Positions 1-64,000 of a DNA stretch of 64,000 nt are shown here, piece by piece (position 1 is the first letter of the stretch; each line of letters opens with the position of its first letter). Position numbers and translations under genes: made by a program. This stretch comes from Vulcanisaeta sp. JCM 16159 (lineage in GTDB: Archaea; Thermoproteota; Thermoprotei; Thermoproteales; Thermocladiaceae). Under the pieces are notes generated by a model, which made no database searches, was not told where the DNA came from, and saw only the letters and a list, made by a program, of their open reading frames with translations. The stretch is from assembly GCF_001316265.1 (NCBI RefSeq), contig NZ_BBDN01000006.1:62001-126000 (forward strand), read 5' to 3'.

Positions 1-26
1 TAATTAATTATGTAGAGGATTATTTA

Positions 27-1190
27 TTGAAGATCGCTGGTTTGTTGTACGTGACTAGGGAGATCAACAGTGATATTGCTAGGTTGATGGTGTATGGTGA
101 TGATGGAAATGCCGAGTTAAGCATTAATCATGAGGTGAGAATAAGGGGTCGTGGTAAGGTAAAGGATCTTGTAAATGCACTGATCCTAAGGTATCTGGGC
201 ACTGATGGCGTACGTAGAATAACAATACTTCTCATAAAGAGGAAAAATAGGATTTATAGGGTTAATGATTTGCCAAGGGCCTACTCACCGCCTGTTGGCT
301 TAATATGGCTTATGTTAATATCAATAATGGTGCTATCAATAATTATTGCTGTATTGAGAATTGTTAATGCAATACCATCACTACACCTAATAATAGTATT
401 GCTCCTATCACCACTTTTAATACCAATTATTTATTCATACATATTACGATTAAAAATTAGACGTGGTGATTTAAGAAATGCACAAATAATAAAGTTTGTA
501 CTGGAGTACGGGGATTTTGATGAGAAGAGGTTTAACGAGGCTTTACGACTTTTATCTAGAATTGAAAATATAAAATCACTAAATGAAATAAGGAGATTTC
601 TAATGCTATTGGTGAGCAACTCAAGAACAAGACCACAAAACTTCTATGAGGAGGAGATAAACGTTAACGACTTAATTAGTAGGTTAGGTATTAGGAAGAA
701 TTATGGCATTTACCTAGTTAATGTAAATCAATGTAACGCGGCATCCATTGGTTTACCCGGCATTAATTACATAATATTAACATCAAGACTTTTATCATGT
801 CTGAGTACCAATGAGTTAATTGCTGTAATAATGCATGAGGTTGGGCATATTGTTCATGGAGACTCCGCAAAGGCATTGTTCTTAATATCGCTGGTTCAAT
901 TGGTGAATATTGCACTAATTACCTATATAATTCCATTGATGAGCCTACCAGCGATACCCATAATTATCGTCGCAATATTCTTCGAAATATTTGGCATGGC
1001 ATATATAATGAAATTGAGCGAGTACTCAGCGGATAAGTACGCCCTCAAGTTTGTGCCGAAGAGGGACTTAGCCATGGCATTAATCAGAGTTACTTGGAAG
1101 GAATTACATAATGAATTGGTAAGAAGGAGATTTATTATTTTTGCATCGCACCCGCCAATATCGAGTAGGTTAGCCAGGATTATACGATAA
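27..1190 (+). CDS. M48-family (HtpX-like) membrane metalloprotease
   Basis: This is a zinc metalloprotease of the HtpX/M48 family, which degrades misfolded membrane proteins. The zinc motif HEVGH is at residues 270-274 and the third ligand lies in EYSAD at about 332-336. Membrane helices are seen near 92-112, 119-141, 285-306 and 309-329. At 387 aa it is about 100 residues longer than a minimal HtpX because of a soluble N-terminal region of about 90 residues that I do not recognise. The start is TTG at 27; an upstream start outside the visible reading context cannot be excluded because the gene lies at the window edge. Family assignment is firm; the substrate is unknown. Confidence 0.85.
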   Translation: MKIAGLLYVTREINSDIARLMVYGDDGNAELSINHEVRIRGRGKVKDLVNALILRYLGTDGVRRITILLIKRKNRIYRVNDLPRAYSPPVGLIWLMLISIMVLSIIIAVLRIVNAIPSLHLIIVLLLSPLLIPIIYSYILRLKIRRGDLRNAQIIKFVLEYGDFDEKRFNEALRLLSRIENIKSLNEIRRFLMLLVSNSRTRPQNFYEEEINVNDLISRLGIRKNYGIYLVNVNQCNAASIGLPGINYIILTSRLLSCLSTNELIAVIMHEVGHIVHGDSAKALFLISLVQLVNIALITYIIPLMSLPAIPIIIVAIFFEIFGMAYIMKLSEYSADKYALKFVPKRDLAMALIRVTWKELHNELVRRRFIIFASHPPISSRLARIIR

Positions 1191-1261
1191 TTGGTAACTT
1201 ACAATATTTCATTAGTTATTTAATGGTTAGTTTAATTTTTGTCCCTAGTTATGGCGTATAC

Positions 1262-1684
1262 ATGGACTTAATTGAGAAAATGAGTGAATTGAGGATGTTA
1301 ATCAATAGGCTAGAGACTAAGTATCCCGAACTATCGGAATTATCATCATTAATAAATGACATAATAATTAAATGCGTATCATTATCAGACGTATTAATGG
1401 ATATATACTCAATCACGGACTCGGCAATTCATGAGTTAATGCTTGAGGAAAACCCAGCATTAATTAATTTAAATTCAACATTAATTAGGAAGTACCTAGA
1501 CATAGTTAGTAATTCTGAGGACTTAAATGATGCGTTGGCCAAGGTAACGCCTCAGGAACGATCATTATTAATTGATGCGATTAGGATCCTTAAGAAAAAG
1601 GGTATTGTTGACCTTGATATTAATTATGATAATGAGGGGCTCAAAATAAAAATAATAAATAGGGCTAGTAATGAGGGTCCGTGA
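1262..1684 (+). CDS. Hypothetical acidic helical protein, coupled to the methyltransferase gene
   Basis: I do not recognise this family. The protein is about 140 aa, soluble, helical and leucine/isoleucine rich, with no cysteine cluster or membrane segment. I prefer ATG at 1262 (MDLIEKMSEL) over ATG at 1223, because the residues added by the upstream start look like untranslated leader. Its TGA stop overlaps the GTG start of the downstream lysine methyltransferase, so the two are probably cotranslated and may be functionally linked. Function unknown. Confidence 0.6.
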   Translation: MDLIEKMSELRMLINRLETKYPELSELSSLINDIIIKCVSLSDVLMDIYSITDSAIHELMLEENPALINLNSTLIRKYLDIVSNSEDLNDALAKVTPQERSLLIDAIRILKKKGIVDLDINYDNEGLKIKIINRASNEGP

Positions 1685-2439
1685 GCAATTTCGATGATTA
1701 CTATGAAAACGCGCTAGAGAAGGATATATATAACCCCAATTTCTTTCCGTATTTTAATATGCCTTACGATGTCCCTTTCGTACCTACGCCAGAGGTCGTG
1801 GTCAGGAGAATGCTTCAGCTAGCAAATGTTAAGAGGGATGAGGTTGTTTATGACCTTGGTTGTGGCGATGGTAGAATAGTAATAATGGCTGCTAGGGAAT
1901 TTGGTGCTCAGGCTACTTGTATAGAAATTAGGAAGGATCTGTACGAACAAACACTTAAGAGGGTTAGGGATTTAGGGCTCGAAGATAGGATTCACGTAAT
2001 TTACGGCAATTTCTTCGAGGAAGACTTGTCTGAGGCTGACGTGGTTACGATGTACCTACTCACAAGCGTTAATGAAAGGATAAAGCCTAAGCTCGAGCGT
2101 GAGCTCAGACCCAGCACCAGGATTGTGTCCCACGACTTTGAGGTTCCCGGCTGGAGACCCTTAATTGTTGAGGATCTATATGAGGAATGGAGAAGCCACA
2201 AGATATACCTATACAAGATATCGGGTCTTGAAGTACCAATACCCGTTAATGAGCTAGAGGAAAAGCTAAAGAACATGCAGCTTAATGAGAAGTACCTGGA
2301 GGTTCTCGAACTGATTGATGGTAATAGGTCCATTGAGGAGATATCAAACAAGATGCAATTAACCATAAGAAGTGTTAGAGATATAGTGAGTGAGTTAATG
2401 AGGCAGGGGCTCATTAAGGAGGTAAGGATTATTAAGTAA
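1681..2439 (+). CDS. aKMT-type protein lysine methyltransferase with C-terminal winged-helix domain
   Basis: Residues 30-180 match the crenarchaeal protein lysine methyltransferase aKMT, an AdoMet-dependent enzyme that methylates many lysines on chromatin and other proteins. Motif I is YDLGCGDGR at 57-65, preceded by the family-typical VPFVPTPEVVVRRML, and a VVTMYLLTSVNE stretch follows at 121-132. Typical aKMT is about 160 aa; this protein is 252 aa, with an N-terminal extension of about 30 aa and a C-terminal segment (about 203-252) resembling a winged helix-turn-helix. The GTG start at 1681 overlaps the preceding gene. The fusion suggests that the methyltransferase is targeted to DNA or nucleic acid (inference). 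Confidence 0.82.
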   Translation: MSNFDDYYENALEKDIYNPNFFPYFNMPYDVPFVPTPEVVVRRMLQLANVKRDEVVYDLGCGDGRIVIMAAREFGAQATCIEIRKDLYEQTLKRVRDLGLEDRIHVIYGNFFEEDLSEADVVTMYLLTSVNERIKPKLERELRPSTRIVSHDFEVPGWRPLIVEDLYEEWRSHKIYLYKISGLEVPIPVNELEEKLKNMQLNEKYLEVLELIDGNRSIEEISNKMQLTIRSVRDIVSELMRQGLIKEVRIIK

Positions 2440-2484
2440 TTTAAATTCATAAAACATTAAAAATAAATTAACTTATCCTATCCA

Positions 2485-3475
2485 ATGAGCGGTTCACCCT
2501 TCATAACAAGTGAGGTTTATGACTTGGACGTTGGAATAAGCACGATAGATGATTTAATAGAAGCCTATAGCCGAATCGGTGGGTTCCAGGGTAGATACAT
2601 AGCTGAGGCGGTGGATGTACTATTAAACATGTACAAAGACCCAGATACTACCGTCTTCTTATCCTTCACGGCAAACCTGGTCTCGACAGGGCTACGAGGC
2701 TTAATAGCAAAATTCATTGAAAGGGGTTTTGCGGATGTCGTAATCACGACAGCGGGTACCTGGACCACGACATAGCCAAGTCAATGGGTGGTAAGTATTA
2801 CCAGAGTTACTTCGACGTCGATGATGTCGAGATGAGTAAGGCGGGTATTCATAGGATTGGCAATATTGCAGTTAGGAAGGAGCATTATGGACCATTAATT
2901 GAGAAGTTCGTGCACTCATCGCTTGAGGACTTATCGAGGATTAAGGAGGAGTGGGGTATTAGGGAGTTGCTTTGGGAGATGGGTAAGAGGATTGATGATG
3001 ACTACTCAATACTTAGGGCAGCGTCAAAGGCTAAAGTGCCAATTTATGTACCTGGTTTCGTGGATGGTGCCTTTGGCACAGCAATACTTACATACAATGA
3101 AATGCAGAGGACGAGGACTGGGGGCAAGCAGGTTAGGGTGGATGTTCTTAGGGATGAGCATGAGCTAATGGACATTGTTTACTCAAGTAAGTCCCTGGGT
3201 GCATTAATAATTGGCGGCGGTATTTCCAAGCACCATGTTATTTGGTGGAGTCAGTTTGCCGGTGGGTTGATTATGTGGTTTACATAACGATGGCTGTTGA
3301 ATGGGATGGGTCACTAAGTGGTGCTCGCCCAAAGGAGGCCATTACGTGGGGTAAGGTGAAGCCAACCGCGAGGCAGGCCTTTGTTCTTGAGGATGCCACC
3401 GTCGTGCTACCCATATTGATACCCTATGTAGTTAAGAAGATAGGCTTTAGGAAGGGTGTTAGGGCCATAGTTTAG
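2485..3475 (+). CDS. dys: Deoxyhypusine synthase (two apparent frameshifts)
   Basis: Deoxyhypusine synthase transfers the aminobutyl group of spermidine to a lysine of aIF5A, the first step of hypusination. The family signatures are all present but lie in three frames: [14 protein letters not shown] near residues 55-70, the active-site region GGGISKHH, and [19 protein letters not shown] at the C-terminus. Near 2757 one C appears to be missing from a C run; restoring it gives AGTLDHDIAK. Near 3254 one G is missing from a G run; restoring it gives [14 protein letters not shown]. Both sites are homopolymers in a normally essential gene, so I treat them as sequencing errors. The corrected length is about 330 aa, as expected. 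Confidence 0.92.
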
Positions 3476-3515
3476 AACGTAGTGCCTTATATAATAAGTT
3501 GAGTGTTATTAATCG

Positions 3516-3749
3516 ATGGGCATGAAAGTGGGGAAAATAAGGAAGAGAGGGGATATATTTATTGAGGAGGTTTTGCTCATAGCAATATCGATGGCGGTGC
3601 TTGTGGCGTTAGTGTCATTGATAAGTGGCTTATTTGGAAATACCGTAACTGGGATAATGCATTTACAAGGCTCTGTTAATAACGCATTAAATGGCTTTGT
3701 GAATGATCTTCAGAAGGTGGTTTCCAATGCTTTCAATTTCACAGGCTAA
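3516..3749 (+). CDS. Small pilin-like membrane protein
   Basis: This 77-aa protein has a basic N-terminus (KIRKRGD) followed at once by one long hydrophobic helix and a short polar tail. That layout resembles an archaeal type IV pilin precursor with a class III signal peptide, where cleavage would fall just before the helix, but I cannot confirm a peptidase site. It overlaps the next gene, so the two are likely coexpressed. It could also be an ordinary single-pass small membrane protein. Confidence 0.5.
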   Translation: MGMKVGKIRKRGDIFIEEVLLIAISMAVLVALVSLISGLFGNTVTGIMHLQGSVNNALNGFVNDLQKVVSNAFNFTG

Positions 3750-4017
3750 GGACATAAGAAACATCGTGAATGAGCTAAGAAGTAGGGGTCTCAGTAAACT
3801 AGATATATACTTAATACTGAGGACGTTAAAACCAGACGCTAAGCTTGAGTACTTGTTGTCACCTAGCGAGCTAGACCTAATTAATAGGGTTAATGGGTTA
3901 AGGGTAGAGCTATATAGAATGAGGAATGAGCTTTATGACCTAGAGAAGAAGGTAAGGAGAAGGCATGAATTAATAATGGGCGTTTATGAGGAATTAATGA
4001 GAAGTAAGACTAAGTAA
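3727..4017 (+). CDS. Hypothetical coiled-coil protein
   Basis: This unrecognised protein is about 96 aa, charged and helical, with a predicted coiled coil in its second half (alternating leucines among many E/K/R residues). I start it at ATG 3727, inside the end of the pilin-like gene, because the reading frame further upstream fully overlaps that gene. The overlap of 23 nt suggests translational coupling with the upstream membrane protein. Confidence 0.5.
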   Translation: MLSISQAKDIRNIVNELRSRGLSKLDIYLILRTLKPDAKLEYLLSPSELDLINRVNGLRVELYRMRNELYDLEKKVRRRHELIMGVYEELMRSKTK

Positions 4018-4071
4018 TGGCTTATTCAGTATAAGAGTAAGTATTAAATATTAAGCTGTATCGTGCTTATT

Positions 4072-5716
4072 ATGACGACAAAATACATCTTTGTAACCGG
4101 CGGTGTATTATCGGGATTGGGTAAGGGTATTACAACAGCATCCATTGGAAAAATCCTACAGGCCAGGGGCTATCGGGTAACTGCCATTAAGATAGACCCA
4201 TACCTAAACGTTGATGCCGGCACTATGAACCCATTCCAGCATGGTGAAGTCTTTGTGACATTTGACGGCGGTGAAACAGACCTTGACCTTGGTCATTACG
4301 AGAGATTTCTCGATATAGAGGTTCCGAAGTACCATAACATTACCAGCGGCCAGGTTTACTATACCGTTATTAGGAGGGAGCGTAAGGGTAAGTACCTTGG
4401 ACAGACGGTTCAGTTAATACCGCATGTCACCGAGGAGGTAAAGAGAAGAATATTACTTGTAACAAAGAGGGAGAAGCCGGATATTGTATTAATCGAGATT
4501 GGAGGTACGGTGGGGGATTATGAAGGACTACCGTTCCTAGAGACTGCAAGGCAAATGAGACTTGAAATGCCCAATGACGTATTGTTTGTTCATGTCGCCC
4601 TGGTCCCCATACTATCGACTACGGGCGAACTTAAGACAAAACCACTACAACACAGCGTTGCTGAGCTTAGGAGAGTTGGTATACAGCCTGACATAATAAT
4701 AGCCCGATCGCCTAAACCATTGGACGAACAGACTAGGAGGAAGATCTCACTATTCACTAATGTGCCACTTGATGCAGTATTTACATCATATGACGTGGAT
4801 ACAATTTACAAGGTGCCATTAATACTCGAGGAACAGGGCTTAGGAAAATACATTGTAAATAAGTTAGGTTTAACCCAGGTGGAGCCTAACCTCGATGATT
4901 GGATAGCCTTTGTTAATGCTCTTGAGGATGGTAAGGAGGAGATTAATGTCTACATGTGTGGCAAGTACGTTAAGCTTCATGACTCTTACATAAGCATTGT
5001 CGAGGCCATCAAACACGCAGCTGCTAAGTTAGGGCTTAAGCCCAACATTGTTTGGTGCGATACTGAGGATATTGAGAAGGACCATATTAAAGTTACCGAG
5101 CTTAATAAAGCAGATGCCGTAATTGTACTGCCTGGATTTGGCGCTAGGGGTGTCGAGGGTAAGATTGAGGCTATAAGGTATGTGCGTGAGAATAACATAC
5201 CGTTTCTAGGTATATGTTACGGTATGCAACTCGCCATTGTTGAGTTTGCAAGGAATGTTGTTGGTCTCAAGGGTGCTCACACCACCGAGGTTGATCCAAA
5301 CACGCCCTATCCAGTCATTGATATAACCCCTGAGGAACAAAATATTGAGGAGTTAGGTGGGACTATGATACTTGGTGATAGAAGAATAAGTATCGTTAAG
5401 GGTACAATAGCTCACGCTATTTATGGAGCTACAGAGATTAAAGAGAGACATAGGCATAGGTATGAGATTAACCCCAAGTTTTTTTGATTTGCTCAGGGAG
5501 AAGGGCTTGGTATTCTCGGCATGGAGGTTGATGTACCTAGGTTGAGATAATAGAGCTACCAAGCCACTACTTCTTCATAGCTACGCAATTCCACCCAGAG
5601 TTTAGGAGTAGGCCGTTAAGGCACATCCACTATTCATTGCGCTATTAAGGGCTGCCTACAATAGAAGGCATGGTTTGTCATCACCATATAGCGTGAATAC
5701 GACTGTATATGCATGA
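4072..5716 (+). CDS. pyrG: CTP synthase (3' end broken by about four indels)
   Basis: CTP synthase aminates UTP to CTP using glutamine. The synthetase domain is intact ([13 protein letters not shown] at the N-terminus, IGGTVGDYE near 145), followed by a class I glutamine amidotransferase with the nucleophile motif FLGICYGMQ near 380. After residue 470 the frame changes several times: a T run at 5479 has one extra base, and bases are missing near 5519, 5545 and 5623. The correct frames read [37 protein letters not shown] and end in YSVNTTVYA with TGA at 5714. FHPEF supplies the His/Glu of the amidotransferase triad. The start is ATG 4072; GTG 4063 is an alternative. Confidence 0.95.
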
Positions 5717-5821
5717 TCAGTCTTCGAAGGCTCTGTCATTCAATCCACCGCGAACTGCATCATCATTAACTTGGTTATTTTACGTGATTGTATTATTTAT
5801 AACCCTTCTGAGTTACTACTC

Positions 5822-7711
5822 GTGATAAGACGCATACTTTGGATAACCATTATTGTTGTATTTATGGCGCTGCCCATGCTTAGTTATGCGCAGGTAACTA
5901 TTAATTACCTAGGGTTAACATTTATTATAACAATCAATCCTTCACTGAAGTAATTAATATAACCAATAATAAATTAATAATACCAATATATCAATACTGT
6001 TCACAGGGAGGTAATGTAACGATTAATGCATACCTAGACCCTCTCTCAAACGAGGGCATAATATCAGCGTCTCTAGTGCTGTACAATGGAACTCTTCTAA
6101 ATGCCCCGGTTATTAGTTATAGTCCCAAGTATGTTAGTATGGAAGTTAATTGTTCATTGCCCATATACGGTGTCTATCTCAGTTTAGGACCTTATGGCCC
6201 ATACCCACCCGAGGCTTGATAATACCTGGTTCAAATATGACGTTCACAATGACCCAGGGTTCCATGAATATATCAATACCCATAACTCCTGGTCTCAACT
6301 ATTTATTTTCAATAGTTAAATTGATAACAATATCGCCTGCCGAGGCTAGTATTGACAATTACCTAACTGCGGAGTTAGGCGTGGAATACGCAAGCATTAA
6401 TATTGATTCCCTAAGTACATACGCTAAAATAACGACTTATATTACGTACTTAAGCAATATAGATATCACGACCAATGGCACAACGTATATCACGGTAACG
6501 CCCTACTACTATGTACAAATAAACAATAATATCCAAAACCTGGTACTGGCTGTTTCATCAAAACCATTAATAATGCTTACAGGAGCACCATGGATTCATT
6601 ACTCTTACAGTAACTGCACAGTGGTTAATACAGGTATTCCAGGAATAACACCGTGGACAACCTATCTGTTATACACGCCCTACTGTTCAATCAATACATC
6701 AATTAGTCCAATAACTGTGAATTTCGTTGATGAATCCATGCAGGAGTTAAAATGCAATAACGTGTTTATAGCAACACAGGGAGGCTCAGTATTAGGTTTA
6801 ACAAGTAATTTAACGTTAAATCCAGAATCAAATAGAGTATTATATATAACCATTAATGGCATGAAAACCATAGGTATTTACCTTAATTCGATACCAGTAT
6901 CTACCATTACAGTAAGTATTCCTTTAATTCCACGTTCAAGTCTATCAATAATTGATAAGGCCGGAAATCCAATAAATGCGTTAATTTATTTAAATATTAA
7001 CGGAACATTGGTACCACTCGTCAATGGTTCATGCATTTACCCAGGTAACTACGATGTATATGCGCTTACGAATGGTGAATTAATGAACCTAGGTACAAGC
7101 GATATTTATCAGGGCAGTTCATTAATGGTGCCAATATTCTCCAATTACACATTGCATGTTGTAATTCCCAATGAATGCCCCGATTTAAGGCTAGAATTAT
7201 TAATTAGGTATGGTAACAACCAGTATATAATTCCACTAAGTGGCAGCAGTGAGGATGTAAACATACCTGACGCCATAATTAATAGTCAGGTACAGGTGGA
7301 ATTATTGGGCAATGGGTCGCTTCTTTATAGTCGCATAATAACAATAAATAATAGTAACCCGGAGGAGCTGGTGATTAATCCGCACATTGTCAATTTCGCA
7401 CCCACTGACCTACTTAATAATGAGTTACCAAATGCAATATTAAATATTGGTGATTTATACTACGTGGGTTCCGGTAGGTACTGCGTTCCAATTAATTCCT
7501 CAATTGGTATGGTTATCTATGGTAATGATATATATGTCGTGAATATACCAGCGGTAATGTCAATGTTAGGGTCTGGACACTGGGAGCTCTAGGCATTAAG
7601 TCATTGCTAATAATATTTGGCTTATTAACGTTGCTTCTCATCATTGTTTTAATGATAAAGGGGCTAAGTAATGGTGGATCTAACAATGATGACTACATAG
7701 TCATTGAATAA
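5822..7711 (+). CDS. Large secreted surface protein with C-terminal membrane anchor (frameshifted)
   Basis: I do not recognise the family. A GTG start at 5822 gives a Sec-type signal peptide (basic RR, a hydrophobic core, then LSYAQ). About 590 residues follow that are rich in N, T, S, I and Y, with many N-glycosylation sequons and a beta-rich look typical of crenarchaeal S-layer-associated or cell-surface proteins. Frame changes near 5915, 6215 and 7578 break it. Past the last one the frame encodes a hydrophobic helix (IKSLLIIFGLLTLLLIIVLM) and a short acidic tail ending at TAA 7709, that is, a C-terminal anchor. The end overlaps the convergent aminotransferase gene by 19 nt. A cell-surface or binding role is inference. 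Confidence 0.6.
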
Positions 7712-8832
7712 CCATTAATCACGTCACTTAGCACTTTTATACCCTCCCTTATTAGGTCAATTCTTATTGATCCAATACTAAGCCTTGCCGTATTCTGTCT
7801 ACCACCATTAATGAAGAACTTACCCCCAGGAACAAACACTACCTTCTGCTTAACACTTCTCTTCAGTAATTCCCATGCATTTACGCCAGTGTTTATGAAG
7901 GCATAGAAGCCGCAGGATGGCCTAAACATTAGGGTATTCGGCAAATAATCGTCTAGCGCCTTGACTAGTTCCTGAAGTTTCCTGGGGTATAGTTCACGTG
8001 CTTTTCTAATAACATCATCTGCGATACCTCTTCTTAATAAGTCGAAAACCAGGTATTGATTAAGCGTCGAGGCTGCAAAATCATGCTGTTCAAGTTTCTC
8101 CAGGTTATTCCTTAACTCACCACTTGCTATTGCAAATCCAATCCTCAAGCCGGGACCGAGGATCTTCGAGAACGTACCAACGTAAATAACATCATTATTA
8201 ATTGCCTTAAGTGCGGGCTCAGTGTTGGGATACAGTGATGTATATGGGTCATCCTCGATAATTATTAACCCATACTCCCTTGCAATCTCGATCAAGTGTT
8301 TTCTCCTATTTCTGCTCAGGGAGACCCCTGTTGGATTGTGGCAGTTGGGTACGGTATATATAATACCAGGTCCATGGGTCTTAACCAACCTCTCTAGCTC
8401 GTGCGTATTCACGCCTTCATCATCGATGGGGACGCTAATTAATCGTGCTCCCTGGAATTTCATGGGTGCGATAGTCTCCACAAATGTGGGGTCCTCGACA
8501 TAGACCACGGTCCTTCTCCTCATTAGTAGTTGTGATAGTAACTTAATGGCGTGTTGAGCACCAGCGGTCACTATTACATCTCTCCAATTGGCGTTTATAC
8601 CAAGGACCCTATTGGCGTATCTCGATAACTCAATCCTCAATTCCCTTAAACCACCAGCGCCTGGATACGCGATAATCGCCTTACCATATTCCTCATAAAC
8701 CCTCTCGAAGGATTTTCTCAACTCATCAAATGGTAATAGGCCTGGGTCAGGTGCACCACTGGCGAAGTTATACTTAATGCCTCTTCTTGCCAACCTGCTC
8801 GCCAACTCAACAGGAGACCAGTACAGTCGCAT
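7693..8832 (-). CDS. PLP-dependent class I/II aminotransferase
   Basis: This 379-aa fold-type I aminotransferase resembles the archaeal 2-aminoadipate/aromatic aminotransferases (LysN-like and MocR-like subgroup). Visible motifs are ASGAPDPGLLPF at the N-terminus, AGAQHAIKLL, VPNCHNPTG (contact with the PLP region), DDPYTSLY, and GTFSKILGPGLRIGF, where the lysine forms the PLP aldimine. The gene is intact. Substrate preference (aromatic, branched-chain or 2-aminoadipate) cannot be read from sequence alone. Confidence 0.88.
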   Translation of the reverse strand: MRLYWSPVELASRLARRGIKYNFASGAPDPGLLPFDELRKSFERVYEEYGKAIIAYPGAGGLRELRIELSRYANRVLGINANWRDVIVTAGAQHAIKLLSQLLMRRRTVVYVEDPTFVETIAPMKFQGARLISVPIDDEGVNTHELERLVKTHGPGIIYTVPNCHNPTGVSLSRNRRKHLIEIAREYGLIIIEDDPYTSLYPNTEPALKAINNDVIYVGTFSKILGPGLRIGFAIASGELRNNLEKLEQHDFAASTLNQYLVFDLLRRGIADDVIRKARELYPRKLQELVKALDDYLPNTLMFRPSCGFYAFINTGVNAWELLKRSVKQKVVFVPGGKFFINGGRQNTARLSIGSIRIDLIREGIKVLSDVINGYSMTM

Positions 8833-8855
8833 TAAGTCCTTACTTGGCTTTTAAC

Positions 8856-9170
8856 CTATTTATGTTCTTCCTGCCAACGCTTCATTAACTCCCTCCTTGC
8901 TCTGTAATACTGCACCACCGAGAATACTACCAGGGCTAAGAATATTAGGAAAATAACGTATGTGAACCAAATCAGTGGTTGTGGTATCTGTACATTGCCG
9001 AACTTTATAATTGTTGGCAATGGAAATGGAATCACGACAATGCCACCAATATTAGAAGACGGTGCATACGCACCGCCAATTCCCGTTGAAATGATGATCG
9101 CTATGATCGCCATAACGGGTATGAGAACCGCAAGAATTATTAGTAAAATACCGAGTTGGTAAAGTCTCAT
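8856..9170 (-). CDS. Small two-helix membrane protein, DUF131-like
   Basis: This 104-aa protein has membrane helices near residues 6-28 and 68-88, joined by a loop containing GGIVVIPFPLP...FG. That loop resembles the GGVVLIGPVPIIFG loop of the gene just upstream, so the two may be paralogues. The downstream position with a 10-nt gap indicates an operon. It ends in a charged tail rich in R, E and K. Function unknown. Confidence 0.6.
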   Translation of the reverse strand: MRLYQLGILLIILAVLIPVMAIIAIIISTGIGGAYAPSSNIGGIVVIPFPLPTIIKFGNVQIPQPLIWFTYVIFLIFLALVVFSVVQYYRARRELMKRWQEEHK

Positions 9171-9180
9171 GGCAATCGCC

Positions 9181-9462
9181 TCACAATATGCCAGGTAGTA
9201 ACATGAGTATCACGAATAGCGCCACAATTATTATCGTAAGTACTATAGCCCACTTAATGATGGATAAGTCATTACCAAAGATTATCGGCACCGGGCCTAT
9301 TAAGACTACGCCACCAACACTTGACTTTCTCTTCTCATTCTCATCCTCCTTTTCCTCCTCGTGGCTCCTCATTACGTCAATTATTATTAGCACAATCCCT
9401 AATAATGCCAGTATTATCGATAGTGTCACTGCAAGGCTCATTACGTAGGCTATATTCATCAC
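9181..9462 (-). CDS. DUF131 (TIGR00304-type) membrane protein
   Basis: This 93-aa archaeal membrane protein carries the conserved GGVVLIGPVPIIFGND loop that marks the DUF131/TIGR00304 family. Helices flank the loop at about 4-28 and 69-90, with an acidic/basic stretch in between. The family has no known function. It is the first gene of a two-gene operon with its probable relative at 8856 and is divergent from the FKBP gene. Confidence 0.72.
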   Translation of the reverse strand: MMNIAYVMSLAVTLSIILALLGIVLIIIDVMRSHEEEKEDENEKRKSSVGGVVLIGPVPIIFGNDLSIIKWAIVLTIIIVALFVILMLLPGIL

Positions 9463-9506
9463 ATTGCACTAATCCTAAAGGGGGATTAAAACCTATTTCT
9501 CTTACA

Positions 9507-9521
9507 GCTTAAAATTTAAAA
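9507..9521 (+). promoter_or_regulatory. TATA-like promoter element for the FKBP gene
   Basis: An A/T-rich box (GCTTAAAATTTAAAA) lies 25-39 nt before the ATG at 9546, a spacing that fits an archaeal BRE/TATA element with a short or absent leader. No experimental support. Confidence 0.4.
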
Positions 9522-9545
9522 GGGTGATCAATTGGTTCATAGCCG

Positions 9546-10331
9546 ATGCCGTTTCAGAAGGGTGATTACGTACTACTTGAGTACACGGTTATTGATAAGG
9601 ATGATAACAGGGTTGTGGAAACCACGGTAGAGGACAAGGCCAAGGAGGCAGGTATTTATAGGCCTGATGAGATTTATGAACCACGCCTAATAATAATAGG
9701 CGAAACAAAGCTCTTCGAGCCACTAGAGCAAGCAATAATGAATTCAAGCGAGGGCCAGGAAATAACAGTGGAGATACCGCCAGACAAGGCCTTTGGTCAG
9801 AGGGACCCAGGCAAGGTTAAGGTTATGTCCATCAGGGAGTTTTATAGGTATGGCAAGTTACCCAAGGTTGGTGATATTGTCGAGGTTAATAACCAGCAAG
9901 GTAGGGTCGTTAGTATAACGGGTGGTAGGGTTACCCTAGACTTCAATCATCCACTGGCCGGTAAGACCCTCGTGGTCACGGCTAAGGTGGTTAAGAAGCT
10001 TGAGACAGTGCAGGACAAGGTTAAGTACATAATTAAGCAGTACATACCGAGGATTGATATTGATAAAGTGGGGGTGGAGCTTAGTCAAGATGGTTCTATT
10101 GTAACGATTAAGTTACCTATCGAGACGTTATTCGTGGAGAACATAGGCACAATAAAGGCTAGAATAGCTGATGATGTTGGAAACAAGTTCACGAACGTAA
10201 ATAAGGTAGTCTTTGTTGATGAAATAGAGATTAAGAGGGAGACTGAGGCAAAGCCTGCGGAGACTAAGGCTGAGGAGAAGCAGGCGGAGTCAAAGCCCGA
10301 GACCCAGCAGGCGCAGCAATCCTCTCAGTGA
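9546..10331 (+). CDS. FKBP-type (SlyD-like) peptidyl-prolyl isomerase
   Basis: This is an archaeal FKBP-family prolyl isomerase and chaperone. The N-terminal FKBP core carries the insert-in-flap arrangement of the SlyD/long archaeal FKBPs: GDYVLLEYTV, then LFEPLEQAIMNSSEGQE, IPPDKAFGQRDPGKV and FNHPLAGKTLVV. A C-terminal domain of about 90 aa and a low-complexity tail rich in E, K, A, Q and T follow. The protein is intact at 261 aa. Proteasome beta lies 42 bp downstream on the same strand, suggesting a shared protein-quality-control theme. Confidence 0.9.
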   Translation: MPFQKGDYVLLEYTVIDKDDNRVVETTVEDKAKEAGIYRPDEIYEPRLIIIGETKLFEPLEQAIMNSSEGQEITVEIPPDKAFGQRDPGKVKVMSIREFYRYGKLPKVGDIVEVNNQQGRVVSITGGRVTLDFNHPLAGKTLVVTAKVVKKLETVQDKVKYIIKQYIPRIDIDKVGVELSQDGSIVTIKLPIETLFVENIGTIKARIADDVGNKFTNVNKVVFVDEIEIKRETEAKPAETKAEEKQAESKPETQQAQQSSQ

Positions 10332-10373
10332 GTTAAAGAATCAGGTTAAGATTTATTAATAAAGTAGTTCTCA

Positions 10374-11033
10374 TTGGGCTTGATGTTTAGTGCAGGTAAT
10401 GAAAACCTAACCAGATTAATGACCGGAACCACCACGGTAGGGATAGTGATTAATGACGGTGTCGTTCTAGCCACGGACAGGAGGGTAACTGCCGGTTACT
10501 ACATAGCCCATAGAAAGAAGGGCGTTAAGATCTGGAAAGTTGACAATCATATAGCAGCGACAATGAGTGGTGGTGTTGCAGACCTTCAGAAGGTGCTTGA
10601 TGCATTGACGGCAACCGCGATACAGTACAAGATAGAGACTGGCAAGCCAATATCGATAAAGGCCCTAGCCAACTACGCATCTCTCGTGGTATTCTCAAGC
10701 AGGCCGTATGTTTACCTGGTTCACATGATACTTGGTGGTTGGGACCCTGATGAGGGACCCGTAATATATATGCTTGATTTCTTCGGGACATTAACAAGGG
10801 AAACAGAGTTCATGGCCACTGGCAGTGGTTCACCAACAGCGTTTGGTGTTCTTGAGGATGGTTATAGGAGGGACATGAGTATTGAGGACGCAATCAGGCT
10901 TGCGGTTAGGGCCGTCAGGTCGGCCATTTACCACGATCCAGGGAGTGGTGAGGGTATTGACGTCGTAACAATAACCAAGGAGGGCTATAGGGAGGTTAAT
11001 TCTGAGCCATACCTTAAGGAGTTAATTCGATAA
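10374..11033 (+). CDS. psmB: Proteasome beta subunit
   Basis: This is a 20S proteasome beta-type subunit. A short propeptide ends at MTG, followed by TTTVGIV; cleavage before the threonine at about residue 19 would expose the N-terminal nucleophile. The conserved D (ATDRR), K (RKKGVKIWK) and GSG segments are present. The start may be TTG 10374 or ATG 10383. The gene is convergent with nth, whose stop is 3 bp away. Crenarchaea usually have two beta paralogues, so this may be one of two. Confidence 0.92.
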   Translation: MGLMFSAGNENLTRLMTGTTTVGIVINDGVVLATDRRVTAGYYIAHRKKGVKIWKVDNHIAATMSGGVADLQKVLDALTATAIQYKIETGKPISIKALANYASLVVFSSRPYVYLVHMILGGWDPDEGPVIYMLDFFGTLTRETEFMATGSGSPTAFGVLEDGYRRDMSIEDAIRLAVRAVRSAIYHDPGSGEGIDVVTITKEGYREVNSEPYLKELIR

Positions 11034-11035
11034 CG

Positions 11036-11730
11036 CTATTGATTAACCCTTCCCTTAACATTTATGTAGTAATTACAAACCTCCTTAAATCCGCACACGT
11101 CGCACCTTGGGTTCCTGGCCCTACATACGTCTCTACCAAACTGGATTAGCTTAAGGTGAATCTCCAGGTATCTGCTGGGATCTGGCGTTAATATGCTCAT
11201 CCAAGCTCTCTGTATCTCACGGTAATTCCTAGATCTAGCAATACCGAGCCTAAGGGATATCCTAGTTATGTGCGTATCAACAGGGAATGTTAGCTTACCC
11301 AGGTTAACGAGTATCACATCCGCGGTCTTCTCACCAACGCCAGGAAGTTCGAGTAACGCCTTCCTGGCATCATCAAGCGGGAGATCCTTAATCCACACTA
11401 GGTTACCACCATACTTCTCAAGGACTACCTTAGATAATTCAATAATTTTCCTAGCCCTAACCCTATACATACCGGCAGGCCTAATGGCGTTGGCCAAAGC
11501 ATCCTCACCAATACTTACTAGTTTCTCAGGCGTTATATCACTAACAACCTTAGTGAGGTTTTCATAGGCCCTAAGCGCATTCTTATCATTCGTGTTCTGC
11601 GTCAGTATTGTCACAACGAGCGCCTTAAAGATGTCATTACCACTCCTAAACACATAGAGGACCGCAAACCTCCTAGCTCTATCTTAACATTAGCGAGGGC
11701 CTTAAGCACCAACTCTTCTGTCAAGGCCAT
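11036..11730 (-). CDS. nth: Endonuclease III / thymine glycol glycosylase (one apparent frameshift near the start)
   Basis: This base-excision repair glycosylase/AP lyase of the Nth family has ILTQNTNDKNA near the N-terminus and a helix-hairpin-helix at LLELPGVGEKTADVIL containing the catalytic lysine. The catalytic aspartate is in FPVDTHITR. A 4Fe-4S loop C-x6-C-x2-C-x5-C ends the protein. The uninterrupted frame begins only at GTG 11653, which would lack the first helix. Starting at ATG 11730 and restoring one G in a G run near 11672 gives an N-terminus ending KIELGGFAVLYVFRSGND, about 230 aa in total. The start lies just past the Nudix stop, suggesting an operon. Confidence 0.88.
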
Positions 11731-11736
11731 ATGAAA

Positions 11737-12252
11737 TCACGCCTTAACGCCTTTCTTAAGCATATACAGCGTTATAGCTAACGCTGACTTAACATCTCTT
11801 ATACTGCCACTGAGGACCATATTCACCGCATCCCTAAAATCAACAATAACCCTATTAATGACCTCGTAAGGTTCAGGCCTTGGTTCACCCAACCTCTTAA
11901 CGTTAGCATAGTAAATTACCATATATTCAGTGGAGTAACCAGGCGTGGTGAAGCCCTCAAATAACTTCTCGAAGTAATAAGCCTCAGCACCAACCTCCTC
12001 ATTAAGTTCCCTAATCAAGGCCTCCTCAGGCCTTTCACCCTCCTCAACGACACCAGCCGGTATTTCAAGGATGTAATCATTAATGACAGGCCTAAACTGA
12101 CGTAGTAATACAACCTTATTACCGTCATAAATTGGTAAAGCGGCTACGGCATGCGGAAATATTATTTTCTCTACATTCATCTCATGTTTATTCGGCAATA
12201 CGACCTTAGATACATCTAGCGTGACTCGCCTGCCTCTGTAAACTATAACCAT
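11737..12252 (-). CDS. Nudix hydrolase, ADP-ribose pyrophosphatase type
   Basis: This 171-aa Nudix hydrolase has a complete Nudix box G-x5-E-x7-REL-x-EE-x-G at residues 67-88. The upstream VVLLRQFRP and the downstream GFTTPGYSTE are typical of ADP-ribose/nucleoside diphosphate sugar pyrophosphatases (NudF-like). It sits between L24e and nth on the same strand with small gaps, consistent with a housekeeping/repair operon. The exact substrate is inferred. Confidence 0.85.
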   Translation of the reverse strand: MVIVYRGRRVTLDVSKVVLPNKHEMNVEKIIFPHAVAALPIYDGNKVVLLRQFRPVINDYILEIPAGVVEEGERPEEALIRELNEEVGAEAYYFEKLFEGFTTPGYSTEYMVIYYANVKRLGEPRPEPYEVINRVIVDFRDAVNMVLSGSIRDVKSALAITLYMLKKGVKA

Positions 12253-12275
12253 TGTCTAGTAAGTAATGCGTTACC

Positions 12276-12490
12276 TTAAAAATTTCTCATTTCTGTGCTT
12301 GCACTGCCAGCCTTCTTCTTCGTTACCTCACGAACCAGGTCAGCTTCCTTGGATCGCGATTATACTTAATCATACTAACAAAACATCTCCTGCTGCAGAA
12401 TCTAAGCACCGTGCCATCAGCTCTGACGTACATTATCCCAGTGCCTGGCGGTATTGGTCTCCCGCAGAAAGCGCATGTGTAAATTCTCAT
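12276..12490 (-). CDS. rpl24e: 50S ribosomal protein L24e (one apparent frameshift)
   Basis: Read on the minus strand from ATG 12490, the sequence begins [18 protein letters not shown] and continues with a second zinc half-site FCSRRCF and RDPRKLTW, which is the ribosomal L24e zinc-binding fold. After KLTW one G appears to be missing from a G run near 12332; restoring it gives a basic tail [13 protein letters not shown] ending at TAA 12276. Corrected length is about 71 aa. In many Crenarchaea L24e is close to IF2 in one direction; here the two are neighbours but divergent. Confidence 0.88.
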
Positions 12491-12512
12491 ACAGCGTCCG
12501 TATTTAGTAATG

Positions 12513-12523
12513 ATTTTTAAAGT
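12513..12523 (-). promoter_or_regulatory. TATA-like box for L24e
   Basis: On the minus strand ACTTTAAAAAT lies about 23-33 nt before the L24e ATG, consistent with a leaderless archaeal promoter. Inference from position and composition only. Confidence 0.45.
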
Positions 12524-12756
12524 TTATGCAAATATTTTGTGAAATACGTAATGGCCTAATTCCTCATGGCGTCCTTCTTAGGTCAATACCCATAGGTCTT
12601 TTACAGTTTATTTTCAATGATCAATATGAACAACCCTTCTAAACCATAGTTCATAATTGACCATACTTACCACACATGAGGAAGACAATATTTGCATTAT
12701 CTACGCTATTAGGAAAAATGATTTTAAATCAAGTCTTCTCATCATTCTAGATAATT

Positions 12757-14546
12757 ATGAGTAAGGTTGATGCATCATTAGTGGATTACAGGCCACCAAT
12801 CACCGTAGTGGTTGGTCATGTCGATGTAGGCAAGACACTGCTCCTTGACAAGATAAGGGGGACCTTCGTAGCCTATAGGGAGCCAGGCATGATAACACAG
12901 CACATAGGCCTATCATTCATACCGTGGAATGCCGTGGAGAGGATAGCCGACCCATTACTCATAAAGTTTAGGCTTAAGGGTAAGGTATGGATTAAGGGCT
13001 TCCTCATGGTGGACACACCAGGCCACGCCGCCTTCTCAAACCTGAGGCGTAGGGGTGGCTCTGTGGCTGACTTGGCCGTGTTAGTTATAGACATCACTAG
13101 AGGGTTCGAGGAACAAACCTACGAAAGTCTAACCTTAATTAGATCTAGGAACATACCCTTCGTAGTCGCTGCGAACAAGCTCGATAGAATATATGGTTGG
13201 GAACCCCATGAGAATGCGCCATTCCTTGAATCATATGATAAACAAAGAGAGGATGTCCAAGGTAGGGTTGAGGAGGCCATAGCAAGGATGATAGAGGAGT
13301 TCAATAAGTTGGGGATGGATGCTGACAGGTATGACAGAGTGAGGGACTTCAATACCCAGGTACCTATTGTACCCACGAGCGCGGTCACTGGCGAGGGCTT
13401 GGCCGATTTACTCGTCGTTCTTGCCGGGCTAAGCCAGAGGTTCAATAGGGAGAAGCTTAAGGTGATGTATGGACGGTAAGGGCGTTGTCATGGAGATTAG
13501 GGAGGAGAAGGGTTGGGGCGCCACGGCAGACGTCGTGCTTTATGACGGGGTGATTAGGAAGGGGGACTTAATAGTTACGGCAGGGCTCGAGGGCCCAGTG
13601 AGCACTAAGGTTAAGATGCTCGTCATGCCAAAGCCACTTGACGAGATGAGGGATCCTGAGGATAGGTATATGTTCATGGACGAGGTTAAGGCCGCGGCTG
13701 GCGTTAAGATAATTGCTGATGGTCTTGACCAAGTCGTCCCAGGTGCACCGGTATTCGTCGTACCCCAGGGCTCATCATTAGATGAGTACGTAAAAATGGT
13801 CAGGGAGGAGGTTTCGGAGGTTAGGATTGAGACTGATAAGGAGGGTGTCATTGCCAAGGCCGATACATTGGGTACTCGAGGCCATGGTAGTCTACCTTAG
13901 GAGTCAGGGAATACCCGTTAGAAAGGCTGATGTCGGTAATGTGAGCAGGAGGGATGTCGTTGAGGCTCCATAGTCAGGAAGAAGGATCCGCTTTACGGCG
14001 TTGTCCTTGCATTTAACGTCAAGGTCCCGCATGATGTTGAGGTAGAGGCTATGCAGTATGGAGTAAAGATATTCAGGAACGAGATCCTCTACAGACTTGT
14101 TGAGGAGTTCACCCAGTGGTATAGAGAGCAGAGGACAAGGCTTGTGGAAATGGAGCTTGATAAGTACATAAGCCTGGGAAGATAAGGATACTCCCTGGCT
14201 ACGTATTCAGGAGGAGTGACCCAGTCATTGTTGGTATTGCGGTGCTTGAGGGGTTGATAAAGCCTGGATACCATTGATCAGGGGTGATGGTAAGAGGGTG
14301 GGCACTATAATGCAGATTCAGGATAAGGGTAAGAACATACAAGAGGCTAGGAAGGGTATGGAGGTCGCGATATCGATAGAGGGTAACATAATGGTTGGTA
14401 GGCAGGTAAAGGAAGGCGATGAGTTATACGTTGACGTGCCCGAGGAACACGCAATAACCCTAATGACCCAGTTCAAGGATCAGTTAACGGAGGACGAAAT
14501 ATCACTACTCAAGGAGATACTGAAAATTAAGCGTTCATCGAAATGA
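12757..14546 (+). CDS. infB: Translation initiation factor aIF2/eIF5B-type (about five frameshifts)
   Basis: This is the universal initiation factor IF2/eIF5B, a ribosome-dependent GTPase for subunit joining. G1 [10 protein letters not shown], the switch region [11 protein letters not shown]3 DTPGHAAF and G4 ANKLD are in the first frame. After VMYG the frame changes near 13470, and the beta-barrel continues as [25 protein letters not shown]. More shifts occur near 13873 (then [21 protein letters not shown]), 13971, 14180 ([19 protein letters not shown]) and 14271 ([14 protein letters not shown]). The frames together cover the whole family, about 597 aa. The density of indels in an essential gene argues for errors, not decay. 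Confidence 0.93.
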
Positions 14547-14624
14547 TACGCTAAATAACCTAGATTTACATTGTTCATGAACGATATAAATATCATCCAT
14601 AATCATAATCCTAAGGCATAGTAG

Positions 14625-16295
<1,671 letters not shown>

Positions 16296-16392
16296 CATTA
16301 TTGTTATTTTTAGTATCAAATCCGATCACTTTTTTATAATTAATAAATGCAATAATTAGTATTTTATTTTTATTTCACGAAATATTTATTGA

Positions 16393-17800
16393 TTAAAGTT
16401 TTATTTTACTCAATATTTTATTTATTAATTCTTCCGCCTCCTTATAATTGTACTCCCTCAGCATTCCTATCTTACTCGCTGCTTCGGAGCCCTCCGCATG
16501 TATCATGGCCGTTAATAGGTAACCCATTAGGTGGCTCGCGCCTAACTCCCTGACCAAGCTCATTATCTTATACCTCGTATCACCATCAACCACGCCTCTG
16601 AGGTACTTACTAATGTATTGCCTTTCCTCCGTATTGACGTAATCATCGTGTGAGGGCATTGTGGCTATTAAACCACCTGCAATGTCTATGAGCCATGCAC
16701 CACGTCTATGAAGTGGGCATTAGCGTACAGCTTACTTACGTTTGTGTATACGGGGTTTGGTATGGCTATTCCCTCATCAATCCAGGGCTCCAGGCAGCCG
16801 CCATGGCCCCCATCCTCATTATCTCCTTATACATAATCATCTGAACCAGCCAATCCCTAACGTGTGGTGCATTCTCAATCCCATTAGCCCTAGCAGCATA
16901 GAGCGCAGCGCCCAGGTATAAATTAGCCGTGGCTGCTCTGTAGGATATTGCCGTGAACCTATGATAAGTTGCGAAGGTCCAAGCCAACTGCCCAGCCAAG
17001 TCCCACTCCCTGAACATGAATACCCTGTCCCAGGGCACGAACACGTGATCAAATATCGTCAATGACTCAACCTCGAACCTACTCGCCGCATTAACAGCGT
17101 TTGGGTTACCATCATACTCAAGCACAGGTCTAACAATGAACTTGAGACCCTTCGTGTTCGCAGGCACGGCAAAGGCAACGGCATAATCCCTATCACCCTC
17201 AACCATGGCCCTATATGGCAATACAATTATCTCATTAGCCACAGGTCCCTGCGTGGTGTGTATTTTCGCGCCATTAACTACAATGCCATCATTGCGGACC
17301 TCAACAACCCTAAGGTACATGTCCCCATCCTCCTGCTCATGGGGCCTCTTCGCCCTGTTACCCTTAACGTCAGTCTGAGCAACCGCTATCGCCAGATCAT
17401 TCTTAACAACATACTCGTAGTACTTCATTACCCTATCATAATAACTAGTGCCGTACTTCCTATCAACCTTCTTAGCCACAATCATCAATGAGAAAAGAGC
17501 ATCACTACCTATCGCCTGTACTATATTAAATAGGCCATCGAACCTAAGGGTATCCTCATAGATCAATTTATACCTCTCAAGTAAGTCATTTGTGTTTCTA
17601 GGTACCTTAAAGTACTTGCTTATATGCCCATAGTTTGGGTCATCATAAAGCCTATCCTTCACATTGAATAAGTCTGCCGCATGCCTGACGGCTATACCAA
17701 TGATTGGGTGCGTCGTTATATCATCAACCCTCTTACCCCTGTAATAAACGATCCTGCCATCCCTAACAGAGTTTATATACTCAGCTGCCGACCTAGGCAT
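16393..17800 (-). CDS. 4-hydroxybutyryl-CoA dehydratase/HpaB superfamily flavoprotein lacking cluster cysteines (two frameshifts)
   Basis: The protein belongs to the flavin superfamily of 4-hydroxyphenylacetate 3-monooxygenase (HpaB) and 4-hydroxybutyryl-CoA dehydratase. The DGR-x-VYYRGKRVDDITTHP N-terminus, RKYGTSYYDR, DGIVVNGAKIHTTQGPVANE, VFVPWDRVFM and DIAGGLIATMPS all fit the dehydratase branch. From recalled family sequence, the 4Fe-4S ligands CxxxC (here LFNIV) and the cysteine after the conserved histidine (here tyrosine) are absent; the YH histidine remains. The 3' part is split by indels near 16785 and 16690. It heads a CoA-metabolism block with an acyl-CoA dehydrogenase and an acyl-CoA synthetase. 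Monooxygenase or isomerase activity is more likely than dehydration (inference). Confidence 0.78.
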
Positions 17801-17906
17801 AGGTAGATCCTAATTATCCAGAGTAATTAAGTATAGCTTATATATAGGTACAAATGTATATATCTCGATTTGAGAAATACTCTTACCTCAAATTAATTTT
17901 AAGTAA

Positions 17907-19116
17907 TTATGGCTTCCACACGCCCCTTCTCAAGGCATCGGTTATTGTCAGCAGGTTTATTTCATTAGTTCCTTCATAAATCCTCGTAACCCTATGGTCC
18001 CTCCAATACCTCTCTACGTCGAACTCCTCAAAGTAACCATAACCACCATGTATCTGTATTGCCTCATCAACCACGTAATTGGCAACCTCGGTTCCATAAA
18101 CCTTGGCAGCACCTGCTAATGCGCCCATGGCCCTTGGGTCAATCTTGAATTTTAAGTAATCATCAATATAGTACGCGGCTCTATAGATTAATGACCTAGC
18201 TGCCTCTATAAACATTGCCATTCTGGCCAGTTTTTCCTGTATCATTTCAAAGCTTATCAGTGGTTGCCCAAACTGCGTTCTTTTTTTGTGCGTATTCGAG
18301 GGCCTTATCAAAGGCGGCTAACGCTATTCCAAGGCCTAGAGTTGCCACTCCAATCCTTGATACGTTGAAGTAGGCCAGTGTCCAATAGAAACCTTGATTC
18401 AAGCCCTTTTCTTCACCACCGAGCACGTTCTCTGCAGGGACCTCGACATTGTCGAGGTAAATCTCGCCGACGGGGATCGTTCTCTGCCCCATCTTACCGG
18501 TTAGCCTCCTAATGGTAACACCCGGCCAGTCAGTATGTATTATGAATAGTGTTTGACCCCTATGTCTCTTCTCGGGGTCTGTCTGCGCTAGGAGTAGGCC
18601 GTACTTGGCTGTTGGTGCGTTTGTTATGAAGGTTTTCATACCCTTAATTATGTACTTATCGCCCTTCTTCACAGCCACAGTATTCAACTGTGTAATATCA
18701 GTACCATGCTCAGGCTCCGTGTATGCGCCGAAGAACGTATTCTCGCCCCTATAAACAGGTGGTAGGTATTTCTTTCTCTGTTCCTCAGTGCCGAAGAAGT
18801 AGAGCATGTGCGATGTGAATGGGCCTGCCATTATAGCGAGCCCCAGTGTGGGTTCTGCCCTTACCAACTCCTCAGTAACGACTATATCAGCTAGGTATGT
18901 AGTGAATCCACCACCACCGTACTCGGTGGGTATTGATGGAGCCAGTAAGCCAAGTTCGCCGGCCTTTTTATACAAGTCCCAGGGAAATTCTTCCTTCTTT
19001 TCATACTCCCTAGCGAGTTCAGGTGAGAAGTTTCTCTGGGCGAATTCCCTGGCAGTTTTTCTTAGTAGTTTCAATTCCTCCGCGTATTGCGGGAACAAAT
19101 CCAGGATATCAGTCAT
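17907..19116 (-). CDS. Acyl-CoA dehydrogenase (one apparent frameshift)
   Basis: This FAD-dependent acyl-CoA dehydrogenase has an N-terminal helical domain, a middle beta domain (AYTEPEHGTDITQL, FITNAPTAKYGLLLAQTDP) and a C-terminal domain with QIHGGYGYFEEFDVERYWRDHR and IYEGTNEI, which holds the usual catalytic glutamate. An A run near 18285 has seven A bases where six restore YAQKRTQFGQPLISFE. The corrected length is about 400 aa, normal for the family. It is probably cotranscribed with the flavoprotein downstream at 16393. Confidence 0.9.
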
Positions 19117-19350
19117 TAAGGGTTGACTAAGTCCTCACGTACTTAAGCCTAATCAGTAAATATCCTATATATGCCTAGTCATTAATGGTTACTTCAACGA
19201 TATGTTGCTTAATAACATTGAATTCATCATATTAAATTGAGAGTGTATTTTTTTGTTAACTATATCCTAATTCTTTAGTTCTTTATTATTTTTATTTTTA
19301 TCGATTTTATGTTTTATTTTTATTAAATACCTAAATATGGCTATATATTT

Positions 19351-21079
19351 ATGATAAGGATTAAGCCTAAGGGATGCACTAGACTTAATTCATTGATGTC
19401 TATTGAGGAGTTCGTAGAAAAGGCTACGGAGTTTTATGACTATCCTTTAACGTTGACGAACCTCATAAAATGGGGCGCTGATACTTTTCCTGAGCAGGAG
19501 GTAGTCTATGCGCCGCCGGACGCGCTAGCTTAGGCTCACCTTTGCGCAGATCTGGGATAGGGCTAGGAGACTTGCCACGGCGCTTGAGCAACTTGGCGTT
19601 AAGCCAGGCGATCCCAAGAAATTAGGTACAAGGTTGGTGTATTGGAGTGGAATTCGCACAGGTACTTGGAGCTTTACTATGCGGTTCCGGGGCTTGGTGC
19701 TGTACTACATACCGTAAATATCAGGTACTCGCCAGAGGACCTTGTGTATACAATTAATCATGCTGGTGACGAAATATTATTTGTTAAAGACGAGTTCGTA
19801 CCGCTAGTTAGTGCAATAATGCCGAAACTCAAGACGGTTAGGAAGGCCGTAATAATGACAGACAGGTCAGAGCCGCCGCAGGTAAAGCTTCCCGGAATCG
19901 AGGTATATAACTATGAGGACTTAATAAAGAGTTCAAGCCCATATGAGTTTGGAGACATTGACGAAAGGACCGTGGCTACGCTATTCTACACATCAGGAAC
20001 GACGGGGCCACCAAAGTGTATTCTTTACCCATAGACAGTTGGTTCTTCATGCAATGGCCGTTGCAATATCAACGTCAGCGCCGCCTTACGAACTTAGCGT
20101 CAGGGATGTAGTGATGCCGTTGGTGCCCATGTATCATGTGCATGCATGGGGAGGTCCGCATGCCATGTTCCTTGCCGGCCAGAAGTACGTATTTACTGGG
20201 CGTATGGATTGGGGCTATATATTGAAGACAATAAGTGAGGAGAAGGTCACGTACATATACGGAGTCCCCGTAATATTATACCTACTACTCACTCACCCTG
20301 ACTCGCCGAAGTATGACCTAAGGGGTCTAAAGTATGGTAATGGTGGTTCGGCAATGCCCGAGGGCCTCTACAAACTGGCAAGGTCTAGGGGTATCATTGT
20401 GATTAATGGTTATGGCTTATCAGAGACTGCGCCAGTGATAGCTCAGGCATTGTTTAATGCATCAATGCTAGGCTGGCCCGACGAAAAGAAGGAGAATTAC
20501 CTAATGAAGGGCCTTAGGCAGATACCACTGGCATTCATAAGGGTCGTTAATGACCAAGGTAAGGATGTTCCGAGGGATGGAAAAACCATCGGTGAGATTG
20601 TGGTTAGATCACCCTGGCTAACACCAGCTTACTTCAAAGATCCTGAGAAGACTAGGGACCTATGGCGTGGCGGTTGGTTGCATACCGGTGATGTGGCTGT
20701 CTGGGATAGCGAGGGCCATATTTGGATCATGGATAGGCTTAAGGATGTTATTAAGAGTGGTGGTGAGTGGATTGTAAGCACTAAGCTGGAGGATATCATT
20801 AGTACTTATCCTGCTGTTGGTGAGGTTGCTGTTGTTGGTGTTCCGCACCCGAAGTGGGGTGAGAGGCCGGTGGCCATTGTGGTTCCAAAGCCAGGCCAAA
20901 GAATCACGGAAGACGAAATCAAAAACCACCTAATGAAATTCGTCGAAAAAGGAGAAATACCAAAATGGTGGCTACCAGACAAAATAATAATTAGCGAAAA
21001 AGAACTACCAAAGACAAGTACTGCTAAGGCCGATAAGAAGGTGCTCAGGGAGCTTTACAAGAATGTGCTTTCTACATGA
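19351..21079 (+). CDS. AMP-forming fatty acyl-CoA synthetase (about three frameshifts)
   Basis: This enzyme activates an organic acid to its acyl-CoA through an acyl-adenylate. The ATP/AMP-binding motif YTSGTTGPPKG is split at 20010, where two G bases are missing from a G run. Other motifs are VMPLVPMYHVHAWG, INGYGLSETAPV, GGWLHTGDVAVWDSEGHIWIMDRLKDVIKSGGEW (hinge and C-terminal domain) and TSTAKADKK with the catalytic lysine. Earlier shifts are near 19525 and 19625. A TATA-like stretch at about 19320-19329 supports the ATG 19351 start. Divergent from the acyl-CoA dehydrogenase, with which it probably functions. About 570 aa. Confidence 0.9.
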
Positions 21080-21138
21080 AATATATAGGATATATATTAA
21101 ATAGTGTTTAAAAATCTAGGCACTATTATACACTCTAT

Positions 21139-22054
21139 ATGATAATTGACTTCCACGCGTGTCCGTCTATAGACTTATCTACAATCAAGGATAGATTATC
21201 ATTAATGAATATATCAAGGGCTGTCTTACAGCCAATAGATGCATTACCATTATTCCATGTAATACCCAATGATTTTTTTCAAAAAGTTATCAAAGGAAGA
21301 TCCTTATTCAGCACTCCTCTGGAGTAAGTTCATAATCAGACTAACCAGTTTATGGTCGCCCAGGATGTATGATAATGTGAAGCTATGGTATGAGGCAGCT
21401 TATCATAACGGCTTCTTTGTACCGCTGGCAAGCATCAATCCATCCCTTGGTTCTAAGTACGTTTATGAAAAACTCAATGAGTTGGAGGGCCTTAATGTTA
21501 GGGGTATCGTGGTTTCACCAACACTTCAATTATTTGATCCAATAAACACGAGGGCCTTCAAGGCAATACTTGAGTATGTCGAGAGAAATGATATACTCCT
21601 TATAATGCACCTGGATCCTTGCCCATATAACGTAAACGTTTGTTTCGAGAGCCTCATGCCTGATATCCTTAATGAATTACTTGAGAGATATAGTATCAAG
21701 ATGGTTTTATCAGCCTTGGGCATATCTGATGGAATGGCTTATCCATGGCTTGAGAGAATTGCCCGATTAATGAAGAGATATGACAGGGTTTATCTAGAGA
21801 CTACGGGCATATCATGCATACTATTCAACACGTTAATGGGACGCGACTTCGTAAAGTCAGTGGGTGCGGAGAGAATTCTATATGGTGGTGGTTATCCATA
21901 CCTAAGGCTTAAGCAAGTAATTAGGAACTTAAACTGCCTTGAGTTATCTAAATTGCCTAGGCGTGATTTAGAATCAATACTATATGATAATGCAGCTTAT
22001 CTGCTAAGGGATATGGGTGTTGATATCGAAGAGGGTGATAAAATAATAAAATAA
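21139..22054 (+). CDS. Amidohydrolase-family protein (TIM-barrel metal hydrolase; one frameshift)
   Basis: The protein begins MIIDFHACPSID; the D-x-H pair is the first metal-binding site of amidohydrolase-2/TatD-like TIM barrels. Later segments IVVSPTLQLFDPI, LLIMHLDPCPYN and ILYGGGYPYLR occupy the expected places of beta-strand ends. A T run at 21272 has one base too many: seven T instead of six gives FFKKLSKEDPYSALLW. The corrected length is about 304 aa. The substrate is unknown; acyl-CoA synthetase lies just upstream on the same strand. Confidence 0.68.
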
Positions 22055-22097
22055 AATTAATTTTTATTATGAGAAACAGCTAGAAGTTACTTCGTAC

Positions 22098-22670
22098 TCA
22101 TGACGGTGGTACTATACCAAGTGGTTGCGGTATTCCTAGTGAGACCACAATACCGAGTATTAGAAATAGTACGCCATCAATCATCGCCAAAAGCCCCGAG
22201 ATCCACTGCAATCTAGCGTTCAATTTATAACCAGCTATTGCCGCTGTCAATACCTGTAAAGCTAAGAAGAGAAGCGCCAATGATAGTAATATTTGGTTAC
22301 CTAACCCAGCCATGACGGTGACGTATAGGAAGTATATACCGGAGTAAAGTAATAGGTGGTTCATGGCAAATAGATTGCTCTTACCTACGGTTAAGGCTAT
22401 GCCAATAGCCCAAAGAATCGCATCAAAGACAGCGGTTGCGGCTGAGGATAATATTGCAGGAAGATTCGTAGGCGAGGTACATGACATTACATCAAACAAT
22501 ACGCCTATTAGTAGCATGATGGCGCCACTAAGGAAGACAATACCCAAGTCCCTGGGTTCATTTTTCTTTCCAATATTCATATTGACACCACCTACTGTTA
22601 TTAGCATGGCGCCACCAACTATATACACAAGATCTGTTGCCGCCAGAGCCATACTAGAGGCAACGCTCAT
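22098..22670 (-). CDS. Six-helix integral membrane protein
   Basis: This 190-aa protein consists almost entirely of six hydrophobic helices with short loops. Size and topology resemble small amide/urea (AmiS/UreI) or acetate (YaaH/SatP) channels, but I see no decisive motif. It lies between a convergent amidohydrolase and a divergent MFS transporter. A transport role is inference. Confidence 0.55.
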   Translation of the reverse strand: MSVASSMALAATDLVYIVGGAMLITVGGVNMNIGKKNEPRDLGIVFLSGAIMLLIGVLFDVMSCTSPTNLPAILSSAATAVFDAILWAIGIALTVGKSNLFAMNHLLLYSGIYFLYVTVMAGLGNQILLSLALLFLALQVLTAAIAGYKLNARLQWISGLLAMIDGVLFLILGIVVSLGIPQPLGIVPPS

Positions 22671-22825
22671 ACGGGTTAATCGGTAATTAATACTAAGTTT
22701 AAAGTACTTCTTTTACTTTTTATATTTATATTATCTATAATATCAAAAATTATATATACTATATCAGGTCATAATTAGTTACTTATACTTACAATAAAAA
22801 TTTAATTGCGCTATATTATAGAAAC

Positions 22826-23919
22826 GTGGTGAGGAAGGTAGCTATTGCAATTGTTATAATATTGGCTAGGGTAATATATAGTGCCTACTGGTTTTACCTA
22901 GCACCCGCTCTGCCAATAATTGGCGTTGAGTTTAGGGTTGGTAAGGCATTACTTGGCCTGGTCCCACTCATATTCATCGTCGGTGCTGCAGCATTTCAAG
23001 TACCGGCAGGCATTATCGCAAGTCACCTAGGCAATGCCAGGACCGCAGGCCTTGGTCTACTTACTATGGCGATTACGGGCTTGTTAGTACCCTCAGCATT
23101 AACTTCTATGAGGTGTTAATCCTCAGGTTAATTGCCGGTGTTGGTGCTGCACTATTCTTCTCGACGGGTGCTGCAATACTATCGACCGCATACCCTGAAC
23201 GCGTCGGTACATTACTTGGCATTTATAACGCAGCCTTTGGCCTTGGGTCGGGAATAGGCTTAGCGTGGAGCATTACATATGTATTCCTTGGGTGGAAATT
23301 ATCAACGCTGCTTCTCAGTATTGTTGGCATTCCTGTGGCATTGATAGTATTCTTTATTCAGGGTGGTTACATGCATAGGTTGCGCATTAGGTTTAGTCGT
23401 GATGCAGTAGTGATTGGTATAGCAACGAGCGGCTTTTGGGGTGCGTATTACGCAACCGGCAACTTACTGCCCACTTACGCCGTTAGTAGGGGTTTGCCTC
23501 TCTATGTATCCTCATTATTAACGTCAATAATGCTTTTCTCAAGTATATTTGGAGGGCTTTCTGGCCGAATCATTGATGCCATTAGAAATAGGGTCTTATT
23601 AATAGTGGTGTTGACTATAGTGGGTACCGTACCGCTAATCTTCATACCCACGTTAAATATCGCAGCCATAATAATTGCTGGGGGTTTAATGGGTTTCACG
23701 AATGAGTTGGCATTAACCGCAGCATACGCGTTAGTTGCTAGGCATGAGAACCCGGCCCTCTCGCTGGCGACATTGAATGCTCTGAATATGGTCATTGGCA
23801 TGTGGCTTAGCGTTGTGTTTACGGAGACCATGGTAGTATCATACTCATTGCCCTGGATATTAATGATAGTAGTGTCCTTACCGCTCCTACCACTGCTTAG
23901 GCTTGCGAGGGTTACCTAG
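22826..23919 (+). CDS. Major facilitator superfamily transporter (one frameshift)
   Basis: This is a 12-helix MFS permease of about 365 aa. The first frame covers helices 1-3 (ILARVIYSAYWFYLAPALPIIG, VPAGIIASHLG). After an indel near 23103 the second frame continues NFYEVLILRLIAGVGAALFFSTGAAILS and runs to the end. The AALGxGxxxx-like stretch GIYNAAFGLGSGIGLAWS fits the mid-protein MFS helices. The substrate is not deducible. It is convergent with the APC permease, overlapping by 8 nt. Confidence 0.8.
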
Positions 23920-25349
23920 TCATTTTATAATTATGAATCCTCGACCCAGAGAATGTCCCTCGAATTACTAACGTCCTTACCACTAGGTAAACCACGGCTA
24001 TCGCGAGGACTACGAAGTATGGCATTAGCTCAATTATGTTTATGCCGAGCACGGACTCCGTAGCCGTAAATATCGTTATTAAGGCCGCCGCCACAGACAC
24101 CACCTTATCCAACCACCTAATTGTGTCAACGCCGTAAAGCACGGCCTTTATCCTCATCGTAGCGGCCCTAAGCAGGGCAAAGTTAGCTGATAGGTGGACT
24201 ATCAAATTGGCGAGCATCGACAGGAAACCAAGGAGTAGGAAAGCATTGAAGGGCCCGAGTAAGTAAGTAATCACTAATGCAATTGCGTCAAGGGCCAACG
24301 CACTGATTAGCACTGAGATTACTGGGTTACCCTTACTATTAACCAACGATAATAAACCTGGTAGTTGTCCATCATCGGCCATGGCATATAAAGTCCTTGA
24401 TGATGCAAGTACGTAAGCCAAGGCGCCAAGCACGCCATCATTAATCATTGCAAAGATTACTATTGGGTCGAGTAACACGCCAAGGAAGTGATGTAGTACT
24501 ATTACAACAGGTGATAAACCTTACCAGTGGCCTCATTTAAGAACCTAATAAACTCATGAATGTTCATGTATGATAAGCCAGCGACTGCCGTTGAGTAAAT
24601 GGCCAATGCGGCCAGGGCACCGCCAGTAATTATGACGGTCTCCACCGCCCGGCTTATCGTCTCCCTAGCTCTCTTAACCTCGCCGCTCAATGGCGCTATC
24701 GTGCCGTAGCCCGTGGGAATCGCTATTGCGTAAACTACGGCAACCATCAATGTTGACAACGGTACTGAGCTTACGTAAGCAAAGGGATTGAAGAGAATAC
24801 CATGTGGGATCAGAAGTAATGCCATGGATATTAATATGAGGCTGCCATCTCTAACGAACCCGCGAAGATGGCGTAGCTAGCCGAGATTCTAATACCCAAG
24901 TATGCTAGTATGGTCATTATAGCCAGGGATATTGGTAAACTGATTTGCCAGGGATCCCCAGTATCCATTGGGCGAGGTATGAGGCACCGATCACGTAGCG
25001 GCGCCGTAAAGAATTGCATAAAATAGATAATTCCAGCCAATGAAAAAACCCGTGGACTTACCACCGAGGTACTTAGTGGCGTACTTATAATAACCGCCGG
25101 CTTCCGTGACCCTCTTACTAAGTCGTGCAACCACGAAGCCGTTGATAAATGCTATTAGTGTCCCAATTATTATAGCTACGGGGCCCGCCAATCCGGCTAT
25201 GGCTAGGGTTGCAGAGGCATAGGTTAGGTCGCTAAGAATGGTGATTGCCCACCTAGGCTTGCGAAGAATACGTCCCAGAATCCCAGCACCCTACGCAGGC
25301 CGACCTCGCTCACACTACTACGCAGGTTATTGTTTACATGATTGTTCAT
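23912..25349 (-). CDS. APC-family amino acid permease (about five frameshifts)
   Basis: This amino acid/polyamine transporter is reconstructed over several frames. From ATG 25349 it begins with RRVLGFWDVFFASLGGQSPF, the typical first helix of archaeal APC permeases, then LAGPVAIIIGTLIAFINGF and RVTEAGGYYKYATKYLG. Breaks near 25224, 25005, 24930, 24828 and 24495 separate the pieces. The last piece contains ALAYVLASSRTLYAMADDGQLPG, a conserved APC loop. Total length is about 480 aa with about 12 helices. Substrate unknown. Confidence 0.8.
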
Positions 25350-25472
25350 ATTTATGGCTTTATGATATCATAGAAACGTGGTCTTTAAAAATCTAACTGT
25401 TTTTTTACTGAAGTATTCACCGTACATGGTCGTGGGGAACCTGTATTGTTTATGATTACTTTTAAAAATTTT

Positions 25473-26066
25473 CTATTTAGAGTAATTAGAAATTGAAGGA
25501 CAGGTTTCAGCCAATAATTTCCTAAGCACTGATTGGGAATCACCAGGTCCTCTAACATAGTGATAAATAACATTACCGCAATTAAGGTACCTACCTCTAC
25601 CAGTGATTATGTGAATCTCACTTCCTAACCCACAGGGATCATGCACTAGCCTCCTGAAGTACCTCATGTAGGTCTTCGTCAATCTAATAATCACGTAATC
25701 CCACCTACTGCTTACTAATTCATTCATGTCCGGATTGCCGTAAGCCATCCACTTACTTAACACGGTCTCGTTAGTACTCCCTAAATAAGCATCGTAGGGT
25801 ATTATCCACCTCTCACCACTTATAATACCATATCTAGCGGATAATACAAAGACATTAACACAACTTCTGAAGCGTCTGAGAATTCTGAACTCAGGTCCAT
25901 CATACATATCAAGGGCCGGCCTCATCAAATCACTCAACGCACTCACATACTCGTCCTCTCTCTCAAGGTCAAAACCAGGTACCAAACCAAGTCTCTCCTT
26001 AACCAACTCAATCCTAACCGACTTCCTCCTACTGCAATTAATAATTACAAGAACCCTCCTGCTCAT
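25473..26066 (-). CDS. DUF6884-like protein
   Basis: This 197-aa soluble protein begins VLVIINCSRRKS and later has ALDMYDGPEFRILRRF and VLSARYGIISGERWIIPYD. That pattern matches the DUF6884-type domain found in archaeal and phage proteins and related to parts of nucleotide- or tRNA-modifying proteins. Its start overlaps the stop of the DUF364 gene by 4 nt, so the two are coupled. Biochemical role unknown. Confidence 0.6.
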   Translation of the reverse strand: MSRRVLVIINCSRRKSVRIELVKERLGLVPGFDLEREDEYVSALSDLMRPALDMYDGPEFRILRRFRSCVNVFVLSARYGIISGERWIIPYDAYLGSTNETVLSKWMAYGNPDMNELVSSRWDYVIIRLTKTYMRYFRRLVHDPCGLGSEIHIITGRGRYLNCGNVIYHYVRGPGDSQSVLRKLLAETCPSISNYSK

Positions 26067-26850
26067 TGAACGGCACCTGCTGACACGTACTTAAACAATA
26101 ACCCCATCCTATCAAGTAATCTATAACCGGCCCCAAGTTTAAGTAACTCAATGACGGAGCGAGGCTTCTTAACCAGTGAACTACCAATGACGTTGATGCC
26201 CAACCCATGCAGCACTGGGGGATAGGCGGCAGCCGTGGGCCCGCTCAATACGGTGATTGCCCCATCCCTCCTCATGGCCAGTAATTGATCAATTGTATTA
26301 TTTACCATCGCGGAGCCCGTTATAACGAGCATATCGCAATTCGGTATTATGAGTGGTGCATCGATATCAGGATAACCATCATGCCTCAAGTCACTCCTCC
26401 TCTCCAGTTGATAAACACAGCACTTATCCCTGAGTGCCTCTGCAACCGGCGTAATACTACCGACAAAACAAGCCGTGCACGAGGCTTAACAAACCTCAGA
26501 ATCTCGCTCTTTAAATCACCCTGAGAAAGCCTGAGCCCATCACGCACAACCAAGTAATTAGATACGGCGTTAATCAGTGCAATCCCCAGGGCCCTAACCA
26601 GTGAGTCTAGGTTAATAACGAGTTCAGGGAGTTCCTCAACCCTAGGGACGACGCCGACCTCGCCAGTCCTTAAATCCTCAACCGGAGTGTAGGCAATGCC
26701 AAGGAACTCCCCAAGCCCTGTGTTTATAAGCACGTAGGTATAGTTAAGGCAGTTGCATTGGTCAAGGACCTCAACACGGTCATTACCGAGGAGCTTCAGG
26801 ACCTCCTCAGCAACCTGCCTACTGAAGAATCTCCACATACTACCTCCCAA
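26063..26850 (-). CDS. DUF4213/DUF364 putative metal-chelating protein (one frameshift)
   Basis: The N-terminal half (GEFLGIAYTPVED, RALGIALINAVSNYL) fits DUF4213. The C-terminal half (DMLVITGSAMVNNTIDQLL, TVLSGPTAAAYPP) is the DUF364 Rossmann-like domain described as putative heavy-metal chelation. A shift of one T near 26478 joins the halves through VGSITPVAEALRDKCCVYQLERRSD. Corrected length is about 263 aa. It overlaps DUF72 upstream and DUF6884 downstream, forming a tight three-gene operon. Molecular function is not known. Confidence 0.75.
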
Positions 26851-27592
26851 TCAACTTCGTGAATCTGAGGGCATCATCAAGCATGTGCGCGTTATTAAAC
26901 ATCACATATACCGTGGATGACTCAATACCATCAACGATGGCCTTAAGTCTCCCAAGGTCGTCATCGGTGTACTTATATGAGTAATTAACCTCACCCTTAC
27001 CAATTCCATGAAGCCTAAAGTAGGTTATGTCATGAGGAATAAGAACCTCATGCTTAAAGGGATCAACAACATGCACAATACCCACCTCCTCAAATATCCT
27101 CTTCAGTAAATTAACGTTATTATAACTAACGCCCCTAGGTTCCCAACCAATCCTATCGCCACCACCTATCGTGCGGAAGAACTCAACAACATCCCTAACA
27201 CTATCCTCAGTCACCTCCATGGAAGGCGGCGTCTGAAAGACATAAAACACAGGGTTAAGTGGCTTAGTCACGTTAACAAATTCATTCCAAAGCTCGAGAT
27301 TCTCCCTCGTGGGCCTAAGCAAGCCATAATTACCCAAGTCACCCGTTAACCTAGCCCTCCTTATCCTGCGCCAAGTCGGTGAATCACTGGTATGTGTTAA
27401 TCCTTGAAACACCTTAACGGCAAACTGAAAATCAGCAGGGGCCTCCCTCCTCAGGCTACTCATCCTCTCCGGTGTTGGCAAGTCATAAAAGGTCTCCTGC
27501 AACTCCACAACCTTAAATAATGAGTAGTACCTTGATCGCGCCGTGGGAAATCCACAAGTACCTATCAAGATATTCCTCATTATATTCCTCAT
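26840..27592 (-). CDS. DUF72 (YecE-like) protein
   Basis: This TIM-barrel DUF72 protein of about 250 aa shows ILIGTCGFP at the start, VELQETFYDLPTPERM, FQFAVKVFQGLTH and FRLHGIGKGEVNYSYKYTDDDL, which are the family's conserved segments. Two ATG codons (27592 and 27577) are possible starts; the second gives MRNILIG, closer to the family. First gene of the DUF72-DUF364-DUF6884 operon. Function unknown. Confidence 0.82.
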   Translation of the reverse strand: MRNIMRNILIGTCGFPTARSRYYSLFKVVELQETFYDLPTPERMSSLRREAPADFQFAVKVFQGLTHTSDSPTWRRIRRARLTGDLGNYGLLRPTRENLELWNEFVNVTKPLNPVFYVFQTPPSMEVTEDSVRDVVEFFRTIGGGDRIGWEPRGVSYNNVNLLKRIFEEVGIVHVVDPFKHEVLIPHDITYFRLHGIGKGEVNYSYKYTDDDLGRLKAIVDGIESSTVYVMFNNAHMLDDALRFTKLIGR

Positions 27593-27742
27593 TAAATTAA
27601 TAACCCTAATTATGGGCTATATTATGCTTTATCCTGCTATCTCTCGGTAATATGGCTCCATCTAACGACTTTTATTAGCTATTTCCTAATTAGCTAGGTT
27701 CTTGCATTTTATGGGTTTAATTACCCTTGAATTATTACTTAC

Positions 27743-28109
27743 GTGTTATGGGGTTACGTCAGGGTTAAGGGTGTTATAGGTAATGCGGATAAGTCGAGGG
27801 TTAGGGAGGTTGATTTCCTGGTTGATACCGGCGCGTTTTATACCGTGATAAATCCAAACCTTGCCGAGGACCTGTATAAAGCCCATGGCGAGTATAAGGC
27901 TTAAGCTGGCTGATGGTCGCGAGACCACCGCTAGCCTATCGCTGGCTTACATGCGATTCCTTGATAGGGATGGTATATTCCCAGTAATTATTTTAGAGTC
28001 CCCCGAGCCATTACTTGGGGTCGTAACCCTCGAAGGTCTTGGTCTTCGTGTTGACCCAACCACTGACCGATTAGAGTATTCGAGACCATACGGATTGGCG
28101 GTACTTTAG
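27743..28109 (+). CDS. Clan AA (retropepsin-like) aspartic protease (one frameshift)
   Basis: The first frame contains VREVDFLVDTGAFYTVINPNLAEDL, with the DTGA active-site motif of single-domain retropepsin-like proteases. After an indel near 27874 the second frame continues PMASIRLKLADGRETTASLSLAY and ESPEPLLGVVTLEGLGLRVDP, the beta-rich remainder with the LLG strand. Corrected length is about 122 aa. The start is uncertain; GTG 27743 is chosen because earlier frames stop. Many archaea carry such small proteases of unknown substrate. Confidence 0.65.
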
Positions 28110-28220
28110 GTCATTTTTTTCCACGCAATAATGGCCATGGGGTTACGTATTAATTACTTGAAACTAAAACTAAATTATTACTTTAGAATGGAGTGCCATT
28201 AATAGAGGTGCGCCATATCG

Positions 28221-28621
28221 CTATGACGTCCGTAATACATCATGCGGTTCTAATCTCTCTATGTCCGTTTTATCGAAGTCCTTATCGAATGATATCAATT
28301 TAAGGCCCATCTTCTTAGCGTAGTAATAATGAAGACCATCGTCAAAGTCCAAGCCTACCTTAAACGCAAGCTCCGCGGCCATAGCCTCCTCATCAACCGG
28401 TGAATCGATTATTACGAGCCCACGCCAAGTACTTATCTCAGACAGGAACTTACTTACTAAGTCAGGCTTACCCAGAATGGCTGATATGGCATGTATAGTG
28501 AAATGAAGAGTGTAGGCCTAATGTCTCCTTTCTTAATCCTGTTAAGGAACTCATAGCACTCAGCCCACTTATCCCTTCTGTATATTACCTCCAGGAATAT
28601 GTTGGCATCAATTAGGTACAT
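28221..28621 (-). CDS. PIN-domain (VapC-like) toxin ribonuclease (one frameshift)
   Basis: From ATG 28621 the protein reads MYLIDANIFLEVI, with the first acidic PIN residue, and KWAECYEFLNR with the second. After an indel near 28510 it continues HAISAILGKPDLVSKF and ends with FDDGLHYYYAKKMGLKLISFDKDFD, carrying the last acidic residues. Corrected length is about 133 aa. The gene overlaps the ribbon-helix-helix antitoxin gene by 14 nt, the usual order for a vapBC pair. Confidence 0.8.
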
Positions 28622-28883
28622 GGGTCCTCCTCCTTAAGGCCTCGACGAGGTCCTCACCACTCCATTGATAATCAGACTGAAGGCCAAGGCCCACAATAGC
28701 ATCAATACTACCATTAGTCTCACCATAAAGCGCTAGTTCCCTGGCTATTAAATCAGCGACAGCCCTCGATAACGAACCTCTTCTAAGCCCATACCTCTCA
28801 GCCACGTACCTACGAAATCTCTCAGCCAAATCCCTAGGCAACTCAACTTTAATAACCTCAACATCTCTCTTACCCTTACTCAT
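28608..28883 (-). CDS. Ribbon-helix-helix VapB-type antitoxin
   Basis: The small protein MSKGKRDVEVIKVELP... has a beta strand followed by two helices (DLAERFRRYVAERYG, SLSRAVADLIAREL), a CopG/RHH DNA-binding fold. A C-terminal acidic stretch probably neutralises the toxin. I start it at ATG 28883; ATG 28913 would add 10 non-conserved residues. It overlaps the PIN toxin downstream and probably autoregulates the pair (known behaviour of the family). Confidence 0.75.
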   Translation of the reverse strand: MSKGKRDVEVIKVELPRDLAERFRRYVAERYGLRRGSLSRAVADLIARELALYGETNGSIDAIVGLGLQSDYQWSGEDLVEALRRRTHVPN

Positions 28884-29099
28884 AAACCAAACACTAAGGA
28901 AATATAAGTACAAAAGTACTTAAGAACCTTTTTATTAAGCAACGCCAAGCGTTTAATGATATCAACCACGATTAATATTACAAGGTTTAGGAAACATCAA
29001 TAATGAGGTTGATCAACAACCTTAAGTAGTGAATTTAAGGTAAATAAAGTATCACATGGTTTCTTTGGCAATCCCGACCATTGCTATTCCCGGCGAAGT

Positions 29100-29774
29100 T
29101 CATATTGACGAACAACACCTCTCAACGATATAGTTAATTATAACCTCCTGACCGCATTCGCATATGTTGACGGACCTAAGCCTTAACCTAGGCCCCTCCA
29201 TCGTTGTTGGGTATCCCTCGCCCTCTATGAATGATGTACCTGCCCCAAATACGTATGGTGATATTGTGAGCCTAATCTCGTCCACAAGCCCCTCCTTAAT
29301 CAATTCCCAATTAAGGTGTCCACCACCCTCCACAAGGACCCTCCTAACGCCCCTCTCCGTGAACAACTTCTCAAGGACGTCTTTAAGGTTAACACGTTCC
29401 TTACCCATTACCCATACCTCAACGCCCATGTTCACTAATTGAGTGATCTTACTACGGTCTGCCTGTTCCGTGGTGACTATTATCGTCGGTGCCTCCTTAT
29501 TCGTGACTACCTTAGCTGTTAGTGGTGTTCTCATTTTCCCATCAATAACGACCCTTATGGGGTTTCTAACAGCCTTAACATACCTAGGCGTTAGTGTTGG
29601 ATCATCATTAATTACCGTATTAGCCCCAACCATTATCGCATCGACACTTGCCCTAACCTCATGAAGTCTCTTTAAGTCGAAGGGGCATGAAAGCCTTGAG
29701 TAACCGGTCTTACTGGCTATCCTGCCGTCCACCGAGGCCGCCGAGACAATAATCACATAAGGTCTCTGCATCAA
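29100..29774 (-). CDS. RibD-C type pyrimidine reductase of riboflavin synthesis
   Basis: The protein is a 2,5-diamino-6-ribosylamino-pyrimidinone 5'-phosphate reductase (RibD C-terminal/RIB7 family), which reduces the ribosyl side chain early in archaeal riboflavin/F420 synthesis using NADPH. Diagnostic segments are VSAASVDGRIASKTG, VDAIMVGANTVINDDPTLTPR, NPIRVVIDG and RRVLVEGGGHLNWELIKEGLVDEI. It is intact at about 224 aa. No other riboflavin gene is nearby. Confidence 0.88.
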   Translation of the reverse strand: MMQRPYVIIVSAASVDGRIASKTGYSRLSCPFDLKRLHEVRASVDAIMVGANTVINDDPTLTPRYVKAVRNPIRVVIDGKMRTPLTAKVVTNKEAPTIIVTTEQADRSKITQLVNMGVEVWVMGKERVNLKDVLEKLFTERGVRRVLVEGGGHLNWELIKEGLVDEIRLTISPYVFGAGTSFIEGEGYPTTMEGPRLRLRSVNICECGQEVIINYIVERCCSSI

Positions 29775-30140
29775 CCACCCTTTGACCTCACTAAGTCAAG
29801 GCTTAAAAAAACATGGTGGGGTGGGATTACTATTAAGATAAGGGTGCATTAATGATCCCTAATCACCTCCTAAGCTACACCATGTGTACCGCCAGGTTAG
29901 TCCTTGTTAAGACTTTCCTCATTACTCACGATATTAAACCTACCCAGTAACCACCCCTCATCAGGCTTTAACCATGTAATGCATTTGAGAACCTAAATAA
30001 TTTCGTAAGGCACCGCAGGCTTAAGCGAGCTTTCGTGAACTAACGTAAGGCGTTAAAAATTGGCCAATGGCTATGTTTATGGGTTAACGTTTATGCGCTT
30101 GATGACATCAGAGTTATTTAAGGCGTCTCTAATTAATCGT
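29775..30140. other. Intergenic region with no recognised feature
   Basis: I see no gene, repeat or RNA here. The stretch has several stop codons in all frames. A few C/D-box-like words occur, but without a consistent box pair. Confidence 0.5.
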
Positions 30141-30283
30141 CTATATTACTATTAGGCCAAGTACTTTATTCGACTTATTAATTAATGATTCCTGGCCGGT
30201 ACGACCACCTGCATACTCGTTCTTAACTTGATAAATTATACAGACTTGTTATCACGGCATATTGCAACAAGGTCTATTCCTTC
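30141..30283 (-). pseudogene. Possible remnant or frameshifted fragment of a PD-(D/E)xK nuclease
   Basis: On the minus strand, two adjacent frames read EGIDLVAICRDNKS and then IYQVKNEYAGGRTGQESLINK, ending at TAG 30141. The spacing of D in IDLVAI and Q-x-K in YQVK resembles the catalytic core of restriction/Holliday-junction type nucleases. There is an in-frame stop just before EGID and no full domain. It lies directly downstream of the DNA methyltransferase on the same strand, suggesting a decayed restriction partner. Weak evidence. Confidence 0.35.
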
Positions 30284-30322
30284 TTAAATATAAGCTAGGT
30301 CTTGTTCCTTATTAATTACGAA

Positions 30323-31534
30323 TTAATTCTTACTCATTATTAGTAGGTGTTCTGTTGGTGTTCTTTCGTCAACTAGCCCTGTTGCTGGGTTTCTCTCAAC
30401 CTTGAACAGTCTCCTTGAGACTATCTTATCCACTAGGGTTACCTCGTGCTTCCAGCCAAGGCTCTCCAGGTGTTCCCTGAGTATTTCGTCTATTGGTACC
30501 CTGATGTTCCTAATCTTTGTTGGCCCTACGAATATCGCCATGACCCTCCCAACCCTCTCGTGGTTGTTGTTTAGGAAGTGGGCCAGCGACTTGAAGTATG
30601 CGTCGTAGATTTCAAGGAGCTTCTCATGGTCGAGCTTCCTAACCTCCTCCCTAATCCTCGCATAGGTTTCACTATTAACCTTAACGTTGGGTGGGTTGTT
30701 ATATGGTATTTCATGCTTGGACAACTCGGTTAATTTGTTGCCATAGCCGAGCCAAGCCAGTTCAAGCTTAAAGGACCTAATGTACTCCTGGGCCTGTAGG
30801 TACGGTGGCGAAGTTATTAATACATCAACATCCCTATCAAGCCTCATGTTCAGTGAGTCAACCCCAGCCCTAACAATTAACTCAACCCTCTTGGGACCCC
30901 TGTACTGATAATCCCTAATCTTATCATAGGTCTCCCTGGCATACTGCCAGTAAAGCTCCCTTAACTTGCTCCTCCAGTCGCTTGACAACAATTCCTTAAC
31001 CCTAGCCTCAGCCTCCCTTGATTTATACAGTTTAGCAATCTCCAAGTCAGCATAGCTGAAGTACCTAGTTACCTTAAGCAACGGTATTGCCACCACGGGC
31101 TTCAAATCGCTCGGCACTGCGTAGTGCCAGAAACCCCAGGCGCGACTCAGGACTTCGTAGAACTCCCTCGGGTGCCAATAATTGATGTTGCTCCACAGGG
31201 GCCTGTAGGGCCTGCTGAACCCCCAATCGATGTCGAAGTCACTGAGCCTCAACTCGCCCATGTACGTTGACGCCTTAACGAGGACCTCCATGATTGGGTT
31301 CAAGTCCCAAAGAACCGCGTTTCTGCCGGTGAGTGATGCCTCAATAGCCACAGTGCCATAACCAGCGAATGGGTCGAAGACCCAATCACCAGGATTAGTA
31401 TACTTATTAATCACGTACCTAACGACATGCGGAATAAACTTGGCAGGGTACATGTAAAGTGCGTGGGTGGCGTAGGTGGTCGATGGAACATCCCTAACCA
31501 ACTCCCTAAACAAAACCTCAACCTTACCTTGCAT
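30323..31534 (-). CDS. DNA methyltransferase (N4-cytosine/N6-adenine, TSPPY type)
   Basis: This 403-aa AdoMet-dependent amino-methyltransferase has motif I FDPFAGYGT at residues 53-61, the catalytic motif TSPPY at 241-245, and an N-terminal YATHALYMYPAKFIPHVVRY that frequently precedes motif I in TSPPY methyltransferases. TSPPY is more often seen in N4-cytosine enzymes. A long helical insert separates the two motifs. It is intact, with no complete restriction endonuclease beside it; a nuclease-like fragment follows downstream. Confidence 0.85.
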   Translation of the reverse strand: MQGKVEVLFRELVRDVPSTTYATHALYMYPAKFIPHVVRYVINKYTNPGDWVFDPFAGYGTVAIEASLTGRNAVLWDLNPIMEVLVKASTYMGELRLSDFDIDWGFSRPYRPLWSNINYWHPREFYEVLSRAWGFWHYAVPSDLKPVVAIPLLKVTRYFSYADLEIAKLYKSREAEARVKELLSSDWRSKLRELYWQYARETYDKIRDYQYRGPKRVELIVRAGVDSLNMRLDRDVDVLITSPPYLQAQEYIRSFKLELAWLGYGNKLTELSKHEIPYNNPPNVKVNSETYARIREEVRKLDHEKLLEIYDAYFKSLAHFLNNNHERVGRVMAIFVGPTKIRNIRVPIDEILREHLESLGWKHEVTLVDKIVSRRLFKVERNPATGLVDERTPTEHLLIMSKN

Positions 31535-31679
31535 TTCTATGGATACTACCGACTCAGACTTTATAATTAACTAACTAAACGTATGCGCATAGTATTTCTT
31601 GCGTAGCCACAAGTCATTAAGTAGCTCATTATTCCATACTCAGGATGATTACAGGCACTACCTACTGCATTGCATCAAT

Positions 31680-32216
31680 TCATTTTAGGCGAACTAATCT
31701 GGCTTCATCATTGAAAAAAAGCTTCAGGAATGCGAGCCTATACTCGTCATTAACCGGTATGGCAACTAGGTAGCCGGTATAGAGACCATACAGCACTAGG
31801 GAACCCCTTGGTGCAAGGAGTACGGCGGGTATCGCGAGTAAGTCCTCCTCGCCATCAACTTGTATGAGCACGTGAACACCACTAGCAGCATACCTCATTG
31901 CATCTTTCACGGTATTAATTACATCAACACCCAGCGTTGCTGGCCTATTAACCATATTAATGACTCTGTCAAAACCAGTAACCTCAACATTGCCCATGTC
32001 AATTGTCCTCCTAGTCTTCAAATCCATAAAAGCCAGGTTAGGAATCCTCCAATACTTCATTGTGTTCATTGTGACCACATCACCAACTGTTATAAGGAAG
32101 GAATTCTCATACTCGCTCCTTACCCTAATAATCGACTCGGGTGCCTCCCTACCAATTGCTATACCAAGTGGCCAAGCCATCATGGACCTAGCCCACTTAC
32201 TGGCGAGTATATACAC
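31680..32216 (-). CDS. GTP-dependent dephospho-CoA kinase (DUF359)
   Basis: The 178-aa protein matches the archaeal DUF359 family, now known as GTP-dependent dephospho-CoA kinase, the last step of CoA synthesis. Diagnostic segments are ITVGDVVT near residue 42, FMDLKTRRTIDMG, NRPATLGVDVI, and IQVDGEEDLLAIPAVLLAPRGSLVLYG. It is intact. It is divergent from the unknown gene at 32257. Confidence 0.85.
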   Translation of the reverse strand: MYILASKWARSMMAWPLGIAIGREAPESIIRVRSEYENSFLITVGDVVTMNTMKYWRIPNLAFMDLKTRRTIDMGNVEVTGFDRVINMVNRPATLGVDVINTVKDAMRYAASGVHVLIQVDGEEDLLAIPAVLLAPRGSLVLYGLYTGYLVAIPVNDEYRLAFLKLFFNDEARLVRLK

Positions 32217-32256
32217 AGCAATGGCTTATTAACAAGTCATTAATAAGGAATATCGC

Positions 32257-33161
32257 GTGCTTGCATACATTGATTACCCCGAGTGGCGACGTTTAATCGA
32301 GGATTACACGGCACTGGACGATTTACTGATGAAAAACATGAAACAAGCCCTTTCGCTCATCGTGATGGTTGGTGGTGGTTATAATGAGTCAATTAACAGT
32401 ACGTTTTTAAGGGCTTGGAATGGCTTAACGGGTAATGAGGCTTTATCGAGGATGTTCATGCACTAGCCGTCCAGTATAGGAGGGGGTTGATTAGGGAGGT
32501 GGATCTGGCGGGGGCGTTAATTGATTTGCTTAGTAGGAGGAGTTTTTCCCTAGTCGACCTCATAATGATGAACAACTACCTCAAGCTTGTTAATGATATC
32601 AACATCTTGGACCTCGGGCTTGCCATATTTTATGAGAACCCCGAATCAATACTGGCTGGCGTTAGGGAACCCGCTGACCTAGTCCCGAATAAACTAGTTA
32701 GTAGGGAGCTCACGATCGACCTGGAGGCTAGGTGCATGGTTGTTAAGAGGTCGTTCTCTGTCCACCTATCCAGGCAGTACGAGTCCAGAATCTACGTGGT
32801 TGATTGGTCCAACCCCGGCTTAATACCATATAGTAAGTTCGCGATGTCCAGGGTTGAGGGTGTTGAGGTTTCGGACCCTGTCTTCTCGGCCATTATTAGG
32901 TTTGGTGTTAGGGCTGTGAGTAAGGCTGTTAGTAAGGACCTCATACTCACCTTACCAAAGCCCATGGATATTAAGACGGACACTGATTACTGCGTTGGTA
33001 ATGTCCTTGTCTCCTTACCGCAGAGCATGGGGCTTAGCGATTACTTGTCCCTAGTTGGTAAGTTAATGGGTATGGGATATAACGTGCGTAGGTCACCGTT
33101 TACCCGCGTTGATGAGCTTATTGAGCACTGTCTATCGAGTCGTGGGCAGGAAGTGAAGTGA
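32257..33161 (+). CDS. Hypothetical crenarchaeal protein (one frameshift)
   Basis: I do not recognise this protein. Two reading frames join near 32455 through DVHALAVQYRRGLIREVD, giving about 300 aa. It is soluble, mixed alpha/beta, without cysteine clusters or membrane helices. The N-terminal third is helical; the rest contains basic strands (VVKRSFSVHLSRQYESRIYVVDW). It is divergent from dephospho-CoA kinase and just upstream of a zinc-finger gene. Confidence 0.55.
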
Positions 33162-33240
33162 AAGTTTTGCTTAACTCTGTTACTCGCTATACACATGACT
33201 CTGGAAGTAATTTATTAATCGCAGAGAGAGTAATTAAGTG

Positions 33241-33537
33241 ATGAGTAGCTTCAGAAAACTTTCATTAATGAGGGTTAAGGGTTTAGTCATTGCCGTAGCC
33301 GTAATAAACGACGAAAGGCGTATTCTAATGAACAATGAGGCGTCTAAAGTGGTTAGGGAAGTGAATAGGTTGCTCGGACTTAGAAGGTGCTCAGTATGTG
33401 GCCATTGGGTAAGGCCTGAGGATCTTGGTTACGTGGAGATCGTGGGTAATAAGGTAACTAGGATCGTGTGTCAGGACTGCTTGGGAAGATCTTACTCGGC
33501 CATCGCCGAGCTAATGAATGAGTGCCTTACTAAGTAA
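33241..33537 (+). CDS. Small zinc-finger protein
   Basis: The protein is about 98 aa with a CSVCGHW ... IVCQDC pair, two CxxC half-sites about 35 residues apart that should bind one zinc ion. The N-terminal half is an unrecognised mixed segment. It lies 44 bp before truD on the same strand. Function unknown. Confidence 0.6.
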   Translation: MSSFRKLSLMRVKGLVIAVAVINDERRILMNNEASKVVREVNRLLGLRRCSVCGHWVRPEDLGYVEIVGNKVTRIVCQDCLGRSYSAIAELMNECLTK

Positions 33538-33581
33538 ATAAAATTCCTTAAAAGTCCTTATTATTTATCAAGGTCAGTAAG

Positions 33582-34930
33582 ATGCCGTTATTATCTGAGG
33601 CCTGGCTTGATAGGTATGTTGGGATGAATTACTATGTAACGGATTGTGAGGGCATTGGTGGTAGGATTAAGGAGAGACTTGAGGACTTCATAGTTGAGGA
33701 GGTGCTGATTGATGGGCAGGTCGTGCCCACCAGCGTCACTGGCAAACCATTACCTAAGATCGTTGGTAAGCCGGGGCCTTGGGTCTGGATGATTATTGAG
33801 AAGAGGGGTATCGACGCAATAACACTATCGTTGATAATAAGTAGGAAGCTTGGTGTTGGCTCTCGTGACATAAGCTTTGGTGGACTTAAGGATGCGGTGG
33901 CCATCACATCACAGGTGGTCTCTGTACGTGGGGTCTCAATTAATGAAGTACCCAGCAACTTCGGCAGAGACATCAAGGTACTTAGCGTGGTAAGTATGGA
34001 TAGGGCCTTCACAACTGGCGATATTTGGGGCAATGAATTCACCATAAGGGTTAAGAACATTGACCCATCCAGGAAGGACAACATTAACTGCATGATTAAT
34101 CAACTGATGGAGAGGGGTTTACCCACATACTATGGTTATCAAAGATTCGGCTTAAAGAGACCGAACTCCCACGTTATAGGTAAGCACATTATTTTTGGTG
34201 AGTTTGAGGATGCCGTCAATGAATTGCTGGCTCATACTTACCCAATGGAACCCCCAAGGATTAGGGAAGTCAGGGAACTCATCGCGAGGACTGGTGATTA
34301 CTCAAAGGCACTTGAATTAATGCCCAAGAGCTATAGGTATTACCCTGAAAGGCTGTACTTAGGCAATTGGCCAGTAACCCCAGGGATTTTGTGAATGCCC
34401 TAAGGAAGTTACCCCGTGAATTATTAAACCTCTACGTTGAGTCCTACCAATCATACCTATTCAACCTAGCCCTGAGTGAGCGGATAGGCAGGGGTTTACC
34501 AATAAATAGGGCGCTGCCTGGTGATATTGTTGCACTGCTTGATGAGCATGGATTACCGACCAAGCATGTAATTCATGTAAATGAGACTATGGTTGATAAG
34601 GTCAATGAATTAGTGATAAAGGGACGCGCAATCCCCGTGGGGCACTTAGTAGGTTATAATACCAAGTTTCCACCCGGTATTCAGAGTGATATAGAGCTTA
34701 ATGTGCTTAGGAGGGAGGGTGTGGATTTATTGATGTTTATGGTTAAGTCAATACCAAGATTATCAGTCAGGGGTGGTTATAGACCGTTATTTACTAAGCT
34801 CGTTATCATTGGTATTAACCTGGTTAATTACGAATTGAACATAGTCTTCAGACTACCCCGCGGTAACTACGCCACGGTATTCCTCAGGGAATTAATGAAG
34901 AGTAAACACCCTGAGATTGATTTCACGTAA
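33582..34930 (+). CDS. truD: tRNA pseudouridine synthase TruD (one frameshift)
   Basis: TruD converts uridine 13 of tRNA to pseudouridine. The catalytic aspartate motif is in FGGLKDAVAITSQVVSV. Other family segments are RLEDFIVEEV, GLPTYYGYQRFG and LYVESYQSYLFNLALSERI. An indel near 34370 separates the two frames; the second begins LASNPRDFVNALRKLPREL. Corrected length is about 448 aa, normal for archaeal TruD with its insertion domain. Confidence 0.9.
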
Positions 34931-34988
34931 TCTTAGTCATATTTATGACTAAGAAATGATATTAAAGGCAAAGTAATGACGTAACCAG

Positions 34989-35651
34989 ATGCAACCAATA
35001 CTACTGGGAATACCTGGGCTTGAGTATCAGGGATTCATGGAGTGCGAGACCAACCTCCTACTGTCATTAATGAACTCAATAGAGAGGGGCGTCACGGAGA
35101 ATAGAAAGCCGCAATACCCTGACAAGTCATGGTGGTCCGTACTGATGATGGAGCCGGTGAAGGAAGTGCCGAGTATAGACCCAATGCAGGCACCACTTGT
35201 TAAGTTAACCAGGGCATCACTAATAAACATACCAATCACCGACCCAACATATGGCAAATACAGCATTAAGATGAACCAGGAGGTGGATCCAACAACAGAG
35301 ATAAACAATGTGATAAGCTCAGTAATGGTCGAGGCCCAAACAAAGCCCGTAATAGCATCAATCAACGCACTCGATAGATTCCTACATCTAAAGCCACAAA
35401 TGAAGTGCGAAATCTATAACCAGCTCGATAGGGCATTGAGGAATTTAATCCTGAGAAACGACATAACACACATGATACTGTTCTCGCCATACGGCAATCC
35501 GCAGGGACCTGAGGAGGGCAATCACTCGGATTACGGTGTTTACATAGCCACGGTAACAAGACCTAGGCATGAGGATACCGTAAAGGTTCACGAAATAGGC
35601 TACTTATTCAACCAGGCTGTTGAGGATATAATGACGAGCCAAGGCCTTTAA
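34989..35651 (+). CDS. Hypothetical protein
   Basis: I do not recognise this 220-aa soluble protein. It has a central helical part (NNVISSVMVEAQTKPVIASINALDRFL) and a C-terminal YGVYIATVTRPRHEDTVKVHE stretch of beta character. No metal or nucleotide motif is visible. It lies between truD and the tRNA-Thr gene. Confidence 0.5.
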   Translation: MQPILLGIPGLEYQGFMECETNLLLSLMNSIERGVTENRKPQYPDKSWWSVLMMEPVKEVPSIDPMQAPLVKLTRASLINIPITDPTYGKYSIKMNQEVDPTTEINNVISSVMVEAQTKPVIASINALDRFLHLKPQMKCEIYNQLDRALRNLILRNDITHMILFSPYGNPQGPEEGNHSDYGVYIATVTRPRHEDTVKVHEIGYLFNQAVEDIMTSQGL

Positions 35652-35751
35652 ACCCTTGGTCTGAATAAGGGTACCTGCATTAATTACTAAGATCAACAAT
35701 TTCATGAACGAGTGATTTAACAATCACAATCAATCGATAAGGGATAAGTCA

Positions 35752-35764
35752 CGAAAAACTTAAA
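35752..35764 (+). promoter_or_regulatory. BRE/TATA-like promoter of tRNA-Thr
   Basis: GAAAAACTTAAAA lies 26-38 nt before the tRNA 5' end, fitting an archaeal purine-rich BRE followed by a TATA box. Confidence 0.45.
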
Positions 35765-35789
35765 ACTCATGCGGCGCAGCAATTGCTCA

Positions 35790-35884
35790 GCCCGGTAGCT
35801 CAGCCCGGTCGGAGCGCCCTGGGGCGAAAGCCCCGTGCAAGCCTCGTAAGCGGGAGGTCCCGGGTTCGAATCCCGGCCGGGGCT
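35790..35884 (+). tRNA. tRNA-Thr(CGT) with a non-canonical intron in the anticodon stem
   Basis: The D arm is GCTC...GAGC, the T arm is CCGGG TTCGAAT CCCGG, the 3' acceptor strand is CCGGGGC with discriminator T, and an encoded CCA follows at 35885. Removing 35820-35840 (21 nt, containing a GGGGC-GAAA-GCCCC hairpin) joins CCC to GC and forms a perfect 5-bp anticodon stem CCCGC/GCGGG. The loop is then CTCGTAA, so the anticodon is CGT (threonine). The intron sits between positions 29 and 30, not 37/38, as is common in Thermoproteales. The 5' acceptor strand reads GCCCGG where GCCCCGG is needed, so one C is missing, probably a sequencing error. Confidence 0.85.
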
Positions 35885-35889
35885 CCACA

Positions 35890-36330
35890 CTTGTTAAGGA
35901 GGTTTAGTTTTTGTTTTATTGAACCTGTGAGCTTTGGTTGGTGTTGGGTCCTCGAGGCCCCTGTGTTTGGTCCTAAGCTCAATACAGCCATCATTATTCA
36001 CGTGGACGCTCATTTTAATACCAACAACCTCAATTGATGACCTGCCCAGGGACCTAACGTTCACATTAGCCAGCGCCACTAGTTCCTGGGCTTCCCAGCA
36101 CCGGGCAATTAACTGAAACCCTTGACCAAAGCCTTGATCGAGAGATCACCAAGCATTTGTTTGATGAGGTCAACGGCCCTCGAGGACTTAATCACGTATG
36201 CTATTTCACACTTTCCATAATCCTCCCTGGATCCCAAGTCCTCAAGCCTCTTGATAGTTCCACCCCACATTTCAACGCACCCATGTAGAGCCTAATCATC
36301 ACCTAAACTGCAAACAATAGGAATGCCATG
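35890..36330 (-). pseudogene. Unrecognised gene remnant beside tRNA-Thr
   Basis: On the minus strand, several frames with coding character follow one another: TIKRLEDLGSREDYGKCEIAY, SSRAVDLIKQMLGDLSIKALVKGF, then RCWEAQELVALANVNVRS and SIEVVGIKMSVHVNNDGCIELRTKH, ending at TAA near 35898. At least two shifts are needed to join them and no clear start is visible. It may be a member of a repeated Thermoproteales family (PaREP-like), but I cannot confirm this. It is either a frameshifted gene or a decaying one. Confidence 0.4.
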
Positions 36331-36483
36331 AAATCATCATTGAATCAACCACCCCTAATGATTACCTGAGGTCACTGCGTAACTAACCCTGTCTCTTAAT
36401 GTGATCATGAAGTTTATTTATGATGCCCGCGATTACATCATTAACTCATTGTGGGTCTTACCCAATAAGAGTTCCGTCGTGAA

Positions 36484-37038
36484 TCACGCGGTTTTACCCC
36501 TCAGTATCCTCATGACCTCCCAGTTTTTCGTGGGCTTTGTTTCTATCAATAATTCCCTAACCTCATCATTACAGGCGAGTAGGCCTTTACGGTGGTTTCC
36601 TGCCCGGTCCTTATTACGTATATGGTTGTGCCGCCCTGGACGACCTTATTCACCACGGTCTCATTATTGCCAGGTATTAATAACTCATTATCGAGGCACT
36701 CAGCCCTCACTATTGCCGCGTACACGGTTTTCATGAGCTCACTATACAATCGACTTATGATAACTGCACCAATGTGGGTGCACAACCCCCTGCTCTCGCC
36801 CCAGGCACTTACCTGACAATCGCAGGTGTATCTGCCGTTCACGAACCTAACCATGTACTGAGGCAGCTTGTCGCCCATTGACGGCTCACCCCTGACAACC
36901 CACGTATCACCACCCAAGGCCCTAACGCTATTGCTCAGGAATCTTCTGAGTGACCTCCTTACCCAGGACCTTGACTTGCCTGGTACCTAATCCTTAACTC
37001 CTCGATTACTGCCCTGATAACCTGCCTATCTATTCCAT
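36484..37038 (-). CDS. SWIM zinc-finger protein (two or three frameshifts)
   Basis: The core reads MVRFVNGRYTCDCQVSAWG...LCTHIGAV, the CxC...CxH pattern of a SWIM zinc finger, which binds DNA or protein. Upstream, other frames give GKSRSWVRRSLRRFLSNSVRALGG and DRQVIRAVIEELRIRY, so the gene probably starts at ATG 37038. Downstream, the frame changes near 36575 to ACNDEVRELLIETKPTKNWEVM, ending at TGA 36484. Corrected length is about 185 aa. Unknown role; in this setting it may be part of an accessory element. Confidence 0.6.
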
Positions 37039-37074
37039 ACCCACTGCCTTATTTTAAGTAATTATCTAATGACC

Positions 37075-37695
37075 TTATCGGTTAGTTTTTACCAACCTCC
37101 TCCTAAGCACCTCCCTAACACTGCCTATTGCACTTTCAATACTTGAGGAGTCTATGTCGTAACCCTTATCCCTCCATATGCTCAATGCCCTACTTATTGA
37201 CCCCTCGATGTAGTCGACCTTATCCATGAGAACCCTCAGGGTGATGCCCCTAGCCCTGCTTGCACTCATCAGTGTTTTCATGATTATGACCATTGCCGAG
37301 TCGTAGATAGCCCTCAAAGCCTTGATCACGAATTCCCTATTTAGTGGCCTCACGAAGTACGCCATGTCCCTATACTCATGGCGTGATAGGGCACTTGCTA
37401 GGTCGCCCAGCATTGACGCGTCGGGTAGTAGGTATGTGGAGTTGTCAATCCTTGGGCAAAGCATTAGCGTTGCTGTTTCCTTAATCATTGAGTATATGTG
37501 GGTCTCATAACCAGGTATATCAAAGGTCCAAAGAACAAGGTCTCCATCATCATTCGTAATCACGAAGTACTGCAAATCCCTCCTCAACTTAATGGCTAGG
37601 GTCTCATGGACATCCCTAACATCATCAACACCCTTATACCTACCCTCAAAGCTCCTCGAGGACTTACCGCGTGTGTAGCCAGTGACTATGTACAT
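37075..37695 (-). CDS. Hypothetical protein
   Basis: I do not recognise this 206-aa soluble protein. The N-terminal half is beta rich (LQYFVITNDDGDLVLWTFDIPG); the C-terminal half is helical and basic, ending RRRLVKTNR. It lies in the accessory stretch between the SWIM gene and the repeat-flanked AbrB-like gene, all on the minus strand. Confidence 0.5.
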   Translation of the reverse strand: MYIVTGYTRGKSSRSFEGRYKGVDDVRDVHETLAIKLRRDLQYFVITNDDGDLVLWTFDIPGYETHIYSMIKETATLMLCPRIDNSTYLLPDASMLGDLASALSRHEYRDMAYFVRPLNREFVIKALRAIYDSAMVIIMKTLMSASRARGITLRVLMDKVDYIEGSISRALSIWRDKGYDIDSSSIESAIGSVREVLRRRLVKTNR

Positions 37696-37800
37696 CAGGG
37701 TTAAAATAGCAGAGATTTATAAATTTTACTCTAATAAAGAATAGAAACATCAGTGAAAGTATTGGTGAAGCATCTATTTATTAGTGGTGTGTTAAAGTTT

Positions 37801-37850
37801 GGGCAGGCAGAGTGGAGGTAAGATTATTCTCACCTCCACTCTTCAGGTCC
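37801..37850 (-). repeat. Palindromic repeat copy 1 (inverted orientation)
   Basis: The arms AGAGTGGAGGT (37809-37819) and ACCTCCACTCT (37832-37842) form an 11-bp hairpin around a 12-nt centre. Read on the minus strand it matches copies 2 and 3, including the centre GAGAATAATCTT and the flank CTGCCTGCCCAA. It lies 13 bp after the AbrB-like stop codon. Confidence 0.9.
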
Positions 37851-37863
37851 AAAAAATGTTCAA

Positions 37864-38253
37864 TTACTCAACATCTTGCTCGCCCTCACTCAATTCCTTA
37901 ATCTCCTCACCACCTTCCCTCTCACTCAGCTCCAGGTATATCAATGCCTCAACCTTATCCTTATTATTCAAGCCTAGGTTCTCTATTACGGTGGTTGGTA
38001 GGCTCGCACCGTACTGCGACTTGTGTATCCTCCTTATGTTTCCCTCATAGGCCATGTACCTATTATCCTTAAACAACCAAATCCTCACTGGCGCCCCATT
38101 CCTGAAGCCAAAGTACTTAACGGTGGTCGGCAGTGGTATGTAGGCATTAATCACCTTATACTCCCTATCACCAACCCTCCTACTACTCTCATAAATCCTA
38201 ACCCTAGCCCTAACCCAAACAGCATTACCAAAACCAATATCAAGCACAGTCAT
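37864..38253 (-). CDS. AbrB/SpoVT-like DNA-binding protein
   Basis: The protein has two swapped-hairpin-like halves: INAYIPLPTTVKYFGFRNGAPVRIWLF and, later, YGASLPTTVIENLGLNNKDKVEAL, both with the PxxxxxxLGxxxGDxV-like pattern of AbrB/MazE folds. The tail is very acidic. I start it at ATG 38253 because a TATA-like box lies about 25 nt before it; ATG 38295 would extend it through that box. The gene is enclosed by inverted copies of a palindromic repeat at 37801 and 38303. It probably binds DNA, perhaps the repeat itself (inference). Confidence 0.65.
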   Translation of the reverse strand: MTVLDIGFGNAVWVRARVRIYESSRRVGDREYKVINAYIPLPTTVKYFGFRNGAPVRIWLFKDNRYMAYEGNIRRIHKSQYGASLPTTVIENLGLNNKDKVEALIYLELSEREGGEEIKELSEGEQDVE

Positions 38254-38275
38254 ACAGTATAGCCAGGAAGGCCGC

Positions 38276-38283
38276 CTTAAATC
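38276..38283 (-). promoter_or_regulatory. TATA-like box for the AbrB-like gene
   Basis: On the minus strand ATTTAAG lies 23-30 nt before ATG 38253 and about 20 bp inside repeat copy 2. The spacing fits a leaderless transcript and puts the palindrome just upstream of the promoter. Confidence 0.45.
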
Positions 38284-38302
38284 CCTGACCATCATGCAGA
38301 GG

Positions 38303-38364
38303 TCGAGACTTGGATATGCAGAGTGGAGGTGAGAATAATCTTACCTCCACTCTGCCTGCCCAAC
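38303..38364 (+). repeat. Palindromic repeat copy 2
   Basis: Arms GCAGAGTGGAGGT (38318-38330) and ACCTCCACTCTGC (38343-38355) surround GAGAATAATCTT. The left flank TCGAGACTTGGATAT and the right flank CTGCCCAAC are shared with copy 3 at 43206, and both are followed by a TTCCCCAA word. Oriented opposite to copy 1, it lies upstream of the AbrB-like gene. Confidence 0.92.
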
Positions 38365-38454
38365 ATGTTCAGTTCCCCAAATAGTAATGCCACGGCCATT
38401 GATCACTGAATTGGCAATTAATGTTTTTAAGGGTTGCCGTGTTAAATCGTGTTG

Positions 38455-39004
38455 ATGACTGATGAGTGGTTGATTAGGGATGTTAGGGGTGTTTTGGAGA
38501 GGATTGATAGGGTTGGGCTTGGGTTTAGGGTTCAAAATCCCAGGTTGCTCGTTGTTATTTTTTTATGACCTGTACTGCCCAGGCTGTGCCCTACTCGAGG
38601 ATGAGGCCGGTGATTACCTAGTTGAGTTGTACAGGAGTGGTAAGGCATCGCTTTACTTCGTTGATTACCCAGTGCACAGGGGTGTTGAGAAGCTCCACGC
38701 GACCTTCAGGTGTATCTATAGGAGGGACCCGATGGTCTTCCTGGAGGTCCTAAAGAGGCATTACGAGGCTTACCTGAGCGGTAAGTTGAAGGGTGAGGAG
38801 GCCGTTGCGGAGGCTGATGGCGATTGTGTAAATGAGGAGCTTCAGAGGGTTATGGAGGCTAAGTCCGTGGCGAAGGAGTTGGGTGCCCCGGGTACACCGA
38901 CGATGATAGTTGGCAATTTGAATAGGAATATTGGGCAGGGAATATTTGGTTACCCAGGTATTATGAAATTGGCGAAGATAATTGAGGACTTCTACATCTA
39001 TTAA
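38455..39004 (+). CDS. DsbA/FrnE-like thioredoxin-fold protein (one frameshift)
   Basis: From ATG 38455 the first frame encodes 37 residues; a T run at 38558 has seven T bases where six restore VVIFYDLYCPGCALLEDEAG. The YCPGC pair is a CxxC redox motif placed right after the first strand, as in DsbA-type oxidoreductases. The cis-proline loop is GAPGTPTMIVGN. There is no signal peptide, so the protein should be cytosolic. Length about 183 aa. A TATA-like word (TTTTTAAGG) about 25-33 nt upstream supports the start. Confidence 0.75.
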
Positions 39005-39007
39005 AAC

Positions 39008-39580
39008 TCACCTATGGCGGAATTTGGTCATCGGCGTGTACCTCCTCCTAACTTGCAGTAGGGCTATTAGTATTAATGTGTTGCCCAGGGCGTTTATTGC
39101 CGTGCCGATCTCCATGGCGCCAGATATCAGCGTTAACCACATTATAACCGCAATTATTGATACCAGTACACCAGCCTTACCGACGTTACTCCTAAATTGA
39201 TTAACAACCATGTAGGCACCAATGTAGCTAGCCACTGATAGACCCAACACTGTACTCACGGTTACTAGGAATAACACGGCAGCCGCGGTATCGCTACCAT
39301 ACATATAGAGTAGGTAGGAAAATGCCAGTAATGGCACTGCAATGAATATCAGGTACCTGTAAATCGTTGATAACCTACATACACCTCTATTAACTATGCA
39401 GACTCCATTCCAACCAAACATCTCAATACCAATCCAAAGGGTTGCCACAATCAACTGAAGCGCATCATTAACTAAGTCCGTGAACCCCATAAGAAGTAAT
39501 GCCTTTAGTATTACGTCAAGTACTAAACCGTATATGACGGCAGTTAAACCCTCATAAACACCCCTTATGATGTTCATCAA
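39008..39580 (-). CDS. Hypothetical multi-pass membrane protein
   Basis: This 190-aa protein has about six hydrophobic helices and a basic C-terminus (QVRRRYTPMTKFRHR). I do not recognise a family. It is convergent with the DsbA-like gene (3-bp gap) and lies just downstream of the nuo genes on the same strand. Confidence 0.5.
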   Translation of the reverse strand: MMNIIRGVYEGLTAVIYGLVLDVILKALLLMGFTDLVNDALQLIVATLWIGIEMFGWNGVCIVNRGVCRLSTIYRYLIFIAVPLLAFSYLLYMYGSDTAAAVLFLVTVSTVLGLSVASYIGAYMVVNQFRSNVGKAGVLVSIIAVIMWLTLISGAMEIGTAINALGNTLILIALLQVRRRYTPMTKFRHR

Positions 39581-39613
39581 CGTTTTAAAAATAATCGATA
39601 GTTTTAAGCAATA

Positions 39614-40896
39614 TCATTTCAGGCTAAGTATTAGGTAATTGATCAGTTTCATTTTAATTAGTGGAACCACTAACCAGTAGGGTGGTATTATTGTTGATAA
39701 CGTAAGTATTGTAAACACGATGATCAAGCCCTCGGCCAACCCACCCTTCCAACCAGTCCCTAACTCCCTGGCGAGCTCACGTAGTAGGCACCGAGATTAC
39801 GGAGTTAATGACCAGGAGAACCGCTAGCCAGGTAAGGTTGCCATAAACCAGCGCCAATATTATGTATAGCTTCGACCAGAAGCCCAGGAGTGGTGGCGTT
39901 CCTATAAAGGCCAGGGATATCAACCAGGTACTCACTGCATTGTTGCCCTTTGAGAATACGGTGTTAAAGAAGCCCATTTTACCAACCGCGTTCATGAACA
40001 ATTGTAGTAACAAGCCAATAAATGCAAAATCAAGGGTTGCCCCCATCTCCTGGGCGCCCATTATTGCTGCCGCGAAGGCAGCCATTACATAGCCCATGTT
40101 GGCTATTGAGGAGTAGGCGAGGACTCTCGGACTCTCCCTACTTGTTAACGCGCCTATGTTGCCTAGGAACATCGATATTGTTGCGAAGGCGCCGGCTATG
40201 TAGGTAGGTAGTACGGTGATACCCCATAGAGGCTCATTGTGGTCAGCGTTATCTTCACGGCAACAATGAATGGGGCTATCTTGGCTATTGAGGCTATTAT
40301 TGCGACGGGTATTGGGTTGCCTGCCGTGAACACGTCGGCACCCACTCATGCATTGGGGCCGCGCCAACCTCTAGGGATAGGCCGAGAAGTAATAGGGAGA
40401 AGCCTATTATGTACGTTATTAATGACGGGCCTGAACTAATTATTATTGCGCCCACGAAAAAGAGTACCGTGGCTATTATCATGTTGACCACGTACTTAAC
40501 ACCAATCTCAATGCTAATGCTTGGGTCACCCATTAGGATCAGTAGGTACGTTGGCGCTGAGACTAGCATCAACGACAGTAGTGTTAGGGCTAGGTTGCTT
40601 GTGTATAGGGCCAATACCGTGGCTATTATCATTATTGAAATGAGCATGTAGTCAATGCCTCTTATGGATGATTTTACTCTCATTAACGTGATTAATCCAA
40701 GTATGCCAATAACCACGAGGAAAGCCACGTAGACCAGGAGATGAATATCTGGGGTCATGAGGAGAATTAGCATTGATATTAATGGCACTACCCAAGAATA
40801 CCTCCTGGCACCCTCACTTAGGAGCAGAGGCGCTGTGCCAACCGTGTTTATTACTGTTGAGGCGAGGAGGATGTATATGTAGGGAATAGTCATCAT
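39614..40896 (-). CDS. nuoN: NADH dehydrogenase-like proton-pumping subunit N (about three frameshifts)
   Basis: This is an antiporter-like membrane subunit of complex I (NuoN family). The first frame covers the N-terminal helices to VGAAPMHEWVPT, a conserved loop before the pumping helices. The second contains SIFGNIGAL-like SMFLGNIGALTSRESPRVLAYSSIANMGY and FFNTVFSKGNNAVSTWLISLAFIGTPPLLGFWSKLY, hallmark segments. The last frame (ELARELGTGWKGG to LILSLK) ends at TGA 39614. Breaks are near 40320, 39785 and 39780. Total about 427 aa, with a terminal end shorter than bacterial NuoN. Cotranscribed with nuoK and nuoJ. Confidence 0.85.
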
Positions 40897-40917
40897 GCAC
40901 CACCCCAGGTACTAAAT

Positions 40918-41250
40918 TTAGGTATTACTCTTTGTCTCGACATACTGCTCACCACCAGCCTTAATCTCCTCAACCCTTACCGACCTCCTGATTCTATCCA
41001 TTGCCATTATCGCTATTATTAACGTCATGAATTCCGTGGATGATGAGAGAATAACGACAATAAGTATTCCAAAGGCAATGACAGGGCTTACAGTGAATAA
41101 TGGTATTAAGGTTAGGAATATCGCATTGAACATGAGCTCAAGAGATATCAAAATCCTAATTAAGTCATTAGCCCTCAATGCGCTGTAGTAGCCAGTCATT
41201 AGTATTATGGATGCGAACCCATACAGTATGGCCGCATTCACGACCTCCAT
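40918..41250 (-). CDS. nuoK: NADH dehydrogenase-like subunit K
   Basis: This 110-aa three-helix subunit has GYYSALRANDLIRILISLELMFNAIFLTL, including the intramembrane glutamate of NuoK, followed by a third helix and a charged tail. Its ATG at 41250 overlaps the nuoJ end by 13 nt. Longer upstream reading in the same frame only overlaps nuoJ and is not used. Confidence 0.85.
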   Translation of the reverse strand: MEVVNAAILYGFASIILMTGYYSALRANDLIRILISLELMFNAIFLTLIPLFTVSPVIAFGILIVVILSSSTEFMTLIIAIMAMDRIRRSVRVEEIKAGGEQYVETKSNT

Positions 41251-41726
41251 ACCCCACTCACCTCCAGGTAATACATTATTAATCCAATCATTATCGCCAT
41301 TAGGAGTGACGCCAATAATGCAATTAGTAATAGGCCGTCCGATGCTGTTGTGAAACCCGTTAATGACTGGCCCGTGACTGGCGTCACATTGTATTTCGTG
41401 GATACCGAGGCAACCACTATAGCGATTATGAACAGTATCATTGGCACTATCCATGACTTACCCACGCCACCCTTAATCTCGATTTTCCTGTACGTAGCAG
41501 CCAGGACTATCGTAATTGTTATTGTGGCGCCAACGAATATTAGGTATATTAATACGAAGCCATAGGCTATACCGAACAGGCCATACACCGCACCAACCAA
41601 CCCAGTCGTTATGGCTAGGTATATTGCCGCGTACAGGTTGTCCTTAGTTATGATAATTCCTATTGCCGATAATACGGCGAAAACGCCAAGCGTTATTAAT
41701 GCACCCTCTAAATACGTACTAATCAT
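41238..41726 (-). CDS. nuoJ: NADH dehydrogenase-like subunit J
   Basis: This 162-aa five-helix protein has DNLYAAIYLAITTGLVGAVYGLFG and YGFVLIYLIFVGATITITIVLA, the NuoJ signature of helices 2-3. It is first in a J-K-N gene order on the minus strand. No other complex I subunits occur in the window. Confidence 0.82.
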   Translation of the reverse strand: MISTYLEGALITLGVFAVLSAIGIIITKDNLYAAIYLAITTGLVGAVYGLFGIAYGFVLIYLIFVGATITITIVLAATYRKIEIKGGVGKSWIVPMILFIIAIVVASVSTKYNVTPVTGQSLTGFTTASDGLLLIALLASLLMAIMIGLIMYYLEVSGVWRS

Positions 41727-41820
41727 ATCAAGGAACCCACTGCCTCGCTATTTTTAAGCATAACCAATCGATATTCTACAAGTGTTTATTGAGCAACCCC
41801 AATACGGTAATGCAAATTAA

Positions 41821-42315
41821 GTGATTTCGGTGAATGCCATCGTGGGTTTGATCCTACTCTACACAGGGAATGGGAAGGGAAAGACCACGGCAGCCCTAGG
41901 TCTCGTGCTTAGGGCCGTTGGTCACGGCTATAAGGTAGTGATTGCCCACTTAATGAAAACCCTGATTTACAGGGGTGAGTACGTGGGTGAGTACTTAGCC
42001 ATTAAAAGATTTCTGAGTGATCACGTTGATGTTTACTCTCTAGACCCTGACCAACACCTAACGCCTAGGGATGTGTTTAGGATGGCATTGAGTAGGGCTA
42101 TGGAGATTAGGCCGTTCCTACTTATCCTTGACGAGATCAATAACGCCGTATCGAGTGGGTACTTAACGACTAAGGAGGTGATTGATGGTATTAAGTCATT
42201 ACCGCCTGAGGTTAATGTCGTGCTGACGGGTAGAAACGCACCCAGTGAGTTTCTTGAAATCGCTGACTTAATAACAACCATGGAGTCCAGGAAGCATTAC
42301 TTCGATAGAGCATAG
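41821..42315 (+). CDS. cobO: Cob(I)alamin adenosyltransferase, CobO/BtuR type
   Basis: The protein transfers the adenosyl group of ATP to corrinoids. The P-loop YTGNGKGKTTAALGLVLRA near residues 14-32 and the LLILDEINNAVSSGYLT and VVLTGRNAP segments are typical of the BtuR/CobO family. It is 164 aa, slightly short, and ends in ESRKHYFDRA. The GTG start is at 41821. Present as a single gene without other cobalamin genes nearby, suggesting corrinoid salvage (inference). Confidence 0.88.
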   Translation: MISVNAIVGLILLYTGNGKGKTTAALGLVLRAVGHGYKVVIAHLMKTLIYRGEYVGEYLAIKRFLSDHVDVYSLDPDQHLTPRDVFRMALSRAMEIRPFLLILDEINNAVSSGYLTTKEVIDGIKSLPPEVNVVLTGRNAPSEFLEIADLITTMESRKHYFDRA

Positions 42316-42375
42316 TCGGTATAAAAGGCCTTGAATGGTAATACTATTTAATGCCCCTTGTTTAGTTATTAGACG

Positions 42376-43169
42376 ATGCCAACATTGAGGTTTAGAGACG
42401 ATAGGCCAATGCTCGTAGGTGTTGTGCATTTACCGCCATTACCTGGCTCAATTAGGTATGGTGGGCTCGACCTAAGTACAATAATCGACTTTGCCGTTAG
42501 GAATTCCAGGACACTCGATGAGGTCGGGTTTGACGCAGTAATTCTAGAAAATTACAATGACTACCCATTCAGAGCCAGGGTTAGGGAGGCGGAGACCATA
42601 GCATCCATGGCGATAATAGCCAGGGAGGTCATTAGGTCGGTGAATATACCCGTCGGCATCAACCTACTAAGGAATTCAGGCCCCGAGCCGCGGCAATAGC
42701 AGCCGTTACCGGCGCATCCTTCATCAGGTCAAACGCTTACTGCGAGGCCATAGTGAGTGCCGAGGGGTTAATAGAGCCCGTGGCCAGGGAGGTCCTCGAG
42801 GTAATGACGAGACTCAACACTAAGATCACCGTGCTCGCAGACATATTCGTCAAGCATGCAAGCCCACTGCACAGGATGACCATCGAGGACGTGGCCAAGG
42901 ACTGCGTTGAGAGGGCCCTGGCAGATGCACTGGTGGTTACAGGCCCAAGGACAGGAGAACCACCAGACCCACTACTACTTAGGCGGGTCATCAAGACCGT
43001 AAACACGAAGGTACTCGTGGGGAGCGGCATAAACCCAAACAACATAGGCGATTACAGGGAGGCCCACGGCTTCATAGTAGGCACATACCTAAAGGACGAG
43101 GAGGGACAAATAGACCCCACAAAGGCCAGAAACATGGTAAATGCAGTAAAGGCTTTGGCAAAACCATGA
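42376..43169 (+). CDS. BtpA-family TIM-barrel protein (one frameshift)
   Basis: This is a BtpA/SgcQ family protein. The first frame has LVGVVHLPPLPGSIRYGG, GFDAVILENYNDYPF and IPVGINLLRNSGPE. A missing G near 42690 joins it to AAAIAAVTGASFIRSN and further to TKVLVGSGINPNNIGDY and GFIVGTYLKDEEG. Corrected length is about 265 aa. BtpA is linked to photosystem I stability in cyanobacteria, but the archaeal role is unknown. Confidence 0.85.
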
Positions 43170-43205
43170 ATAAAATGCCACAGCCCAGGGAGTAGGTATT
43201 ACCTG

Positions 43206-43266
43206 TCGAGGCTTGGATATGCAGAGTGGAGGTGAGAATAATCTTACCTCCACTCTGCCTGCCCAA
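43206..43266 (+). repeat. Palindromic repeat copy 3 (solo)
   Basis: This copy is identical to copy 2 over the 38-nt hairpin core and nearly identical in both flanks (TCGAGGCTTGGATAT on the left, CTGCCCAAC on the right). It lies in the spacer between the BtpA gene and the winged-helix regulator gene, without an enclosed gene or a partner copy within several kb. Confidence 0.92.
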
Positions 43267-43420
43267 CCATCAATTCCCCAATAATCATCCAGGCCCTAGA
43301 CCGTCTTACAGACGATTCACGATCATGCACTTAATCTAACCTGCTAATTATAGATATCTATGGCACTTCCTGCTAACTTAATCAGGATAGGCGGAGTATT
43401 AATTTTCACCTGATTTGTCC

Positions 43421-44067
43421 TTAAAGCCTTGATTTGATGTACAATAGTGAGATCGCGATTAGGTTTAGTACCGTAATCAGTAGTATTGGTGCCGCGACCT
43501 CCATTCCAAGGCCCCAGGTGGACCACACGTAGTATATCGCTATCATTGATACGCTCTCAATGAGGAGTATTACTGATACCGAGAGTAATATCCTGCCAAT
43601 CCTCGTAAAACCAACTCCTAGGTAATTCTTGAGTATTAACGCCACAATTATTTCTGCACAACTGCGGCACCAATGTCTATGTACCATAGGTAATGCGTCA
43701 TGGCTCACCACCCTCGTCTCCTCATTAATGCCCATTAATCTCATGACATCTCTAATAAGGTCCCACCTCTTTTCAAGTCTATCGCTAATGAAGTATGGCG
43801 CTCCGTAACTCACGTCAAGCTACTCACTAATTCGTACCTCTCAAGGAGCTCCAGATGGTAAATCACGGTCCTGTAATTCACGTTCAACGCCCTAGTCAGT
43901 TGATGAGGATTCATGGGCTTCTTCTTAAGTAATAGTAGGATTTTTAATCTCATTAAACCTCCACGGGAACCGCCAAGCAACCAAATAAGTATTTTCTTTA
44001 AGTCCTTCTCATACTCAACCATTAGATAGGCAACATTACCTGCCAATGATTTATAAGTTTTAAGCAT
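43421..44067 (-). CDS. Winged-helix regulator with C-terminal membrane helices (one frameshift)
   Basis: The N-terminal part has GGLMRLKILLLLKKKPMNPHQLTRALNVNYRTVIYHLELLERYELV, an ArsR/MarR-like winged helix. Restoring one base (a C) near 43815 continues the wing as SSLDVSYGAPYFISDRLEKRWDLI, so I join the two frames into one gene of about 215 aa. The C-terminal part has two hydrophobic helices (GRILLSVSVILLIESVSMIAIYYVW and VAAPILLITVLNLIAISLLYI). A CxxC (HWCRSC) sits between. Such membrane-tethered regulators occur in archaea; the signal sensed is unknown. If the break is real, they are two genes with overlapping ATGA. Confidence 0.65.
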
Positions 44068-44283
44068 TAACGTATGTTAGGCGAATCAGTTAATAAGGCA
44101 GTTGTGCATTTGTGCTGTGGACATTAATAATGAATTGGAAACTAAATTGTAATAACACTGCAATAACTAAAAGTATTGCCTAACTAACTAATGAAGTAGT
44201 TTATGGCTACGGTGAGATCATGAGAATCGAAAAGGTAAAATAATCTGGTGCTTTTTTAACGAAATTTAAATACACAATGCGCA

Positions 44284-45702
44284 TTATGAGTAGCCTCCCG
44301 ATGAGTAGCTTGATGATGATTGGCTCATTGACATCATGGCGCTCGTCATGTTTGTGAAGCCGTGTATTGGTGCCACGAAGACCCAAGGTACGGGTTTAAC
44401 AAACACGACATTTACTACGTAGTCATCGCCCACAAGCCATGGGTCCGCGAAGGCGTAGTTACCACCGAGTAGTGTTCCATCCGGTAACTCCGTATAGCCT
44501 AACCAGGTCCATGATGCCGTAACCTTATTAGGCATCATCATACTGCCCGGATTATAGAACGCCTGTGGCGGTAGGAGGGCAATGGTTATCACGGGTGTTG
44601 GAGAGCCCGAGGCGTTTACGAAGGTGTATCCCGGGCTTATCTCATTATTCACTGCGAAGGCGTAGGAGAATATTGGCCAGTATATTGTGCCGCTCTCATT
44701 TAGGTATACTGGGTTGTAAACCGCTTGATACACCAGGCTGAAGTTGTAGGTACTGAGTATTTGGCCGCTTGGTGTCTTGACGTAGGTGCCGGGTGGTATT
44801 ATCACCAGTAGGTTACCCACTGCAACGGCGCCTCCCTGAGTTGCGTTCACGGTTATTGTGCCTATGCTAACGGGCACTAACTCGGGCTCCATTGTCGTTA
44901 TTTCAGTACTGTTTGGTGTGGTCTCTGAGGTGTACACGGTCATGCCGGCAATGATCAAGAGCTTGGTGTAATCACTGTCCCAACCACCGTACTCCCACCA
45001 GGTACCGCCCATTGCGTAGGAACCGCCTGACGCCACAGCCGTTGCGCAGAAGCCGCCGTGTGCTGCCTGGTTCGGCGTACCAAACATTGCGGCGAACCAC
45101 GTGTTCTCAGTTGGATTATACTGGTCCCTGCCCGTGAAGTATACGAACTTGTATGGGCAGCATTGCCTAATTTGCTTAAGGCCTAGGAATCCGTATTTCC
45201 AGCCTCTTTCTTGTAAGTAGGATGAATTATCTCCATTTGCAAGTATGTCTAGTAAATCATCGTACGTAATTTCCACGAAGTCTCCCTCACACCTTTCGCT
45301 AGTGGGTACCCTAAGCAATGGCGATCTTAGCCTTGCTGGGCTTAGGTAGTGAAGCATTGTCGTTACGCCTATATCACAAGTAGCGCCTTGGTTCCTAGTA
45401 AATATTGAACCCGTTATGAACCTAGGTAGTTTAGTTGTTCCACTTATTACAACCTCGACATTGCATCTACCTAGGCATCCATAGCATGTTGTGAACGCAA
45501 CAACATCGCTCGTTACCTCCTCAGAAGCCAACTTGCTCTCCTTAAATACCTGCCCAAAGACAAATGCCTCCCTACCCACGGTGCCTAGGAGTGCCGCTGC
45601 CGCAACTATTACGCTAGCAATCCTTAGGAAATCTCTCCTCGTGATTAGTAAGCCCTTCCTAGTCTCCTCATGGGTAAGCTTTGTGGCCGTCTCCATGCCC
45701 AT
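44284..45702 (-). CDS. Truncated molybdopterin-oxidoreductase-like protein with Tat signal
   Basis: The N-terminus carries a twin-arginine signal (LITRRDFLRIASV) and hydrophobic core. An iron-sulfur motif C-x2-C-x3-C with a later cysteine (TTCYGCLGRC...GATCDIG) follows, then FTGRDQYNPTENTWFAAMFGTPNQAAHGGFC, which matches the start of the Moco-binding fold. After about residue 260 the sequence departs from the family and becomes an N/T/S/P-rich beta-like region ending in SSSSYSSGG. Total about 472 aa compared with 750-1100 in typical catalytic subunits, so the cofactor domains are largely missing. The ATG at 45702 overlaps the TGA of the upstream small membrane gene (coupling). Confidence 0.7.
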   Translation of the reverse strand: MGMETATKLTHEETRKGLLITRRDFLRIASVIVAAAALLGTVGREAFVFGQVFKESKLASEEVTSDVVAFTTCYGCLGRCNVEVVISGTTKLPRFITGSIFTRNQGATCDIGVTTMLHYLSPARLRSPLLRVPTSERCEGDFVEITYDDLLDILANGDNSSYLQERGWKYGFLGLKQIRQCCPYKFVYFTGRDQYNPTENTWFAAMFGTPNQAAHGGFCATAVASGGSYAMGGTWWEYGGWDSDYTKLLIIAGMTVYTSETTPNSTEITTMEPELVPVSIGTITVNATQGGAVAVGNLLVIIPPGTYVKTPSGQILSTYNFSLVYQAVYNPVYLNESGTIYWPIFSYAFAVNNEISPGYTFVNASGSPTPVITIALLPPQAFYNPGSMMMPNKVTASWTWLGYTELPDGTLLGGNYAFADPWLVGDDYVVNVVFVKPVPWVFVAPIHGFTNMTSAMMSMSQSSSSYSSGGYS

Positions 45703-45905
45703 CACCCCCACCACGGACCCCACTGTGGTTGCGTGTTATAGAATGGCGTTATTGGCATGTGGAAGTAGGCAGTGGCTATGACCACACATCTCAATGTATA
45801 ACCGCCAACCATGACTGCGATAAATATTATTACTATCATGATTGCCGCAGTGCGATTTAATGGATTAACTCTAAGTAGTAAAACTTTGCTAACAATTGTG
45901 TGAAA
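45702..45905 (-). CDS. Small membrane protein resembling the end of an NrfD-type subunit
   Basis: The frame encodes NRTAAIMIVIIFIAVMVGGYTLRCVVIATAYFHMPI and ends PQWGPWWG at TGA 45702. The one-helix pattern GG-x-LR-x-V resembles the last helix of NrfD/PsrC membrane subunits, which usually pair with molybdopterin oxidoreductases. Only the terminal part is visible, so it may be a remnant or a short subunit. The start codon is unclear (open upstream to 45998). Confidence 0.45.
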   Translation of the reverse strand, partial: FHTIVSKVLLLRVNPLNRTAAIMIVIIFIAVMVGGYTLRCVVIATAYFHMPITPFYNTQPQWGPWWG

Positions 45906-45921
45906 ATTCTTACCTGGGCTC

Positions 45922-46782
45922 TTAAATTGAATTGAATGTATATGTGAAGTGTGCGTATTCTTCATTAAAGGTGGAGTTGAGATTAACTCCATGAACATTA
46001 TGAACCTTAACTATGCCTCTATGGACAATTAATAGTAAGGCTATAGTAATTAATGTTAGTGATAATAGAATGATTAATGAATAATGAATTAATTCAAAGG
46101 CGTTAACATCGAAGAGACTCATCGCGATCATAGCCATGGGGGAAACGCTGGAAATGGGCATCGTACAAACACCCAACCCACATGCTGAACCCACAAACGC
46201 TGCCGTACCCGTAGACGCCGCAATACCCACTGTACTGCCTATTGCACTACCTAATCTATTAACTATGCGTTTTACGACGATTCTCAATTGCAGATAAGAA
46301 ACACTAATTATTAACCATGTGCTCAATACTAAGTTGATAATGCCTACTATCATGAGCATCAAATTAAATGAGCTTGTGAATGGCGTTGTGTAAAGCATTA
46401 CGTAATTAGGACTCACAATCCTGATAACCCCCACATTGATTAAGTATGAAATTAAGGCTGGTATTAACAATAATAGGTATAATTGAAGTAGCCTTTTACG
46501 GATGAAGATATCTAAAATGCCGTGAGATTCATAAACCCTAACCACATCACTCAGGATGACCCTGGCGAGTGGCGTCGCATATCTATAAATTAGTAGGGCA
46601 CCTAATATTAACAGGGGTACCAGGTAAACCATGGTGTCGATATACTCATTGATTATAGCACGTATATTGAAAATGCCGAAGTAACCTAATCGAGCACCAA
46701 CTGGGATTGCCATTAATGGTAGGATCACCGTGAATACAATAAAAATATACATAATGAGTAATGCGATGCTTTCATTACTCAT
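45922..46782 (-). CDS. Hypothetical six-helix membrane protein
   Basis: The 286-aa protein has about six hydrophobic helices and a glycine/alanine-rich segment GIAASTGTAAFVGSACGLGVC in the fifth. I do not recognise the family. It is upstream of the truncated molybdopterin oxidoreductase and its end overlaps the frame of the small NrfD-like ORF. It may form the membrane part of this unit (inference). Confidence 0.55.
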   Translation of the reverse strand: MSNESIALLIMYIFIVFTVILPLMAIPVGARLGYFGIFNIRAIINEYIDTMVYLVPLLILGALLIYRYATPLARVILSDVVRVYESHGILDIFIRKRLLQLYLLLLIPALISYLINVGVIRIVSPNYVMLYTTPFTSSFNLMLMIVGIINLVLSTWLIISVSYLQLRIVVKRIVNRLGSAIGSTVGIAASTGTAAFVGSACGLGVCTMPISSVSPMAMIAMSLFDVNAFELIHYSLIILLSLTLITIALLLIVHRGIVKVHNVHGVNLNSTFNEEYAHFTYTFNSI

Positions 46783-46971
46783 AATTCGCTATTTGAACGA
46801 ATAGTTTTTAATTTAAAGTAATTCAACACGTATATTTTAAATGATGCGAATGAACCTGTAATTCATAACTTCATTATATGTAAATCGATGCATCATTTAA
46901 CTATTTGTCTAGTAAATTCAAAATAACAAAGAAACCTCATTTAAATACATGGTCATTTATTGACCCGTAGT

Positions 46972-47663
46972 ATGCCAATAACAATCCCATCAATAGGGAG
47001 AAATTCCCTGAGTTAAATGTAATGACGACCCACGGACCAATGAAGCTACCGGATGCCTTCAAGGGCAAGTGGTTCGTACTCTTCAGCCACCCAGGCGACT
47101 TCACACCAGTATGTACTACAGAATTTGTAAGCTTCGCCAAGCACTATGACGACTTTAAGAAACTGAATACTGAGTTAATAGGCCTAAGTGTTGATACGGA
47201 TATTAGCCATATCGAGTGGGTACAGTGGATTGAGAAGGCCCTTGGTGTTAAGATACCATTCCCAATAATCGCCGATCCATTGGGTAATGTATCAAGGGCC
47301 CTAGGGATGCTTCACGCAGAGTCAAGCACGAACACCGTTAGGACCGTTTTCATAGTAGATGACAAGGCAACAATAAGGACAATACTATACTACCCACTGG
47401 AACTTGGTAGGAATATACCCGAGATCCTTAGAATTGTTAGATCATTACAGTTAATTGATAAGTATGGCGTTGTCATGCCAGCTAACTGGCCATATAATGA
47501 GGTAATTGGTGAGAATGTGTTGAATCCGCCACCACACCATGTTGAGGAGGCTCCCAAGAGACTTCAGCAGTATAAGGGCTATGCCTGGTGGTTGACATAT
47601 AGGGAGTTGCCTAAGGAGGAGGTTGAGGAGACCAAGAGAATTATTAAGATTAGGATTGAGTAA
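46972..47663 (+). CDS. Peroxiredoxin, archaeal Prx6-type (one frameshift near the start)
   Basis: This is a thiol peroxidase that reduces H2O2 and alkyl hydroperoxides. The peroxidatic cysteine is in [13 protein letters not shown]; the C-terminal [23 protein letters not shown] and [19 protein letters not shown] are Prx6 features. From ATG 46972 the frame MPITIPSIG breaks in an A run near 47001; restoring a base gives [14 protein letters not shown]. The corrected length is about 231 aa. ATG 47022 alone would omit the first strand. Confidence 0.9.
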
Positions 47664-47731
47664 TGAAAACTCTCATTAAATCCCCTAAAAAAATATAAGG
47701 TAATTATTTTTCATAATTACCCTGAACTCGC

Positions 47732-48406
47732 ATGAAATTTAAGGGGGAGACCGTGTTTGGAAATGGCATTGTTAGTGGTGAGTTGGTGGTTTATCGAGAA
47801 CCACTTTCCTTCCTCGGCGATGTTGATGGCAGAAATGGCGTCATAAGGACTATTAGCGCAAGCATTGTGGGTAAGGTTTTGGTGATACCTAGTTCGAGGG
47901 GTTCGACTGTGGGTCCCTACGTTATGTACCAACTGAGTAAGTATGGTAAGGCTCCACTGGTGATACTCAGTGTTAAGGCTGATACGATGCTTATAATTGG
48001 GGCTGTCATGGCGCAGATACCAATAATGACTAACCTACCCAGGGATATACTGAACCTTAGTAGTGGCGCCATTGCCAGGGTTGACCTGGATAGGGGTGAG
48101 GTCTATGTCAATGAGCCTGAAGCGAGACTTGCGTTATTACTGCTTGAGGAGCTTGAGTTGAGGAATGGTAAGGCCAAGCTTAAGTACTTGAAGGTTTATA
48201 GGATGATGACCTACTGGCTCGGCCCCAGTTATGCCAAGGCAATACTTGATAGGCTCGTCTCAAGCGGCTACATAGTAATTAAGGGTGATAGGGCTGAGCT
48301 AATACGTAGATTTAAGACAAATAAGAACCACTCACAAATATATAGGGGGGCCAGGGAAATCATTATTAATGCCTACCTCTCGACACAGCGTCCACCAAAC
48401 AAATGA
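47732..48406 (+). CDS. Phosphomevalonate dehydratase small subunit (DUF126/AcnX) with C-terminal extension
   Basis: Residues 1-115 match DUF126, the small subunit (swivel domain) of AcnX-type phosphomevalonate dehydratase in the archaeal mevalonate pathway: FGNGIVSGELVVYREPLSFLG, GKVLVIPSSRGSTVG and APLVILSVKADTMLIIGAV. The usual length is about 130 aa; here about 95 extra residues follow, helical and basic, with a possible winged-helix look. No large subunit gene is adjacent. The end overlaps the convergent AGOG gene by 34 nt. Confidence 0.8.
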   Translation: MKFKGETVFGNGIVSGELVVYREPLSFLGDVDGRNGVIRTISASIVGKVLVIPSSRGSTVGPYVMYQLSKYGKAPLVILSVKADTMLIIGAVMAQIPIMTNLPRDILNLSSGAIARVDLDRGEVYVNEPEARLALLLLEELELRNGKAKLKYLKVYRMMTYWLGPSYAKAILDRLVSSGYIVIKGDRAELIRRFKTNKNHSQIYRGAREIIINAYLSTQRPPNK

Positions 48407-49218
48407 AGTAATTCAGAGACCTTCTCATTAAGTGCGCCGAGAGCCCTTACTTCATTAATTGCCTTATCTATATTGAATGAGGAATTAATTAGTAATCCAC
48501 CGAGGACCCAAACCACGGAGTCGAGGTTAAGCGGCGGTATGTCACTGAGTCTGCCAATCTCATTCCACACATGCTGAATCTCCGCCCTACGCCTAGTCAT
48601 TAACTCCCTAGCCAGGCCAGTCACATTGTTGGGGTTTACCGTAACCGTAATTAACCCACTACATATTGTTATTACGGTAACCCTATAATCAACGGGTATT
48701 GGTATTTCCATTGGAACCGAAACACCAAGCCCACAGACCCTACCCACGTAATAAGCCATCTTAACGGCAAACACTATGGTCTTCTCATCACCACGCGTTT
48801 TTGTTATATTCGAAAGTAATCTCCACAGCGATGATAAGTCATTAAGGTATCTACTAAGGCTTAACTTGGCTATTTGTGGACAAACGTTCCTAATCCTCCT
48901 CACCCTAGAATCCCTGTAACGAACTAAGTACCTACTACTCATCACGTAATTAATGAAGTCCTCACATAAATTAACGGGTTTATTCCCAATGAAGTAATTG
49001 GCGAAGTAATTCCAGTGGTCCTCACCCTTACCAGCCAATTGATAACTAACTAGGGCATTAAGTATAGTTAACCTTAGTGCCACCTCCACATCATGACCAA
49101 ATCCACGGCATAATCTAGCCACAGCTAAGTATTGAGGGTCCCTCTCCTCGAATCCCCTGACCCAATTGATGCCGAGCCCACGCAATAAACTCGCTATTCT
49201 CTCCTTAACGCTATTCAT
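48373..49218 (-). CDS. Archaeal 8-oxoguanine DNA glycosylase AGOG
   Basis: This is the archaeal GO glycosylase/AP lyase of the helix-hairpin-helix superfamily. ERDPQYLAVARL, LNALVSYQLAGKGEDHWNYFANYF, TIVFAVKMAYY (catalytic lysine region), IPIPVDYRVTVITICSGL (catalytic aspartate) and PPLNLDSVVWVLGG follow the Pyrobaculum AGOG layout. I start it at ATG 49218, which overlaps the stop of the upstream membrane protein, rather than at 49290. It is about 281 aa and intact. Confidence 0.9.
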   Translation of the reverse strand: MNSVKERIASLLRGLGINWVRGFEERDPQYLAVARLCRGFGHDVEVALRLTILNALVSYQLAGKGEDHWNYFANYFIGNKPVNLCEDFINYVMSSRYLVRYRDSRVRRIRNVCPQIAKLSLSRYLNDLSSLWRLLSNITKTRGDEKTIVFAVKMAYYVGRVCGLGVSVPMEIPIPVDYRVTVITICSGLITVTVNPNNVTGLARELMTRRRAEIQHVWNEIGRLSDIPPLNLDSVVWVLGGLLINSSFNIDKAINEVRALGALNEKVSELLHLFGGRCVER

Positions 49219-49724
49219 CATAAACCCCGCATTAACCTGCGAATTAAGTAAAGCCTCCAAATGGTTATTAACGCAATGACTTGACCCCAATCAAGGTAAA
49301 GGAGGGGCTTGCCCACGGTGATTAACACGTAGGTGAAGGGATAAATAATCACCGGCGCGCCTATTGTGAATAGGTAAATGTAGTGGGTGATTACGTAGGA
49401 GATGCCATATACAACACCTGCAGAATCGAGAACATGTGATGACTTTATTATGTACGCTACGTACGTAATCACCCAGGCAAGGAATATTAATGATGAAACC
49501 CTCCACATATAGATGTAGAATGGTACGTAACCAACATGTATGATCTCGCCAGATTCATAAATCACGTAGTAATACCTCGGCTCCAGGGCAAAGGCCTGGC
49601 CAAGACTTGTTAACCCCATTATGAATAGTAGAAACGTAACAATTACACCAAGTATGAAACCCCTCCTAATCCTCATGTTAACGTCCCTTGACTGGTCAAT
49701 GGTATTACCGCACATTACCAGCAC
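49218..49724 (-). CDS. Hypothetical membrane protein upstream of AGOG
   Basis: This 168-aa protein has four hydrophobic helices (for example RGFILGVIVTFLLFIMGLTSL, VSSLIFLAWVITYVAYII) and aromatic-rich loops, and ends RLYLIRRLMRGL. No family recognised. Its stop overlaps the AGOG start, implying cotranscription. Confidence 0.5.
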   Translation of the reverse strand: MLVMCGNTIDQSRDVNMRIRRGFILGVIVTFLLFIMGLTSLGQAFALEPRYYYVIYESGEIIHVGYVPFYIYMWRVSSLIFLAWVITYVAYIIKSSHVLDSAGVVYGISYVITHYIYLFTIGAPVIIYPFTYVLITVGKPLLYLDWGQVIALITIWRLYLIRRLMRGL

Positions 49725-49756
49725 CTTAGTTGGGAATTATTAAAGAATCACGCACC

Positions 49757-50994
49757 CTAAATCAACCTGTACAAACCGGTTGCTAACGTGTAGTACAGGG
49801 TTAATCCTATGAGGGACCACAGCACTACTGATATTATTATCATAAATGTACTCCTTAATTCCTGATTCTTTATCACACTTGCAAGTAATGTCTCCAGGAA
49901 TTGACCGCCGTCAAGTGGATACGCTGGAAAGGCATTGAGTAACGCCAGGGTTAGGTTCAATGTATATATCCAAAACATTAGGTTGTAGAAGGACCTACTC
50001 TCAACAACGATACCCCACGGACTTATATACAAGGCCGAATACCCAAGCAGAGACATTGACAAATTACCCGTACTTAAGACCTCATTGAACATGGCGCCAT
50101 TGGCCGGGTTAAGTATGGTTAATGTGACACTACTTGAGTTTGTTGAGCTCAGTATCGAAATTAGTGAGTAAATACTGGCCACGGGTTGGTTGTTCACGGC
50201 CGTTATTATATAACCATTCCTAAGGGCTATATCCGTGGAATTAACCACATAAACAACCGTGGTGCCCAGGAGGTCCTGCGTTAGTTTAGGCTCATCATTG
50301 CTAGCTCTACGATAGCCACCGCCACATAGGCGAGTACTACGTTCATGAACACACCACTCGAGTAAACCGCGAGTCTAATTAGGATGCTCCTATTCCTTAA
50401 TTCCTCCTCGTCGATTTCAACGAATCCGCCAAAGGCGAGGAAAAGGAAGGCAAAGGCCCCTCCGGACTTTATCCTTATTCCGTACCTAGATGATACGGCT
50501 CCATGTGCAAGTTCGTGTAGTAGTATTCCAATGCCTATGGCGACTATTATGTAAATAAACGTGTAAAGAGACACAGTAACGCCAGGTATTAATGGAGCCA
50601 GTGGGGTGAAGCCACTCCTCACAGTCTCTATTGGGCTTAGTCTATGCATCATGGCTATGACCATTAGAATTAAGTTCCTAAACATTAGGTAGAGCATTGA
50701 TGGTAAGCCCCATGCGTTTATACCCATGATTGTCAGTGGTATTGGTACAATTATAAACATGGAAACGGAGAAGAAGCCTACAGTCAGTGCTATGACTAAC
50801 CAACTAGGTAACCTACGCAGTAGGTTACCGAGCGGCGCAATCACCTCCTTAACCAACTCCTCATCCCTAAGCATTATGAATACCCCGTAGTAAACCTTCA
50901 CAGGCACATTGATACCGAGACTCCTAAGTAGGTATATTATCCCAACAATTACGAACCAGGCGGCGATGATTATTAACAGGCCTAGGTATTGCAT
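49757..50994 (-). CDS. Site-2-protease (M50) intramembrane metalloprotease (one frameshift)
   Basis: This is an S2P-family protease that cleaves membrane-bound regulators. HELAHG at residues 160-165 and the second zinc site AFPAYPLDGGQFLE are both present. Between them lies a PDZ-like insert. The frame breaks near 50283, just after the LAYVAVAIVELAMM helix; the next frame continues EPKLTQDLLGTTVVYVVNSTDIALRNGYIITAVNNQPV. Corrected length is about 412 aa, about six helices. Confidence 0.85.
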
Positions 50995-50998
50995 GGCA

Positions 50999-51708
50999 TC
51001 ACCTAAACCTCAGTACAGAACCTGTACCAGCATCATGGGCATTCCTGTAATTACTTACCAATTCCCTCCTGAGCCTGGGACCAGTACCATGTAGTGGATA
51101 AACCCCGCCTAGGTTCCTAATAATGTCCCTCAATAATGCGCCTTGGTATTCACTTATTGATGTAGCTCCCAAACCACCCACGAAGTACCTAACGCCCAAT
51201 TCCCCGAAGAACTTCGTTATTTCATCATCATTAATGAGCCATAGGTTTAACCCGCAACCGCTCACCAGTAGCCTATAGTTGGGAAAATAAATGAATAACT
51301 CGCCAACCCTTTTATTACCGACCCTAATAAGCTCTACGGTCCTAGAGTGAGCTTAATTCTTTCCCTACCATCAACCTCAAGAGCGTCAAGACCTAGTTCA
51401 TAAAGCTTACTTCTTAGTTCAAAGCCATGCATTGTGTTGTCAACGGGTATGGCTACTGTGGATACTCCATTAATGGCGTCAATACCACCCCAGTGATGAT
51501 TAACCGGTGTCGTTATGACCAGTAACTTAGGCTTAATGCTAATGCCCAACGCCTTACTATTACTAATTAACTTACTAGTGCTTGAGCATGTATCAATCAT
51601 TAACTCATTATTGATCAGTAAGGATATGGAGTTATCCCCATTCACATTGGGCGCCTTCACCTCATTATCACAAATCACATTTATCACTAATTCATTACTA
51701 GCATTCAT
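50999..51708 (-). CDS. MBL-fold protein with degenerate metal site (one frameshift)
   Basis: The C-terminal part (FVGGLGATS, GGVYPLHGTGPRLRRELVSNY and DAGTGSVLRF) fits the MBL-fold branch that includes the dihydropterin-ribofuranosylaminobenzene-phosphate synthase-like proteins. The strand that normally carries HxHxDH reads ITTPVNHHWGGIDAI, so only the last histidine is retained. The frames join near 51337 (VELIRVGNKRVGELFIYFPNYRLL). About 236 aa. It lies 4 bp upstream of the S2P gene and is probably cotranscribed. Catalysis is doubtful. Confidence 0.6.
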
Positions 51709-51809
51709 TTTCGCTAGGGCAATAGCTAATGCGGGAAATAAATCTTTCCTCGCACATCACCCAGCATTTGGTAAGTTTTAAATGGGCATTAGAATTAAGG
51801 AAACCCGAG

Positions 51810-52691
51810 ATGTACCCGCAACAACAGGGCAGTACCTGGAATAAGGTATTTAGGTATGTATGGCCTATAGCGTTCGTACTAGTCTTCGCCATAGTCGGTG
51901 CCTGGGGTAACATTGCGCATGAAGCATCTATAACCTGGATAATAGTAATTGCTTATTTAGCCATATTCTTTGGAATAGCCATAGCCATAGGCATTAGGAG
52001 CACTAGGGTTAGGTTTAGGGAGATTGAGGAGTACATGAAGATGACGAAGTCCGGCGCCGTGGAGAAGTTAACTCGTGATGACTTCATGAAGGCGATGGAG
52101 AAGGATCCCGAGTACATTCAGGAAACGAATAGGTTCGTTAAGTCCCAGATGAAAAACATGGTGATACTCATGGTCGTCCTAATAGGCTTGCTCCTGCTCT
52201 ATACGTATGTACTTTCCGGGCCATTCATAGCACTGGCTAAGTACATATCAGATACGATGGACATTGGTTACTACCTAAAGCCCTGGTTCACATCAACAAT
52301 TCAGGAGGCAAACCTATTTTACGCATACTTCATTGACTACCTCATATATTTCGGAGTCTTCTTCATTCTCATGTACGTGATTTTCAGGATAATGAGGATG
52401 CCCTTTATGTCAATGAACGTTCAGATTACAGACTACCCATACACAGTAACCAAGGAATTAATAATCTTCAGAGATGCGATGCTCATTGATGGTATGTACC
52501 TACTCAAGTCGCCAATACAAGTCAAGCAGATAGTGATTAATGAGAAGAGAAGATTCATCGAATTCCAACTCTCAAAACCACTGTCTGGATTACCATACAC
52601 AAAGATAAGGATTTACCATAAGTCACCAAGGGACCTGTGGGATAAGGCAATGAAGACCCTATTTAAGATTGAGGAGGGTACTATTCAATAA
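51810..52691 (+). CDS. DUF2208-like archaeal membrane protein
   Basis: This protein of about 293 aa has two N-terminal helices, a charged segment EEYMKMTKSGAVEKLTRDDFMKAMEKDPEYIQE, two or three further helices, and a C-terminal soluble domain (ELIIFRDAMLIDGMYLLKSPIQVKQ). The layout resembles the predicted archaeal membrane family DUF2208. I start it at ATG 51810 (MYPQQQG) because the upstream extension overlaps divergent sequence and is not conserved-looking. Role unknown. Confidence 0.55.
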   Translation: MYPQQQGSTWNKVFRYVWPIAFVLVFAIVGAWGNIAHEASITWIIVIAYLAIFFGIAIAIGIRSTRVRFREIEEYMKMTKSGAVEKLTRDDFMKAMEKDPEYIQETNRFVKSQMKNMVILMVVLIGLLLLYTYVLSGPFIALAKYISDTMDIGYYLKPWFTSTIQEANLFYAYFIDYLIYFGVFFILMYVIFRIMRMPFMSMNVQITDYPYTVTKELIIFRDAMLIDGMYLLKSPIQVKQIVINEKRRFIEFQLSKPLSGLPYTKIRIYHKSPRDLWDKAMKTLFKIEEGTIQ

Positions 52692-52729
52692 TTTTAAGTA
52701 AAATTGAAAGTTTAATGACAATATTTAAT

Positions 52730-53070
52730 TCAGCCAAATAGACTTGCAAGGCCTGCCGCGATCTCCTCCTCGCTTGGGCCCTCCTTCTTCTCCTCGGCCT
52801 TCTTCTCCTCCGCCTTAGTCTCAGTCTTCTGCTCACCACCAGCTGCAGCACCGCCTGCCTGGGCTGCAGCCGCAGGGGCGGCGGCCACCGGCATTGCGAC
52901 GGCAGTCTTTATGGCCTCGTCAATGTTAACCTCCTTAAGAGCAGCCACCAAGCCTTAACCCTAACCTCATCAACCTGTATACCAGCTGCCTGCAGGACCT
53001 TGACTACATTCTCCTCATTAATGGGTTGTTTGCCGTAGTGTAACAGTAATGCTGCATATACGTACTCCAT
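52730..53070 (-). CDS. rpl12: 50S ribosomal protein P1 (archaeal L12; one frameshift)
   Basis: From ATG 53070 the protein begins [30 protein letters not shown], the dimerisation domain of P1, and continues after a missing T near 52951 as [17 protein letters not shown]. An alanine/glycine hinge, a K/E-rich stretch and the conserved terminus [13 protein letters not shown] follow. Corrected length about 113 aa. A strong Shine-Dalgarno GAGGAGGT lies directly before the ATG. It is not accompanied here by L10, L1 or L11. Confidence 0.93.
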
Positions 53071-53132
53071 ACCTCCTCGACATGTCAGTTGAAAACCGCT
53101 TTAAAAACATTACTTAATTCAATAAGTCATAG

Positions 53133-53414
53133 ATGCCGAAGAAGATAGTCATAGTAACGGCCGATTGGGATTACTTCAAGGACCAATTAAGTATGTTGTG
53201 TTCACAATTTATTAAGGCAGGTATTGATTGCGAGACCATGAATTACGAAGACCAAGAGGCTCTACGGTTAATCATTAAGTATGGGATTGATAATGGAGTA
53301 GTGAGGATACCGCAGATATATGTGATTATTAATGGCGATGTGAAGAGGATTACTTATGAAATTACGGATGATTTAAGACTTGTAATTAAAGACCTTGATA
53401 ATTACCTAAAATGA
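53133..53414 (+). CDS. Small thioredoxin/glutaredoxin-fold-like protein without CxxC
   Basis: The 93-aa protein starts with a beta strand KKIVIVTADWDYFKDQLSML, then helix, and has RIPQIYVIINGDVKRITYE, resembling the cis-proline strand of glutaredoxin folds. The position of the usual CxxC reads WDYF, so no redox pair is seen. Function unknown. Confidence 0.45.
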   Translation: MPKKIVIVTADWDYFKDQLSMLCSQFIKAGIDCETMNYEDQEALRLIIKYGIDNGVVRIPQIYVIINGDVKRITYEITDDLRLVIKDLDNYLK

Positions 53415-53505
53415 GTAAGGATGAAATATGGCCGGGGTAACCCACGACCTTCATCGGCCCGCTCGTCGGGTCTCTGTGTGGTAATTAAGCAGTATTAACA
53501 TTGAT

Positions 53506-54302
53506 TTAATAATCTTTCGCCACATTATAAGCCTGGAACCTGGGTTGCCTCCTCTCCTTAAACGCCCTAATGCCTTCCTGGAAGTCCTGGCTGTATCGCA
53601 GTAATGCAAAGGCCTTCCTCTCAAGGTCAAAACCAACCTCCATTGGCGAGTCCTGGATCAACCTAATGGCCTCCTTCAACGCCTTAATCGCAAGTGGTGA
53701 CAGTGACATTAAGTCCTTGGCTATCTCCATAACCCTATCATGAGCCTTAGCCTGATCAACAATCTCGTGAATTAAGCCAAGCTGTATCGCCTCCTCCGCC
53801 TTAATCCTCCTACCAAGGAGTAGGTAATACCTCGCACGGAGTGGGCCGAGCGCCTTAACAATCCTTGTCAGTCCACCACTTGCCGGCACCATGCCAAGCC
53901 TTATCTCGGGAAGTCCTATTTCCACGTCCGGCGTGCCTATCCTAATGTCGCAGGCGAGGGCTAATTCTGTGCCTGCGCCAAGTACGTAGCCCCTGAGGAG
54001 GGCTATCGTCGGCTTGCTGAGGTTCTCCACGGCCTCTATCATTTTACCCCAATCAATTAATTCGCTGGGTGTGGTGTTTAGGAATTCCGTAACATCACCG
54101 CCCGCGCTAAATGCCTTATCACCACTGCCTCGAAAATCACGACCCTCACGTTACTGTCCTGCTCCAACTCATTTATTATCCTGCCCAGGTCCCTCCTCAT
54201 CTCAAGCGTTATTAGGTTCAGTGGTGGCCTATTTATTATGACCTCGGCAACGCCGTTGCTAACCCTTACTAACCAATCGCCATTGGAGTACGTCTTCTCC
54301 AC
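53506..54302 (-). CDS. Enoyl-CoA hydratase/isomerase family protein (one frameshift)
   Basis: The crotonase fold is clear: VEVIINRPPLNLITLEM at the N-terminus, then after an indel near 54126 SGDKAFSAGGDVTEF (oxyanion loop), PTIALLRGYVLGAGTELALACDIRI and IGLPEIRLGMVPASGG. The first catalytic glutamate (PEI) is present; the position of the second reads tyrosine (LRARYYLLLG), so hydratase activity is uncertain and isomerase or lyase activity is possible. Corrected length about 265 aa. Confidence 0.85.
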
Positions 54303-54400
54303 AAACCTATTGTTAAGGGGCGCTGATTTTAAATGAGTACCGGGATTAAAATGTTTGAGTAAGCCCTTATTAATCAGTTATTAAGTGAGGCAATGTCGAT

Positions 54401-56159
54401 ATGCATGGTTATGCAGGTAGGATGCTCTGGATTAATTTAAGCCGTAACGAGGTGAGGGCTGAGGGCATTAGTGAAAATGTGGCTAGGTTATTCATAGGAG
54501 GCAGGGGGTTAGGGCTAAAGATAATCTTTGATTTGAACCTGAACCTTAACGACGTTGATCCGTATGGCCCTGAAAATCCGTTGATAATAGCCACGGGGCC
54601 TCTAGGTGGTACGAGAATGCCATTAGCGACTAGGGCCGCTGCAATATTTAAGTCGCCACTCACGAGTAGGTGGAGTTACTCAACTGTTGGTGGGACGCTC
54701 GGTGCGTACATGAAGTATGCAGCATTGATGCCGTAGTGATTACCGGCGTAAGTTCAAGGCCCGTTCATTTAGTGATTAGTGATGGTAAGGTCGAGTTTAG
54801 AGATGCGAGGGAGTTATGGGGCATGGACGCAGTGGAGACTGAGCACGCCATTAAAAGGGAGTTTAGGGATTCAGCGGTCCTAACGATTGGGCCTGCCGGT
54901 GAGAATAAGGTGCCATATGCGTGCATCGGCCATGAGGAGTGGAGACAATTTGGGCGTACTGGGGCTGGGGCTGTCATGGGTAGTAAGGGTGTGAAGGCCA
55001 TAACCTTCATACCCGTTAGCAAGGCCGTGGATGTGGCCGATGATAAGGCCTACCAGGACTTGGTTAGGAACCTAAGTAGCAAGCCGTCACGAACCCAGGC
55101 ATGATACCGTACAGGCAAGGCGGCACTGTAAGGCTTATAGACGTTGGTAATGGCATGGGGTTCTTCCCATCAATTTACTGGACCAGGGTTGTCATGCCCA
55201 ATTGGGAGGACATATCGTGGGAGAAGGTACTAAAGCCAAGGTACTTCATTAAGCATGGCGCCTGCCTATACTGCCCAGTGGCCTGTCATAAAGTCGTTAA
55301 ATCAAGCAATGGTGAGTACGACCTTGAGTATGAGACAACAATGGCCCTTGGAGGCCTAACGGGTATTCACGACCCACAGAGGCTCATTGACCTTGCGGAG
55401 CTAGCCGATAGGCTTGGTTTCGACACGATAAGTCTCGGAAACACATTAGCGTTCCTAATATACCTAGGTGAGAGAGGTATCATTAAGGGCGCGCCAGGGT
55501 GGGGTGATTACGAGGGTATTAAGCGCTTAATAATCGATACCGCCTATAGGCGTGGGCTTGGTGAGCTAGCCGCATTGGGCACTAAGGCCATTGCCGAGAA
55601 GTTAGGCGTACAAGACTTGGCAATACATGTTAAGGGCCTTGAGCCGGCTGCCTATGACCCAAGGACGCTTAAGGGCATGATACTCAACAATGCCATTTCC
55701 GAGAGAGGCGCTGATCACCTTTGGTCTAGTGCTTATGCCGTCGATATTGCTGGTCAAGCAGGCGGTAGGTTCGCCACTGGCGAGGAGAAGGTTAGGGCTG
55801 TAATGGATATTGAGGAGAGGAATGCCTTGTACGACTCGATACTCCTTTGTAAGTTCGGTAGGGCGGTATATACGTGGGACGTCATTAGGGATGTCATGAA
55901 CGCCGTGACGGGTTTTAACTACACGGTTGATGAGTTGAGGGAGGCTGCCCAGAGGATTATTGTGCTTCATAGGTACATGAATGGTACCACGATTGAGCAG
56001 GACAGGTTACCACCGAGGTGGTTGAGGGAACCTGTTGAGTATGAGGGCAAGCAGTACGTGGTCACTGAGGAGGAGTGGTCGTTCATGGTCAAGAAGTATT
56101 ACGAATTTAGGGGTTATGACGAGGTTGGGAGCCTAGGCAGGATACACTTGTCAGGCTAA
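54401..56159 (+). CDS. Aldehyde:ferredoxin oxidoreductase, tungsten type (two frameshifts)
   Basis: This is an AOR-family tungstopterin enzyme oxidising aldehydes to acids with ferredoxin. The N-terminal domain has GYAGRMLWINLSRNEV, GGRGLGLKIIFDL and LIIATGPLGGTRMP, the tungstopterin region. The Fe-S motif is C-x2-C-x3-C (GACLYCPVACHK), with the fourth cysteine in LLCKF. Missing bases near 54722 (giving YAGIDAVVITG) and near 55087 (giving VTNPGMIPY) join three frames. Corrected length is about 587 aa; the fold end GSLGRIHLSG is present. Exact substrate unknown. Confidence 0.92.
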
Positions 56160-56175
56160 AGATACTGTCTCAATC

Positions 56176-56876
56176 CTAGGTCCTCACAGCCCTTATTAGT
56201 AGGAATATCCCTAGGTAGGTCCTGTAAGATATGGTGTAGCCGACTAAATCCTCAATTAACCTCCTCAGCCATGAAATACCCCCAATGCCCCTAACTGTAA
56301 TCCTCATTGTGGCGTAATCCCAAACCTCCCTAGGCGCCACAATAGATACCAACAATGGCAGTGCAAACACTAGGTAAAACAGTAGGACGGCATAGGTTAG
56401 CGGATTATCGGGTCTCCAGAACTCGAGGACTATGAATGAACCACCCCTCCTGAGGACCTACGTACCTCAAGTAGGGCAAGTGGCTTGTTACTGAATTGCC
56501 TCAGTGCGAACGACGTGTACACGGCGCACATCGACCCTTGCCTAAGCGGCAAATACTCACTAACGCCAACAACCCTATCAACCAACTCAGAGTGTAGGTT
56601 ACTCATTGTCTTGAGACCACTAATTGCTGGGTCGAGTAATATTATTGGCCTATGCTTAAGACCGTTATTTATTACGAACCTGGTCATTGAGCCATCACCA
56701 GCACCAAGGTCAAGTAAGTAACCACTGCAATCACGTATTGAGCGCAGTACCTCTTGAAAGGCCCAATACCTAAGTTTCCTCAGTTGGAAGAGTGTGATAA
56801 CCGTATTTACCAATTCATAATTTGAGTATGCAAAGACCTTATTCATCACGTCCTTAAAGAATTGAGATAAGCTCAC
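56176..56876 (-). CDS. UbiE-like quinone methyltransferase with C-terminal hydrophobic part (one frameshift)
   Basis: This class I AdoMet methyltransferase has LLDLGAGDGSMTRF (motif I), PIILLDPAISGLK and YLPLRQGSMCAVYTSFALRQF (the UbiE-like post-I region). An indel near 56453 joins to GSFIVLEFWRPDNPL, the LEFxxP segment of UbiE/COQ5. The C-terminal part is unusually hydrophobic. Corrected length about 234 aa. It is likely involved in menaquinone or a related quinone pathway (inference). Confidence 0.75.
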
Positions 56877-56880
56877 ATGA

Positions 56881-57245
56881 TCACCTTAACAACCTCAACG
56901 AACCAGTGACCTTATTAATTAAATCCTCAGGTCCGGGCCCAATCGCGAGTACGGTGATTGTACCCGGCGGCAACTCCGTGAGGCCTGCATCCTCCACGAG
57001 GAACGTCGGCAGGCCCAGCTTCTCCGCCCTCTCCTTAAGCCTGAGTAATTCATCCAGTGAGTTAGCAATCAAAACAACCTTCTTTTGCCCAGAGGACTCC
57101 CAGGCCCTAAACCACTCAAGCCAATCCCTCTTACCATCCTCAAGAACTCTAAGCACAGCCCCAACAGCACCATGAGCACTTGGGCGGCCGTCTTACCGCA
57201 GGACATCCCAAGGTCAGTCCTAACCACAATAACCTGCTTATACAT
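56881..57245 (-). CDS. pth2: Peptidyl-tRNA hydrolase Pth2 (one frameshift)
   Basis: Pth2 releases tRNA from aborted peptidyl-tRNA. From ATG 57245 the sequence [23 protein letters not shown] runs into a missing G near 57178, after which it continues [15 protein letters not shown], and then [42 protein letters not shown] and [18 protein letters not shown]. All Pth2 signatures are present and length is about 121 aa. It lies a few bp upstream of the UbiE-like gene. Confidence 0.92.
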
Positions 57246-57252
57246 AAAACAA

Positions 57253-58550
57253 TCACCTCAGCGAGCCCCAATCACTGAGTATTTTCCTCGCCGCGTTATA
57301 ACCAGGCACCCCAGTCACTTGCCCACCAGGCACGTACCTGCACCACCCAGGTAAAGGCCCCTTATCGGCGTTGAGTAGCCCCAACCAGGTACAGGCCTAT
57401 TACTAAACATGTAATCCTCCGTCATTGGCAGATGATTGAGGTTGCCGCCGGCCAACCTAAATATTGATTCGTAATCACTCGGTGTTATTAATTCAAAGGC
57501 CTTTATACTAGACCAATCAATATTTACATAGTCACTAAGCTCATCCTTAGTTGGCAGACCCGTGACTATTAAGTAATTGTCATGAACCACCGTCTCGCCG
57601 AAGGGTAGTTGTAGTATTGAATCCCTGTAATTATTCAACTCACCCCTCAATTTAATTGACCCATTACTAACAATGACCAGCCTAGACGTACCACCTGGAG
57701 GTATGTTCCTCAATCTATTAATCACTGATTCATCGAAGTAATCCTCACCAACCAGGTTAATTAATGTGTTTACTGGGCTCGCCGTGGAAAGCACGGCCTT
57801 CGCTCAATACGCCTCCCATCATCGGTCAACACCCCCCTGACCCTCCCACCCTCAACGATTACTCTCCTAACGCCCAGGCCAAGCACTACCTTAGCACCGG
57901 CCCTCAGGGCGGCATTGTATAATTCACGGGCAAAGACCTGCATACCAACCTCACCGTCCTTGGCGGGGAACCACCAATCGGTATCGGGGTTGTAGTAACC
58001 AACCATGGAGGCTGGCTGGTCTAGGTATGGCTCGAATATGAACATACCCCAAAATTCCCTGGGCAGGTATTGGCTAAGGAACTCCCAACTCCTCAATTTA
58101 ATGAACTCGCCCAGCACCGGGTCATTGAGTAACTCATCCCTACTCGGCGGTCCAACCTATACATGTACTTACGTAATGCCCTATGGAAATTCACGATCTT
58201 ACCCCACATAGCCCTTAGGTCATCGCCAAGGCCCCACCTATTGAATTCACGAACCCTATCCTCAAAACCCCTCCACCACCTAACCAATTCACCGTCCTTT
58301 ACGTAAACTGCGATAGGCTCCGGCTTATACTGGTCAACGTTTATCCCCAATTCACCCATTAAGTCACTGGGTATTAGGCCAAGTACGTAGGCCCTATGGG
58401 CACCTCAACGCCGCTAACAACGTGATAACCAGCCAAGCCCCCAGGCCAAGTCACATGATCCAGAACAAGCACATCGAGCCCGGCCCTGGCCAGGACTATA
58501 CTCGCCACTAATCCATTATGCCCCGCGCCGATTATAACAGCATCAACCAC
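57253..58550 (-). CDS. FAD-dependent oxidoreductase, phytoene-desaturase/PYROXD2-like (about four frameshifts)
   Basis: The GTG start at 58550 gives VDAVIIGAGHNGLVASIVLARAG, a dinucleotide-binding GxGxxG motif, followed by WPGGLAGYHVVSGVEVPIG. Later pieces contain GLIPSDLMGELGI, FIFEPYLDQPASMVGYYNP and AKVVLGLGVRRVIVEGGRV. The end, after restoring a C near 57334, reads GLYLGGAGTCPGGQVTGVPGYNAARKIL, typical of the CrtI/PYROXD2 superfamily. Breaks are near 58400, 58150, 57797 and 57334. Corrected length about 430 aa. The substrate could be a carotenoid or an isoprenoid lipid (inference). Confidence 0.8.
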
Positions 58551-58574
58551 AAAGTATGTGAGAACCCGTGACTT

Positions 58575-59567
58575 TTAATAACTTAGCTCAAGGAATTTCC
58601 TATACTGCTCTACGTAGGTCCTTAATGACTCAGGCACCTTTATTGCCAACGCCGCCGCGCCCAGGACGCCTATGTCATCACCAAACCTAGTAAACTCAAT
58701 ACGTGCTGGTTTAACCGCTAAGTATCTCTTTAGGTATTTTTCAATTCCTCCTCTAAATAAATCCATGTTGTTAAGGGCCATTGAACCCCCCAACACTATT
58801 AATTCCGGGTCGTAAGCATTCATGACGCTGGCCAAGCCGGCTGCGTGCACCTTCATTAGGTAATTATCAATGAAATCTCTGGCTAGCTCATCCCCCTCAT
58901 AATAGGCCTGAAATACCTCCTCAGTACTTACATACTCACCTTTAACAAGTCTTTCATACAACCTCGACTTGTACGACCTCCCTTTAATGAACTCCTTAAT
59001 GATCCTCGGTACGTTAGCCCCCGAACCAAGGGCCTCCCAATGCCCATAACCCCCACAACCACATTGTATCTCTGAGTTCACGTCAATTACCATGTGGCCG
59101 ATCTCGTGAGCATTACCATCCTTACCAACGAGTAAGTGGCCATCAACAATGACGCCAGCGCCAATGCCTGTGCTAAGGGTTATGTAGACGAGGTTGTTAA
59201 TGCCCTTACCAATACCGAATAGGTACTCGCCCCACACGGCCGCCATCGCATCGTTACCCAGGACCACGGGTACCTTGAACTCCCTGATTATTGGTTCCAC
59301 GAGTTTAAACCTCTTAATTGGTGCGTTCGGTGTCCAGGGTACAATACCCTCCCTTAGGTCTAACGGGCCTATTGAGCCGATACCTATGCCATCAATGCCA
59401 CCTCTACCCGTTAAATCCCTTATTGATTTAATGATTACGTTAGCCACGGTATTCTCATCACCACTTGCTGGCTGTCTCGTCTTCACCTTATTGATAACTT
59501 GGCCGTCTTCGTTCACAAGCCCAACCCTTATGTATGTCGCGCCAACATCAACACCCACATACACCAT
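58575..59567 (-). CDS. ROK-family sugar kinase (glucokinase-like)
   Basis: This intact 330-aa kinase has the phosphate-1 motif VGVDVGATYIRVGLV, LGNDAMAAVWGE, the adenosine/phosphate-2 loop ITLSTGIGAGVIVDG and the ROK motif NAHEIGHMVIDVNSEIQCGCGGYGHWEALGSG. The zinc-binding cluster has a histidine where the third cysteine (CGxxGC) is usual. Archaeal ROK kinases often phosphorylate several hexoses; the sugar is inferred. Confidence 0.88.
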   Translation of the reverse strand: MVYVGVDVGATYIRVGLVNEDGQVINKVKTRQPASGDENTVANVIIKSIRDLTGRGGIDGIGIGSIGPLDLREGIVPWTPNAPIKRFKLVEPIIREFKVPVVLGNDAMAAVWGEYLFGIGKGINNLVYITLSTGIGAGVIVDGHLLVGKDGNAHEIGHMVIDVNSEIQCGCGGYGHWEALGSGANVPRIIKEFIKGRSYKSRLYERLVKGEYVSTEEVFQAYYEGDELARDFIDNYLMKVHAAGLASVMNAYDPELIVLGGSMALNNMDLFRGGIEKYLKRYLAVKPARIEFTRFGDDIGVLGAAALAIKVPESLRTYVEQYRKFLELSY

Positions 59568-59663
59568 ATTAGGTTCTTCAATGATGTATGTACTTTTAAG
59601 TTATTAATTGGGCATAATTGATGGATTTATAAAGGGCTTTAAGTATGGCTTTATTTGCATCTT

Positions 59664-60410
59664 ATGGTTAAGTTGGTAGTAAAGCCCATAGCCGATGTGT
59701 TGAGTGAGGATGAGATTAGGAGGAAGACTGATGAGTACGTGGGTGAGATGTTGAGGAATGCCCAGGTCATTGGTGATGACTTATTCCTCGTAGATAAGGC
59801 CACGGGTAGGGCCACACCGTCCTTCTTCAGTAACGATTGCTTTGTTAAGTCATTGATAAAGCTTAGGTTTGGCACAATAACGAATATGGAGGGCATAAAG
59901 AGCTTGGCTAGGGGAAGGGCGATACATGACCTTTACCAAGAGTGGTTTAAGTTCGCTAATTCCAGGGTTCACGTGGAGATCGAAAGTGGTATAGAGACTG
60001 TGGACACCTCGGGTAGGGCGGACATTATATATATGAGGGAGTTTGACGGAGAGGAGGTTTGGGGGCTTATTGAGTTGAAGAGTTCGTGGAATCTCAATGA
60101 AGATAGGGAGAGGAGGTACCTTAAGCAGGTGATTTCATACGTATTAATGCTTGAGGAAACCGGTATAACCATTAGGGAAGCATACCTAGTTACTATGAGG
60201 GACGTTAAGTCATTACCCATAAATAGGTTGAGAAGAGAGTACCAAAACGTCATAATGGAACTCAAGGCTATCGAGAATTACCAAGGCTGGCCTATGGAGC
60301 CACCGGATCCTCTTCTTTGCGTCAGATGTGAATTAAAGCCAATTTGTAATACCTACGCAATTTACAGGGGCAACAAATCCATGACGAGTATAAGCAGTGC
60401 CAATGATTGA
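59664..60410 (+). CDS. Cas4-like PD-(D/E)xK nuclease with Fe-S cluster cysteines
   Basis: The protein, about 248 aa, has GRADIIYM and WGLIELKSSWN, the D...ExK nuclease core, followed by LKQVISYVLMLEE (Q-x3-Y motif). Three cysteines in LLCVRCELKPICN near the end pair with a cysteine in NDCFVKSL upstream, as in Cas4/AddB 4Fe-4S nucleases. No CRISPR array or other cas genes are present, so it may be a solo Cas4-like protein used in repair. Start ATG 59664 is preferred over 59655. Confidence 0.75.
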   Translation: MVKLVVKPIADVLSEDEIRRKTDEYVGEMLRNAQVIGDDLFLVDKATGRATPSFFSNDCFVKSLIKLRFGTITNMEGIKSLARGRAIHDLYQEWFKFANSRVHVEIESGIETVDTSGRADIIYMREFDGEEVWGLIELKSSWNLNEDRERRYLKQVISYVLMLEETGITIREAYLVTMRDVKSLPINRLRREYQNVIMELKAIENYQGWPMEPPDPLLCVRCELKPICNTYAIYRGNKSMTSISSAND

Positions 60411-60429
60411 TAATACTTATTAATAAAAC

Positions 60430-60879
60430 ATGCATACAAAGCCAGTGTCATTTATAACAAAGATATTGGTTGGTTACGATGGTTCGAAAGCCGGTGATAA
60501 GGCCCTAGATTACGCAATAAACATTGCCAGGAGCTTTAATGCCAAGCTTTATATAATTCATGTAATTGAGGAAGGCAAGATTACGATAGCTCCCGACTCA
60601 TCAATGTACCCGGCCCTAATTGACTCCATGGAAAAACAGGGCAGGGACTTGCTGAATAGGGCTGTTGAACGTGCTAGAAACCTCGGCGTCGACGTGGAAG
60701 GCCTCCTTGAAGTCGGCACTGACGCGGCTGAAACCATAATAAATGTTGCAAATAACCTAAACGTCGACTTAATAATAGTTGGTTCTAGGGGGTTGAGGGG
60801 ATTGACCCGCTTTCTCCTGGGCTCAGTGAGTGAGAAGGTTGTTAGGTATGCTAATAGGCCCGTTCTTGTTGTTCATTAG
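60430..60879 (+). CDS. Universal stress protein UspA family
   Basis: This intact 149-aa Usp protein has ILVGYDGSKAGDKALDYAI at the N-terminus and the ATP-binding motif G-x2-G-x9-S in GSRGLRGLTRFLLGSVSEKVV. It is 20 bp downstream of the Cas4-like gene and followed by an MscS-type channel on the same strand. Confidence 0.9.
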   Translation: MHTKPVSFITKILVGYDGSKAGDKALDYAINIARSFNAKLYIIHVIEEGKITIAPDSSMYPALIDSMEKQGRDLLNRAVERARNLGVDVEGLLEVGTDAAETIINVANNLNVDLIIVGSRGLRGLTRFLLGSVSEKVVRYANRPVLVVH

Positions 60880-60932
60880 ATGAGGTTAGGCTTAAAACAC
60901 GGATTGTCTTAATCATTATTGATATTCATAGT

Positions 60933-61741
60933 ATGGCCGAAATAATTAATGCAAGTAATCCAGGTAATATTGGTAGCGGAGTAAGCGGCCTAGTCCCTAG
61001 TTGGGTCTGGACAGCCATCATCGTGCTTGTGGCTGCCGTGGCCATCTACTTCGTGCTTGATTACGCATTTGATAAGTTGGTTAGGGCCTTCGTGAAACTT
61101 TCGAGGAAGGGTGATGTTGAGAATGCGAAGTTCATCTTCAGAATGATGTTAGTAGTGACAATACTATCAGCAATAGCCTATGTTTATCAGCAGTACTTGA
61201 TCGTTGGTACCTTACTTGTTGTTTTCGCCGTAATATTGATACTAGCACTAGGCCAATAATTGAGGAGTACTTCACGGGTAAAATAACTAGGCTCATTAAG
61301 GATTACTCACTGGATGTTGGGGATCACGTGGAGGTCATGGGGATTAAGGGCTACATAATTAAGCAATCATCGATAGGCCTAATAATTAGGAGTTCACGTA
61401 ATGAGTTGATATACGTGCCATACACATTAATACTTAAGAATGTTATTAGGAAAGTACCGCCCACAGAAGGCATTGAAATTAGAATACCGTTTAAGGTACC
61501 TAAGAATGAGTTGCTCATTGAGGATTTACGCAAGGATCTCACGGACTACATGGAGGAGTTGGGTATTGAAGATCCGCACGTTGACGTCGCGGCAATTGAG
61601 GACAGGTTTGTGGAGTTAATGGCAAGGGGTATATATAAGGATTTGAGGACAATAGATGATGTTAAGTACTCCATACTTAATAAGGCCTTTGAATTATCAA
61701 TGGAGCTTAGGAGGAGATATAATGTTAGGAGTAATGAGTAA
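60933..61741 (+). CDS. MscS-family small mechanosensitive channel (one frameshift)
   Basis: The first frame encodes two membrane helices (WVWTAIIVLVAAVAIYFVL, FRMMLVVTILSAIAYVYQQYLIVGTLLVVF). Adding one C near 61253 gives ALGPIIEEYFTGKITRLIKDYSLDVGDHVEVMGIKGYI, the MscS beta domain, ending VPYTLILKNVIRKV. The C-terminal domain is a short alpha/beta segment. Corrected length about 270 aa. It opens on membrane tension (family knowledge). Convergent with trkA, which starts 1 bp after its stop. Confidence 0.82.
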
Positions 61742-62397
61742 TTAAACGCCGAGGTCACCTATTAATTTATTGATACTTTCTGAGGGGCCTACAACCACTA
61801 ACTCATCATTTCCCTCCACAACGTAATCACCACTTGCTTGGTGACGCCGTTCGATGTTACCACATACGGTATTGCAATGCCGTAATTATCAATTATCTCA
61901 TTAATGGATTTACCTATTAATTGCGAGCCTGCATTAATCCTAATTACTGCGAATGTTATATTTATTGATGGATCGTTAAATACGGACTTAGCTATGTTAT
62001 TTATTATAAGGGTCTCTATGTTTCTTGATATTAGGTCTTCAACAATCACGGTATTTACATTCAATTCCCTAAACAAATCCACGTTATCCCTATTATTAAC
62101 CCTAGCGATTATCAATGGAACCCCCTTACCCCTGGCTATACTACATGCCTTATAATTTAATTCATCATTATCAGACAAAGCCAGAAATAACTCAGCCTTG
62201 TCAATACCAACCTCATTAAGCACATCTTCACTACTCGGATCACCCCTATAAACAAGCGCCGACGATTTAAGCATCTTGAAAACCCTTGAGCACGCATCAT
62301 CATTTGAGTCGACGATCACCACATCATATCTATCCATGAGGGCCTTAGCCACATTAACACTCACATTATTTGCTCCAACTATTATGGCAAGCTTCAA
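61742..62397 (-). CDS. trkA: TrkA/RCK-domain potassium-uptake regulator (one frameshift)
   Basis: This is a soluble regulatory subunit of Trk/Ktr or KCH-type K+ transport. The N-domain is a Rossmann fold (MKLAIIVGANNVSVNVAKAL, VVIVDSNDDAC, ALSDNDELNYKACSIAR). The C-domain (FAVIRINAGSQLIGKSINEI) continues after an indel near 61838 as SGDYVVEGNDELVVVGPSESINKLIGDLGV, a typical TrkA_C end. Corrected length about 218 aa. No membrane transporter subunit lies adjacent, though the MscS channel is convergent. Confidence 0.85.
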
Positions 62398-62463
62398 TAT
62401 TAACCACCAACTACGTAACTTAAGCAGGAACTATTTAAATTCATTATTACCTTATCACAAACC

Positions 62464-62856
62464 GTGATCCCAAGAGAGTGGGTGGAGCTTGTTAAGGATG
62501 GGTTGAAATACTCATACGCACCATACAGCGGAGTTAAGGTAAGTGCGCTGGCTATAACACCAGACGGTAAGGTGTATAGAGGGGTTAATGTGGAGAATTC
62601 GTCCCTTGGGCTCACGGTTTGTGCGGAGAGGGTCGCCATATTTAATGCCGTATCCAACGGCGAGAGGAAAATAAAGACAATAGTACTGACCTCAAACCTA
62701 GACAGGCCAATATATCCCTGTGGAGCCTGTCTCCAGGTAATGAGTGAGTTCGGTGTCGAGGAGGTGATCATCGTTCACGGAGATAAAGTAATTAGACATA
62801 ACATAGGTGAGTTGTTCCCAAGGCCATTCACAGACTGGAGAAAGCAGGATAATTAA
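62464..62856 (+). CDS. cdd: Cytidine deaminase
   Basis: This intact 130-aa Cdd converts cytidine/deoxycytidine to uridine. The zinc site is TVCAERVA and PCGACLQVMSEF, with the catalytic glutamate in CAE. The N-terminal YSYAPYSGVKVSALA and NVENSSLGLT are family hallmarks. The start is GTG 62464. Pyrimidine salvage. Confidence 0.93.
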   Translation: MIPREWVELVKDGLKYSYAPYSGVKVSALAITPDGKVYRGVNVENSSLGLTVCAERVAIFNAVSNGERKIKTIVLTSNLDRPIYPCGACLQVMSEFGVEEVIIVHGDKVIRHNIGELFPRPFTDWRKQDN

Positions 62857-62868
62857 ATATGCTGAGTA

Positions 62869-63080
62869 TCACGGGCCTTCAAAACCACATACTGGGCACT
62901 TGTATGGGTTCCCCGTCCTCCTACAATGCTCACACCTCCAAATCTCGGCTTTGCCGCAGTTTGGGCATAGGAAGTGGGTTGCCCTCTCGTATGGCTTAAT
63001 TGGCTTACCGCATGAACTACACACTGGCACGGTCGGTCCATGGAGTACCGGCTTGGCCTCTCAACTCTGGGTAGCGACAT
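62869..63080 (-). CDS. DUF1610 zinc-ribbon RNA-binding-like protein (one frameshift)
   Basis: The minus-strand frame has four CxxC pairs: [28 protein letters not shown] and [10 protein letters not shown], matching the small archaeal zinc-ribbon protein of the DUF1610 type (predicted RNA-binding). The N-terminus MSLPRVER joins after a missing G near 63055 to [12 protein letters not shown]. Length about 70 aa. It is convergent with cdd, 12 bp apart. Confidence 0.82.
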
Positions 63081-63174
63081 TGAGTATCCGTGGGGTAATC
63101 ACTAATTTAAGCATTTCTATAACGTTATTAATGCGTGAGTAATCCTTAATAAATCGGGCACCTATGGTAACGAG

Positions 63175-64000
63175 ATGGACATTAACAAGGTAATAAATGA
63201 TGCGATACTCATATTAGTGATTATACTGGCCGCGGTATTAACATACTTTTTACTTGCTAGAGTCGTTGCACCACCATCAAAACTACATAGTGGAGAAACA
63301 ATAATTACGTACCCCATTGGTACGTCTGGTATCATCGTGTGGCCTCCATACTTTCAATTACTTAATGCATCCATAGTAAGCAGTGTCTATAATACCTTCA
63401 AGAATTATAGCTTGGTTTATGGACCAGATACAGCACCAATCAAGGTATTGATATTCTACAACCCTATCTTACCTCCAGCCACTAACTTCTCAATTGTTAA
63501 TACTAATTACATGATCAATACTTCAGAGAAGGGACTTGTTCAGTATGAGATAGTATTCAATATAAATTCTTTCAACTATTCAGGCCAGCCCTCACCACTT
63601 GTACTGGCTGAGGAGAATGTAGCCTCCGTGGCTTACTGCCTATATTACAACTCAACTAATAGATATAATGCATTATTATTTCTAAGTGAGATTGGTTCAT
63701 TCGTAGGTAGTAATATAACTAAAGTAGCAAACCTCACAAGCATATCCGCAATACAGGAGATACTTAATAACCTGGACATTAACTTGAACGCCACAGAATG
63801 TGTGAGTGAATATGGACATTACGTTTCCAATAGTATGTATCAGATGGTGATACCCTCTATCATTAATGATTATTACGTACAACCGCTCTTGACACCGACG
63901 CCACTCACGTATGAGGTACCCATTAACCTGCCGAACTTACCAACACTCTTCATAATCGGTTATAACTCGGTGACCGGAGCCTATGACGATACAAGCAATA
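63175..64000 (+). CDS. Membrane-anchored thioredoxin-fold-like extracytoplasmic protein (cut by window end)
   Basis: From ATG 63175 the protein has one N-terminal helix (DAILILVIILAAVLTYFLL) and then an N/S/T-rich extracytoplasmic region of at least 250 aa. The segment IKVLIFYNPILPPATNF resembles the first strand of DsbA folds, but the usual CxxC is replaced by ILPPA. LPNLPTLFIIGYN resembles a cis-proline strand. Several N-glycosylation sequons are present. The sequence continues past the window, so the end is unknown. Confidence 0.5.
   Translation, partial: MDINKVINDAILILVIILAAVLTYFLLARVVAPPSKLHSGETIITYPIGTSGIIVWPPYFQLLNASIVSSVYNTFKNYSLVYGPDTAPIKVLIFYNPILPPATNFSIVNTNYMINTSEKGLVQYEIVFNINSFNYSGQPSPLVLAEENVASVAYCLYYNSTNRYNALLFLSEIGSFVGSNITKVANLTSISAIQEILNNLDINLNATECVSEYGHYVSNSMYQMVIPSIINDYYVQPLLTPTPLTYEVPINLPNLPTLFIIGYNSVTGAYDDTSN

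Follow-up and report, generated by a model that had tools for sequence, protein, structure and literature searches.

Palindromic sites of a putative DNA-binding module lie at repeatedly exchanged chromosome junctions in Vulcanisaeta

Results

Dyad sites and genes at the locus

The window analysed here, a stretch of 64,000 nucleotides from the draft genome of Vulcanisaeta sp. JCM 16159, contains a gene for an AbrB/MazE-like protein framed by two palindromes, a third palindrome elsewhere, a neighbouring partner gene that we call d (its copy here is d1), and a small ORF resembling SWIM-type zinc fingers (Table 1). The original prediction had reported three palindrome copies, the first two in opposite orientation around a single AbrB-like gene. 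Both observations are borne out by three whole dyads with 34-bp cores starting at 37809, 38320 and 43223 (0 matches in 100 dinucleotide shuffles) and by the orientation of the cores of sites 1 and 2, which frame one AbrB-like ORF. The repeat had been described as a palindrome with arms of 11-13 bp and conserved flanks; the palindrome stands, but the conserved unit measures 54 bp, and the hexamers between its boxes are variable. Likewise, the count of three applies within the window, and the rest of the genome adds a fourth copy of the same class (class I; contig C4, 140066-140119) and two palindromes of a second class (class II; contig C5, 86000-86053 and 154260-154313), with a paralog of the partner gene, d2, at C5:86221. 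The AbrB-like gene most likely starts at 38253 (MTVLDIGFGN), because several relatives have no open frame over the upstream extension of the 143-aa ORF.

Table 1. Features of the module locus in the window.
Feature	Position	Strand	Description
SWIM-type zinc-finger-like ORF after d1	36546..36917	-	moves with d1 in class I loci
Partner protein d1, 206 aa	37075..37695	-	no Pfam/NCBIfam family; predicted Cas2-like ferredoxin domain (residues 53-115) and C-terminal helices
Dyad site 1	37799..37852		junction d/g; partner-gene side to 3' side of AbrB-like gene
AbrB/MazE-like protein	37864..38253	-	tandem-half, RIFT-type barrel (predicted); 129 aa from conserved start
Dyad site 2	38310..38363		junction h/a; 5' side of AbrB-like gene to DsbA-like thioredoxin gene side
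Dyad site 3	43213..43266		junction e/f; between btpA 3' end and next gene

Elsewhere in the window, btpA is split over two ORFs by an apparent frameshift (42376-43169), and nuo/antiporter-like genes at 39.8-41.7 kb are likewise broken; since the assembly is 63% complete, these are likely draft sequencing errors. A 95-nt tRNA, possibly intron-containing, at 35790-35884 was found by Rfam and missed by ARAGORN. It was the only Rfam match in the window, and the palindromes were unmatched.

A family-restricted motif with class-specific cores

The sites have the general form TTGG-N6-AGAGT-N24-ACTCT-N6-CCAA, in which the outer TTGG/CCAA and the AGAGT/ACTCT boxes are near-invariant. The TTGG and AGAGT boxes are common to all classes and the inner core is class-specific: GGAGGTAAGA for class I and CGCCGTAATTATA for class II in Vulcanisaeta, with a third core in the Caldivirga relatives (we infer that this second genus, g2, is Caldivirga). 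A search of the genome and its relatives for the core, as the original prediction had proposed, found the motif with exact arms in 10 of 398 Thermoproteota genomes scanned, all of them from the Vulcanisaeta/Caldivirga family, and a reversed-pattern control gave close to zero. When decayed and shorter versions are included, 12 of the 25 family genomes carry sites, at 2-6 sites per subclass per genome; another genus of the same family has a 50-bp version. In GTDB, the contigs with the class I core bear the names Vulcanisaeta distributa and Vulcanisaeta sp.

Sites are co-inherited with the partner gene

This raises the question of which protein belongs with the sites. In each of the six Vulcanisaeta genomes whose module is intact, the AbrB-like gene lies between a pair of class I sites separated by about 510 bp; it is absent from class II loci. 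By comparison, a search of 45 order-level and 81 class-level genomes recovered the partner gene d in exactly 10, all with sites; of the 15 family genomes that lack d, 13 are also free of sites. The two exceptions are G013, a 76% complete genome in which a site is present and d was not found, and G021, in which the AbrB-like gene is broken, d is absent and the sites are decayed. Moreover, the sites pair class for class with paralogs of d: in each of the six Vulcanisaeta genomes, d1 adjoins class I sites and d2 is found close to class II sites (next to one in five genomes and about 1.7 kb away in G019), and in the Caldivirga relatives a single d goes with a single AbrB-like gene and a single site class. 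The distribution of sites is therefore tracked better by d than by the AbrB-like gene. Of the earlier reading, an AbrB-like regulator with scattered operators, the outline of a protein plus its sites thus survives, but it is the neighbouring gene whose distribution agrees best with that of the sites. Both genes are under purifying selection, with dN/dS values of 0.12-0.17 for d1 and 0.04-0.12 for the AbrB-like gene. The SWIM-type zinc-finger-like ORF is an uncertain member of the module, and it was not seen beside d2. Small retropepsin-like ORFs lie near class II sites in G014 (contig L079, 6829-7116 and 4507-4875).

Chromosome junctions are exchanged at the sites

To describe the surroundings of class I sites across species, we labelled the flanking blocks a to f and the ends of the AbrB cassette g and h, with a slash for each junction. 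G014 and G015 have b/a together with c/g..h/d, and G017 and G019 have c/g..h/d with b next to a at a decayed site. The genome that holds the window (G000) and G016 have b/c and d/g..h/a, while G018 and G021 have b/c and a/g, with decayed sites. Block identity switches inside the palindrome or within a few bases of it, and the orientation of the AbrB cassette relative to d1 is flipped in two species. Misassembly is unlikely to explain these states, because single-contig genomes (G014 and G017 vs. G018) and independent assemblies display both forms of the b junction. In a tree from 9,775 concatenated columns, G000 and G016 are nested inside the b/a group, and the AU test rejects the topologies in which b/c arose by a single event (p = 2e-5 and 9e-34). 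Therefore, the same b junction has changed at least twice, in addition to the flip of the cassette; the changes fall exactly at the site and have happened more than once, as expected of a site-specific recombination site. Identical positions in all relatives, which the original prediction had named as an argument against mobility, are not what is seen; instead, the flanks of the sites have been swapped between species. Exchange is also seen at class II sites, where d2 is joined by block X in G000 and G016 and by block Y in G015, and Y joins Z in G000, G014, G016 and G019. Among the Caldivirga relatives, the block beside the module in G001 is found on another contig in G004, where it adjoins a site.

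Over 20 kb, the window and G014 differ in gene order at only three points, namely sites 1 and 2 and the tRNA edge near 35884, and are otherwise collinear apart from insertions. The tRNA edge, a block boundary relative to other strains, is a rearrangement break away from the sites, and over longer ranges the genomes are more rearranged than the 20-kb comparison. A single 338-kb inversion between G014 and the window's genome was considered but found too little support: collinearity extends over about 83 kb in the c arm, but the d arm measures only about 1.5 kb, and the a arm is collinear to about 10.5 kb, then shifts in spacing and is unmatched at 25 kb. Because the a and d arms do not support it, we claim junction exchanges and no large inversion. 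Similarly, a strict polarity rule, by which an X arm is always joined to a non-X arm, fits 18 of 21 class I sites, with no X/X site, and is not claimed because the degenerate sites of G018 and G021 are unclear. In the module-less species G023, b and c lie within about 2.2 kb of each other (contig L185, 978-3216) with the gene beyond d between them, which suggests that the proximity of b and c is old.

Could these exchanges be incidental? In the most serious alternative, d and/or the AbrB-like protein is an ordinary regulator that represses its own and a few other promoters, and homologous recombination between near-identical 54-bp repeats does the rest. Sites that immediately precede d, the AbrB-like gene and a thioredoxin gene would suit such a regulator; dyad symmetry without covariation between the arms (see below) is typical of operators, and within a genome the match between outer arms on the Y side extends about 18 bp past the unit, as from gene conversion. 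On the other hand, some sites have no obvious target gene, such as site 3, which follows btpA; a unit of 54 bp is much longer than one expects of an operator yet too short to recombine efficiently, and the junction changes involve several sites, both subclasses and a second genus. We regard a purely regulatory role as somewhat unlikely. The almost identical copies had also been taken to imply recent spread or strong selection; exchange and homogenisation between sites is a better fit than recent spread.

Predicted folds of the two proteins

The partner protein has no match in Pfam or NCBIfam. Its AlphaFold model (mean pLDDT 58.7, the first 51 residues being unreliable) shows a beta-alpha-beta-beta-alpha-beta arrangement at residues 53-115 followed by three helices, and the best 17 Foldseek matches of this low-confidence model are Cas2 or Cas2-like structures (probability 0.9-1.0, E from 0.013 to about 0.1). 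Profile comparison of d with Cas2 from relatives, done in three ways, was not significant (hhalign probability below 1%); in the best, non-significant alignment, the invariant Asp (D59) of an FDIPG motif falls on the Cas2 Asp. The genuine Cas2 of the genome is located elsewhere (contig C2). We conclude, with low confidence, that d may be Cas2-like in predicted fold only. For the second protein, the label 'AbrB-like' in the original prediction is supported by way of its relatives: four of nine aligned members, all distant, match Pfam MazE_antitoxin (PF04014; best E 6e-5), but the window protein alone does not match that profile. The AlphaFold model is a barrel of two AbrB-like halves (pLDDT 79.6), with PHS018 among its fold matches. 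No recombinase signature was found in either d or the AbrB-like protein.

This pair of folds brings to mind a toxin-antitoxin system, in which d would be a VapD/Cas2-fold nuclease, the AbrB-like protein a MazE/AbrB-fold antitoxin binding operator palindromes, and the scattered sites secondary. VapD-like toxins share the Cas2 fold (PMC11980593), MazE has the AbrB fold, and D59 is invariant and positioned as the conserved Asp of Cas2 and VapD. However, the two genes do not form one operon as in VapD/MazE-type systems: they are divergent in most relatives (the Caldivirga relatives, G014, G015, G017 and G019), d2 lacks an AbrB-like companion, and VapD is about half as large as d. Such a system is, in our judgement, improbable here.

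Sites decay together with the module

In G018 and G021, where the module is broken or lost, the sites are decayed, which argues that they are maintained by, or for, the module. The b-a spacers of G017 and G019 contain decayed remnants (12-bp exact core, matched in 0 of 500 shuffles; 3 of 500). A search for empty sites with target duplications gave no clean example: the spacers of G017 and G019 hold these remnants, and G020 and G022 are without the whole module between c and the gene beyond d, with no site remnants seen. Half palindromes broken near the dyad centre, which could mark cut or decayed sites, are present in Caldivirga relatives including G001, and in G021 (contigs L037, about 1385-1420; L038, at its end; L178, about 6665).

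These data bear directly on the earlier suggestion of a MITE-like, non-autonomous mobile element, with the palindromes as ends of the unit and solo copies as footprints. A gene framed by paired copies, the existence of solo copies, the half-sites in G001 and G021 and the lack of the module in G020 and G022 would all fit, but the copies are few, the linked genes are not transposases, target duplications were not seen, and the sites recur at the same junctions and decay with the module. An origin from a virus, plasmid or phage was rejected as well, as the class I core and both proteins have no match in viral contigs, and d has none in plasmids or phages. A mobile element of this kind is therefore very improbable.

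Arm variation fits putative protein half-sites

Within subclasses, the arms at variable positions match no more, and mostly less, than random pairing predicts; the observed match is 0.14 vs. 0.47 expected at class I position 26, and 0.00 vs. 0.26 at class II position 7. Such uncompensated differences argue against a hairpin and for protein-bound half-sites, so that an RNA or DNA hairpin (terminator, small RNA or cruciform) without a dedicated protein has very little to commend it, despite a thermodynamically very strong predicted hairpin (z = -8.2), because variable arm positions are not kept complementary, TTGG/CCAA is fixed across unpaired hexamers and the sites follow a protein gene.

Discussion

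The explanation that we marginally favour is a small DNA-binding module, consisting of d with or without the AbrB/MazE-like barrel, that acts on dedicated 54-bp dyads serving as exchange points. Its parts differ in strength. The comparisons show the site family, its co-inheritance with d, the pairing of site classes with d paralogs, and the repeated exchange of junctions at class I sites together with the cassette flip. That this is a dedicated DNA-binding module with its own sites is likely, and the data suggest a site-marking DNA-binding system that was previously undescribed; in the open-access literature searched, we found no paper combining Vulcanisaeta with palindromes and inversion, or Cas2-like proteins with AbrB and archaea. 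The chances that d or the AbrB-like protein takes an active part in the exchange are about even at best, with passive recombination between repeated operators close behind; ordinary recombination between short repeats could be the exchange route, and this counts against our explanation.

Mechanistically, the module would make one or two putative DNA-binding proteins, the Cas2-fold-like d and, in most lineages, the AbrB/MazE-like barrel. Alone or with its partner, d may dimerise on the dyad, each subunit contacting one half-site, and bound d might hold two sites together or nick them, after which strand exchange would be carried out by module proteins or the recombination machinery of the host. 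Both d and the AbrB-like gene are probably also autoregulated through the copies that precede them. A bolder version, which we put forward tentatively and consider rather unlikely, is that an orphan Cas2-fold-like protein and an AbrB-fold barrel recognise class-specific dyads, join them and promote reversible exchange of segments and flipping of the module's own regulator cassette, and that paralogous systems within a genome each use a site class of their own.

If d or its partner does drive exchange, a non-CRISPR Cas2-fold-like protein would be a site-specific player in chromosome rearrangement, which would be relevant to how Cas2 was recruited as the helper of an integrase. Even with passive exchange, two d paralogs and two site classes constitute a natural experiment in protein-DNA specificity, and exchange at the sites explains recurrent rearrangement points in Vulcanisaeta, a genus with little known genome biology.

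Several known systems resemble parts of the module. In partition and anchoring systems of the parS/ParB type, a locally encoded DNA-binding protein is served by several dyad sites close to its gene and by a few far away, an arrangement that the module resembles; it has, however, no ParA-like ATPase. With MITEs and REP elements the sites share short imperfect palindromes in spacers, several per genome, but they are low-copy, lie at orthologous junctions, and have neither target duplication nor a transposase partner. The predicted beta-alpha-beta-beta-alpha-beta fold of d, with an invariant Asp ending strand 1, places it near the Cas2/VapD ferredoxin-fold superfamily; in contrast to those proteins, d has no significant sequence or profile match, is 206 residues long, carries three long helices and an additional N-terminal segment (in a low-confidence model), and is not beside cas1 or CRISPR in the loci read. 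The AbrB-like protein recalls the AbrB/MazE/SpoVT swapped-hairpin and RIFT cradle-loop barrels by its two AbrB-like halves and the MazE match of four relatives, but it has both halves in one monomer, its DNA binding is putative, and its gene is always accompanied by d in intact loci. Finally, unlike invertible segments and dif/Xer-type exchange, the module has no linked tyrosine or serine recombinase and its changes are seen between species rather than within a culture; what it shares with them are short dyad sites at changing junctions and a small cassette between opposed sites, found in both orientations.
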